A DNA stretch of 42,402 nucleotides, taken from assembly GCA_004375715.1 (NCBI GenBank), contig SOKP01000163.1:1-42402 (forward strand). Direction: 5' to 3'. Below, piece after piece: positions 1 through 42,402 of the stretch; positions within the stretch are counted from its first letter, which is position 1; the number at the start of each line of letters is the position of its first letter. The stretch comes from Promethearchaeota archaeon. GTDB taxonomy: Archaea > Asgardarchaeota > Lokiarchaeia > Sigyniarchaeales > SOKP01. The position numbers were made by a program, and so were the translations under genes. Under the pieces are notes generated by a model, which had not been told where the DNA came from, did no database searches, and saw only the letters and a list, made by a program, of their open reading frames with translations.

Positions 1-2
1 AA

Positions 3-836
3 TTTGACAAACTTTTTATTGGGGGAGAAGGTACGCTGGGAATAGTAACAAAAGCAACGCTAAAAATTTGGCCCTACCCTGAAAAAAGAACGTACATATC
101 TTACGCGTTCCCAACTTTTGAGGATTCTTTAGAAGCTACGAGACAAATATTAAGACAACAAATTTTTCCCGCAGTTATACGAATTTACGATGCTGATGAA
201 ACATACAGACATTTTGGTCATATAGAAGAAGCTAAAGACAAGGTTATGGTTGTATTTATTTGCGAAGGTATCGGAAGGCTCGTCGATCTTGAAGAACAAA
301 TTACAAAAGAGACATGCGAGAAGAATAATGGCGTTGAATGTGGCGAAGAACCAGTTGAGCACTGGTTTGAAACTAGATTTAAAGTAACAGATACATCATC
401 AACTCCAACCTTTCAAATGGTTTTCGATACCATTGAAATTGGATTTTTATGGGATAAAGCGGCAGACATGTATCATTCTGTAATAGAAGCTACAAAAAAA
501 GTGAAAGGTATTGTAATGATAACTGCCCATGTATCACACTTTTATCCTAATGGAGTAGGATTTTATTTTACTTTTGCTGGAGTTCCTCCAAAAGAATTAA
601 CCGACCTTGAATTTTACCAAGAAGTATGGGATACGGTTGTTAAAACGGTAGAGGATTGCGGTGGATCATTTGGGCACCATCACGGCGTTGGAATCAATAG
701 ATCTAAGTGGATGCCAGTGGAATGGGGAAAATCTTTTGATACTTTAAAAAGTATTAAGAAACTACTTGACCCTAATAATATTTTAAATCCAGGGAAAATT
801 TATGAAAGTCCTTGGAAAGAAAGAGGTGAGAATTAA
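3..836 (+). CDS. FAD-linked oxidase, alkylglycerone-phosphate synthase / GlcD type (5' truncated)
   Basis: The reading frame is open from base 3, so the start lies outside the window and only the C-terminal ~277 residues are seen. The first residues contain LFIGGEGTLGIVTKATLKI, the end of the PCMH-type FAD-binding domain. The C-terminal part carries GHHHGVG, the histidine-rich motif of alkyl-DHAP synthase and related flavoenzymes, and ends with LLDPNNILNPGKI, the usual C-terminal motif of the family (full length about 460-480). The stop is directly followed by the GTG start of a CCG-domain Fe-S protein. Such pairs (GlcD/GlcF, GlpA/GlpC, lactate or 2-hydroxyacid dehydrogenases) pass electrons from the flavin to iron-sulfur centres. 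Substrate is uncertain: the HHH motif suggests an alkylglycerone-phosphate or glycerol-phosphate-like compound. An internal ATG at 246 is not the start because the conserved FAD motif lies upstream of it. Confidence 0.85.
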   Translation, partial: FDKLFIGGEGTLGIVTKATLKIWPYPEKRTYISYAFPTFEDSLEATRQILRQQIFPAVIRIYDADETYRHFGHIEEAKDKVMVVFICEGIGRLVDLEEQITKETCEKNNGVECGEEPVEHWFETRFKVTDTSSTPTFQMVFDTIEIGFLWDKAADMYHSVIEATKKVKGIVMITAHVSHFYPNGVGFYFTFAGVPPKELTDLEFYQEVWDTVVKTVEDCGGSFGHHHGVGINRSKWMPVEWGKSFDTLKSIKKLLDPNNILNPGKIYESPWKERGEN

Positions 837-2096
837 GTGGCTGAGATTTTAAAGAAATATAAATGGATGGGTCCAATCATTCAAAAAATGGATCGTGATA
901 CCAAAAAAGTGTTCATGAAAAGTTTTCGAATGCGCGATAAGAACTTTTTTCCTGAAGGGGATTATAAAGCTGATGTTAAGAACTTAGTAAATTGTATGCT
1001 TTGTCCAAACATGTGTAGGTTCGATTGCGGAACACTTCAAGCATCTCAGAAAGAAACAATGAGTCCAGCCTATAAGGCAAGAATTGGGTATTATCTAACA
1101 ATTGGAAAAATAGATTATAATGATTCAGAGTTTGTAAATTTGATGTATAAATGCACGAATGAGGAGAATTGTAAAGTATGGTGCCCATTTGGATTTTCAG
1201 TCGTATCACTACTTGAGACTGTACGAGATGATATTAACGCGAAGGGTTTCATGCCAGATTATTGTAAGGAACAAGTCAAGAAGTTGAAAGAATCTAATAC
1301 AATCGAAGGATACAACATTTACGAAACTTATAAAGAAAATGGAATAGAGAATATCGAAACTGATGGAAATGATGATGTTTTTTATTACCTTGGATGTGAA
1401 TCAATGAAATTCCCAGAAGTCATAAAAGCTAATATGAATATATTGAAAAAAGCAGGAATTAAATTCTCTACCAATCTTGACAGTAAGGTTTGTTGTGGAA
1501 GTCCATTATTTAACATAAGAGATTTAACCACAGCAAAAGATTTTGCTGAAAGAAATAGGAGTTTAATCGAATCAACAGGTGCTAAAATTATTGTCTCAGA
1601 CTGCCCCGGATGTATCTTGACGCTTACTAAAAGATATGAGAGTATTGGAATTAAAATTGATAAAAAAATAATTCACATTGTCGAATATATTAAAAAATTG
1701 TTAGATGAAGGAAAAATAGAGCCAACAAAAAATATACCAGATGATTTGAAAAAAGTAACGATTCACGATCCTTGCCTTATTGCGAGAAATATGGAAGATA
1801 CTTCATCTATTAGAGAGATTCTCGGTAAGATCCCAGGTCTGGAATTGGTAGAACCAAGATTTAATAAAGAGGACGTCCATTGTTGTGGTTGGAGCGGAAC
1901 AGCTCATTGGGCCGATAGGGATTTAGCAATTAAAGAAGCAACGATACGGGTTAGTGAATTAAAGGACACAGGAGCGGAAGTTTTTGTATCTGCATGTCCA
2001 TTATGTGAATTAGGTTTGGCTTATGGGCTTAAAGAAGATGAGAAAGAAAAGATTAAAATAGTAGATGTGTCTGAATTACTAAATAAAGTACTTTAA
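837..2096 (+). CDS. Fe-S oxidoreductase with two CCG domains (GlpC/GlcF/HdrD-like)
   Basis: A 419-residue protein. The N-terminal part has ferredoxin-like cysteine clusters (CMLCPNMCRFDC, then CTNEENCKVWC) expected to bind [4Fe-4S]. Two cysteine-rich CCG domains follow: the first with YYLGCES, KVCCGS and CPGC, the second with HDPC, HCCGW and CPLC. This is the arrangement of heterodisulfide-reductase subunit D, GlpC and GlcF, which take electrons from a flavoprotein partner. No membrane segment is evident. The GTG start at 837 abuts the upstream stop and is preceded by GAGGTGAG at 823-830, so the two genes are translationally coupled and probably form one complex. The electron acceptor (quinone, disulfide or another carrier) cannot be told from the sequence. 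Confidence 0.88.
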   Translation: MAEILKKYKWMGPIIQKMDRDTKKVFMKSFRMRDKNFFPEGDYKADVKNLVNCMLCPNMCRFDCGTLQASQKETMSPAYKARIGYYLTIGKIDYNDSEFVNLMYKCTNEENCKVWCPFGFSVVSLLETVRDDINAKGFMPDYCKEQVKKLKESNTIEGYNIYETYKENGIENIETDGNDDVFYYLGCESMKFPEVIKANMNILKKAGIKFSTNLDSKVCCGSPLFNIRDLTTAKDFAERNRSLIESTGAKIIVSDCPGCILTLTKRYESIGIKIDKKIIHIVEYIKKLLDEGKIEPTKNIPDDLKKVTIHDPCLIARNMEDTSSIREILGKIPGLELVEPRFNKEDVHCCGWSGTAHWADRDLAIKEATIRVSELKDTGAEVFVSACPLCELGLAYGLKEDEKEKIKIVDVSELLNKVL

Positions 2097-2151
2097 TAAG
2101 AAAAAGTTATTTTTAATTAATTTATGGAAAATAGAATTTAGAAGTGATTAA

Positions 2152-3615
2152 ATGAGCGATTTAATATGTGTTTTTGATGTTGGAACAACAGGTACAAGAA
2201 CTATGATTTTTGATCTAGACGGGAAAGAAATAGCTCGGGCTTATGAAGAGTATCCCTTTGTAGAACAACCAATTGGAATCTCAGAGCAGGACCCAATAAC
2301 ATGGTGGAATGCAATCAAAAGTACTTGTAGTAAAATTATGAAAAGTGGAATAATAGACCCAAATGACATAATTGGAGTTTCAGCAGCCTTTCAAAGGGCA
2401 ACCACGACTATCATTGATATTAATGGTGAAGTTTTGCATCCTGCACTGACATGGATGGACGAACGAGAGGTTACTGACTTTCAGGGTTTCCAAGAAGAGG
2501 GAGGATTACGAAGAGCAATCCCAAAGGTACTCTGGTTGAAAAATAACAAATCAGAATTATTTAATAAAACGTTTAAAATAATTGCTACAGACTCATATAT
2601 TTACATGAAATTATGTGGAGCGTGCGTAACAGAACCCACGAATGGAGTATATAGTATTTTAAACATGGAAACATTACAATGGGACGCTGGTCTTGCTGAA
2701 CAATACGATTTACCTCTAAATTTATGGCCTGAGCTTCATACACCAGGTGAAATAATTGGTGAGTTAACAAATGAAGCTGCAAAAAGTTTAGGGTTAAATC
2801 CAAATATACCAATCATAATGGGAGGCGGTGATCAACAATGTGCGGCTTTAAGTTTAGGAATAACTAATAAGGGGCAAGCAAAGGTGACCTTTGGGACGGG
2901 GACATTTGTGGATTTAATTGTTGATGGACCTATGAAACTTGTTGGTGATGTACCAATATTCTCCTTACCACATGTTATTAAGGGAAAGTGGGTTCTTGAA
3001 GGTACCATGCCTGGGACGGGAACGGCGTTGAAATGGTTTAAAAACAACTTCTCCCAGCTTCAAATCAAAGAATCTGAGGAATCAAATAAAAATATTTACA
3101 ATATTTTGACAAAAGAAGCAGAGAAGATTCGTCCCGGAAGCGCCGGGTTGCTATTCATTCCGTTGTATATATTTAGAAAAGGGACAATTCATGGATTAAG
3201 TTTAAATCACACAAGAGGCCATTTGATTAGAGCTATAATGGAGTCTGCTGTTTTAAGTGCTCAAATGTACCTGAATATATTAGAGGGCATGGCAAAAGTT
3301 AATATCGAGGAGTTGAAAGTAGATGGGGGTGGTATGAATAGTGATTTTTGGGCACAAATGGTTGCAGATGTTATGGGCAAGAAAGTAATGATTCCAGAAA
3401 TCAAAGATGGTGCTGCTTTAGGAGCTGCAATCTTAGCCTTCTATGGACTTGGTAAATATAACAGTATCGAAGATGCAATTGAAAAAATGGTAAGAGTTGC
3501 TGACATTAAAACTCCAAATAAAGAAAATTCAAAAATTTACAAAAAATTAGGCCGAATATTCATGTCCACTGTTCTTGAAGTAAACAGCAATAAACGTGTA
3601 ACGAAAAATTTATAA
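2152..3615 (+). CDS. FGGY-family carbohydrate kinase, glycerol-kinase-like
   Basis: A 487-residue protein with the FGGY fold: N-terminal phosphate-binding motif FDVGTTGTRTMIFD at residues 7-20, a substrate-site segment with QRATTTI and LTWMDER, and a C-terminal nucleotide-binding part with DGGGMNSDFWAQMVADVMG and DGAALGAAI. The length matches glycerol, xylulose and gluconate kinases. Because it follows an oxidase/Fe-S pair on the same strand after only 55 bases, glycerol or a related triose or ketose is a reasonable substrate, with the phosphorylated product oxidised by the partner enzymes. The QRATT segment is not the exact GQR motif of classical GlpK, so xylulose-type or orphan specificity remains possible. 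Confidence 0.85.
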   Translation: MSDLICVFDVGTTGTRTMIFDLDGKEIARAYEEYPFVEQPIGISEQDPITWWNAIKSTCSKIMKSGIIDPNDIIGVSAAFQRATTTIIDINGEVLHPALTWMDEREVTDFQGFQEEGGLRRAIPKVLWLKNNKSELFNKTFKIIATDSYIYMKLCGACVTEPTNGVYSILNMETLQWDAGLAEQYDLPLNLWPELHTPGEIIGELTNEAAKSLGLNPNIPIIMGGGDQQCAALSLGITNKGQAKVTFGTGTFVDLIVDGPMKLVGDVPIFSLPHVIKGKWVLEGTMPGTGTALKWFKNNFSQLQIKESEESNKNIYNILTKEAEKIRPGSAGLLFIPLYIFRKGTIHGLSLNHTRGHLIRAIMESAVLSAQMYLNILEGMAKVNIEELKVDGGGMNSDFWAQMVADVMGKKVMIPEIKDGAALGAAILAFYGLGKYNSIEDAIEKMVRVADIKTPNKENSKIYKKLGRIFMSTVLEVNSNKRVTKNL

Positions 3616-3635
3616 TTTCTTAAAAATTTAAAATA

Positions 3636-3647
3636 TTTCTTTTTTTT
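3636..3647 (+). terminator. T-rich terminator after the kinase gene
   Basis: An uninterrupted run of eight T residues (3640-3647) follows the kinase stop by about 25 bases. Archaeal transcription commonly ends at such U-tracts without a stem-loop. The downstream gene is convergent, so termination here makes sense. Confidence 0.4.
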
Positions 3648-3763
3648 AAGCCACCAATTTAACGGTGAAATTAAGGATCAGAAGGAATGTACTTTCCGTT
3701 TTAATCATTAATTCAATCATATTCTTACCGTCATCTGGTATTTCGTAAGTTATAGTTTTTTCA

Positions 3764-6436
3764 TCAGCATTTGTATAGAAACCATTTTAAAGGCTTGTTC
3801 AGGTAACTTCTGCCACTCCAAATAATGCTATCATCTTCAATGGTGAATTCTTGTTCAATGCCATTTACTTCTAATTTAGAAATATCTTTAATCTCACTTT
3901 CCTTCAGAGAAATTGAGATTTCCCAAATTCCTTCCTTTATTGGAGCATACCATCCAGAATAGCCATCTTTTGATTTTATGAACCCAAATAATTTAGATGA
4001 AAATTCATAATGTTCTTTTGGGAAAGTGGGAATAATTTTAAGTCCCTTTTTAGTAAATTTTACTCCAATTAACTTCGTTAATGAGTATAATGGCCATGCG
4101 TGAGGATGCAAATTAAAAACGGGAAAATCTGTCCATGCTACACCAACAATCCCAAGACCTTCATTATCATCACCTATAGGTTTACCAGTAAGAAGCTCTT
4201 CGTTAAATACAGTATGACCGTGATATTTAGAGAAATCAGAATTATAATTATCAGGCCCACTCCAGATTCCATACCATATTTCTGGAAAAATTTCGCCATG
4301 TAAAGCGAGAGAATTTTTTTTCCATTCATCCCAAGCCATTTCACCATCTACAAGAGATAATGCCCAAATTAGTGTACCATTGATTGAGGGCCATATCCCA
4401 GCGTTAAGACCTTGACCTCTTTTTCTAACGAAAGAATCAAATCCTTTACTTTGAAGCTTAGCACCGATTTTAGAAGGTTGCCGAAGTAATTCATCGATAT
4501 TCTTTACAAGAATCGATTTTTGTTCTTGATCTGCCGCATCGCCAATCATTGCCCAAGGCTGAGGTTCTAACCACATTTGGTCATCTCCAATCCATCCTAG
4601 ATCTTCAGATAGCCATGCGCGTCTAAACCAATTACCGGTCCACTGAGAATGTACCGCACTACATTGTATTTGTGAATAATTTAATGCGTGTTCTGCTATC
4701 TCAGTGTCACCAATAAAAGTTAACATTTCTGCATATAATTTTAATGTGTACGACGCCATAGCGGCGTTCAATACGCTTTCCGCTTCTTTTTGAATCAATG
4801 CACGCTTTTCGGGAGGAATAGATCCAAGAACAACTCCATCATTCCAATCCCCATTTGATAACTTCTGAAGGTTATGTCGTCCAATTCCAGTTCCCTTTAC
4901 AAAATGCCAATAACATCGTGCTAAAATTTCACGTATTGTGGCAGTATGGGCTTTTGGACCGTAAACAGGATAAATTGAGATGATCTCGTCGAGAAAATCC
5001 GTATCCCTGGTTGCAAGAATGTATTCACTAGTTAACCATAATAACCACATTTCTTGATCGCTAGGTTTAATTGGTAAAGGAATTAACTGACCACTTCCAG
5101 TAATACCATAGGGGATTTCACCACTCTTAGAAGTAGTTTTCAAAGTGTATCTTATAACATTCTTAACTATACCCGGGTTAATGTAAATAAAAGGGAGAGC
5201 ATGTTGTAGAGGATCGCGCGCAGCACCTTGGAAGCCAATGATATATTGATATACATGACCTTGAGAAAGGATGTGTTCTTTAAAATAGCTGTCATAGGTC
5301 ATAGCTCCTCTTAAATAATAGTAATGCCAAAAAACTTCACGGTCAACCCAAGTCTCATCCTTAATTTTAAATTTAATTCTTTCTTTTTTCCATTGTTCAC
5401 AAGATTTTATGAATGTGTTAGCAACATCCATTTCATATTTTTTTACAAGGCTTTCTATTTCAAATCCTTCTGGGATATATCCATATAAAAAATAGATCGT
5501 ACGAGTTTGTCCTGGTTGTAAATGGATTTTTTGCCCGAGAATCATTGCGCTCTCTTCTCCAGTAGCAGAAAGATCATTAGTCAAATTACCTTTAAGCATA
5601 TCGGGTAATGTTACTCCTCCTTTTCCAAAAAATCGAGACCCATTCGTGAATAATATATCTGGATAGCCATTTAACGAGACTAAAAATGTCACAGGTGGAT
5701 TTTTATCTTCAAATTCAGGTTTGGGATTCGACGGGTTTTTTCCCTCGTTATCATCTTCTAAAACTTTTGTTTCTTTAATCCCCTTCCCTTCCATGATATT
5801 TTCGAATTTGTGGATAAATTCTTGACTGAATTCTCTACGAATCGTAGTAGGATGTCTTGGATCCTTTTTAGTAAGAAATGCTAAATAAGCTTTTGAAGAA
5901 AATTGATACATGTTGCATCCCCAGTATTCAAACCACTTTAGATCAATCTCTACATCTTGATTGTTAGCTATTGTGATTTGAGAGATTAAAATTGGATCGT
6001 CCCCGAAAGGAGCGAATACAATTTGATCAATATTATAGTTAGTTGTTTTTACTTTTTTACGCAAATAACCAATTCCAAAAATTCTCTCAAACATTCTTCC
6101 ATTCCCTAGATAGTACGTACTTAAAATTGTATCTTTATCCTTTAAGTATCCAAATCCTCCAGCATAATAGTTTCGCTTAGGGTTATATTCATTTAAATAT
6201 TTAGGCCCTCCTTCGTCTTGTCTTACTTGAATATACCCATAATTTGACGAAACTGCTACTAACCTATCGTTACCAACTTGATGCAAATGTTCTGTTTCTG
6301 AACGCCACTCTTTGTGCATTGGAGTAATTGCTTTAGAATCATTTATTTGGTCACATGTATAGCGATATGCGGGCAATCCAAATTCATCTTCAATCCATTC
6401 TCCAAAGTAGCCAGAACCGTATGGTTTCTTTTTCAA
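3764..6436 (-). CDS. GH94-like glycoside phosphorylase (glycosyltransferase 36 family)
   Basis: An 890-residue cytoplasmic protein without signal peptide. The N-terminal part has the beta-sandwich domain of the family (YGYFGEW-type opening, then RYTCDQINDSK, YYLGNGRMFERIFGIGYLRKK). The catalytic (alpha/alpha)6 barrel contains FQGAARDPLQHALPF and SNGDWNDG; the DWND at residues 530-533 lies in the region of the general-acid aspartate of cellobiose phosphorylases. WLEPQPWAMIGD matches the conserved barrel segment after it. These enzymes split beta-glucosidic disaccharides or oligosaccharides with phosphate, giving a sugar-1-phosphate. The start is TTG at 6434-6436, with an AGGTGG about 11 bases upstream. 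The nearby GH3 glucosidase, sulfatases and oligosaccharide-type ABC importer support a glycan-degrading role. The exact disaccharide cannot be inferred. Confidence 0.82.
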   Translation of the reverse strand: MKKKPYGSGYFGEWIEDEFGLPAYRYTCDQINDSKAITPMHKEWRSETEHLHQVGNDRLVAVSSNYGYIQVRQDEGGPKYLNEYNPKRNYYAGGFGYLKDKDTILSTYYLGNGRMFERIFGIGYLRKKVKTTNYNIDQIVFAPFGDDPILISQITIANNQDVEIDLKWFEYWGCNMYQFSSKAYLAFLTKKDPRHPTTIRREFSQEFIHKFENIMEGKGIKETKVLEDDNEGKNPSNPKPEFEDKNPPVTFLVSLNGYPDILFTNGSRFFGKGGVTLPDMLKGNLTNDLSATGEESAMILGQKIHLQPGQTRTIYFLYGYIPEGFEIESLVKKYEMDVANTFIKSCEQWKKERIKFKIKDETWVDREVFWHYYYLRGAMTYDSYFKEHILSQGHVYQYIIGFQGAARDPLQHALPFIYINPGIVKNVIRYTLKTTSKSGEIPYGITGSGQLIPLPIKPSDQEMWLLWLTSEYILATRDTDFLDEIISIYPVYGPKAHTATIREILARCYWHFVKGTGIGRHNLQKLSNGDWNDGVVLGSIPPEKRALIQKEAESVLNAAMASYTLKLYAEMLTFIGDTEIAEHALNYSQIQCSAVHSQWTGNWFRRAWLSEDLGWIGDDQMWLEPQPWAMIGDAADQEQKSILVKNIDELLRQPSKIGAKLQSKGFDSFVRKRGQGLNAGIWPSINGTLIWALSLVDGEMAWDEWKKNSLALHGEIFPEIWYGIWSGPDNYNSDFSKYHGHTVFNEELLTGKPIGDDNEGLGIVGVAWTDFPVFNLHPHAWPLYSLTKLIGVKFTKKGLKIIPTFPKEHYEFSSKLFGFIKSKDGYSGWYAPIKEGIWEISISLKESEIKDISKLEVNGIEQEFTIEDDSIIWSGRSYLNKPLKWFLYKC

Positions 6437-6545
6437 TTTAATTTAAACCACCTTGAAATCATTAATAAAATTAATTTAATAACTTATATGTTAAATATTA
6501 TAAAATAAGTTTTCTTCATTTAATTGAATAGTTTATTATTCGGGG

Positions 6546-8075
6546 ATGTCTAAAATTAGCGAAAAAATGAATGTTTTGTTCATAATGACAGATCAACAGC
6601 GTGCTGATCACATGAGTTGTTCTGGAAATTCTATCTTGAAAACACCTAATCTAGATAAATTAGCGAGTGAAGGGGTTCGATTCACTAACGCATTTTGCTC
6701 CAACCCATACTGTATGCCTAATAGAGCAACTTTGCTTACAGGTTTATATCCTAATGTTCACGGAGTAAGGAGTAATGGGATGATATTATCTGAGGATATT
6801 CCTACAATAGCAAAAACTTTAGGAAAGGCAGGATGGAGAACTGCTGCTTTTGGAAAACTACATCACCAATATAATACGCTACCATTTCGAACGGAATATC
6901 AATCTGCAGAATCCTTTTATAACTGGGTTTTCCCGCCAGATAGATTTTACCCCGTGAGAGAAAATTTTCCTATTCCCTACTATGGATATCAAGAGGTGGA
7001 AACTGTTTTAGGGCATGGAGCGTGTTTGGCAGGACATTATTTAGAATGGCTGGAAGAGCGCGCACCCCACCTCGCTGAAAATATGAGAAATAGATGGAAA
7101 AATCTCGCTAACTTTTTTTCTGTATTTTGTGAACATGAGATACCAACTGAGCTATATTCCACCAATTATGTAGAGGAACGCACGATTGCTTTCCTTGAAC
7201 GGCACGCTAAAGGAGAATATGGGAATAAACCCTTTTACATACACTGTTCTTTTCCCGATCCTCACCAAAGTGTTTTTCCCCCTGGAAAGTACAAAGACAT
7301 GTATAAACCTGAAGATATAAAACTTCCTGCCAGTTTTGATAATATCAAAAATTTACATAATCATAAGTTTTTGGCACCTATAATTAATGTGATGCCTGGA
7401 GCAATTTTAAGAGAAACGACAGAAGAAGAAGCCAAAAAGTTTATTGCGTATACTTATGGGACCATAGCACTAGTTGACCATAGTATCGGTCGAATTTTAG
7501 CCTCATTAGAAAAATTAGGATATTCCGATAACACAATCGTAATTTTTACGAGCGATCATGGCGATTTTATGGGGGAGCATGGTTTATTATTTAAAGGACC
7601 CGCTCCATTCAACGGCGTACTTCAAGTACCACTCATAATTAAGGTTCCAGGCTTAACAAAATCAGCTGTTTCTAATTCATTAATAAGTTCAATTGATTTA
7701 CCAAAAACTGTTTTAAATCTATTAAACATTAGTAAACGGAAGCACCCCCCCGATATGCAAGGGTATAATATGACTCCCGTTCTAGAAAATCCTAATGTAA
7801 AAATTCGGGATTCTTGTTTGATAGAACATGATGATGAAGTTGGGCTAATTCAAGCAAGAGTAAGACATTTAGTTACAGAGGATTATAAATTAACATTATA
7901 TGAAGGAATAAGTGATTTCGGAGATATATATGATCGTAAAAACGATCCGCATGAATTACATAATTTATGGTACGAAAACAATTTTAAAGAAAAACGCTTT
8001 GAATTAGTAAATAAACTTTTTCAGGAAAATCTCAAGGCGCAAACTAAATATCCAAAAAGAATAGCTGGTACATGA
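6546..8075 (+). CDS. Type I sulfatase (Cys-type, formylglycine-dependent)
   Basis: A 509-residue alkaline-phosphatase-superfamily hydrolase. The active-site signature C-x-P-x-R reads CMPNRATLLTG, with the Cys at residue 56 expected to be oxidised to formylglycine by a maturase not found in this window. Metal ligands include Asp16 in MTDQQR and the SDHGDFMGEHG motif (Asp337, His338). There is no signal peptide, so the enzyme is probably cytoplasmic, which suits sulfated oligosaccharides imported before desulfation. It is divergent from the GH94 gene, with 109 bases between them. The ATG at 6546 directly follows GGGG, too close for a normal Shine-Dalgarno; an alternative start is the ATG at 6567 (MNVLFIMTD), which also keeps the whole domain. 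Confidence 0.9.
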   Translation: MSKISEKMNVLFIMTDQQRADHMSCSGNSILKTPNLDKLASEGVRFTNAFCSNPYCMPNRATLLTGLYPNVHGVRSNGMILSEDIPTIAKTLGKAGWRTAAFGKLHHQYNTLPFRTEYQSAESFYNWVFPPDRFYPVRENFPIPYYGYQEVETVLGHGACLAGHYLEWLEERAPHLAENMRNRWKNLANFFSVFCEHEIPTELYSTNYVEERTIAFLERHAKGEYGNKPFYIHCSFPDPHQSVFPPGKYKDMYKPEDIKLPASFDNIKNLHNHKFLAPIINVMPGAILRETTEEEAKKFIAYTYGTIALVDHSIGRILASLEKLGYSDNTIVIFTSDHGDFMGEHGLLFKGPAPFNGVLQVPLIIKVPGLTKSAVSNSLISSIDLPKTVLNLLNISKRKHPPDMQGYNMTPVLENPNVKIRDSCLIEHDDEVGLIQARVRHLVTEDYKLTLYEGISDFGDIYDRKNDPHELHNLWYENNFKEKRFELVNKLFQENLKAQTKYPKRIAGT

Positions 8076-8246
8076 ATTACACCAATAATTTTCTTATCAT
8101 AAATTCCTTAAGTTATTTTCAAATAATTTTGAAAGATGTTATTACTTAGCATATTTCATTTAAATCTCAATAGATTATTGACTGAATTTTTCTATGTGAT
8201 AAGAATCAATAAGTTTAAAATTTAGGATTCTAAGTAATAGTATAAT

Positions 8247-9404
8247 ATGAATAGTTTCGAACGCATGTGGACAGCATTAAATCTCGAAGAACCCGATAGA
8301 ATTCCAACTCATACAATAAATATTGATGGAAATGTTGCTGATAAGATTTTAAATAGAAAAACCACGGCGATTGACGATCTCGATGAGTTAGTTGAGAAAT
8401 ATCCCGACGACTGGCGTGAAAGAATCAACCCATTAGCTGCTAATATGCAAGCATCTTACTTTTCAAAAGCAATTAGAGCGGCTCACGCACTTGGTTTTGA
8501 TGGATGTGGGATAGGATTTGTGCCATTTATATGGGAAAGTAGAACAGAAATGATCGATATTTTTGGTAAAAAACATAAAGTAGAAGATATCGATGGTAAT
8601 ATATATCCTGATTATTACGGAGGAATGATAAAAGATAGAAAAGATTGGGACGCTTTTTCCAAGCCAGATTTTAAAAAAATATATAGCGATGCAAAAAAAT
8701 TTTATAAAAGAGTTTTAAGAAACTGTAAAGATATTAAAGAGGAAATTTGTTTCCCTGTTCAAAATCTTCTAACTTCTGTGTTTCCTCCTGTTTGGCAGGG
8801 TATGGGAATGAATTATTTTGCTCGAGCTTTAAAAAGTGATCCTAAATTAATCAAAGAACGCTTCGATTTCACTACTGAATATGCGTTAACCGTTTTTAAA
8901 GCGTATGCAGACTGTGGGGCAAAAATCTTTATTGAAGGAGGTGATTTAGCATATAGAGGGGGCTCAATGGTCCATCCAAAATACTACGATAAATACCTAT
9001 TACCATGCTATCAAGAGGTCTCTAACGCAATACACGACAGGGGTGGAAAGTATATGTTACATACAGATGGGGATATCACCGAACTCTTGGATTTTATTGT
9101 AGAATCTGGTTTCGATGGGTTACAATGCCTGGAACTCCCTTATGTAGATCCAATTTTAATTAAAAAGAAAGTAGGCGATAAATTATGTTTATCTGGCAAT
9201 ATCGATACGAGATATATTCTTGTAAAGGCAACAAAACCAGAAGTAGAAAAAGCGGTACTAGATGCAATTAATGCAATGGGAAAAGGGGGCGGTTACATGT
9301 TATCTCCTTCTAACTTTCATCCACAAATCTCTGTTGATCGCTTAAAGTGGATGCTTGATGCTGTCAACAGATTTGGAGTCTACCCTTTAAAAAATATCCC
9401 TTAG
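8247..9404 (+). CDS. Uroporphyrinogen decarboxylase (URO-D) family protein
   Basis: A 385-residue TIM-barrel protein. The opening MNSFERMWTALNLEEPDRIP is typical of the MtaA/CmuA/URO-D superfamily, and the C-terminal half has HTDGDITELLDFIVESGFDG, LCLSGNIDTRYILV and the glycine-rich GKGGGYMLSPSNFHP. True URO-D acts in tetrapyrrole synthesis; homologues such as MtaA and MtbA move methyl groups from corrinoids. The metal-binding HxCG motif of MtaA is replaced here by LHTDGD, so zinc-dependent methyl transfer is less likely, and the protein may act on another substrate. No corrinoid protein is adjacent. The 171-base gap before it shows no clear signal beyond AT-rich sequence. Confidence 0.8.
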   Translation: MNSFERMWTALNLEEPDRIPTHTINIDGNVADKILNRKTTAIDDLDELVEKYPDDWRERINPLAANMQASYFSKAIRAAHALGFDGCGIGFVPFIWESRTEMIDIFGKKHKVEDIDGNIYPDYYGGMIKDRKDWDAFSKPDFKKIYSDAKKFYKRVLRNCKDIKEEICFPVQNLLTSVFPPVWQGMGMNYFARALKSDPKLIKERFDFTTEYALTVFKAYADCGAKIFIEGGDLAYRGGSMVHPKYYDKYLLPCYQEVSNAIHDRGGKYMLHTDGDITELLDFIVESGFDGLQCLELPYVDPILIKKKVGDKLCLSGNIDTRYILVKATKPEVEKAVLDAINAMGKGGGYMLSPSNFHPQISVDRLKWMLDAVNRFGVYPLKNIP

Positions 9405-9517
9405 CTTATTTTTAACAATAAAAACATACTTGTGATTTAGATATAAGGAGTGTTAATACCAAAATAGCATTAGAAATTTAGTTTACTTAACTAACTGATT
9501 TTCAAACAAAATATTAG

Positions 9518-9529
9518 AAAAAAAAAAAA
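9518..9529 (-). terminator. U-tract terminator after the binding-protein gene
   Basis: A run of 12 A on the + strand, read as T12 on the minus strand about 20 bases past the stop of the solute-binding protein gene. This fits an archaeal intrinsic U-tract terminator. Confidence 0.5.
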
Positions 9530-9550
9530 TTGTTTTTTAGTTTAATTAAC

Positions 9551-11644
9551 TTAGCTTAACCTTTTCTTTTGCATTATTGCGTAAACCGTACCTAAGATTG
9601 AAACTGCAGAAATTAAGGTAACAAGAATTGCAGGGTATCCCGGTATAATCTCTGGAGGGATTACTGTTATTGCTCTCTCTCCACCGATCCAAGCATAATA
9701 TGGAAGTCCGCTAAATCCTATTCTCTCTGGCATTTGATCTATATAAGTCCATCCCTTATTGTGTGCGAACCCTATCATATATTGGTATAAATAGAGCATC
9801 GGGACATCGTAATTCTGAATATGATCGGCAATAAAGCTATAGTCTGCTTGTTTATCGGCTGCAAAATAGATGTCTGTAAATTTCTGATCAATCGTATTAT
9901 TTGCCATAAAGTTAAAATTATATCCAAAACTTGGAATAAATCTATTTTTTGAAGTGTAGAATAGACTCATAAAAGGCCAAGGATCAGTTTCAGAATTTGG
10001 CCACACAAATGGGAACATGTCATACATGATTGCTAGCCCCGTACCAACATATCCTTGCCAAATGTCTGCTACTCCGACTCCAATAAAACCGCATCCAATA
10101 TCATTCAGAGCTTTTTCCATATAAACTGGTACTTCCGTCCCCGTATTATATAACATATCATGTGTAGCTATGGGATTTGAAGTTGCAACGGCGTTCCATT
10201 CAGCAGTTATGTTGCTTGCTGATAAGCTTCTATTGGTACAAAGTGGTCCGTAATAAGGATCATTAAGGAGGAATTCTCGTGCTTTTGTAACATCGTAATA
10301 AGGTTCAGGCACGCTAGGGTCGTAAAATAAGCTTTGTATACCTAGACTACTCTGTGAAAGATTCCCTCTTCCTTCTCCAACGATATTAAAATACGTTTCG
10401 TAATTGAACGAGTAAGAAAGTGCGCGTCGTATTGTTCGGTTAATACCATCAGGTAATGGCGTCGATGGAGGTAAGCCAAAGTAATGGGAAATGAACGGAA
10501 AGATTTGTTTTGGAGTCATACCCCAATATGGGGCCACCACAGGAGTGGGCGTGTTAAGTCCTTCTTCGCATTTGAAATTAATATCTACGATACCTGGATC
10601 AAGTCTATATTCTTTGTAACTAAGCAAAGAATCAGCTTTTACTGCGTCGAGATCTGTAATCGGAATTTGGGAAAGATCGCTTAAATAATCTACTTCTCCA
10701 GTTAATAAAGCCGTAGTTCGTGTTTCGAAATCTACATAATGTCGAACATACACGTCCGTAATAGCAAACAAGCCCTCTGCTTCAAGAGCAGTCCCATTCC
10801 AATAATTGTCATTTTTAATCATGTGTCCAGTTGCTGTCACTGCCTCATCAATAAAATCAAACTCGTAAGGACCTGTACCGATCATATGTCCAGGAAATGT
10901 TAATGGATCATCTTGAGGAAATGCGGGGTCTTCTCCAACTCCATAAATCGGAGCACCAGACCAATCACCATAAGACTCCATTGAAGCCATGAGATAATAA
11001 GCTCCTGCGAAAGCGGCAATGTTAGTTGTCCACGAGTTAAATGTAATATTAACGACATAGGGGCTTATCACTTCTGTTTTATTAATGACAGGAATCTCAG
11101 TTCCTAATCCAAAAGGATCACCACTTAAAGCCCATGTCAAGTTCCAATTTGTTGTAAAATCAATGCTCCAGTCTGAAGCATCAAACCAATAGATGTCTCG
11201 ATTTTGAGCGTCACCTGTTCCAGTTAAATTTCCAGAAATTGCAGTGTTTCGATCAATGTTCCATTTTACTACTGATGCGTTAAAGGCGGAGCCATCATGA
11301 AACGTAACTCCTTGTCGTAGCGTAAATGATATCGCTTTAACTCCACCTGTATGACCGCCCTCATCTATTCGGGGGTAAATATCCCAATCTGTTGCGAGTA
11401 CAGGGTAAACCGAACCCTCAGGGTCTGTCCAGAGTAAGGTTTCAAGAGTTGCCCATATGTAATAGTTAGTAGGCGTAGATTTATATATTGGTGGATCCCA
11501 ATCATCTGCTCCGAAAGTTATTCCACAAACAAAGCTATTTGTTGTAGTTTGAGCGGTGGTAGGTGTTGCAATGACCGAGATAATAGGCGTAGCAAAAGAA
11601 ATCAATAGAATTATCAAACATAAATTTTTTGTAAGTTTTCTCAT
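9551..11644 (-). CDS. ABC transporter solute-binding protein, peptide/oligosaccharide (SBP_bac_5) type
   Basis: A 697-residue extracellular protein. Residues 1-30 form a secretion signal (basic MRKLTKN followed by a hydrophobic core). The body shows family-5 binding-protein motifs: a WATLETLLWTDPEG-like opening, then FTLRQGVTFHDGSAFNASVVKW, and FPGHMIGTGPYEFDF in the middle. The last 30 residues hold a hydrophobic segment (about 671-691) ending in QKKRLS, a C-terminal membrane anchor typical of archaeal binding proteins in place of a bacterial lipobox. It is transcribed divergently from a regulator and four transporter genes, which together supply a full importer. In archaea this family often carries di- and oligosaccharides as well as peptides; the glycosidases and sulfatases nearby favour sugar, but this is inference. 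Confidence 0.92.
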   Translation of the reverse strand: MRKLTKNLCLIILLISFATPIISVIATPTTAQTTTNSFVCGITFGADDWDPPIYKSTPTNYYIWATLETLLWTDPEGSVYPVLATDWDIYPRIDEGGHTGGVKAISFTLRQGVTFHDGSAFNASVVKWNIDRNTAISGNLTGTGDAQNRDIYWFDASDWSIDFTTNWNLTWALSGDPFGLGTEIPVINKTEVISPYVVNITFNSWTTNIAAFAGAYYLMASMESYGDWSGAPIYGVGEDPAFPQDDPLTFPGHMIGTGPYEFDFIDEAVTATGHMIKNDNYWNGTALEAEGLFAITDVYVRHYVDFETRTTALLTGEVDYLSDLSQIPITDLDAVKADSLLSYKEYRLDPGIVDINFKCEEGLNTPTPVVAPYWGMTPKQIFPFISHYFGLPPSTPLPDGINRTIRRALSYSFNYETYFNIVGEGRGNLSQSSLGIQSLFYDPSVPEPYYDVTKAREFLLNDPYYGPLCTNRSLSASNITAEWNAVATSNPIATHDMLYNTGTEVPVYMEKALNDIGCGFIGVGVADIWQGYVGTGLAIMYDMFPFVWPNSETDPWPFMSLFYTSKNRFIPSFGYNFNFMANNTIDQKFTDIYFAADKQADYSFIADHIQNYDVPMLYLYQYMIGFAHNKGWTYIDQMPERIGFSGLPYYAWIGGERAITVIPPEIIPGYPAILVTLISAVSILGTVYAIMQKKRLS

Positions 11645-11788
11645 TTTTATCTTTCTTTTATTATCTTTTTTAAATTTATAAAAAAAATTTTTATAAGATT
11701 TAAGATTAAGATATATTTAAATAAGGTTTTATATAAAGATTTTGTATTACTTTTGTTTATAAACACTACCTAAACCAAGTGAATTTCT
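11645..11788. promoter_or_regulatory. Divergent promoter region with three TAAGAT repeats
   Basis: This 144-base gap separates the binding-protein gene (minus) from the RHH regulator (plus). A TATA-like TTTTATATAAAG at 11727-11738 is suitably placed for the + strand gene. TAAGAT occurs three times at 11694, 11701 and 11707, with spacings of 7 and 6 bases. Ribbon-helix-helix proteins commonly bind short repeated sites, so this could be the operator of the adjacent regulator. The assignment is inference from position and repeat pattern only. Confidence 0.4.
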
Positions 11789-12352
11789 ATGAAAGACAAA
11801 GTGGTGACAGTTCGCGTAGAAGATATTTTGTGGGAAGAAATGAAAAAATATTCGCAAGATCACGAGATATCTAAGAGTAAAATAACGCGTGATGCCCTTA
11901 TCAAGTATTTTTCGATTTATAGAAATCCATTACCCTTAATATTGTGGTCTAGAGATGAATTTACTTTCGCATTAAATTGTTTAACTGATAAACAGATTGA
12001 AAGTTTAGCTGATATTTCTTATCAAAATGGTCTTAAACCGATGGATATTCTTGTTAAGGATTTATTTTATATTGGAGATGCTACAAAATTGAAATTTTCT
12101 GCCCGAAATACGATATCCTTACTTGTTAACTATACTTTTACTGAAAAAGGCCAGAACTGGTTCTCTAAAGTTAAAACTATTTGGCATAAAAATGCTGTTA
12201 TAATTTATGGCAATCATGAAAATGGGATTAATTTCTCTAAATACGCTAAATACATAATTATGCGTTACACCGAACATTTTTCATGTAACTTGATTGCGGA
12301 AGAATTAAACGAAAACAAGATATACTTAGAATTTAAATTCATTAAAAAATAA
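11789..12352 (+). CDS. Ribbon-helix-helix (CopG/MetJ-like) transcriptional regulator with unknown C-terminal domain
   Basis: A 187-residue protein. The first ~45 residues fit a ribbon-helix-helix fold: a beta strand KVVTVRVEDILWEEMKKYS, then a helix-turn-helix part with ISKSKITRDALIKYFSIY. The remaining ~140 residues (LSRDEF-like start, then CLTDKQIESLADISYQNG and LEFKFIKK at the end) are not recognised and may bind a ligand or form oligomers. Its position between the divergent binding-protein gene and the permease operon suggests it controls that transporter. It lies 73 bases upstream of the first permease. Confidence 0.7.
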   Translation: MKDKVVTVRVEDILWEEMKKYSQDHEISKSKITRDALIKYFSIYRNPLPLILWSRDEFTFALNCLTDKQIESLADISYQNGLKPMDILVKDLFYIGDATKLKFSARNTISLLVNYTFTEKGQNWFSKVKTIWHKNAVIIYGNHENGINFSKYAKYIIMRYTEHFSCNLIAEELNENKIYLEFKFIKK

Positions 12353-12377
12353 ACTTTTTAAGAGAAGAGAAAATTTT

Positions 12378-12385
12378 TTTATATA
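12378..12385 (+). promoter_or_regulatory. TATA box for the permease operon
   Basis: TTTATATA centred about 44 bases upstream of the first permease ATG at 12426. A start site about 25 bases downstream would leave a short leader containing GGTGCTAA as a weak ribosome site. Confidence 0.4.
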
Positions 12386-12425
12386 CTTTTATTTTTGGAT
12401 ATAATTATTATTTGGTGCTAAAATA

Positions 12426-13487
12426 ATGGCTCAATCCCAGAATATGATAAAGTACATCATTAAGCGTGTGTTATTGATGATTCCGATGCTTATTTTAGCT
12501 TTAATAATTTCATGGGTATTATCCCAGCTTATGTTTGTAGATCCAGTTCTGAACAAAATGGGCATGTTAGATATAGAAATTCTCGAAGCGGAAAGAATTA
12601 GAATTGGTTTTTATGACCCTTGGTACGTTAAACTAGGATTGTATTTAAAAAATTTCTTTACAGGCAATTGGGGGACATCTTACCTTGTTTCTGATGGAGA
12701 ACCCGTAAGCGTATTAATTGGGAAAATATTTCCTAAAACAATAGAATTGGTGATAATACCAATTATTATTATACCGATTCTTAGCGTTAAACTTGGCGTT
12801 ATTGCGGCAAAAAGTAAAGATAAACCGAAGGATAGCGTAATTCGAGGCGTTGCTATATTAGGGACTGCTTTGCCTATTTTCTGGCTCGCTACAATGCTAC
12901 AATATTTCGTAGGTCATTATCTAAGCATATATACATATGGAGAACTTAATTTAGAAATTATGAATCCAAATTCAGTTACCTTTCGTTATCCTGATCCAGC
13001 ATGGCCATTTAGCACGGGTTTTCGAATTATAGATAGTATTTTGTTTAATAGTCAAGCTTTGTTACAAGACACTCTCGTACACATGATTCTTCCTATGATT
13101 TGCATGACTTTCGTTTCGTTAGCAGGTATTACGAGACAGACACGAGCAAGTATGTTAGATGTTTTGGAAGAAGACTATATCAGGACAGCTCGAGCAAAGG
13201 GCTCTCTGGAAAAAGAGGTTATTAATAAGCACGCTCTTAGAAACGCTTTAATCCCTACAAGTACCCTCATCGTGGGAGGCACTGCTGCTAGATTAACAGG
13301 GGCTCTTTTCCTCGAAATCGCTTTCAATTACACCGGTATGGGCTTCTATATGGTTGCTGCCATTAGATTAGGGGATTATGTGGTAATAAACGGAATTTTA
13401 GTATTCACAGTCATCATTATTCTTAGCGGTACTTTAATTGCCGATGTGTTGTATACAATTATCGATCCGAGGATTATTTATAAATAA
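12426..13487 (+). CDS. ABC transporter permease, DppB/OppB family
   Basis: A 353-residue inner-membrane permease. The N-terminus MIKYIIKRVLLMIPMLILAL is the typical first transmembrane segment of DppB proteins, and about six segments can be counted. The cytoplasmic EAA loop reads EEDYIRTARAKGSLEKEVI, followed by HALRNALIPTSTLI. It pairs with the DppC-type permease 22 bases downstream to form the channel for peptide or oligosaccharide import. Confidence 0.93.
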   Translation: MAQSQNMIKYIIKRVLLMIPMLILALIISWVLSQLMFVDPVLNKMGMLDIEILEAERIRIGFYDPWYVKLGLYLKNFFTGNWGTSYLVSDGEPVSVLIGKIFPKTIELVIIPIIIIPILSVKLGVIAAKSKDKPKDSVIRGVAILGTALPIFWLATMLQYFVGHYLSIYTYGELNLEIMNPNSVTFRYPDPAWPFSTGFRIIDSILFNSQALLQDTLVHMILPMICMTFVSLAGITRQTRASMLDVLEEDYIRTARAKGSLEKEVINKHALRNALIPTSTLIVGGTAARLTGALFLEIAFNYTGMGFYMVAAIRLGDYVVINGILVFTVIIILSGTLIADVLYTIIDPRIIYK

Positions 13488-13509
13488 AAAATCAAATAAG
13501 CTGATATAA

Positions 13510-14496
13510 ATGACTCAAATACCTATTAAAGAATCGGAAAAAGAAGAGTTTTCGTCAAAGAATAAAAGAAAAATAACCAGATTTATAAAATTCTACTTAA
13601 TTCCAGGTTGGCGAGATTCCGAATTTTCTGCCATTGAATACGAAATTGGAAAAACAAAATCTAAAAGAAAGTTATTTAGGCGTATTCTTAAACCGTTAAC
13701 AATTGCAGGTTTCTTATTGATTTTGTTTATTGCAATATGCGCCGTGTATGCCCCTTGGCTTACTGAATATACTGTTGAGTCAATAACGGATAGTGGACTT
13801 TCTGGCGGTGTAATTTTTGCGCCTCCCTCAGCAGAACATCCATTGGGGACGACCAAATATGCTTACGACATTCTTGCTCGATTAATATGGAGTTGTAGAA
13901 CCGCACTTGTATTTGGTTTGACCACGATTGTAATTGGAGCAATAGGAGGGGTTATTGTAGGGACAATTTCAGCTTATTTTGGAGGAAAAACGGATTCCAT
14001 CATAATGCGTACAGTTGATTTAATAATGGTGTTTCCAGCTTTGATTTTACTGATACTTTTTGTAGAAATGATGGGTGAGGAATTACAAATAATGCTATAC
14101 CTATTTGGTATGCTTTCCATACCTGCTTATTCCAGAGTTATGCGTGCCTCAGTTTTACAAGTAAAACAGAATCTTTATATTGAAGCGGCTAAAACAGGGG
14201 GTGCAAAAAATTTCAAAGTCATGTTTACTCACATTATACCCAATGCAATTGCACCTATTATCATAAGTTTATTTGGTGGAGTTGGAGCTGCGATTTTAGG
14301 TTTTGCCTCTCTTGCATTTTTGGGTTTTGGAGACAAAAGTCTTCCTGATTGGGGGTCAGATATTAATTATGCAAGGACCAGGTTTTCTCAATATTTTGCC
14401 GCTTTTTGGCCAGGTCTTTTTATCTTGATTGCAGTAATGGGGTTTATGTTAATAGGTGATGGCCTAAGAGATGCTTTAGATCCTAAAAATAACTAA
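13510..14496 (+). CDS. ABC transporter permease, DppC/OppC family
   Basis: A 328-residue permease with a cytosolic N-terminal region (~60 residues) before the first membrane helix (FLLILFIAICAVYAPWLTEY, the usual DppC opening). The family segment PSAEHPLGTTKYAYDILARL precedes the permease domain, and the EAA loop reads EAAKTGGAKNFKVMFTHIIP. It ends with LIGDGLRDALDPK, a strongly conserved DppC tail. It is the partner of the DppB-type permease upstream. Confidence 0.94.
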   Translation: MTQIPIKESEKEEFSSKNKRKITRFIKFYLIPGWRDSEFSAIEYEIGKTKSKRKLFRRILKPLTIAGFLLILFIAICAVYAPWLTEYTVESITDSGLSGGVIFAPPSAEHPLGTTKYAYDILARLIWSCRTALVFGLTTIVIGAIGGVIVGTISAYFGGKTDSIIMRTVDLIMVFPALILLILFVEMMGEELQIMLYLFGMLSIPAYSRVMRASVLQVKQNLYIEAAKTGGAKNFKVMFTHIIPNAIAPIIISLFGGVGAAILGFASLAFLGFGDKSLPDWGSDINYARTRFSQYFAAFWPGLFILIAVMGFMLIGDGLRDALDPKNN

Positions 14497-14555
14497 AAAG
14501 GTGAAAAAAAACGATAGGATTATTCTTTCAACTTGGATATTATATAAATTTTGTA

Positions 14556-16472
14556 ATGATTCTCATTGAAACACTTATTTCACTAACGATATTATTTTTT
14601 ATCACTAAAGTTGTTAGCAAACCATTGCTAGAAAAAAGTCAGATGTCTAATAAGGAAAAATCTTTGAGCATCTTTATAAGCATTTTAATAGTTCTAGGTA
14701 TTATTATAGCGATTAGGTACACATTTGGATTTCTGGGATACTTTCTTTCGATATTTATACTATTGAACGACGAATATTTCTTTTTTGCGGTAATGACAAC
14801 TATTTTTTACCCTTTATACAGATTTTTCATTAAAAAGTTTGGAAAGGTTCGAGATTCAGATACAAAAATCCTGCCGCATAAAAAATTTGTTAAGAGAAGT
14901 ATATTTGTAATTGTAGGGTCGTGGGTTACAGCTTTAATTTTTTTATCAATTTATATCTTAGACATTCCCCTTGGGCATTTGATTCCACCAGATCTTCTCG
15001 ATCCAACATACGATGTATTTCTACTTGGTTTTGAATGGGCTTTTTTTATGGTCATTATTGACATGTCTTTAGTTATTATAGTTAATAAAATTATTACCAT
15101 TGAAAAGCGACTTCCCAAAAAAGTGCTATCTAATTCAATGCTCGTTGGTGGGATCATTTCTTTTGGAGCGTGGTCGATTCAACTCGTTCTCATTGAATTG
15201 TACCTTTCAAGATTATTTGGGTTAACTTTGTATGAACAGGATATTCGCGTGTTATGTATTACCGTTACAGTTATATTTATTATTTCTTTTCTCGTTTCTT
15301 TAAAATTAAAATTTTTACCTGAAGCTTCTGAACAAAGTATGAAAATAATCCAAGCAGAATTACAAAAAGAAGAAAATGAAAAAGATTATATACAAGAAGC
15401 TGGAAAAAATGAAGTGATTTTAGATGTCCGAGACCTTACTACCTATTTTTATACCGAAGAGGGTGTCGTACACGCTTTAGAGAGGGTTTCATTTAAAATC
15501 CATGAAGGTGAAGTACTTGGGCTTGTAGGAGAAACAGGTTGTGGAAAAACTGTAACTGCTCTGTCTATTCTTCAATTAATTCGCCCTCCAGGTAAAATTA
15601 TTGGGGGAAAAGTTATGTATGGAGATATTGATCTGCATGAAAAATCTGAGATTGAAATCCTACCCCAAAGGGGGAGTGAAATCACGATGATTTTTCAAGA
15701 TCCTCTTAACTCTCTTAATCCTGTTTTTAAAGTAGGTAGTCAAATAACTGAAGTATTTCTCATACATAAGAAAAATCAACTACTTGTTGAATCTTCTAAC
15801 TACAGTAATAAAAGTATTTATAGCGTTGCACGCGAATGGAGTCAAGAACTTTTAAGAGATTTAAATATACCTGAACCTGAAAAGATTTTTGATCAGTATC
15901 CTCATGAGTTGAGCGGAGGAATGCGACAACGAATTCAGATTGCGATGGGTCTTGCATGTAGTCCAAGACTATTAATAGCCGATGAGCCTACCACAGCTTT
16001 GGATGTTACTATTCAAAATCAGATTCTTAAATTAATGAAAGACCTTAAAAGAAAATATAATACGGCGATTTTATTTATTACTCACGATCTCGGTATCATC
16101 TCAAAAATGTGTGATAAAGTTGCAGTGATGTATAGTGGATTCATAGTCGAAAACGGAAATAGAATTAGACTATTCACGAATCCTTATCACCCCTATACTA
16201 AAGGACTGATATCTTCTATACCCATTGTGGGAGAAAGAAAAGAATTATTAAAGACCATACCTGGAATGGTCCCTAATTTGATTTATCCCCCCGCTGGATG
16301 CCGATTTCATCCCCGATGCCAATATTGTTTCGAACCATGTGATTCAAAAATACCAAAAAACATAAAGGTTGAATCAGATTATTTTGTAGCGTGTCACCTT
16401 TACGATCCTGATTATAAAGAGCTGGCAGAGCGTTCCCTTAATAGGGTGGAAGAAAAATTCTCTAATAAATAA
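14556..16472 (+). CDS. DppD/OppD-type ABC ATPase with an N-terminal multi-spanning membrane domain
   Basis: A 638-residue protein, about twice the normal ~330 of DppD. Residues 1 to ~265 contain about seven hydrophobic segments (for example near residues 3-20, 36-70, 115-140, 160-185 and 235-255). The ABC domain begins near 288, with Walker A GETGCGKT at about 325, Q-loop FQDPLNSLNP, signature LSGGMRQR near 452 and Walker B LLIADEPT near 472. The C-terminal oligopeptide-transporter extension has the cysteine-bearing GCRFHPRCQYC and ACHL. The reading frame is continuous from membrane part to ATPase. The start is an ATG without a clear Shine-Dalgarno. The membrane domain is not a known permease that I recognise. 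The fusion would tie the ATPase to the membrane. Confidence 0.9.
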   Translation: MILIETLISLTILFFITKVVSKPLLEKSQMSNKEKSLSIFISILIVLGIIIAIRYTFGFLGYFLSIFILLNDEYFFFAVMTTIFYPLYRFFIKKFGKVRDSDTKILPHKKFVKRSIFVIVGSWVTALIFLSIYILDIPLGHLIPPDLLDPTYDVFLLGFEWAFFMVIIDMSLVIIVNKIITIEKRLPKKVLSNSMLVGGIISFGAWSIQLVLIELYLSRLFGLTLYEQDIRVLCITVTVIFIISFLVSLKLKFLPEASEQSMKIIQAELQKEENEKDYIQEAGKNEVILDVRDLTTYFYTEEGVVHALERVSFKIHEGEVLGLVGETGCGKTVTALSILQLIRPPGKIIGGKVMYGDIDLHEKSEIEILPQRGSEITMIFQDPLNSLNPVFKVGSQITEVFLIHKKNQLLVESSNYSNKSIYSVAREWSQELLRDLNIPEPEKIFDQYPHELSGGMRQRIQIAMGLACSPRLLIADEPTTALDVTIQNQILKLMKDLKRKYNTAILFITHDLGIISKMCDKVAVMYSGFIVENGNRIRLFTNPYHPYTKGLISSIPIVGERKELLKTIPGMVPNLIYPPAGCRFHPRCQYCFEPCDSKIPKNIKVESDYFVACHLYDPDYKELAERSLNRVEEKFSNK

Positions 16473-16546
16473 ATATTATGATGATCTAGAAAATCAGTTA
16501 TTTTCATAAAACTTAATAAAAAAGTGTTAAAACCAAGATGTAAAAA

Positions 16547-18238
16547 ATGATATATCAAGCATATTTAACAATTATGGACGTTATTCCGAGCATTATCCTA
16601 AATTCAATTATAACATTTATAATCGGGATGTTTATTATTAGGTGGTATGCGAAAATTCTAGATTGGAATAAATCGTTATTGCCAGCTTTCATTCTAACTT
16701 TTACTTGGCTTTTTATGGACATAAATCTTGGAATTGTCTTTTACTTTTTCTTTAGTAATAATATCCTAATGGATATTACTGTAGATATAATTTCCATTCT
16801 TACTGGAGTAATTGTCGTTATGAAAGTATACGATAAAAATTTTAAAAAATCTTTATTGTTTACTATTATTAGTCGAACCTTTTTCATCGTAATATCAATT
16901 ATAACGATTATACTTCTCGAAGTTGTTTCGGTATTTCAAATCGAAAATGACGATTTAGCTTCAAGTAAATTGTTCTATGGAATCTCTATTCTTCTTCTTC
17001 TTGGCATAACGATATTTTTCGTACAATGGGGGAATAAAATTCAATTAGTTAAAAGGGTTAAGTTGATTTCTCTTATCAGTATTATCCCCGGTCTTAGTTA
17101 TTTTACCTATACCTTTTTAAATCAACTTGAAGAATTTTCAAACAATTTTAGCTTGAATTTCTTAATAGCTCTTATAGGTTCAATAATCACTGCTATTGTC
17201 GCAAAAAATATTGCCTATAAATCCATAACATTTCAAAATATTAGAGATATAACAGTTATTGAAAAAGGGAAACCCCTATTACGAGTTAAGAATCTAAAAG
17301 TATATTATCCCCTTCGTGGGGGAATTCTTAAAAAACAGATAGGAGTTGTAAAAGCTGTTGACGGCATCTCTTTTGAGGTGAAAACGGGTGAAACACTAGG
17401 ATTAGTTGGGGAAAGTGGATGTGGGAAAACAACTGTTGGCAAATTAATTTTGGGCTTACTTGATAAAGAAGAGGGAGAGGTTTTATTTCGTGATAAGCAA
17501 ATCCCTACTAAATATCCATCTGATTTAAGACAAAAAATTCAAATCATTTTCCAAGACCCCGATGCATCCTTAAATCCTCGCTTGAAGGTGGTTGACATAA
17601 TCGGCGAGCCTCTCAAAAATTTAATGGGTATTACGAAAAAAATTGAAATCAGAAAACATGTCTTGAAATTAATGGAAGCAGTTTCTTTAAAGCGAGAACA
17701 TTTGGATCGTTTCCCTCATGAGTTTTCAGGGGGACAAAAACAGAGAATTATTATCGCAAGAGCACTAGCTTGCAATCCAGAGCTAATCATTCTTGATGAA
17801 CCTACATCTGCTCTTGATGTATCTGTCCAGGCGCAAATCCTTAACTTGCTTAAAACTTTACAAAAAACCAACGGTTATGGATATTTGTTTATAACTCACG
17901 ACTTATCTGTTATAAATCATATTGCTGACAGAATCGCTGTCATGTATCTCGGCCGTCTTGTTGAGATTGGAAGCACTGATCAGATTTTTTCAAATCCTAC
18001 TCATCCATACTCCCAAGCTCTTCTTAATTCACGAATTGAAATTGATCCTTATGACCAAGAAATTAGTTTTGTCATCGAAGGTGAAGTTCCAAGTCCAATC
18101 AACCCTCCTTCTGGATGTCCTTTTAATCCACGCTGTTCATCAGATGCTAAAACAAAAGAATGTGAATTTAAAATTCCCCATATGATAGAAATCGAGAAAA
18201 ATCATTTTATATGGTGTAATAAAATACTTTTACATTAA
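16547..18238 (+). CDS. DppF/OppF-type ABC ATPase with an N-terminal multi-spanning membrane domain
   Basis: A 563-residue protein where DppF is normally ~320-330. The first ~225 residues hold about seven hydrophobic segments. The ABC domain starts near LLRVKNLKVYYPLRGG, typical of DppF, with Walker A GESGCGKT at about 288, Q-loop FQDPDASLNP, signature FSGGQKQR near 393 and Walker B LIILDEPT near 416. The C-terminal extension contains GCPFNPRCSSD. Together with the preceding ATPase it forms the heterodimeric motor of the importer. It is odd that both ATPases independently carry a membrane domain of similar size but with no obvious sequence identity between the two by eye. Confidence 0.9.
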   Translation: MIYQAYLTIMDVIPSIILNSIITFIIGMFIIRWYAKILDWNKSLLPAFILTFTWLFMDINLGIVFYFFFSNNILMDITVDIISILTGVIVVMKVYDKNFKKSLLFTIISRTFFIVISIITIILLEVVSVFQIENDDLASSKLFYGISILLLLGITIFFVQWGNKIQLVKRVKLISLISIIPGLSYFTYTFLNQLEEFSNNFSLNFLIALIGSIITAIVAKNIAYKSITFQNIRDITVIEKGKPLLRVKNLKVYYPLRGGILKKQIGVVKAVDGISFEVKTGETLGLVGESGCGKTTVGKLILGLLDKEEGEVLFRDKQIPTKYPSDLRQKIQIIFQDPDASLNPRLKVVDIIGEPLKNLMGITKKIEIRKHVLKLMEAVSLKREHLDRFPHEFSGGQKQRIIIARALACNPELIILDEPTSALDVSVQAQILNLLKTLQKTNGYGYLFITHDLSVINHIADRIAVMYLGRLVEIGSTDQIFSNPTHPYSQALLNSRIEIDPYDQEISFVIEGEVPSPINPPSGCPFNPRCSSDAKTKECEFKIPHMIEIEKNHFIWCNKILLH

Positions 18239-18241
18239 TGA

Positions 18242-20014
18242 TTATTTTCCCTTTTTTACTAATTGATATAAAATTTCAAGATACATATTGCTCCCTTTTG
18301 GAATGATTCTTTTAAAAATTTCAATTAGAAAATCTTCGTCTATTTCAGTTATTTTTGTAGTAATCATTTCTTTTTGGACTAGTGTTAAAACTTGGCTTTG
18401 CATAACTGGTGGTATTGATAACAAAAATGAGTAATACATACTTTTTCCTTTATTTCGCCAAACAATCTCTGTATCACCAATTTTATCTTGAACCCCTTCC
18501 CGCTGCTCTTCTAAATTTAAATGAAATTTTTTAACATTTCCCTCAATAGGAATTCCTAATCGGTTATATTGTTCAATAGGTGCATCATTTTCTTTCATCA
18601 GTTCCACCATAACTTTTATCATTTTTGTTTCAATATCAAGATCAATAATAGGGTTTTCCTGAGTAGGGTCTTTCTTAAGATCAAAAAGCAGTGATCCAAA
18701 AATATAAGGATAAACAACAATGTTTCTTGGAATCTTCAACATTTTACAACCTTTTGAAAAAGTAAAAGGCTCAGATAATGCCATTTCTTTTAGTTCACTA
18801 ATAGAAAAAAAATTTCGCATATGGGTTGGCATGAGTGTATAATTAAATATTGGTTTATTTAAAGGATTAGTAGGACCTCTCATATAAGTATAATTTCCAT
18901 CTGTTACGTTCACATGTCCACTATGAACACCGAAAAGAGCAGCACTTCTTATATTATTGTCGTTGTTAATTGTGTCTTTTAAAACTTTTCCCTGCATGTC
19001 TTTCTTTGGGCTAATACCAAAGAATTCTAAAATTGTTGGAGCATAATCTATAGTTTGCACAAGAGCTTTTCTTCTCTCATTTTTTTTAGCAGATCTCGGA
19101 TCCCATATAAATAACGGAATATGAGCAATTTCATTATAAATTGGTTGCACCATTTTAGCCCACCACCCTTTTTCCCCTAAAAGAAAACCGTGATCAGTAG
19201 TAACAATTAGCATTGTGTCATTCCACATATTTTTCTCATCCATTATATCTAATATTTTTCCGAGATAATGATCACACATACTAACTGAAGCAGCATACTC
19301 TTTACGACAATGTTCTACTTGTTCCGAAGTTTCAGTTACTGCACCATAATTCGGCCAATCAAAGTGGGGGCCATCATAATTATCATTATATAAATCTTTA
19401 TACTTTTGTGGTGTGACGAAAGGTTCATGAGGATCAAATGATTCAATTTGAAGAAACCAATTATTTTCCTCAAAATTAGTTTCGATGAATTCCAATCCTT
19501 TTTTAAAAGTGACTGCCTGAGGCATACTTTCCTCTTTTTGCATGTATTTCCTATTAACCCAATCTTGACGCCAGCCTACACCGAAATCTTCCCTCATATT
19601 ACTGACATGGTTAGGAATTTCTGGATCTTTTACCTCACCTTTCCAAGGATCCCCTTCGTGTCCACGAATAATTTCCCAAGAACTATATTGAGTGTGGTAT
19701 GTTGCACCCCCGTCTTCCCAATAATGATAGTGATCGCTAACAAGATGAGCATACACTTTATTATTTTTTAAAATATTTGGCATTGAATCATCAAAAGGTT
19801 CTAAAGGGCTCCAACTTCTATGTAAAAAATTATAGCGCCCGGTGTGGAGTTCCCTTCTAGCTGGAATGCAAGGAAGACTTCCAGCAAAACAATTATCAAA
19901 AATAACTGTCTTTTCAGCAAGTCTCTTAAAATTTGGGGCATGAACCCAATCACAGCCATAAGGTGGTAGATAATGCCTGTTTAAAGTATCATACAAAATC
20001 AGTATTACTTTCAT
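18242..20014 (-). CDS. Type I sulfatase / phosphonate-monoester-hydrolase-like (Cys-type)
   Basis: A 590-residue enzyme of the alkaline phosphatase superfamily. The motif C-x-P-x-R reads LPCIPARRELHTGRYNF, with the formylglycine Cys at residue 49; Asp9 in ILYDTLNRHYLPPYG is the first metal ligand, and TTDHGFLLGEKGWWAK supplies later ones. The opening and the RRELHTGR sequence resemble the larger arylsulfatase/phosphonate monoesterase branch. There is no signal peptide. An in-frame TTG at 20029 could extend the protein by five residues, but the ATG at 20014 has GAGTG eight bases upstream and begins directly with the conserved strand. The gene converges with the ABC operon, with 3 bases between their stops. 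Confidence 0.9.
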   Translation of the reverse strand: MKVILILYDTLNRHYLPPYGCDWVHAPNFKRLAEKTVIFDNCFAGSLPCIPARRELHTGRYNFLHRSWSPLEPFDDSMPNILKNNKVYAHLVSDHYHYWEDGGATYHTQYSSWEIIRGHEGDPWKGEVKDPEIPNHVSNMREDFGVGWRQDWVNRKYMQKEESMPQAVTFKKGLEFIETNFEENNWFLQIESFDPHEPFVTPQKYKDLYNDNYDGPHFDWPNYGAVTETSEQVEHCRKEYAASVSMCDHYLGKILDIMDEKNMWNDTMLIVTTDHGFLLGEKGWWAKMVQPIYNEIAHIPLFIWDPRSAKKNERRKALVQTIDYAPTILEFFGISPKKDMQGKVLKDTINNDNNIRSAALFGVHSGHVNVTDGNYTYMRGPTNPLNKPIFNYTLMPTHMRNFFSISELKEMALSEPFTFSKGCKMLKIPRNIVVYPYIFGSLLFDLKKDPTQENPIIDLDIETKMIKVMVELMKENDAPIEQYNRLGIPIEGNVKKFHLNLEEQREGVQDKIGDTEIVWRNKGKSMYYSFLLSIPPVMQSQVLTLVQKEMITTKITEIDEDFLIEIFKRIIPKGSNMYLEILYQLVKKGK

Positions 20015-20083
20015 AAGTGTTTCACTCAATTATTAAATCCATAACATATTACTATTTAGTTTTTAAAAAAATTTCATTTAGAA

Positions 20084-21916
20084 TTAGTACAAATCTTGAG
20101 CTACATCGGTTAAGCCTAGTTCAAGTAATACCTCTTTAGAAGGTTTACCCGTCTCCCAATCCCATTTACGGTATTTGTAATATTTCTTAAGAAGATAATC
20201 CATATCAGGTACGCTTCCTGAACTACTGCCTTCATTTAAGGATTTGAGGCAAATTTTTGGTAATCTATCTTCTTCTCTGGTCAAACCAAGTTTATTACTA
20301 ATAGCTCTTTTTAAGTTGATTGATCTATGTCCTATAGTAAGCAAAGCATCAGGATCTATATTCCAACCAGTAATAGCATTCAATATTTCGCAAATCTTTG
20401 TAGGAGAAAATGGCGCAAATTTGCAAAGAGTCAAGTTGTCAAACATTTCTCTAAAACTCTGAAATTTAGCAGCATTTACAGCTTTATTTTTTGAAGATAA
20501 ACGATCACCTGGCATGATGTTAAATTCTGGGATCCCACCACCTAAATCTACATTATAGTAATCTCCTTTTAAATGACACGCGCCTCGTGGGTTTGTAGCA
20601 TAGGATATTGCTAATCCGTGAAATGCCCTTCCATCATGAAGCGGCATTTCTAGACCTTTGATTTGGGCTGCTTCCTCTACATCACGTCCTAATTTTAGAG
20701 CCATTGCTTTAGTTCCTAGGGAAAGTAAATTTCCGATACCTTCTTGATTAACAATCATATCAACCAATTTAACGATCATTTCCCCATCGCCCCATTTTAA
20801 TTCCATATTAGCCTCTTCTTTAGAGAGTGCTCCAATATCATAAAGATACATAGCGTATGCGATGGATACTCCTGCTGATATTGTATCAAGACCATGCAAA
20901 TTACATAGATGGTTCGCTGTGATAATGGAATCAAAATCAAAATTCATGCATAAAGGTCCAAAAGCACCTACCGTCTCATATTCCGGTCCATCAATAATTT
21001 TATAATCATTATTAAAATCCTTAATTACACGACCGCATCCAATGGGACAGCCCAAACAAGCACTATTTTCTACTACATAATTCTGCCTTAATGCATGGCC
21101 AGTAACCTTTTGTACCGGAAATACGCTTTTCTGATAATATTTAGCAGGAACATCTCCTAAAGTCATACCCATATCCATATATAATAGAGTACCATATTCA
21201 CGATACGCTAATGAAAGAAAATTACCGTCAATCACCGTTGCCATTTCTTTGGCTAATACTTTTACTTTCTCACCGTCAGCTAACGTTGCCTTTAGATTAC
21301 CAGCTACAGCCACTGCTTTTAAGTTTTTTGAACCCATAAGTGCCCCAAATCCACATCGTCCTGCTGCCCTCCCATTGTCGTTTATAATTCCTGCATATCC
21401 TATCTTTCTTTCCCCTGCCAACCCAATGCTAGCTACACTAATAACTTTTTGTTCTAACTCATCTTTAATTAACTTCTGAGTTTCATAACAATTTTTACCC
21501 CAAAGATGTGAAGCCTTTTTTATTTCTGCAACTCCATTATTTACATATAAATAAATTGGGCTATCTGCCTTGCCTATGATGAAGATTCCATCATATCCAC
21601 ACCGTTTCAAAAGAAACGGAAATGTTCCACCACTGGATGCTTCACCCCAGTATCCTGATAAGGGTGAAATACCACTAACCGTATATCGACTAACCATTGG
21701 AATTGATGTGCCTGTGAAAGGGCCAGTGGAAAATACTAATGGATTTTTTGGATCTAATGGGTCTATACCCTCTTCTATATGATTATAAATCAACTTTGCA
21801 GCTAAAGCTGATCCACCGATAAAATTCTTTAGATCATCCTCGGAAAGAGGAATCTCTTGAGTTTCCAAATTATTTAAATTTACTTCAAGGAATTTGCCAT
21901 GATAACCTTTCAACAT
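20084..21916 (-). CDS. Aldehyde:ferredoxin oxidoreductase (tungsten/molybdopterin)
   Basis: A 610-residue enzyme with full AOR layout. The N-terminal domain has GGSALAAKLIYNHI, STGPFTGTSIPMVSRYTVSG and WGEASSGGTFPFLLKRCGYDGI, the pterin-binding region. The [4Fe-4S] ligands are C287, C290 and C294 in CLGCPIGC, with a fourth expected in LCKFAP near the C-terminus. GLDTISAG and NPRGACHLKGD are family motifs of the second domain. It oxidises aldehydes to acids with ferredoxin, or the reverse. The start has a strong AGGAGG site placed directly after the stop of the iron alcohol dehydrogenase gene, 11 bases away, so the two are an operon. Exact subfamily (AOR, FOR or WOR) cannot be fixed by eye. 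Confidence 0.93.
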   Translation of the reverse strand: MLKGYHGKFLEVNLNNLETQEIPLSEDDLKNFIGGSALAAKLIYNHIEEGIDPLDPKNPLVFSTGPFTGTSIPMVSRYTVSGISPLSGYWGEASSGGTFPFLLKRCGYDGIFIIGKADSPIYLYVNNGVAEIKKASHLWGKNCYETQKLIKDELEQKVISVASIGLAGERKIGYAGIINDNGRAAGRCGFGALMGSKNLKAVAVAGNLKATLADGEKVKVLAKEMATVIDGNFLSLAYREYGTLLYMDMGMTLGDVPAKYYQKSVFPVQKVTGHALRQNYVVENSACLGCPIGCGRVIKDFNNDYKIIDGPEYETVGAFGPLCMNFDFDSIITANHLCNLHGLDTISAGVSIAYAMYLYDIGALSKEEANMELKWGDGEMIVKLVDMIVNQEGIGNLLSLGTKAMALKLGRDVEEAAQIKGLEMPLHDGRAFHGLAISYATNPRGACHLKGDYYNVDLGGGIPEFNIMPGDRLSSKNKAVNAAKFQSFREMFDNLTLCKFAPFSPTKICEILNAITGWNIDPDALLTIGHRSINLKRAISNKLGLTREEDRLPKICLKSLNEGSSSGSVPDMDYLLKKYYKYRKWDWETGKPSKEVLLELGLTDVAQDLY

Positions 21917-21927
21917 ATTAACCTCCT

Positions 21928-23196
21928 TTAAAAATCGATACTTTTACCCTCAAAAGCATATCTAAATATTTTTTTACATTGATCGATTGTAATTGGGCGA
22001 GGGCTGAAGACTGAATCAATATCTTCATGTGTAAAAAGCGCAAGTTTTTCCATTTTCTCTTCTAAATTTTCTTTAGATATCTCTAAATCTTTTAAATTCA
22101 ACGGAACTTCTAATTCTTTGAACAGAGTTCTTACTTTTTCCATAAGCCCATGAAAACGTTCTTGTTTAGTTTTCCCTTCTATTTTGAGGGCATCGCAAAT
22201 TTCTAAGTATTTATCAGAAACTTCTCGATAGAATTGAAAAACGAATGGAATAAAAATTCCAACTGCAATACCGTGATGGACATGAAATAATGATCCTAAA
22301 GAATGCCCAAAACTGTGAGTTAATGCTGCACCACTCGTTTGAATTCCTATCCCTCCCAAACTCGAAGCTACAAGCATACGAAACCTAGCTTCCCTATCCT
22401 GACCATGATGATAGGCTCGTGGTAAAAATTTAAAAACCGTTTTGATAGCCGAAAGGTTTATTGCATCAGAAAGATCACTAGCTGCCGGAGACATTATAGC
22501 ATCCATTGCATGAGAAAGTACATCTAAGCCTGTTCCAGCGGTAAGCTTAGGTGGCATGGTCATTGTAAATTCAGGAACTAATATTGCAAAATCAGGCAGA
22601 AGATCAGAATTTGCTACGGGTATTTTTCGATTGTTTTCTGTGTCATGAATTACAGCTGTAGCGGTGCATTCTGAACCTGTACCACTTGTAGTGGGAATGG
22701 CTGCAAATATTGCTTTTTTTCTTAATCCCAAAGGTTCAAAAGGACTTAGTACCCTTAAGTCAGTTACGTCAGGTCGTTCGTAATATATCCAAGCACCTTT
22801 AGCTCCATCAATTATCGATCCGCCACCCAAGGCTACTATAAGATCGGGATTAAACTGGCTCATGATTTCACTGCATTCTTTAACATTACTCAAGGGCGCT
22901 TCTGGTAAAGCATTACTCCAAATCTGTGTTTTAAATCCGCTAGCTTCAAAAGCTTTACTTACTCTAGCTGAAAAACGCTTTGCAAAATCGTCGGTGATAA
23001 TAAATGCTCGTTTTTTTGAGCATTTAGCCCCGATAAAATCAATAGAAGACGCCCCTAACCCCTTTCCTTTAGGAAGGGCATTAGGACCCATAAATATCCT
23101 TGGCGTGTTAAAATTCGAACTTAAACCCCTTACAGCACTGGAAGCCGCTAATGGTAAAATTGCTTTCAATTCTGGCTCATTAAACCAATATTTCAT
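21928..23196 (-). CDS. Iron-containing alcohol dehydrogenase
   Basis: A 422-residue group III dehydrogenase. The N-terminal dinucleotide-binding part has ALGGGSIIDGAKGAWIYY, followed by IPTTSGTGSECTATAVI. The metal site includes the Asp/His pair in TGLDVLSHAMDAIMSP and the His-rich SFGHSLGSLFHVHHGIAVGI. It interconverts alcohols and aldehydes (or ketones) with NAD(P). It is first in a two-gene operon with AOR, so aldehyde is the likely shared intermediate. It has an extra ~25 residues at the N-terminus relative to short family members. Confidence 0.9.
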   Translation of the reverse strand: MKYWFNEPELKAILPLAASSAVRGLSSNFNTPRIFMGPNALPKGKGLGASSIDFIGAKCSKKRAFIITDDFAKRFSARVSKAFEASGFKTQIWSNALPEAPLSNVKECSEIMSQFNPDLIVALGGGSIIDGAKGAWIYYERPDVTDLRVLSPFEPLGLRKKAIFAAIPTTSGTGSECTATAVIHDTENNRKIPVANSDLLPDFAILVPEFTMTMPPKLTAGTGLDVLSHAMDAIMSPAASDLSDAINLSAIKTVFKFLPRAYHHGQDREARFRMLVASSLGGIGIQTSGAALTHSFGHSLGSLFHVHHGIAVGIFIPFVFQFYREVSDKYLEICDALKIEGKTKQERFHGLMEKVRTLFKELEVPLNLKDLEISKENLEEKMEKLALFTHEDIDSVFSPRPITIDQCKKIFRYAFEGKSIDF

Positions 23197-23398
23197 GATT
23201 TTAATTAACCTTTTTTTTTAATCTAATTTATACGACTTTTATATAGTAATCAACTAAATATGCAAATATCCATATCATTAAAGGTTAAAAAAGATTTAGA
23301 AATAATCCGTAAGTTTCAATTATGTAAGATGATTAGAATGAAATATTGAAAAATTTATTTTTTCTAATGTTTTCTTTAAATTAATCATAAGTAGAGAG

Positions 23399-25456
23399 AT
23401 GTCAAATAAAGTGAGTAAAACTTATTCAGAAGAAGAATTATCCCAACTTCCGTTTAGAGATGAAAGTTTAGAGTTAGAAGAGCGGGTAAAAGATTTATTA
23501 AGTAGATTAACGCTTGCGGAAAAATTTAAGCTATGTTCGGGAAGATTAATGTGGCATACTAAACGCATTAAAAGATTGGGTGTAAAATCATATACTATGT
23601 ATGATGGTCCTCATGGGGTTCGAGATGACACGATGGGTAAAATAAAGAGCACATATTTTCCTTCTGCTATTTGTAGAGCCGCTACATGGGATCCTAAACT
23701 ATCATATGAGTTTGGAAAGGCTGTAGCCGAAGAAGTTCGTGATGTCGGCGCTCATATGCTGCTTGCTCCAGGAATTAATATCCAAAGAACTCCAATGAAT
23801 GGAAGAACTTTTGAGTATCAAACAGAGGACCCACATTTAAATAAAATTCTTGCTGTTGCAACAGTAAAAGGAATTCAAAGCCAGAGAATCGCTGCTTGTG
23901 TAAAACATTTTGTATGTAATAATCAAGAAACAAATAGATTTACATCTAGTTCAGAAGTGAGCGAACGAGCACTTCAAGAAATATATTTACCCGCCTTTAA
24001 AGCGACCGTTCAAGAAGCTGATGCTTGGTCATTTATGACGTGTTATAATAAAGTAAATGGAATCTATGGATCAGAGAATTATAATCTGTTGAGAGAAAGA
24101 TTGATAGAAAACTGGGGTTTCAGAGGATTTACTGTTTCAGATTGGGTTGCCACAAATTACACAAGTACAGAAGGATGTGTTAATGCGGGATTATCTCTTG
24201 AGATGCCCACATCAAAAAAGTACAGTAAAACAAATCTGAGAAACGCCTTTCAAGAAGGAAAATTTTCCGAAGAGACCTTTAATGGCAATATTAAAAGATT
24301 GTTAAGAGTTATGTTTTTAGTTGGATTATTTGACGATAAAAATTCACTCCCTAGTGGAAATAGAAACACACTTGAACATCAATCAATAGCACGCAAGATA
24401 GCTGAAAATGGTATAGTATTATTGAAAAATAAGAACGCTTTATTACCGTTAAATATTGATGAACTGAAAAAGGTAGCTATTGTTGGTCCTAATGCAGACA
24501 ATAAATTTGGAGGAGGTAATATATTATCTGGTGGAGGTAGCTCAGTTAATTATCCTCCATACGAGATTACACCTCTCGAGGGTTTAAAGCAAAAATGTAG
24601 GAACAGAGTAGAAATAATAGAAACACCATCAAAGGCAGATGTAACAATTTTATTCGCTGGACTCAATCATGAACATGGTAAGGATGCTGAAGGTGAAGAC
24701 AAGAACTCTTTTGAACTACCATTAGAACAAATCGAATTAATTAAGAGAACTGTAAAACAAAACCCTAATACTATTGTAGTCCTCATAAATGGGAGCCCTA
24801 TATCTATGGACGATTGGATCGATAGCGTTCCTTCGGTTATTGAAGCGTGGTACGGAGGTATGGAAGTAGGAACAGCGATTGCGAATGTTTTGTTTGGTGA
24901 TGTGAATCCTTCGGGAAAATTAACCTTAACATTTCCCAAAAAACTTTCAGATTCCCCTGCACACAAATCTGAGAGAAATTTTCCGGGAGTTGAAGAAAAA
25001 GTTTTTTATGATGAAGGAATCTATGTTGGTTATCGTTATTTTGACAGGGAACAAATTGAACCTCTCTTTCCTTTCGGATATGGGTTATCTTATACAACTT
25101 TTAATTATGAGAATCTTAAACTAAATAAAGAAAAATTTTCCAAAAATGATACTGTTACAGTGTCTGTTGATATCGTTAATACAGGTAACCGTTCAGGGGC
25201 GGAAATTATTCAACTATATGTTCAAGATATCGAAAGTAGTACAGACCGCCCTCCAAAAGAATTAAAACAATTTGAAAAAGTGAATTTAGAACAAAATGAA
25301 AAAAAAACAGTAGAGTTCAATTTGAAATTTAACGATTTCTCCTTCTATGATGACTCAACCCATAGTTGGGTTGTGGAACCCGGCACATTTAATATACTTA
25401 TAGGAAGTTCTTCACGAGCTATACATTTACAAAAGGAGATTGAATATTCCGAATAA
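23399..25456 (+). CDS. Beta-glucosidase-type glycoside hydrolase, family 3
   Basis: A 685-residue GH3 enzyme without signal peptide. The (beta/alpha)8 domain has DGPHGVRD and MLLAPGINIQRTPMNGRTFE, then KHFVCNNQETNR, and the nucleophile Asp248 in GFTVSDW. The second alpha/beta domain starts near GIVLLKNKNALLPL, with VAIVGPNADNKFGGGN, and the fibronectin-III-like C-terminal domain shows FPFGYGLSYTTF and IIQLYVQDIES. No PA14 insertion is present. It would release glucose or another sugar from beta-linked oligosaccharides in the cytoplasm. GTAGAGAG directly before the ATG is only a weak ribosome site. Confidence 0.93.
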   Translation: MSNKVSKTYSEEELSQLPFRDESLELEERVKDLLSRLTLAEKFKLCSGRLMWHTKRIKRLGVKSYTMYDGPHGVRDDTMGKIKSTYFPSAICRAATWDPKLSYEFGKAVAEEVRDVGAHMLLAPGINIQRTPMNGRTFEYQTEDPHLNKILAVATVKGIQSQRIAACVKHFVCNNQETNRFTSSSEVSERALQEIYLPAFKATVQEADAWSFMTCYNKVNGIYGSENYNLLRERLIENWGFRGFTVSDWVATNYTSTEGCVNAGLSLEMPTSKKYSKTNLRNAFQEGKFSEETFNGNIKRLLRVMFLVGLFDDKNSLPSGNRNTLEHQSIARKIAENGIVLLKNKNALLPLNIDELKKVAIVGPNADNKFGGGNILSGGGSSVNYPPYEITPLEGLKQKCRNRVEIIETPSKADVTILFAGLNHEHGKDAEGEDKNSFELPLEQIELIKRTVKQNPNTIVVLINGSPISMDDWIDSVPSVIEAWYGGMEVGTAIANVLFGDVNPSGKLTLTFPKKLSDSPAHKSERNFPGVEEKVFYDEGIYVGYRYFDREQIEPLFPFGYGLSYTTFNYENLKLNKEKFSKNDTVTVSVDIVNTGNRSGAEIIQLYVQDIESSTDRPPKELKQFEKVNLEQNEKKTVEFNLKFNDFSFYDDSTHSWVVEPGTFNILIGSSSRAIHLQKEIEYSE

Positions 25457-25578
25457 TTTTGGGTTATTGATTAAATTATTTTTAAAGTAACCTAAATTAA
25501 ATCATTATACAGAATTTAAAAAAAAAAATTATATTGTTCAAAAAACTTGATTTTAACCTTAAAAAAAGAGTGCTAAGT

Positions 25579-26112
25579 ATGAAATTTAAGAAAAATCGAA
25601 AAGAATTAGATGAAATTTCATTACAAGAAGTAAAAAAAAGAAACGTTAAAATTGACTGGGGACGACAAGGTGGAGTGATTCTTGCTTATGTTATAGTATT
25701 ATTAGGCTTCTTTGGAATAATTGCTAATACAATAATGATCGATCGATTTGGTAATTGGATTTCCCATAATGATATGGATAGAACTATTTTAATTTGGCCA
25801 TTCCTTACATATATCCAGAATTTCTACTTACCTCTTTTATTATTATTTTTTATGAGTTTTTTTTTGACATACAAAGAAGACATTTACCACTATGGTATAA
25901 AAGCGTCTCTATGGTTAGTACCTTTTATAGTGGCTCAAGGATTTGTTTTCTATTGGATTATGTTCGGATTATCTTTTGAACCTTTTATTTTACAATTTTC
26001 ATTCTTAGAAGGCTATGTTAATGTGCTAATTTTATTTGGAACTGCACTAACAGGGGCATTAATTGGAAAGAAAGTTAAACAAATTATAGTAAAAAAGCGA
26101 AATCATTCTTAA
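25579..26112 (+). CDS. Predicted four-helix membrane protein, unknown
   Basis: A 177-residue protein from the ATG at 25579. A charged N-terminal ~30 residues is followed by about four hydrophobic segments (GVILAYVIVLLGFFGIIANTIM, YLPLLLLFFMSFFLTY, SLWLVPFIVAQGFVFYWIMFG and YVNVLILFGTALTGALIG) and a basic tail KKVKQIIVKKR. No family is recognised. An upstream in-frame TTG at 25534 adds 15 lysine-rich residues, but the ATG has GAGTG six bases upstream and is preferred. It lies 122 bases after the GH3 gene on the same strand and may or may not be cotranscribed. Confidence 0.65.
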   Translation: MKFKKNRKELDEISLQEVKKRNVKIDWGRQGGVILAYVIVLLGFFGIIANTIMIDRFGNWISHNDMDRTILIWPFLTYIQNFYLPLLLLFFMSFFLTYKEDIYHYGIKASLWLVPFIVAQGFVFYWIMFGLSFEPFILQFSFLEGYVNVLILFGTALTGALIGKKVKQIIVKKRNHS

Positions 26113-26282
26113 TATTTATATTGATACTTTAATGTCATAAAATAGCTCCGTTCCGCTGAAGTGTCGCAACCAGATGTGAGAATTTTATTTCATAAAATCA
26201 ATCTAAAAAAATACTTCAAAATAGAATAATAATATTTTTTTTATTCTTAACCATTTGTTTGAATAGAAATCCTTCCTTACAA

Positions 26283-27359
26283 TTAAGTTTGTAGAGGATA
26301 AGTACCCCATTTTTTTATCGCTTTGGGTATTGCCATAATGTTATTTAGTGAAACGCCCCATGGTAAACAGCAGACTGGGCCAACAGCATATTTACCTCCA
26401 GAGGCTAAATGCGTAATATTTTCTTTTACTTTTTTCTCAACGTCTAAAGGTGTACCACTAAATAGTTCCCGACTCACGTCAATATTTGCTCCAACTATTG
26501 TTACATCAGGATGTTTTTCTTTAAACTCTACCCAATATTCAATATCTAGCGGGTGTGAGCCATTAATAGCGAATACATCAAGATTATCACACACTTCATC
26601 AAAATAAGGTGAAGTTCCACAGTTATGAAACATTATTTTAGCTTTAGTCTCCTTCTGCAATCTTTTAATAAATTGTCCCTCATACTTCATCGCATCCTCG
26701 AAACTCATCATATGTTTGTTAAAAGCATACCCCGTAAAGAATATTGTTGGACTAGGCCCTACTCTTTCAGTAAAGAGATTGTATAAATCCATCTGAGATT
26801 GATATACCTTTTCACATAAATGTAGCAATAGATCTGGATTCTTTCTCATATCTCTATAAGCCTGTAAGCCCCTCAATTCCTGAACAACAGACCAAATACC
26901 AAGTGCACAAGCCTGTGGATATCTTGTTTTTTTTCCTACAAAATCTACAGCAGAAAGGCAAGTATCCCATAGTGATATCTTACTATGATCTGGAATTTCT
27001 AATTTTTCAATATCCTCCTCAGTTTTACAAATAGCACCCTGTTTAGCCATAAATACCTTATAATCAGACCATTTTATTGTGTCTTCCTTACTATTGGCTT
27101 CTGCGAAAGCTAAAGCTTCAGCAGGACCTGCGTAAGCAGTAGGTATGGCAAGAGAATCAGCTTTTAAAAACTCATAAGTCATAATAGCGGCATTTCCATA
27201 AATCTTAGGTGAAGATAAAAGTTCTCGAAAAGTTTTTCCTGATATACGGCAGATTATTTCTTCACATACAATAGGAAAATACGGTATCCGATCAATTCCA
27301 GGTGATCCCGCAATAGTTCCCCCTATTCTTCTTCTAGATGCTTCCCAATCATGTGGCAA
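26283..27359 (-). CDS. MtaA/MtbA-like corrinoid methyltransferase (URO-D superfamily)
   Basis: A 358-residue TIM-barrel protein. It has HNCG at 245-248 and a later Cys pair in GPVCCLPWG, matching the HxC...C zinc site of MtaA/MtbA, enzymes that move a methyl group between a corrinoid protein and a thiol carrier such as coenzyme M. GANIDVSRELFSG is another family segment. The start is TTG at 27357-27359, 1 base after the stop of the corrinoid protein gene, with GGAGG nine bases upstream, so the two are translationally coupled. The substrate methyltransferase (MtaB, MttB or similar) is missing from the window. The final acceptor could be CoM, tetrahydrofolate or tetrahydromethanopterin. Confidence 0.85.
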   Translation of the reverse strand: MPHDWEASRRRIGGTIAGSPGIDRIPYFPIVCEEIICRISGKTFRELLSSPKIYGNAAIMTYEFLKADSLAIPTAYAGPAEALAFAEANSKEDTIKWSDYKVFMAKQGAICKTEEDIEKLEIPDHSKISLWDTCLSAVDFVGKKTRYPQACALGIWSVVQELRGLQAYRDMRKNPDLLLHLCEKVYQSQMDLYNLFTERVGPSPTIFFTGYAFNKHMMSFEDAMKYEGQFIKRLQKETKAKIMFHNCGTSPYFDEVCDNLDVFAINGSHPLDIEYWVEFKEKHPDVTIVGANIDVSRELFSGTPLDVEKKVKENITHLASGGKYAVGPVCCLPWGVSLNNIMAIPKAIKKWGTYPLQT

Positions 27360-27360
27360 T

Positions 27361-28002
27361 TTAATTATCCTCCATCAGATTTTTAATTAGTTTTACACCC
27401 CTCCATCCATCTTTGGTCCAAGCATCAGCACCGATATAGTTACAAGCTTCTTCAGAGAGTATACCCCCACCCACTACTATTTTAGCCTTAATTCCCTTTC
27501 TTTTAAGCATAGTAACGGTTTCTATCATTTTAGAAATCGTCACTGTTAATAATCCACTTATCCCTATAATATCTGGATTTTCATACTTTGCTACTTCTAC
27601 AAATTTTTCGGGGGGAACATCCACCCCTAAATCTACTACATCAAACCCTTGGCCTTGCAATAGGGCAATAACAATACTTTTACCTATATCATGAAGGTCT
27701 CCCTCAGGAGTACCAATTAACACCTTGCCAGGTGATTTGTGTTTTTCCTCCACCAATTTCGGTTTAATAACATCCATGCAATCGTTAATAGCATCCGCTG
27801 CTAAAAGCATATCCGCTAGAAAATATTCACCTTTTTCGTACCTCACACCTACTTCTTCAGCACCGCGAATTATGGCTTCATTTAATATTTGTTTTGTATC
27901 GATATTTGCGTCAATAGCTTTATGAATAAAATCTAATGCTTCTTCTAAAATTCCTTCAATTATACTATTTCTCAATTTATCTAAAATTTCTTCGTCATTC
28001 AA
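27361..28002 (-). CDS. Corrinoid (B12-binding) methyl-carrier protein, MtbC/MttC family
   Basis: A 213-residue protein with two domains. A helical cap (residues 1-90) contains GAEEVGVRYEKGEYFLADML, and a Rossmann-like cobalamin domain has TPEGDLHDIGKSIV, whose His104 is the lower cobalt ligand in the DxHxxG motif. GISGLLTVTI and VVGGGILSEEACNYIGADAW complete the fold. The length and layout are those of methylamine or methanol corrinoid proteins. It precedes the MtaA-like methyltransferase in the same operon and is its expected partner. Confidence 0.93.
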   Translation of the reverse strand: MNDEEILDKLRNSIIEGILEEALDFIHKAIDANIDTKQILNEAIIRGAEEVGVRYEKGEYFLADMLLAADAINDCMDVIKPKLVEEKHKSPGKVLIGTPEGDLHDIGKSIVIALLQGQGFDVVDLGVDVPPEKFVEVAKYENPDIIGISGLLTVTISKMIETVTMLKRKGIKAKIVVGGGILSEEACNYIGADAWTKDGWRGVKLIKNLMEDN

Positions 28003-28388
28003 TATTTCTCTTCCCGTTATTAATGATTATAGAAACACAAAGCATTTCTGCTTAATAATACTCTTTTTAAAGTTAATTTTCATATAAGGTTTATTAATTA
28101 CAAAATGTAGTTTATTACCTCTCGATTTCTAAATACCAAATTTAACGCGAGTTGTCTTAGGAGGTATTTACCAGTTACATAAAGAATTTTATGCTGTTCT
28201 TGAAATTAATATTAACTTCATTTTTAAAACCAACACTAAAAATGAAAATAATTTAGTGGAAATTACGTTTTAATTTGTGTAATTTTTTTCAGAGGAGATT
28301 AGAAAATTTAAATGATTTTCATTTTAGAAAAGTATTTGTTTGTACTTTAATTTTCAAAATTAAACCCAATAATTAAACAAGTGATACC
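28003..28388. other. 386-base intergenic region between divergent genes
   Basis: AT-rich sequence between the corrinoid operon (minus) and the hydrolase gene (plus). I see no tRNA, cobalamin riboswitch or convincing inverted repeat. An isolated AGGAGGT at 28159-28165 is not followed by a sizeable reading frame. It presumably holds both promoters. Confidence 0.4.
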
Positions 28389-29225
28389 ATGCCCTTCTTT
28401 AAAAACCAAGAAGGTTATAACCTGTATTACGAAGATATTAACGGCGATAGTAAGGACCATACAGAAGGTACTATAATCCTACTTCACGGTTTCGCCTCTT
28501 CAGCTTCATTTTTTAAAGGGCAAATTAAATTGTTAAGAAAAAAATATCGCATTATAGCTTTTGATGCGTTAGGGCATGGTAAAAGCGATCATACAAAAAA
28601 TCTTGAACTTACAAAAAATCTTAGATATGATATTATCAGAGACCTTGAGGATCTCATTGTCCATCTAAATGTGAATGAAAAATATGGAATTATAGGCCAC
28701 TCTCTTGTAGGGGGGATGATTGGACAATTAATTAGCATGGCTCATCCCAAAGATGTTAAATTTCTAATCTTGCTTAATTCTGGTTATATAATGATTGACA
28801 ATGTTATTAGAAATATCTTTTATAATTTGCTTCCGTATTTTATCCGTATGAATTTTTTAGAGGTTGTTGCAAACTCAGTTGAGGACATCTTGGATAAAAT
28901 TATTCCGTATATTTTAACATCGTTGGCTGATTCTATGAATGGAATGAAGTTAACTAAAGATGAATTATATATGCTCATTGAGGACCAGATATTTTCTATG
29001 ATTAATGAAATTAATGTGTATGACCCTTCTGGGATTAAGTGCCCTACATTGATTATCGCGGGAAGATTAGATAATTTTGCTCCAGAGCAAATGTCAGAAG
29101 AACTCCACAAGAAAATTCCTAATTCTCAGTTGGAAATATTAGATATGGCAGGTCACTTCGCACCTGCTCAAAGAACAGATGTAATTAATGAGTTAATATG
29201 TAATTTTATTAAAACACTTGGTTAA
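28389..29225 (+). CDS. Alpha/beta-fold hydrolase
   Basis: A 278-residue protein with the alpha/beta hydrolase layout. ILLHGFASSASFFKGQIKLL gives the oxyanion-hole HG, IAFDALGHGKSD follows, and the nucleophile elbow GHSLVGG has Ser105. The acid is in AGRLDNFAPEQM and the base His in MAGHFAP. There is no signal peptide. The substrate (ester, peptide or other) is not predictable. A GTGAT sequence sits just upstream of the ATG. It lies 43 bases before the MazG-like gene on the same strand. Confidence 0.87.
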   Translation: MPFFKNQEGYNLYYEDINGDSKDHTEGTIILLHGFASSASFFKGQIKLLRKKYRIIAFDALGHGKSDHTKNLELTKNLRYDIIRDLEDLIVHLNVNEKYGIIGHSLVGGMIGQLISMAHPKDVKFLILLNSGYIMIDNVIRNIFYNLLPYFIRMNFLEVVANSVEDILDKIIPYILTSLADSMNGMKLTKDELYMLIEDQIFSMINEINVYDPSGIKCPTLIIAGRLDNFAPEQMSEELHKKIPNSQLEILDMAGHFAPAQRTDVINELICNFIKTLG

Positions 29226-29268
29226 TCTATCTTAAAGGACTATAATTATAAGTGCATGTTGCGTAGTT

Positions 29269-29637
29269 ATGAATTCCAAACTCGAAGATAATAATACTAC
29301 AATCTCTTATTTCAAAGAAGAAATCGAACGCTTTGTTAAAGAGCGTAAATGGGCGAGATTTCATAAACCTAAAGATTTAATTCAAGCGATTGGTATTGAA
29401 GTGTCTGAATTATCCGAACTATTTTTGTTTAATGACTTATCACTTGATGCAATTCACAACGATAAAGAAATTTTAGAGAATATTTCTGATGAGATCGCTG
29501 ATGTTTTTATATACCTGATTAGCCTTTTAAATAGCCTAAATGTAGATTTGACGAGTGCTTTCATAAGAAAATTGAAAAAAAATAAAGCCAAATATACGAT
29601 AGATGAATTTTCTGACGGTTCATACCACAAACTCTAA
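29269..29637 (+). CDS. MazG-like nucleotide pyrophosphohydrolase
   Basis: A 122-residue all-helical protein. The family's metal-binding acids are visible as EVSELSELF and, further on, ISDEIADVFIYLISLL. The opening ERFVKERKWARFHKPKDLIQAIGIE matches small dCTP/NTP pyrophosphatases (RS21-C6 / MazG-like). It would cleave nucleoside triphosphates to monophosphates and pyrophosphate, cleaning the pool of unwanted nucleotides. It stands just before the purine biosynthesis genes. Confidence 0.85.
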   Translation: MNSKLEDNNTTISYFKEEIERFVKERKWARFHKPKDLIQAIGIEVSELSELFLFNDLSLDAIHNDKEILENISDEIADVFIYLISLLNSLNVDLTSAFIRKLKKNKAKYTIDEFSDGSYHKL

Positions 29638-29728
29638 AATCACTACATTTTTATTTATTCTTAAGTTAACAAATAGCCATTACAAATGATAAAAAGAATT
29701 TTTATGCCATTTCATCTTTTTTATAACC

Positions 29729-30706
29729 ATGACATCAGAAGAATTAGATGATATCATTAGAAATCAATTCGATAATACTTTAGATGGTACGAATTTTGAA
29801 TCATTAGGGAGACTCTATAAGGGAAAAGTACGAGATAATTATATAAAAAACGATGTAAGAATAATTATCGCTACTGATCGGTTATCAGCTTTTGATCGCG
29901 TGATTACAACAATTCCGTTTAAAGGTCAAATGCTAAATCAAGTATCATCTTTCTGGTTCGAAAAAACTAAAAACTTAGTAAAAAACCACATAATAGATAT
30001 TCCAGATCCTAATGTTGCTGTGGTTCACCAGTGTGAGATGATTCCAGTAGAAATGATTGTAAGGGCTTACATAACTGGATCTGCGTGGCGTAGTTATACC
30101 AAAGGAGAAGCTACCTCGGGAATTATTTTACCTAAAGGATTACAAAAAAATCAGAAATTAGACGATTTTATTTTGACACCATCTACAAAAGCGGTGAGTG
30201 GGCACGATATATATATTTCCAGAGAAAAAATTTTAGAAGATAAATTGGTTGATGAAGACATATATACGCAAATGGAAAACGCATCTATCAAGCTATTTAA
30301 ATTTGCTCAAAATTACTGCCTTAATAATGGCTTAATATTGGTCGATACAAAATACGAATTTGGAATAAAGGACGGAGAACTGTTGGTAACTGATGAGATT
30401 CATACTCAAGATTCTTCTAGATTCTGGGTTGCGGATAGTTATAACGAAAGGTTTGAAAAAGGTGAAGAACCCGAAATTCTGGATAAAGAGATTTTCAGAG
30501 GTTGGTTAATGGACACATATCCAGATATTTTCCCTAATATCACCCCAAATCAAGATATACCTCCTATAGCTCCTGAGATTAAAGTAGAGCTTGCTAAGAG
30601 GTATATGAAAAGTTATCAAAAAATCACGGGAAATGAATTTAAAGCAGAAGTATCAGATGTTAAGAAGAGAATCGTAGAGAATCTGAAAAAAGCTAACTAT
30701 TTGTAA
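29729..30706 (+). CDS. purC: Phosphoribosylaminoimidazole-succinocarboxamide synthase (SAICAR synthetase)
   Basis: A 325-residue enzyme of the longer PurC type. It contains GRLYKGKVRDNY (ATP binding), ATDRLSAFDRVITTIPFKGQMLN, the IDIPDPNVAVVHQC region and ILVDTKYEFGI, all diagnostic. It joins CAIR and aspartate with ATP in the purine pathway. It leads a same-strand run with purS, purQ and purL. The closest small ORF downstream is the short membrane protein, not another pathway gene. Confidence 0.96.
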   Translation: MTSEELDDIIRNQFDNTLDGTNFESLGRLYKGKVRDNYIKNDVRIIIATDRLSAFDRVITTIPFKGQMLNQVSSFWFEKTKNLVKNHIIDIPDPNVAVVHQCEMIPVEMIVRAYITGSAWRSYTKGEATSGIILPKGLQKNQKLDDFILTPSTKAVSGHDIYISREKILEDKLVDEDIYTQMENASIKLFKFAQNYCLNNGLILVDTKYEFGIKDGELLVTDEIHTQDSSRFWVADSYNERFEKGEEPEILDKEIFRGWLMDTYPDIFPNITPNQDIPPIAPEIKVELAKRYMKSYQKITGNEFKAEVSDVKKRIVENLKKANYL

Positions 30707-30720
30707 CTCATAGGAAAAGA

Positions 30721-30728
30721 TTTAAATA
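30721..30728 (+). promoter_or_regulatory. TATA box for the small membrane protein gene
   Basis: TTTAAATA centred about 27 bases upstream of the ATG at 30752. This is the spacing expected if the transcript begins at the start codon, giving a leaderless mRNA. No Shine-Dalgarno is seen there, which agrees. Confidence 0.45.
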
Positions 30729-30751
30729 AGATTTAATTGTATTTTTTTATA

Positions 30752-30952
30752 ATGTTTGCGTTTATTTTACTTATTAGCGTTTTTGGACTATTTATGGCCA
30801 GTTTTGTTGTGCTGATTATAGATTTAACTTCCACTAAAAGAAACAATAATAGACCGACCGACGAAAAATTACCGAAGCTTGGTAAATATAGCTTTCTGTT
30901 TAATCTTTTTGCGCTTTTACTCTTAGTATTTGTAAGCTTTTTAAACATTTAA
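30752..30952 (+). CDS. Small two-helix membrane protein, unknown
   Basis: A 66-residue protein from the ATG at 30752 (an in-frame TTG at 30737 would add five residues). Two hydrophobic segments (AFILLISVFGLFMASFVVLI and FLFNLFALLLLVFVSF) flank a polar loop with STKRNNNRPTDEKLPKLGK. It sits between purC and purS on the same strand. No family is recognised. Translation is probably leaderless, given the TATA box 27 bases upstream. Confidence 0.6.
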   Translation: MFAFILLISVFGLFMASFVVLIIDLTSTKRNNNRPTDEKLPKLGKYSFLFNLFALLLLVFVSFLNI

Positions 30953-31085
30953 TAAATAGATTTCCATTTGATTGTTTTACATTTTAACAGACAAAAACTA
31001 TGCCATTTTTGTCGCATTTCATAGAAGAAAATTATTTATTAATTAATAAGAACTATTAAAATTATAATTCAACTTTTTTTCATAA

Positions 31086-31355
31086 ATGGCTCAAATGGAA
31101 TTTATAATAGAAATTTCTCTTGAAAATAAGCCTGCTGCTCGTGATCCTGTCGCTGAAACCATAAAACGAGATTTGCTCGCAAAAAAAGGATACGATAACG
31201 TGTCGAAAGTTCGTTCTGGTCAATACTTAAGACTTATACTAAAAGCGAACAATGAAGAAGATGCTAAGGAAATTGTAACTAAGATGTGTAATGCGCTTCG
31301 ACTATTCAATCCTGTCACTCAAACCTTAAACATAATAAGTGTGAAGAAATTATGA
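31086..31355 (+). CDS. purS: Phosphoribosylformylglycinamidine synthase subunit PurS
   Basis: An 89-residue protein typical of PurS: a beta strand with MEFIIEISLENKPAARDPVAETI, then KKGYDNVSKVRSGQYLRLIL and a helix with MCNALRLFNPVTQTLNI. It bridges PurQ and small PurL in the FGAM synthase complex. Its stop overlaps the purQ start by ATGA. Confidence 0.95.
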   Translation: MAQMEFIIEISLENKPAARDPVAETIKRDLLAKKGYDNVSKVRSGQYLRLILKANNEEDAKEIVTKMCNALRLFNPVTQTLNIISVKKL

Positions 31356-32062
31356 CTATTAAGATAGCTGTCATTCAATTTCCGGGAGCAAATTGCGATT
31401 TAGATGCAGTTCATGTATTAAGGAATGTTGTAGGTGTTGACACCAGTTTAGTTTGGCACAACCACTTTAAAGAAGCTAACTTTGATGGTGTAATTTTACC
31501 AGGAGGATTTAGTTTTGGTGATTATTTAAGAGCAGGAATTATTGCAGCTCATAGTCCCGCGTTAGATGAGGCGAGAATAATGTTAAAGGACGGTAGACCC
31601 ATTCTTGGCATATGTAATGGTTTTCAAATTTTAATCGAAGCGGAATTTCTTCCTGGAGCTTTACTACAAAACGAATCGTTAAAGTTTGTTTGTAAATGGG
31701 TAAATATTAAAGTAATAAATAATCGAACTGCCTTTACTCACAAAATGAAGAAAGATGATGTTCTTGCGATTCCCATTGCTCACGGAGAAGGAAGATATTA
31801 CACCGACAACCTAAAGGAGTTAGAAGAAAACGATCAAATAGTATTCAAGTATTCAACTGAAGATGGAAGTTTTAAATCTGAAGCAAATCCGACCGGCACA
31901 TTAGAAAATATCGCGGGAATCTGTAATATTGAACAAAACTGTGTGGGATTAATGCCACACCCTGAACGCGCGTCTGAATCGATCCTCAGTCCTAAACAGA
32001 CTACACATGGTAGAATCTTTTTTGAATCTATGATTGATTTTATAAAACGGAGGTTAACTTGA
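31352..32062 (+). CDS. purQ: Phosphoribosylformylglycinamidine synthase subunit PurQ (glutaminase)
   Basis: A 236-residue class I glutamine amidotransferase. IAVIQFPGANCDLDAVHVLR opens the protein, GGFSFGDYLRAG follows, and the nucleophile Cys88 is in GICNGFQIL. The catalytic His is in GLMPHPERA near the C-terminus. It supplies ammonia from glutamine to PurL. It overlaps purS and purL by 4 and 1 bases, so all three are coupled. Confidence 0.96.
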   Translation: MTIKIAVIQFPGANCDLDAVHVLRNVVGVDTSLVWHNHFKEANFDGVILPGGFSFGDYLRAGIIAAHSPALDEARIMLKDGRPILGICNGFQILIEAEFLPGALLQNESLKFVCKWVNIKVINNRTAFTHKMKKDDVLAIPIAHGEGRYYTDNLKELEENDQIVFKYSTEDGSFKSEANPTGTLENIAGICNIEQNCVGLMPHPERASESILSPKQTTHGRIFFESMIDFIKRRLT

Positions 32063-34308
32063 TGACAAAGGTAAAATTAAACGGAGAAGAAGTAAGCGTT
32101 GAGATGCCAAAGGAAGAATTCGAAAAAGTTAAAGAGCTTCTAAATAGAGAGCCTACCATAACAGAACTAGGTGGTTTTGATGTTATGTGGAGTGAACATT
32201 GTTCGTATAAGTCGTCTCGTCCGAAACTTAAACTGTTTGAGGATGCTGAAGCGAATTACGACTATGTGTTAGCAGGTCCCGGAGAGGACGCTGGAGTAAT
32301 TGACATAGGGGACGGATACGCATTAGCATTTCGTATTGAATCTCACAATCATCCATCAGCAATAGAACCCTATCATGGTGCTGCTACAGGGATTGGTGGA
32401 ATTATCCGCGATGTTCTATGTATGGGGGTTCGACCGATTGCTCTGCTCGATCCTTTGAGATTTGGCCGTTTAGCGGGTAACTCACACGCTCAATGGTTAT
32501 TTAAGTATGTAGTGAAAGGAATTGCTGATTATGGAAACTGTACGGGCATTCCTACAATTGGTGGTGAAGTTGAATTTGACGATAGTTTTGAAAATAATTG
32601 TTTAGTTAATGTTGCTTGCATAGGTCTAGGCACAATAGAAGATTTTAAACACGCTCCAAGTAGAGCATATAACCCTGGCGATTATATAATCTTAATGGGA
32701 GGTTCTACGGGAAGAGATGGAATTCATGGTGTAACCTTTGCTTCTCGAACTCTAACTGAAATGTCCGAAGCCGATAGACCCGCAGTACAAATTGGTGATC
32801 CTTTTACAAAAAAGATGATAATCGAAGCTACTTTGGAAGCTGTGAAAACGGGATATGTTAGAGGTTTAAAAGATTTAGGAGGAGGAGGTCTTACTTGCGC
32901 AACTAGCGAATTAACTGGAGATGGCAATACCGGAGCAAACATAGAACTGAGAAAAGTTTTTACAGCAGAACCAGGTATGACTTCATACGAGATAATGCTA
33001 TCTGAATCTCAAGAACGAATGGCATTTATTGTTAAACCAGAAGGGTTAGAAACAGTTCTTAATGTATTTAGAAAGTATGAAGTGGCACACGCAGTAATAG
33101 GGAAAACAGACGATTCAAAAGTTTTGAAAGTTTTTGATGGGGACGAACTTGTAGTAAATATTCCAGCAAAAGCACTTTCCGTATCTCCAACCTTTAAAAG
33201 GCAAGAAAAACGACCTGATTATTTAGATCAACTGCTCGCCCAACCCACCCCTGAACCAAGCAAGCAAATCGAAGAAATTATAGAAATGCTTATTGCTTCC
33301 GAAAATATTTGTAGTAAGGAATGGATCTATCGGCAATATGACCACGAAGTTGGTGTAAGATCGGTAGTAAAATGTGGAGACGGAGATTCAGGAGTGTTAA
33401 GAATAATAGGTACAAATAAATTCATTGCTGCGAGTGTGGGCGTAAATTCTAAGCATTGTTATCTAGACCCTTACGAAGGAGCTAAAGGAGGGCTAGTAGA
33501 AATATGCGGAAATGTCATTACTACAGGCGCAAAGCCCATGGCGATGGTTAATTGTTGCAACTTTGGCAATCCAGAGATACCGGAATCGTTCTGGTATTTT
33601 TCTAAAGCTGTGGAAGGAATGAACGATTTTTGTAGATCTTTAAAAATACCGATAGTGGGAGGGAACGTTTCTTTTTATAACGAAGATGAAGTAACTAAGA
33701 CAGCAATCAAAGCTACACCTCAAATTATGATAGTTGGTTTAATCGAGGGATATGAAAACGTAATCACATTACCCTTTAAAAAAGCAGGAAACGACATTCT
33801 TATTCTTGGTGAAACAAAGGCTGAACTTGGTGGTTCAGAATATCATTCGGTGATCCATGGAATTGAAGGTGGGATTCCCCCTAAAGTTGATGAGGATAAG
33901 ATAAAAGTTAGATGGGATTTCATATCGGCGTTGTACGATAAAAAATTCATTAAGGCAAACCACGATGTAAATAAAGGGGGTTTTATAATAACTATTGCTG
34001 AAATGTGCTTTAAGAACAAGCTAGGAGCGGATTTAAATTTGAGTCGCTACAATGCTAATGACTTAAGAGATGATGAGCTGCTTTTTAGTGAAACAGTGGG
34101 TAGATTCATTATAGAAACTGAACCAGCAAGTTTAAATGACATTTTACTTCTCGCGAGTGAATTTAAAGTTAGCGTAACAAAATTAGGAGTTATACTAAAT
34201 CAGCCAAAAATCTTGATAAAAGGCTTGAAAAATCAAGAAATCTCCCTAGATATTAATAAATTAAAAGATTTGTACGATTCAACAATTCCTCGGTTGATGG
34301 ATATATGA
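32062..34308 (+). CDS. purL: Phosphoribosylformylglycinamidine synthase subunit PurL (small form)
   Basis: A 748-residue small-type PurL, which needs PurS and PurQ. Motifs include DVMWSEHCSYKSSRPKL with the catalytic His, AFRIESHNHPSAIEPYHGAATG (substrate and nucleotide site), LKDLGGGGLTCATSEL and the second-repeat HDVNKGGFIITIAEM. A GGAGG at 32049-32053 lies eight bases before the ATG at 32062, so the ATG is preferred over the TTG at 32059. The gene's stop is only 20 bases from a convergent gene of the accessory region. Confidence 0.96.
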   Translation: MTKVKLNGEEVSVEMPKEEFEKVKELLNREPTITELGGFDVMWSEHCSYKSSRPKLKLFEDAEANYDYVLAGPGEDAGVIDIGDGYALAFRIESHNHPSAIEPYHGAATGIGGIIRDVLCMGVRPIALLDPLRFGRLAGNSHAQWLFKYVVKGIADYGNCTGIPTIGGEVEFDDSFENNCLVNVACIGLGTIEDFKHAPSRAYNPGDYIILMGGSTGRDGIHGVTFASRTLTEMSEADRPAVQIGDPFTKKMIIEATLEAVKTGYVRGLKDLGGGGLTCATSELTGDGNTGANIELRKVFTAEPGMTSYEIMLSESQERMAFIVKPEGLETVLNVFRKYEVAHAVIGKTDDSKVLKVFDGDELVVNIPAKALSVSPTFKRQEKRPDYLDQLLAQPTPEPSKQIEEIIEMLIASENICSKEWIYRQYDHEVGVRSVVKCGDGDSGVLRIIGTNKFIAASVGVNSKHCYLDPYEGAKGGLVEICGNVITTGAKPMAMVNCCNFGNPEIPESFWYFSKAVEGMNDFCRSLKIPIVGGNVSFYNEDEVTKTAIKATPQIMIVGLIEGYENVITLPFKKAGNDILILGETKAELGGSEYHSVIHGIEGGIPPKVDEDKIKVRWDFISALYDKKFIKANHDVNKGGFIITIAEMCFKNKLGADLNLSRYNANDLRDDELLFSETVGRFIIETEPASLNDILLLASEFKVSVTKLGVILNQPKILIKGLKNQEISLDINKLKDLYDSTIPRLMDI

Positions 34309-34328
34309 AACAAGAAAAATCATTTTTA

Positions 34329-35165
34329 TCATTTATTTTCATAGAATTCTTTCTTGAAATTTCTCTTAATTGTCGTTAAAATCTCGAGCTTTGTAACTTT
34401 ATCTAACTGTTCAAACTTGTAAACCTTTAAGTTTGCGGTGTGATCCTTTCCATCTATAACGATTATGTGCTTTTCTTTTTTCTGGATCGTTAAAGTGAGA
34501 TCGTAATTAAGGTATAATTCGCAAAAACCTTGTTGTTTTTTGATGGGCGTTAAATCTTCATTTACCATATCTATAAAATCTAAGCAAAACCTATAAATCT
34601 CCTTGTGGTATTTTTCGATCCTCTCTTCTAAAAGTTGCTTTCTTTTTAGATGTATATCTCTTTTGGGGGCGTTTTTAATCAATTCTACAATTTTGTTTTT
34701 ATCTTCTTCTAACCTTTTTATTTCTTCTATTATTGGTTTTTCGGGCGTTGTTTGCTTAAGTTTTCTGATTTTTAGCCCGATTTCTTTTCTATCGTCGTTT
34801 AGTTGTTTTACTGAGGATTCGAAGTTGTCAAAAGAAATTAATAGCATCATTTTAAGCACTCTTAACCGTTTCTCAATTTCATTTATGCCCGAAATTTTAG
34901 CGATTCTTTTCATAGTTTTATTTAGTTCCTTCTGATAAGAATCGTTTGCAGGCGCGTTAAAAACGTCTAATTGCAATTTAAAACTTTGTCCCATTAGTTT
35001 TTTTTCGGCGTTTGTTACGGTTTTGGTAAAAATTCCCGTCTTAATCTTTTCTAAGGTGTGCTGGTATTTTTTCGGTATTTTGATGTCGCTTAAGAGATCG
35101 AGGTCTTCGGTAAAGTCGTTGTGTGAAAAAAAACTTTTTTTGGTTGCCTGTGCTTTTTCTCCCAT
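34329..35165 (-). CDS. Hypothetical coiled-coil protein of the accessory region
   Basis: A 278-residue charged protein not matched to any family. The centre (about residues 75-200) is strongly helical and coiled-coil-like, with segments such as EIEKRLRVLKMMLL, EIGLKIRKLKQ and IIEEIKRLEEDKNKIVELI. The C-terminal part, from about 205, has predicted beta strands (LYLNYDLTLTIQKKEKHIIVIDG). It lies at the left border of the accessory block, convergent with purL. An inverted repeat at 35205-35221 sits 40 bases upstream of its start and could be its operator. Confidence 0.6.
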   Translation of the reverse strand: MGEKAQATKKSFFSHNDFTEDLDLLSDIKIPKKYQHTLEKIKTGIFTKTVTNAEKKLMGQSFKLQLDVFNAPANDSYQKELNKTMKRIAKISGINEIEKRLRVLKMMLLISFDNFESSVKQLNDDRKEIGLKIRKLKQTTPEKPIIEEIKRLEEDKNKIVELIKNAPKRDIHLKRKQLLEERIEKYHKEIYRFCLDFIDMVNEDLTPIKKQQGFCELYLNYDLTLTIQKKEKHIIVIDGKDHTANLKVYKFEQLDKVTKLEILTTIKRNFKKEFYENK

Positions 35166-35204
35166 ACTTTTTTCTTCACGTTTTTGTTTGGTTTTTGATT
35201 AATT

Positions 35205-35221
35205 ATGATCACAACGATCAT
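35205..35221. promoter_or_regulatory. Inverted repeat ATGATC-N5-GATCAT, candidate operator
   Basis: Six-base arms around a five-base centre (ATGATCACAACGATCAT), located 40 bases upstream of the coiled-coil protein gene. The symmetry and size suit a dimeric regulator binding site. No regulator is identified. Confidence 0.35.
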
Positions 35222-35240
35222 TCTTAAGAATAAATAAAAA

Positions 35241-35293
35241 AAATTTTAGAGGGTAGATTGTCACTTCTTGTCAACTCCAAATTTTAGAGGGTA
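35241..35293. repeat. 15-bp direct repeat flanking the end of a small gene
   Basis: AAATTTTAGAGGGTA occurs at 35241-35255 and again at 35279-35293, 23 bases apart. The second copy encodes the end of the 109-residue protein and the first lies just past its stop. It looks like a short local duplication. Confidence 0.55.
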
Positions 35294-35590
35294 AAATTTA
35301 TTCCCCGTTTTTGAATAATAAGAACGAACTTTCGAATATTTCCATATTAGTTCGCACGTGGCTTTTAGTTGGGTTTTTTGCTTCTGTTTGCGCGAATTTC
35401 TGTAATCGTATTCTCTAATGTTAGATCGAAGCAAAACGATAGTTCCGTCAACGTTCCCGTTTATGTGGATTAGTTCCCGCGAGGAGATTTTATCTTGAAC
35501 TAAAAGCAATTCTACAGGGTTTAATCTTGTTAAATCAGATAAATTCAAAGCAAAATATTCGATGTGGTCCAAATTTGTTGTTATGCTCAT
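35261..35590 (-). CDS. Hypothetical protein of the accessory region
   Basis: A 109-residue protein without recognised family. The N-terminal half is mixed (HIEYFALNLSDLTRLNPVELL, then INGNVDGTIVLLRSNIREYD) and the C-terminal half is basic (NSRKQKQKTQLKATCELIWKYSKVRSYYSKTGNKF), suggesting nucleic-acid contact. The ATG is preceded by AAGGAGAAG and an A-run. It ends inside one copy of a 15-bp repeat and lies 16 bases past the neighbouring gene. Confidence 0.6.
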   Translation of the reverse strand: MSITTNLDHIEYFALNLSDLTRLNPVELLLVQDKISSRELIHINGNVDGTIVLLRSNIREYDYRNSRKQKQKTQLKATCELIWKYSKVRSYYSKTGNKFYPLKFGVDKK

Positions 35591-35606
35591 TTTTTGTTTC
35601 TTCTCC

Positions 35607-35987
35607 TTAGTAGGTTAAATTTCTTAAGTCTTGTTCGGTGGCTTTCATTACGCGCTTAACCCATTTTTTAAACTCTGGATATTCCATTGCTCCGGCTGTT
35701 AGACTTTCAAAGGCGAGTCCGTCTCGAATTACTAACCACTCGTCCCCAGCGTTAATCTGGTTGATAAAGCATAAGTTTTGAAAGTAAAAGGGTTGTCCTA
35801 ACATCCAATTTCCACGCGATAAAAAACTGTATAATTCTGCTATCGTCCCACATTGAAAAAAATCTTGAGTCTTTAGGGCTTCTTCAAACGCGCATATATC
35901 GTTTGCGTCTCCAGAACCCCTCATTCTTATCCAAGGGTTTTGTTGGGCTATGCTGAGCCATTTTTCAATTATTAAAATTTGTGTCAT
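35607..35987 (-). CDS. Hypothetical protein of the accessory region
   Basis: A 126-residue protein from the ATG at 35987 (MTQILIIEKWLS). The in-frame ATG at 36041 is rejected because those 54 bases belong to a leader sequence duplicated upstream of the next gene, where the matching part has no start. The protein has tryptophan- and aromatic-rich segments (NPWIRMRGSGDANDICAFEE, FLSRGNWMLGQPFYFQNL and GDEWLVIRDGLAFESL) and a helical tail. The shape recalls small viral accessory proteins but no family is recognised. Confidence 0.65.
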   Translation of the reverse strand: MTQILIIEKWLSIAQQNPWIRMRGSGDANDICAFEEALKTQDFFQCGTIAELYSFLSRGNWMLGQPFYFQNLCFINQINAGDEWLVIRDGLAFESLTAGAMEYPEFKKWVKRVMKATEQDLRNLTY

Positions 35988-36202
35988 TTTTCTTATCTCT
36001 TTATTTTTTGGCTTTGGTAAGTTCAGTAATGAAGTAGCCATATTAAAAATAAAGGAGTCTTTAGATTTATCAAAACATAAATTGAGTGGATTAAATTAAT
36101 TAATTGAAGTCATACCAATTATTTATGCGAAGCATTGGTTATCTTTAGTTAATCTTTTCTAATCCCATTAAGTAAAGTAAGAAAAAAAGGAAAAAATATA
36201 TT
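35988..36202. repeat. Duplicated ~215-bp leader region, copy 1
   Basis: The 215 bases between two minus-strand genes align along their length with the 216 bases at 36410-36625. Shared blocks on the minus strand include AAATAAAGAGATAAGAAAA just before the ATG (copy 2 has T for G), AAATCTAAAGACTC against AAATCTTAAGACTC, and GATAAC next to the centre. It probably contains the promoter and 5' leader. It holds the perfect mini-hairpin ATGCGAAGCAT at 36125-36135. Confidence 0.7.
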
Positions 36203-36409
36203 TTAAGATTCGACTTCTAAGGTGTGCTTATCTACGAATATAAATCCTTTTGCGCCTTTTGGAATGTATGCCGGTTTTCTCGTTTGCTGAACCCAGTCTT
36301 TAATAACTGATTGGTGAACTAATTGCCATCCCATAGAAAATAATTTGCTGTATAACTTAGATTTTAAGAATTTTTCTATTAGAGGGTGTAATTTTTGGTC
36401 TTTGTTCAT
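36203..36409 (-). CDS. Hypothetical small protein of the accessory region
   Basis: A 68-residue protein of unknown function, with a helical first half (PLIEKFLKSKLYSKLFSMGW) and a mixed second half (ARKPAYIPKGAKGF-like, ending FVDKHTLEVES). Lys/Trp/Gln content (HQSVIKDWVQQTRKPAYIPK) could suit nucleic-acid or protein binding. Its leader is a copy of that of the next gene downstream. The ATG follows AAAGAGATAATAAAA. Confidence 0.6.
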   Translation of the reverse strand: MNKDQKLHPLIEKFLKSKLYSKLFSMGWQLVHQSVIKDWVQQTRKPAYIPKGAKGFIFVDKHTLEVES

Positions 36410-36625
36410 TTTTATTATCTCTTTATTTGTTAGTCTTGTTATGTTTAGTAGTGAAATATTCGGTTAAATAATATTAGAGTCTTAAGATTTATTGAATAAT
36501 GAATTGTGCGAATTAATTAAGTTATATGGAGTAGTATTAATTGTCTATGGTGAGCGTTAGTTATCTTCAATCAAGTTATTATCCCAGTGAGTAGTAACAA
36601 GAAAGAAAAAAAAGAAAAAAAAATA
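36410..36625. repeat. Duplicated ~215-bp leader region, copy 2
   Basis: It aligns with copy 1 (35988-36202) over nearly its whole length, about 60-65% identical by eye. It separates the HAD gene from the 68-residue protein gene. On the minus strand it starts with a T-rich tract after the HAD stop, which may terminate that transcript, then a probable TATA region (CTTAATTAATTC) and a leader of roughly 100 bases. Confidence 0.7.
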
Positions 36626-37222
36626 TTACGCTGTTTCCATTATCGAATTACTTTGGTTTTTATGAGGGTTTAGTATTGAATTAAGTTCAGTCATAGATCT
36701 TGTTTGAGGGGTAGAAAAGTTTACTTCTAAAGTTTGGTTTGAGCTGTTTTTAGTGATCTGAGCTTTAAATATTGTATATCCTAGCTTTTCCAAAGCAGAG
36801 CAAAGCACGTCGTCGTCGTCAATGATTGTAATTGATTTGTATCTATTGCTTAACTTTATCTCGTTGATTAACTTTATCTTTCCGTTCCAATAGTTAATCA
36901 TAAAGGTTTCTTCGTCTATATCTTTTGCTCTCTTGCCTTGATTAAAGAAACTTTGATCGATTCGATATCCTTTCAGTTCTAACAAGTGTGTGATTACTCC
37001 TTCTTGGGTTTCGCTTCTACCGGTGATTATGATGTATTCGAAGTCTTCTAAAATTTTTTCGTTGGTTTGAAACATAAACTCGCTAAAAAAGGTGTACGCG
37101 TCTAACACGTGATTAATGGGCGTATAGTATACAAAATCGTTTTCTGGGTTGAAAAATAGCGTGCCGTCAAAGTCGATTATTACGAGGTCCTTCTTATCTC
37201 GTTTATTTTTATTTTCTGTCAT
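36626..37222 (-). CDS. HAD-superfamily phosphatase-like protein (polynucleotide-phosphatase / SAK-type)
   Basis: A 198-residue protein with HAD motifs in order: I, IIDFDGTLF with Asp17 and Asp19; II, ITGRSE; III, Lys in NGKIKLI; IV, TIIDDDDV. The TGR motif and size resemble the viral HAD group that includes 3'-phosphatase domains of polynucleotide kinases and 'Swiss Army Knife' RNA-repair-like proteins. It may remove phosphates from nucleic-acid ends or nucleotides. The C-terminal ~45 residues are polar and unassigned. It follows a zinc-ribbon protein gene by 9 bases, with CCAAGAAAATG as the start context. Confidence 0.78.
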   Translation of the reverse strand: MTENKNKRDKKDLVIIDFDGTLFFNPENDFVYYTPINHVLDAYTFFSEFMFQTNEKILEDFEYIIITGRSETQEGVITHLLELKGYRIDQSFFNQGKRAKDIDEETFMINYWNGKIKLINEIKLSNRYKSITIIDDDDVLCSALEKLGYTIFKAQITKNSSNQTLEVNFSTPQTRSMTELNSILNPHKNQSNSIMETA

Positions 37223-37231
37223 TTTCTTGGG

Positions 37232-37630
37232 TTAAATATTGTAGGTTTCTATCATTTCGTAGGCTTCTTTAACTGCCTTAATATCTTCGAGATAACACTT
37301 ATCAAAGTCGTTTAGGTCAAAATTTGATTCTATTACGTAGACTTTCCAAAAGTTATGCATCGTCTCAATGGTAACCTCTAAGGTTTTGGTTTCTTCGTTC
37401 ATAGGCGTATCAAACTCTATGTCTAACGCGCTTACGAAGTTAAAAAAAGTTTTGTTGTTCTCTTCGTGCAGGGCTTGGTAGCACTTTTTACAGACTATCC
37501 CGTGATATTTTGTTATAATTAATTTGTGGTGGAAGTTGTTACAATTCCAACATTCTTTCTTCTTAAAAAAATAATTTAGGTCTTTTCTGGTAATTTTACT
37601 TGTGTTCTTACTCTGATCTTGTTCTAACAT
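37232..37630 (-). CDS. Zinc-ribbon protein, unknown function
   Basis: A 132-residue protein. Residues 20-45 contain ECWNCNN and later VCKKCYQ, a CxxC-x18-CxxC zinc ribbon. The rest is acidic (SALDIEFDTPMNEETK, DKCYLEDIKAVKEAYEMI). Zinc ribbons of this kind in viral and plasmid genes usually bind nucleic acid or partner proteins. It lies between another zinc protein and the HAD gene on the same strand and probably shares their transcript. Confidence 0.65.
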   Translation of the reverse strand: MLEQDQSKNTSKITRKDLNYFFKKKECWNCNNFHHKLIITKYHGIVCKKCYQALHEENNKTFFNFVSALDIEFDTPMNEETKTLEVTIETMHNFWKVYVIESNFDLNDFDKCYLEDIKAVKEAYEMIETYNI

Positions 37631-37689
37631 TTTTCTGGTTGGTTGGCTTTAGTTTAATTTTGGAATATAAAAATAAAAAAAAATAAGGT

Positions 37690-37971
37690 TTAACTTACTA
37701 AAAGATTAACTTCTTGACAATTACTGCACTGATACCATACAAAACACACGTAATTGGTTTCTTCAATAATATAATCGTTCTTGCTTACGATTTCCGTATC
37801 ACATTTACCGCAATATTTCTTACGGTTCTCGTAATTGTAATTTATGTCAATGGTTTTGACTTGTTCCATTTTTTCGATTAATATTCTTTTTGCGTCAAAG
37901 TAGTTAATCCCTCTGTTCATAATCCTATCGAAATCGTTTCTGTAATTTTTACTTATCATTGGAATTTTCAT
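37690..37971 (-). CDS. Small zinc-ribbon protein, unknown function
   Basis: A 93-residue protein. The C-terminal half has CGKCDTEIVSKND and QCSNCQEVNLL, two CxxC knuckles 27 residues apart forming a likely zinc ribbon. The N-terminal half is basic and helical (SKNYRNDFDRIMNRGINYFD). The ATG is preceded only by an A-rich leader (ATCAAAAAAATG), as in neighbouring genes. Confidence 0.65.
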   Translation of the reverse strand: MKIPMISKNYRNDFDRIMNRGINYFDAKRILIEKMEQVKTIDINYNYENRKKYCGKCDTEIVSKNDYIIEETNYVCFVWYQCSNCQEVNLLVS

Positions 37972-38025
37972 TTTTTTGATTTTTTGGGGTTGGCATATTA
38001 AAAAAAAATTTAAAAATTGACTTTA

Positions 38026-38511
38026 CTAATCTCTAAGAAAATGCTCTAGATCTTCTAAAAAGTCTTCGAAACTGTCTCCGTCGGGAAGGTCGTTCTTTAA
38101 TAAGTTGTATTGGGTAAATAACATTGCTCCTTCTTTTGGTTGTAAGAATCCAAATTTTCTATAAACTGCTTGTGAAAGTTTTTCTACGTCTGTGAATTTT
38201 GAGAAGAATTTTTTAACATAAATCCACAATTCTTCTTCGGTTCTGAAAATTTCGTAGTAATCTAAGTTGTTCGAATGGTTTCTGAAATTTCCCTCTACTG
38301 CTTCGATATGAAAAATAAACTTGCTTTCGTGTCTTTGTTCGATTTCCATTTGAAAAAATCCGTTGGTTATTGATTTATGATTATCTGGATAGCATCTTTC
38401 GTAATTCCCGAAGTTAAAAGAAAGGTTGGCCTTTAAGTCTTTTACGATTTTACTAAAAGAGTCTCGCTTCACGGCGTTTAAGAAAACTTTTTTTATTTTA
38501 CTTAATACCAC
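38026..38511 (-). CDS. Hypothetical protein, first gene of a minus-strand array
   Basis: A 161-residue protein starting with GTG at 38511, with GAGGG nine bases upstream. It has a basic N-terminus (KIKKVFLNAVKRD), a central beta-rich part (FFQMEIEQRHESKFIFHIEAVEG) and an acidic C-terminus (GDSFEDFLEDLEHFLRD). No family is recognised. Its start overlaps the end of a possible 21-codon leader ORF, and a TATA box lies upstream at 38589-38597. Confidence 0.6.
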   Translation of the reverse strand: MVLSKIKKVFLNAVKRDSFSKIVKDLKANLSFNFGNYERCYPDNHKSITNGFFQMEIEQRHESKFIFHIEAVEGNFRNHSNNLDYYEIFRTEEELWIYVKKFFSKFTDVEKLSQAVYRKFGFLQPKEGAMLFTQYNLLKNDLPDGDSFEDFLEDLEHFLRD

Positions 38512-38567
38512 GATAACTTACCCTCTGTTAATTCGCTTAAACTGTATTTGCTTTTGGTCTTTGGCAT
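38502..38567 (-). CDS. Possible 21-residue leaderless leader peptide
   Basis: ATG at 38565-38567 opens MPKTKSKYSLSELTEGKLSW and one final Tyr. The ATG lies about 26 bases from the TATA box, so the transcript could begin right at it. The stop overlaps the GTG start of the 161-residue protein gene in another frame, and the GAGGG ribosome site of that gene lies inside this ORF. It could act in translational coupling. Evidence is positional only. Confidence 0.3.
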   Translation of the reverse strand: MPKTKSKYSLSELTEGKLSWY

Positions 38568-38893
38568 ATAAACTACTAAGAAAACTCAACTTATAAATAA
38601 ATTGGGGGTGTAAGATTTCTTAATGCTTCCCAAAGGTAAATTACATCAGGTATTAAGTTCAAAATAATCTTTTGGTTCTCGTTCGTTTTTTGTCTCCTGT
38701 AGTAAAAGTAAAAATGATAGGGGAGTTAGCTGTATTTTTTTCCAGTTTATTTTTCAAATTTTCCAGTCTATTATTCAAAAATTCCAGTTTATTTTTCAAA
38801 ATGAAGAGAAAAAGAATAAATAAAGTTATAAGTGGTATTTTTCTATAATTGCAATAAAAGTTTTGAATTAAGTAATTATAGAGGGGAATAAAA
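38512..38893. promoter_or_regulatory. 382-base divergent promoter region with direct repeats
   Basis: It separates the minus-strand array from the plus-strand genes. TATA-like TTATAAGT appears near both ends: minus strand at 38589-38597 and plus strand near 38826-38833. Between them lie three 21-bp direct repeats (38740-38801). No gene with good support is found in the gap. A minus-strand frame through it (38659-38943) lacks a proper start. Confidence 0.5.
38740..38801. repeat. Three tandem 21-bp repeats (iteron-like)
   Basis: TTCCAGTTTATTTTTCAAA at 38740-38758, TTCCAGTCTATTATTCAAAA at 38761-38780 and TTCCAGTTTATTTTTCAAAA at 38782-38801. Copies 1 and 3 match exactly over 19 bases; copy 2 differs at two. 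The 21-base period equals two helical turns, so a protein could sit on the same face of DNA each time, as at operators or replication iterons. Confidence 0.8.
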
Positions 38894-39466
38894 ATGGGTA
38901 TGTTTGATACTGTCGTGTTTCCAAAACCAATTAAGTGCGTCACTTGTGGAAAATTACACTTAGACGTGCAAACTAAACAATTCGATAAAACAATGACTAG
39001 CTATAAGGTAGGGGATATCGTCCCAACTAACGTTATTCATGGCGTTATCGAAGAAATTTTGTCTTGCGATCACGGTTCTGAGGGGGAGAAATATTATTTC
39101 GATCAAAAGTGCTATTTTGTAATTTGGCACGGTATTTTAATTGAGGTAGCAGGTAATATTGATAAGGCCAAAAATAAATTAGAATTGTTTGGGGTTGGAG
39201 ATTTGTTTTTCTTGTATCAGGCTTTATTCAAGGAACGGAACGATTTTCAAGCGAAATATCGACGGCTTAAAAGTTGGGTTAAAAGCTATCGAGAATTTGA
39301 GCAATTGTCAAAAGAAGAACAACAAAGAATTAGGTCTGAGGATCGCGAACTTAAAGATATTGGATACATTGATTTACTCCCTTATCTGTCAGAAGAAAAT
39401 CCTCTTCTCTCGTTTTTAGAAGAGTTAGAGGAGTCGGATCTTTCCGATAAAACTTTGCTTTTTTAG
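38894..39466 (+). CDS. Phage-type MGMFD protein, unknown function
   Basis: A 190-residue protein. The opening MGMFDTVVFPKPIKCVTCGK with a CxxC, followed by LDVQTKQFDKTMTSYKVGDIV, resembles many unannotated phage and prophage proteins that start MG(M/L)FD and describe a beta-rich zinc-containing fold. A later Cys is in ILSCDH and KCYFVIWHGILIEV. The C-terminal ~80 residues are charged and helical (KYRRLKSWVKSYREFEQLSKEEQQRI). Function is unknown. GAGGGGAATAAAAATG gives a good ribosome site. This is one of the main hints that the block is virus-derived. Confidence 0.7.
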   Translation: MGMFDTVVFPKPIKCVTCGKLHLDVQTKQFDKTMTSYKVGDIVPTNVIHGVIEEILSCDHGSEGEKYYFDQKCYFVIWHGILIEVAGNIDKAKNKLELFGVGDLFFLYQALFKERNDFQAKYRRLKSWVKSYREFEQLSKEEQQRIRSEDRELKDIGYIDLLPYLSEENPLLSFLEELEESDLSDKTLLF

Positions 39467-39471
39467 GGTTC

Positions 39472-39540
39472 TAACTATTTTTACAGCGAAGCTCTTGTTT
39501 ATCATCTGTTGATCTTACTAAACAAAGTAAGGTGAGGGTT
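39472..39540. repeat. Possible third, diverged copy of the leader repeat
   Basis: CAGCGAAGCTCTTGTTTATC and the bases after it (GTTGATCTTACTAA, then AAAGTAAGG) resemble the + strand of copy 1 (GCGAAGCATTGGTTATC, GTTAATCTTTTCTAA, AAAGTAAG). Identity is about two thirds by eye with gaps. GCGAAGC is present at 39486-39492 in both. Confidence 0.4.
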
Positions 39541-39592
39541 CTGGGGTGGGCACATTTGTTAGCTTTTGTTTATTATTGTGAACAAAATTGCG

Positions 39593-39769
39593 ATGTGGTA
39601 TCTATCTGAAATTAAAATAGTTAGAAAATTGAGACGGTTTTGGTATTCTGATGAAAAAATGAAAGAGAAGGTATTGATAAACCTCTACTCTGGTCTTTTA
39701 TTTATATATTTTTACGTTTATTATATTGTAAACAAAATGTTTACGCGTTTTAGGAAGGAAGAAAATTAA
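39593..39769 (+). CDS. Small single-helix membrane protein, possible
   Basis: 58 residues from the ATG at 39593; the frame is open from a TTG at 39566. It has a basic N-terminal part (YLSEIKIVRKLRRFWYSDEK) and one hydrophobic segment (LYSGLLFIYFYVYYIV) with a basic tail. The stop is 1 base before the ATG of the next gene, suggesting coupling, and its final codons supply the GGAAGGAAG ribosome site of that gene. No clear ribosome site precedes it. It may simply be an open leader. Confidence 0.4.
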   Translation: MWYLSEIKIVRKLRRFWYSDEKMKEKVLINLYSGLLFIYFYVYYIVNKMFTRFRKEEN

Positions 39770-39770
39770 A

Positions 39771-40397
39771 ATGACTAATAACGATTATTATTTAGGTATG
39801 GAAGATTCTCAGCTCTGGGAAATTTTTGTGGGTTCTCAGACGATAAAAGAGTTCATAACTGCTAATCCTCATCGTCTCTTGTTATTTAACGTAGCTTGTT
39901 ATGTTGAAGAATCTGAATTTTTTAAGGATTTAAACGATGAAGAAGTTGATTGGGTTAAAGTTGGTCTTTTCGATTATATTGTTGAACGTGCTGAAGAATG
40001 GGCAGAAAAAGAGGAGAAATGTTTTTATTGTCCTTATAATGATGTTTTGGTATCGGATGTTCCGTTAAATTCTGCATTTGATGATTCTGATGAAAACGAT
40101 GATTTTAGAGTCTTTAAAACTATCTATTATGGCATTAATGGAGAGATGATAATAGAGAAATATGACCTACAAATCTACAACAAGGGAATTAGAGATAAAA
40201 TGTCATATTGGGAGTCAATTGTGAATAACTCTCCATACGATGAACCTCATCAAGTTGAGAGGATTCAAAAGAAGGTTAAAAGTCTAATTATAAGCTCAAA
40301 AACATTTTCGATTAGAATTAACCGAGAAGAAAGCGAAGTAGAAACTATGAGAAAAATCAAAAATTTAATTTCCAAAGTAAATTATTTTAAAAGATAG
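39771..40397 (+). CDS. Hypothetical acidic protein of the accessory region
   Basis: A 208-residue protein with an acidic first half (EESEFFKDLNDEEVDWVKVG and VERAEEWAEKEEKCFYCPY, with one CxxC) and a basic C-terminal half (QVERIQKKVKSLIISSKTF, then ETMRKIKNLISKVNYFKR). The middle shows DDSDENDDFRVFKTIYYG. No family is recognised. GGAAGGAAGAAAATTAAAATG is a strong start context. It ends the plus-strand array. Confidence 0.65.
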   Translation: MTNNDYYLGMEDSQLWEIFVGSQTIKEFITANPHRLLLFNVACYVEESEFFKDLNDEEVDWVKVGLFDYIVERAEEWAEKEEKCFYCPYNDVLVSDVPLNSAFDDSDENDDFRVFKTIYYGINGEMIIEKYDLQIYNKGIRDKMSYWESIVNNSPYDEPHQVERIQKKVKSLIISSKTFSIRINREESEVETMRKIKNLISKVNYFKR

Positions 40398-40519
40398 GCT
40401 GTTTATTCCTTTTCGATTCAAAAATAAAAATAATTAAAGAAGGTTTGGCTTTATTACCTTGTAGGCATGTGTATAATTGTTAATAAATAAAAATGGGGAG
40501 TTAACGATTACTAAATCAC

Positions 40520-41473
40520 TTACACGGTGCAATATTTCTGGAAAGGGCAAATTTCACACTTGGAATCTATTTTTTTGCTGTTGCAAATTCCCATGATGCC
40601 TAACCTCGAAAGGTATAAATCTGCCCATAGCTTGTTTTGGGGATTTACGAGCTTAAGAAAATCCGAATACCTTAAAACATCTGCCCATTTACACCCATAT
40701 TCTCTGTCAAATACTCCTACTCGCTTTAAAACTCGCTTTACCGTAACATCTACCGGCGGTAATAGGTCGTTGTGGGGAATAAATGTCCAAAGGTGTAAGT
40801 CGGGACCGATCCCAACAACCCAGCGGAAAAAGAGTAAGTATCGCTTAAAGCACTTTTGAGATGTGAGCTTGGGGGCTCCGAATATTCGAGGTTCTCCGTG
40901 AAATTGTTCTACGAATTTAACAACAAAATCTGCGAAATTTTTTGACTCCTGATAGAGTTTTTTTGCGTTGGCTTCGAAAGATTTGTTCTGGTTTGTAATT
41001 ACCTTTAAAGTTTGCAAAATATATATGAGTTTGCAGACGTTCTTAAGGATTCGGTGATGGCTCCAACCAACTTGATTAACCGTTTTTCCGCTTTTACTTA
41101 CCCAATGCCACTTAAAATTTTTGAGCAGCGATTTTTTTGAATGTATTGAACTATTGAGAAAAGCAATAAAATCTCCTTTGTAAAAAGTTATAATAGATTT
41201 GGCAATACCGTTGAGCATAGGGATCATAAACTTTTGCACTTTAACTGAAAAATTTATAATCGAACAGAAAAAAGCCCAAGCATCTTGACCGTTTTCTTTG
41301 GAGATTTTTTTTGTGCAGGATAACACGCTGGTTTTTTCGAGGTTTGTTCCTTGCGTTTTTGTCTGCTGTTCCACGAAAGAAACTAAATCTATCCTAATGG
41401 TTTCGAGGAGCTTGTTTAAGTTTTCCACGTTTGAAAATTTACCATTTATATCTTTAAGAGATTGTGAACTCAA
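40520..41473 (-). CDS. HhH-GPD superfamily DNA-glycosylase-like protein with a [4Fe-4S] cluster loop
   Basis: 317 residues from TTG at 41471-41473. The TTG overlaps the upstream stop (TTGA) and has GGAG seven bases upstream; the longer frame from an ATG at 41542 lies within the upstream gene. The C-terminal half resembles HhH-GPD/DUF2400 proteins: KRYLLFFRWVVGIGPDLHLW, IPHNDLLPPVDVTVKRVLKR with Asp242 where the catalytic Asp sits, then LYLSRLGIMG. The last 21 residues have C297-x8-C306-x2-C309-x5-C315, the iron-sulfur loop of endonuclease III/MutY. The lyase Lys of the GxGxKTA hairpin is not apparent, so a monofunctional glycosylase is more likely. The N-terminal ~150 residues are helical and unassigned. 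Its partner is a DUF5591-like protein. Confidence 0.72.
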   Translation of the reverse strand: MSSQSLKDINGKFSNVENLNKLLETIRIDLVSFVEQQTKTQGTNLEKTSVLSCTKKISKENGQDAWAFFCSIINFSVKVQKFMIPMLNGIAKSIITFYKGDFIAFLNSSIHSKKSLLKNFKWHWVSKSGKTVNQVGWSHHRILKNVCKLIYILQTLKVITNQNKSFEANAKKLYQESKNFADFVVKFVEQFHGEPRIFGAPKLTSQKCFKRYLLFFRWVVGIGPDLHLWTFIPHNDLLPPVDVTVKRVLKRVGVFDREYGCKWADVLRYSDFLKLVNPQNKLWADLYLSRLGIMGICNSKKIDSKCEICPFQKYCTV

Positions 41474-42321
41474 TAGACTTCTCCTTCCTTCATTCTTTGT
41501 ATAACATTTGTAGCATATAACTCTGAAAACCCTTCGGAACATTGGCTTTTTTTTGCGACGGGCATTTTTTCGCTCTGGAATACCGGATTTTTCTTGCTAA
41601 GACTGATTTTCTTGATAACTTTTATATATTCCCAGTATTTTCTATTGGTGTATCTTCCTCTCGAATTAAGGAATTTTTCTAAGGATACCGGTTTTAATTT
41701 GGGCTTGATATTTTTGTTTTCTAAGTTCATTACGACTTCCTTAAAACTTTTAGCGGCGCTTGCGTATCCTTTTACCCCGCCTTCTGGAATTTCGTATATT
41801 AGCTTAAAAGGTTTTCTTGCTTTTTCGAGCGTTTGCTTGAGAACGAAGTAGTGGTGAGTCCCTCCAATGTAATAAATGTATTTGCGTTTCGGTTGTTTCC
41901 TTTTTACGATGTTAAGCCAATTGGCTAACCTAATGGTAAACGCTACTTCGTCTTGAATTGTTAAATCTTCGGTTGGAACGTTGTAATCGGGATGTTGTCC
42001 TTCCAACGCGTACGGAACTATTGTAAGAGGTTCTGAAATTACAACTTTTTCAAAATCTTCGCACCGGGTAATTGCTGATAAAAATTGGTGGGTCGTGCTA
42101 TGAGAAAACATTTTTTTACCGTATTTGGCACGAGTTTTCTTCGCGCTCGCACAAGGAAGGCAAATTAGGGGCTTATTTTTGTGTGGAAGCCAATTAACTG
42201 CGTAATAATACCACAAAATATTGGGGGTAGTAAAAAAAGATTGGTTGAACCCTGGCGAGTCGGGTTTTTTCTTTAAGTTGTGCTTTTTCGGTCCGGTGAT
42301 CTTAGTCTGATATGTCTTAAT
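41470..42321 (-). CDS. DUF5591-like protein (archaeosine synthase / TGT-associated domain)
   Basis: If read from ATT at 42319-42321 it has 283 residues; from TTG at 42216, 248. The segment ICLPCASAKKT with FSHSTTHQFLSAI, then VVISEPLTIVPYALEGQHPD and YNVP, matches DUF5591 of ArcS and archaeal TGT (PCSarKPYS...SH, then TSPLGvVPReLE..YP..hYDVPV). The family part just before it (TPNILWYYYAVNWLPHKN, like HPe..W..Y...Y.PP) extends upstream of the TTG, which supports the longer form. The middle has YIYYIGGTHHYF, and the C-terminal ~100 residues are basic and unassigned. In ArcS the domain works with a catalytic domain on a 7-deazaguanine in tRNA; no such catalytic domain is visible here. Function is inference. 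Confidence 0.62.
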   Translation of the reverse strand: MKTYQTKITGPKKHNLKKKPDSPGFNQSFFTTPNILWYYYAVNWLPHKNKPLICLPCASAKKTRAKYGKKMFSHSTTHQFLSAITRCEDFEKVVISEPLTIVPYALEGQHPDYNVPTEDLTIQDEVAFTIRLANWLNIVKRKQPKRKYIYYIGGTHHYFVLKQTLEKARKPFKLIYEIPEGGVKGYASAAKSFKEVVMNLENKNIKPKLKPVSLEKFLNSRGRYTNRKYWEYIKVIKKISLSKKNPVFQSEKMPVAKKSQCSEGFSELYATNVIQRMKEGEVY

Positions 42322-42401
42322 TAAAAATCTCCCTCGCTGATAGTTTTAATTTGGGTAGAAACGTGAATTTTGTCTAATTGAGGTTCTGAGTTCCAATCGC
42401 A
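42321..42401 (-). CDS. C-terminal end of an upstream gene (truncated by window edge)
   Basis: A frame open from the window edge ends at TAA 42321-42323 after CDWNSEPQLDKIHVSTQIKT and six more residues. It is not recognised. Its stop overlaps the possible ATT start of the DUF5591-like gene in TAATT, and the GAGGGAG ribosome site of that gene lies in its last codons, so it is likely the preceding gene of the same operon. Confidence 0.45.
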   Translation of the reverse strand, partial: CDWNSEPQLDKIHVSTQIKTISEGDF

Positions 42402-42402
42402 C

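Follow-up and report, generated by a model that had tools for sequence, protein, structure and literature searches.

A coupled pair of genes (gene 1 and gene 2, both on the minus strand) was identified toward the end of the window, i.e., the whole 42,402-nt contig analyzed, from an Asgard MAG of ~84% completeness; the pair, known solely from this locus, probably serves to modify or process 7-deazaguanine in DNA. Gene 1 (41470..42321; ~283 aa from a presumed ATT start) encoded a stand-alone DUF5591 protein resembling the core of ArcS, as judged from Pfam, motifs, and a tree, and gene 2 (40520..41473; 317 aa from a TTG start) encoded a HhH glycosylase-like protein of the DUF2400/TIGR02757 type, as judged from Pfam and an EndoIII alignment. 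An earlier note on this DNA had read the two as acting on a modified or deazaguanine base; the reading stood in part, the adjacency to DpdA speaking for a deazaguanine-in-DNA role of the gene 1 clade, but joint action on one base remained conjectural.

Layout of the gene pair and its island

The frame of gene 1 was open from 42345 to its stop at 41470, and gene 2 ended at 40520. The pair is two genes, coupled by a TTGA stop/start overlap (41470..41473, minus strand) in which the TTG start of gene 2 at 41473 had two bases in common with the TGA stop of gene 1 (41472-41470). The junction read GAAGGAAGGAGAAG-TCTA-TTGA, with the Shine-Dalgarno-like GAAGGAAGGAGAAG located at 41478..41491 (minus strand) ahead of gene 2 and the strong ribosome site AGGAAGGAG preceding the TTG, in agreement with the overlap and ribosome site described before. 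Gene 1 contained no ATG, and its earliest in-frame ATG, GTG, or TTG was a TTG at 42216; since a start there would lose the conserved N-terminus, the implied start was the ATT at 42321, behind the Shine-Dalgarno-like GAGGGAGA (42328..42335, minus strand). A 71-bp relic of the gene 1 leader (~20 codons) was recovered from G008, a genome of the same genus (G008:C37, L150:1030-1101), and it had an ATG at the position of an AAG in the gene 1 leader; this relic suggests that the element was once present in G008 and later lost, and its ATG, taken with the ATT start of gene 1, makes some decay possible.

Up to 34308, the window carried chromosomal genes ending in purS, purQ, and purL, and the island (34309..42402, delimited by a homology break) began directly after purL. 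In the same-genus genomes covering this site, DNA homology ran through purL and stopped at or before ~34306-34330, and the island was not found in them; single island genes recurred, scattered, on other accessory contigs. The pair thus belongs to an accessory island that is probably mobile. Besides the pair, the island contained small genes, and those scanned gave no Pfam match; the sole recognizable virus-type gene was a polynucleotide-kinase-like gene (36626..37222, minus strand; phrog_415, E = 7e-9), and neither the gene 1 nor the gene 2 protein had a match in PADLOC or PHROGs. The island was cut by the contig end, which lay 81 bp beyond the presumed gene 1 start. The earlier note had pointed to DpdA and QueC as genes to look for nearby: the DpdA/TGT search found no DpdA in the contig or its assembly, and QueC gave no more than a weak match in the source genome, but DpdA did occur beside other members of the gene 1 clade (see below). 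The source genome encoded full-length ArcS too.

Gene 1 and the DpdA-type neighbors of its clade

By profile score, gene 1 is a genuine but distant DUF5591 member, barely above the Pfam cut-off (PF17884: 2.5e-6, 27.8 bits vs. a cut-off of 26; 28.1 bits in the genome-wide search), which bore out the family named at the outset. Its sequence profile matched Archaeoglobus fulgidus AF0587 (PDB 2q07; 2.6e-11), which SCOP presumably placed among UDG-like folds. The AF2 model of gene 1 (mean pLDDT 75, pTM 0.72) resembled the predictions for phage YaaA and DUF6884 (E 2.5e-4 to 0.07); its resemblance to uracil-DNA glycosylases was weak (best E 0.015). In the motif alignment, gene 1 retained C, K, S, and H of the ArcS motif PCSAKKPYSxSxSH, and its catalysis is predicted from these residues; the motif had a 10-residue insertion, and KM (KKM) replaced the KP found in others. 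Gene 1 and its closest kin also shared a C-terminal extension of ~80 aa (RGRYT...GFSELY).

Gene 1 and ArcS (archaeosine synthase alpha subunit, acting on tRNA) shared the DUF5591 core with PC...K...S-x2-H, which was common to the whole stand-alone clade and ArcS, but gene 1 was stand-alone, had no TGT-like N-terminal domain, and belonged to a separate clade; SEP was found in the stand-alone proteins, including gene 1, instead of TSP in the aligned ArcS proteins. A candidate assignment of gene 1 as true ArcS was rejected (NCBIfam ArcS NF040592: 21.9 bits vs. a cut-off of 440; ~283 aa; outside the ArcS clade). In a tree of 30 DUF5591 domains (in which the row ArcS_G180 is really a short stand-alone frame), the stand-alone DUF5591 proteins were split from ArcS with support 100/100, and gene 1 was grouped with that of viral G228 and the mobile-element copies with support 96/95; its close relatives came from G063 (two copies), G070, G072, and the IMG/VR viral contig G228. 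Stand-alone members had 167-283 aa, vs. 600-800 aa for ArcS.

Stand-alone DUF5591 genes adjoined a TGT/DpdA-type gene in at least 14 records, among them ten Asgard loci, a contig from IMG/VR, and the viruses STSV1/2/4: a TGT search among the carriers gave this adjacency in G072:C479, viral G229, G148, G150, G095, G220, G196, and G197, and further such neighbors were found in G178, G042, and G149. In Sulfolobus virus STSV2, STSV2_16 matched the stand-alone DUF5591 profile (1.6e-30) and overlapped STSV2_15, annotated as queuine tRNA-ribosyltransferase; STSV1 and STSV4 had the same DUF5591 gene. In G229, G066, and G072, the DpdA-like proteins retained the Asp residues and the zinc site CxCxxC...H that serve TGT enzymes in general. 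A DpdA profile search was positive for 19 of the 228 Asgard genomes. In G066, G009, and G038, DUF6884 took the place of DUF5591 beside DpdA, and thus DUF5591 and DUF6884 alternate as the DpdA neighbor; the DUF6884 of G066 matched PADLOC DpdC. The DpdC/DUF6884/YaaA (DUF328) proteins and stand-alone DUF5591 shared a position beside DpdA in Asgard loci and a similar predicted fold, but stand-alone DUF5591 and the G066 DUF6884 had no significant profile match.

The chemistry of the known systems is as follows: (i) ArcS adds lysine to preQ0 (PMC11298593); (ii) DpdC of bacterial systems hydrolyses dPreQ0 to dADG, and TGT-plus-HerA systems without DpdC have been described (PMC12839542); and (iii) Vibrio phage nt-1, with ArcS and DpdA2, contains dG+, dPreQ0, and dADG, so that virus-borne ArcS homologues with DpdA are already known (PMC6884629). 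That DpdA-type TGTs recur beside the stand-alone clade, both in viruses and in Asgard loci, supports a deazaguanine-in-DNA role for it, and the comparison of sequences and neighborhoods supports action of this clade on preQ0 in DNA. For the subclade of gene 1 itself (G063, G070, G072:C713, and G228), DpdA was adjacent in none of the loci examined, no TGT was present across the 93 kb of G228, and the other members had differing downstream genes. STSV1/STSV2 (TGT plus DUF5591, STSV2_15/16) and nt-1 (DpdA2 plus ArcS) are likewise carriers of a virus-borne DUF5591/ArcS-like protein, but their partner is TGT/DpdA, whereas the visible neighbor of gene 1 is a DUF2400 glycosylase-like protein.

Several further loci were recorded. 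The "hypothetical protein" overlapping queuine tRNA-ribosyltransferase in STSV1/2/4 (L143:3875-5285, STSV2_15/16) was DUF5591 (ArcS-core). A genome from the genus of the gene pair itself had an island with QueC, PTPS (QueD family), a QueE-like radical-SAM gene, DUF6884, and a DpdA-type TGT (G009:C13:21000-40900, L178); an N4/N6 methylase gene and a gene weakly matching PglZ also lay in this candidate archaeal Dpd/BREX-like island. G066 displayed the gene order DUF6884, TGT, a gene of unknown function, STAND-type NTPase, NurA, HerA, and DUF2400 (G066:C1:2532000-2570500, L117/L118), followed, past the DUF2400 gene, by several very large genes of unknown function plus an AAA ATPase. A conserved chromosomal trio of DUF6884-like (shown by Pfam in G095), DpdA-like TGT, and DUF5591 genes was found in one Asgard family (G095, G196, G197, and G220; L035, L127, L128, and L129), neighbored by ATPase-like genes and a gene resembling family-4 UDG. 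Two DUF5591-carrying mobile elements (L030:2199-3041 and L031:7696-8505) shared a radical-SAM gene (mobile-pair B/SPL-like) and a recombinase-like gene, and one of them carried ThyX; the radical-SAM neighbors in the G070 and G072 elements were considered as RaSEA partners and rejected, as they matched mobile-pair or SPL-like families, and none was present in the island of the gene pair. The viral DUF5591 protein of G228 (L115:10779-11447) began with a Rho_N/SAP-like N-terminus that scored below the Pfam cut-off and is possibly a nucleic-acid-binding module.

Gene 2 and the DUF2400 family

Gene 2 matched Pfam DUF2400 (PF09674) at 9.4e-17 and 62.2 bits (cut-off 25) and TIGR02757 at 50.9 bits, below the cut-off of 139. 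It had been called a HhH-GPD glycosylase: its family spoke for a glycosylase-like protein (DUF2400, with EndoIII and MutY as the closest solved structures), but standard HhH-GPD (PF00730) was rejected at 14.8 bits vs. a cut-off of 26.2. The loop and the motif on which that call had drawn were both present, i.e., Cys 297/306/309/315 of the 317-aa form gave Cx8Cx2Cx5C at the C-terminus, a predicted [4Fe-4S] cluster (Pfam EndIII_4Fe-2S: 12.4 bits, below 20.5), and the Asp of "PVD" was invariant across all aligned homologues. The only solved structures hit by a profile of five gene 2 homologues were those of EndoIII and MutY, at weak E-values (0.05-2.7), and the catalytic Asp and Cys cluster of DUF2400 were in register in the EndoIII alignment; profile comparison with the archaeal Q_salvage-like family gave E 6e-5 over the Asp segment. 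Gene 2 was thus like EndoIII/MutY in the catalytic-Asp region and C-terminal Cys cluster and like Q_salvage (Qng1-type) in its Asp segment, but compared to these HhH glycosylases it had no clear GxG hairpin and displayed Cx8 instead of Cx6 spacing. The single-sequence AF2 model of gene 2 (pLDDT 36) had no confident stretch, and the HhH fold is therefore inferred from sequence alone; at the family level, these comparisons support gene 2 as glycosylase-like, related to EndoIII/MutY and distantly to the queuosine-salvage glycosylase. Asgard proteins matching Q_salvage and, weakly, DUF2400 (L036:6495-7532 and L037:6713-7735) tied queuosine-salvage glycosylases to the DUF2400 HhH family.

Clear DUF2400 carriers made up three of the 228 Asgard genomes (that of the gene pair, G066, and G081). 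The homologues from G066, G081, and the Archaeoglobus profundus provirus ApPV1 harbored a C-terminal extension that gene 2 did not have; the extension had no Pfam match, and its R-A-D...E-V pattern suggests a PD-(D/E)XK nuclease. In G081, the gene immediately after DUF2400 with this nuclease-like extension encoded a Csx1-type CARF-HEPN protein (L120:15697-18352). DUF2400 was located beside RecN-like, NinB, and polymerase genes in Bacteroidales phages and directly 3' of a DNA alkylation repair gene in a plasmid; these phage and plasmid loci thus comprised repair and replication genes, and no deazaguanine genes were annotated in them.

Joint action or mere neighborhood

No second DUF5591 plus DUF2400 pair was found in viral contigs, IMG/VR, phages, plasmids, or 228 Asgard genomes (the genome-contig collection was searched for gene 1 only). 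The earlier note had stated that a pair found only here would refute its reading, and this was the case; the single instance and the phage and plasmid DUF2400 genes lying among repair genes also spoke against the two genes acting on one base. Two of the three Asgard DUF2400 carriers (the contig of the gene pair and G066) were near 7-deazaguanine-type genes, the G066 gene being within 10 kb of the DUF6884/DpdA/HerA/NurA cluster, but defense and mobile islands cluster such genes anyway, which tempers this figure, and about one in 21 DpdA loci had a nearby DUF2400 (not all 21 neighborhoods were inspected). The strong coupling and the two carriers in three, set against island clustering and the one locus in about 21, give joint action a moderate weight, with mere neighborhood nearly equal to it.

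Our best explanation, held tentatively at a little short of an even chance, is a mobile two-gene unit in which gene 1 converts DpdA-placed preQ0 in DNA and gene 2 acts on the same DNA; the data establish the gene structure, the families, the conserved residues, the clade membership, and the recurrent DpdA linkage of the gene 1 clade, and we infer the substrate, the reaction, its direction, and whether the two proteins are functionally tied at all. The pair would be a two-gene transcription unit of a virus-derived or other mobile island in a Lokiarchaeia-type Asgard archaeon. A TGT/DpdA enzyme, encoded by the host, by a helper element, or by the upstream portion of the element lost at the contig end, would first place preQ0 into DNA; the gene 1 protein, as a stand-alone ArcS-core/DpdC-like enzyme, would work on the preQ0 nitrile in DNA, with dADG (an amide), a lysine adduct, or deoxyarchaeosine as the product; and the gene 2 protein, as a HhH-fold DUF2400 DNA glycosylase or base-flipping protein, would target that DNA as well, its most likely task being to remove or read the modified (or unmodified) guanine. 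Counted against this explanation were the gene 1 subclade and the assembly without DpdA, the single pair, the repair context of DUF2400 elsewhere, the unconfident model of gene 2, the degraded look of the gene 1 start, and the loss of the KP proline in the motif (KKM).

A real possibility, if one that we would not call likely, is that the two genes are neighbors without a common substrate, the product of gene 1 being a deazaguanine enzyme, that of gene 2 an ordinary base-excision repair glycosylase carried by a virus, and the coupling no more than a result of a compact genome: the repair setting of DUF2400 in Bacteroidales phages and the plasmid, the single occurrence of the pair, and the other downstream genes in the gene 1 subclade all agree with it, but two of the three clear Asgard DUF2400 carriers were beside 7-deazaguanine-type genes. 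It is unlikely that the stand-alone DUF5591 protein supplements host ArcS, or stands in for it, on preQ0-15 tRNA, with gene 2 unrelated; DUF5591 is indeed the core of ArcS, a tRNA-preQ0 enzyme (PMC11298593), the source genome has full-length ArcS, and G228 has no TGT on 93 kb, but the stand-alone clade is separate from ArcS, its members are far shorter, and a second TGT, of the DpdA type, accompanies many of them, including several viral ones. The pair is very unlikely to be a decaying remnant in which the ATG of gene 1 is gone and full proteins are no longer made from the unit: ATG, GTG, and TTG are absent ahead of the conserved region of gene 1, and G008 retains only the leader codons with ATG instead of AAG, but the gene 1 frame is open over >280 codons with intact motifs, both ribosome sites are strong, and table 11 permits ATT starts. 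A bolder and decidedly improbable reading would make the DUF2400 HhH protein a DNA glycosylase or base exchanger specific for 7-deazaguanine, which substitutes for DpdA or erases its product and, with the UDG-like-fold enzyme, installs, removes, or senses archaeosine-type bases in Asgard virus DNA.

In the literature searched (open-licence texts), neither the DUF5591-DUF2400 coupling nor the Asgard DpdA islands seem to have been described, and no report was found of Asgard archaea or their viruses with DNA modified by 7-deazaguanine. The present findings point to such modification in these archaea and viruses. DUF5591 and DUF6884, occurring in the same position beside DpdA, make it possible to test directly if ArcS-type chemistry extends to DNA, and gene 2, if specific for the modified base, would be an enzyme reading or removing 7-deazaguanine from DNA.
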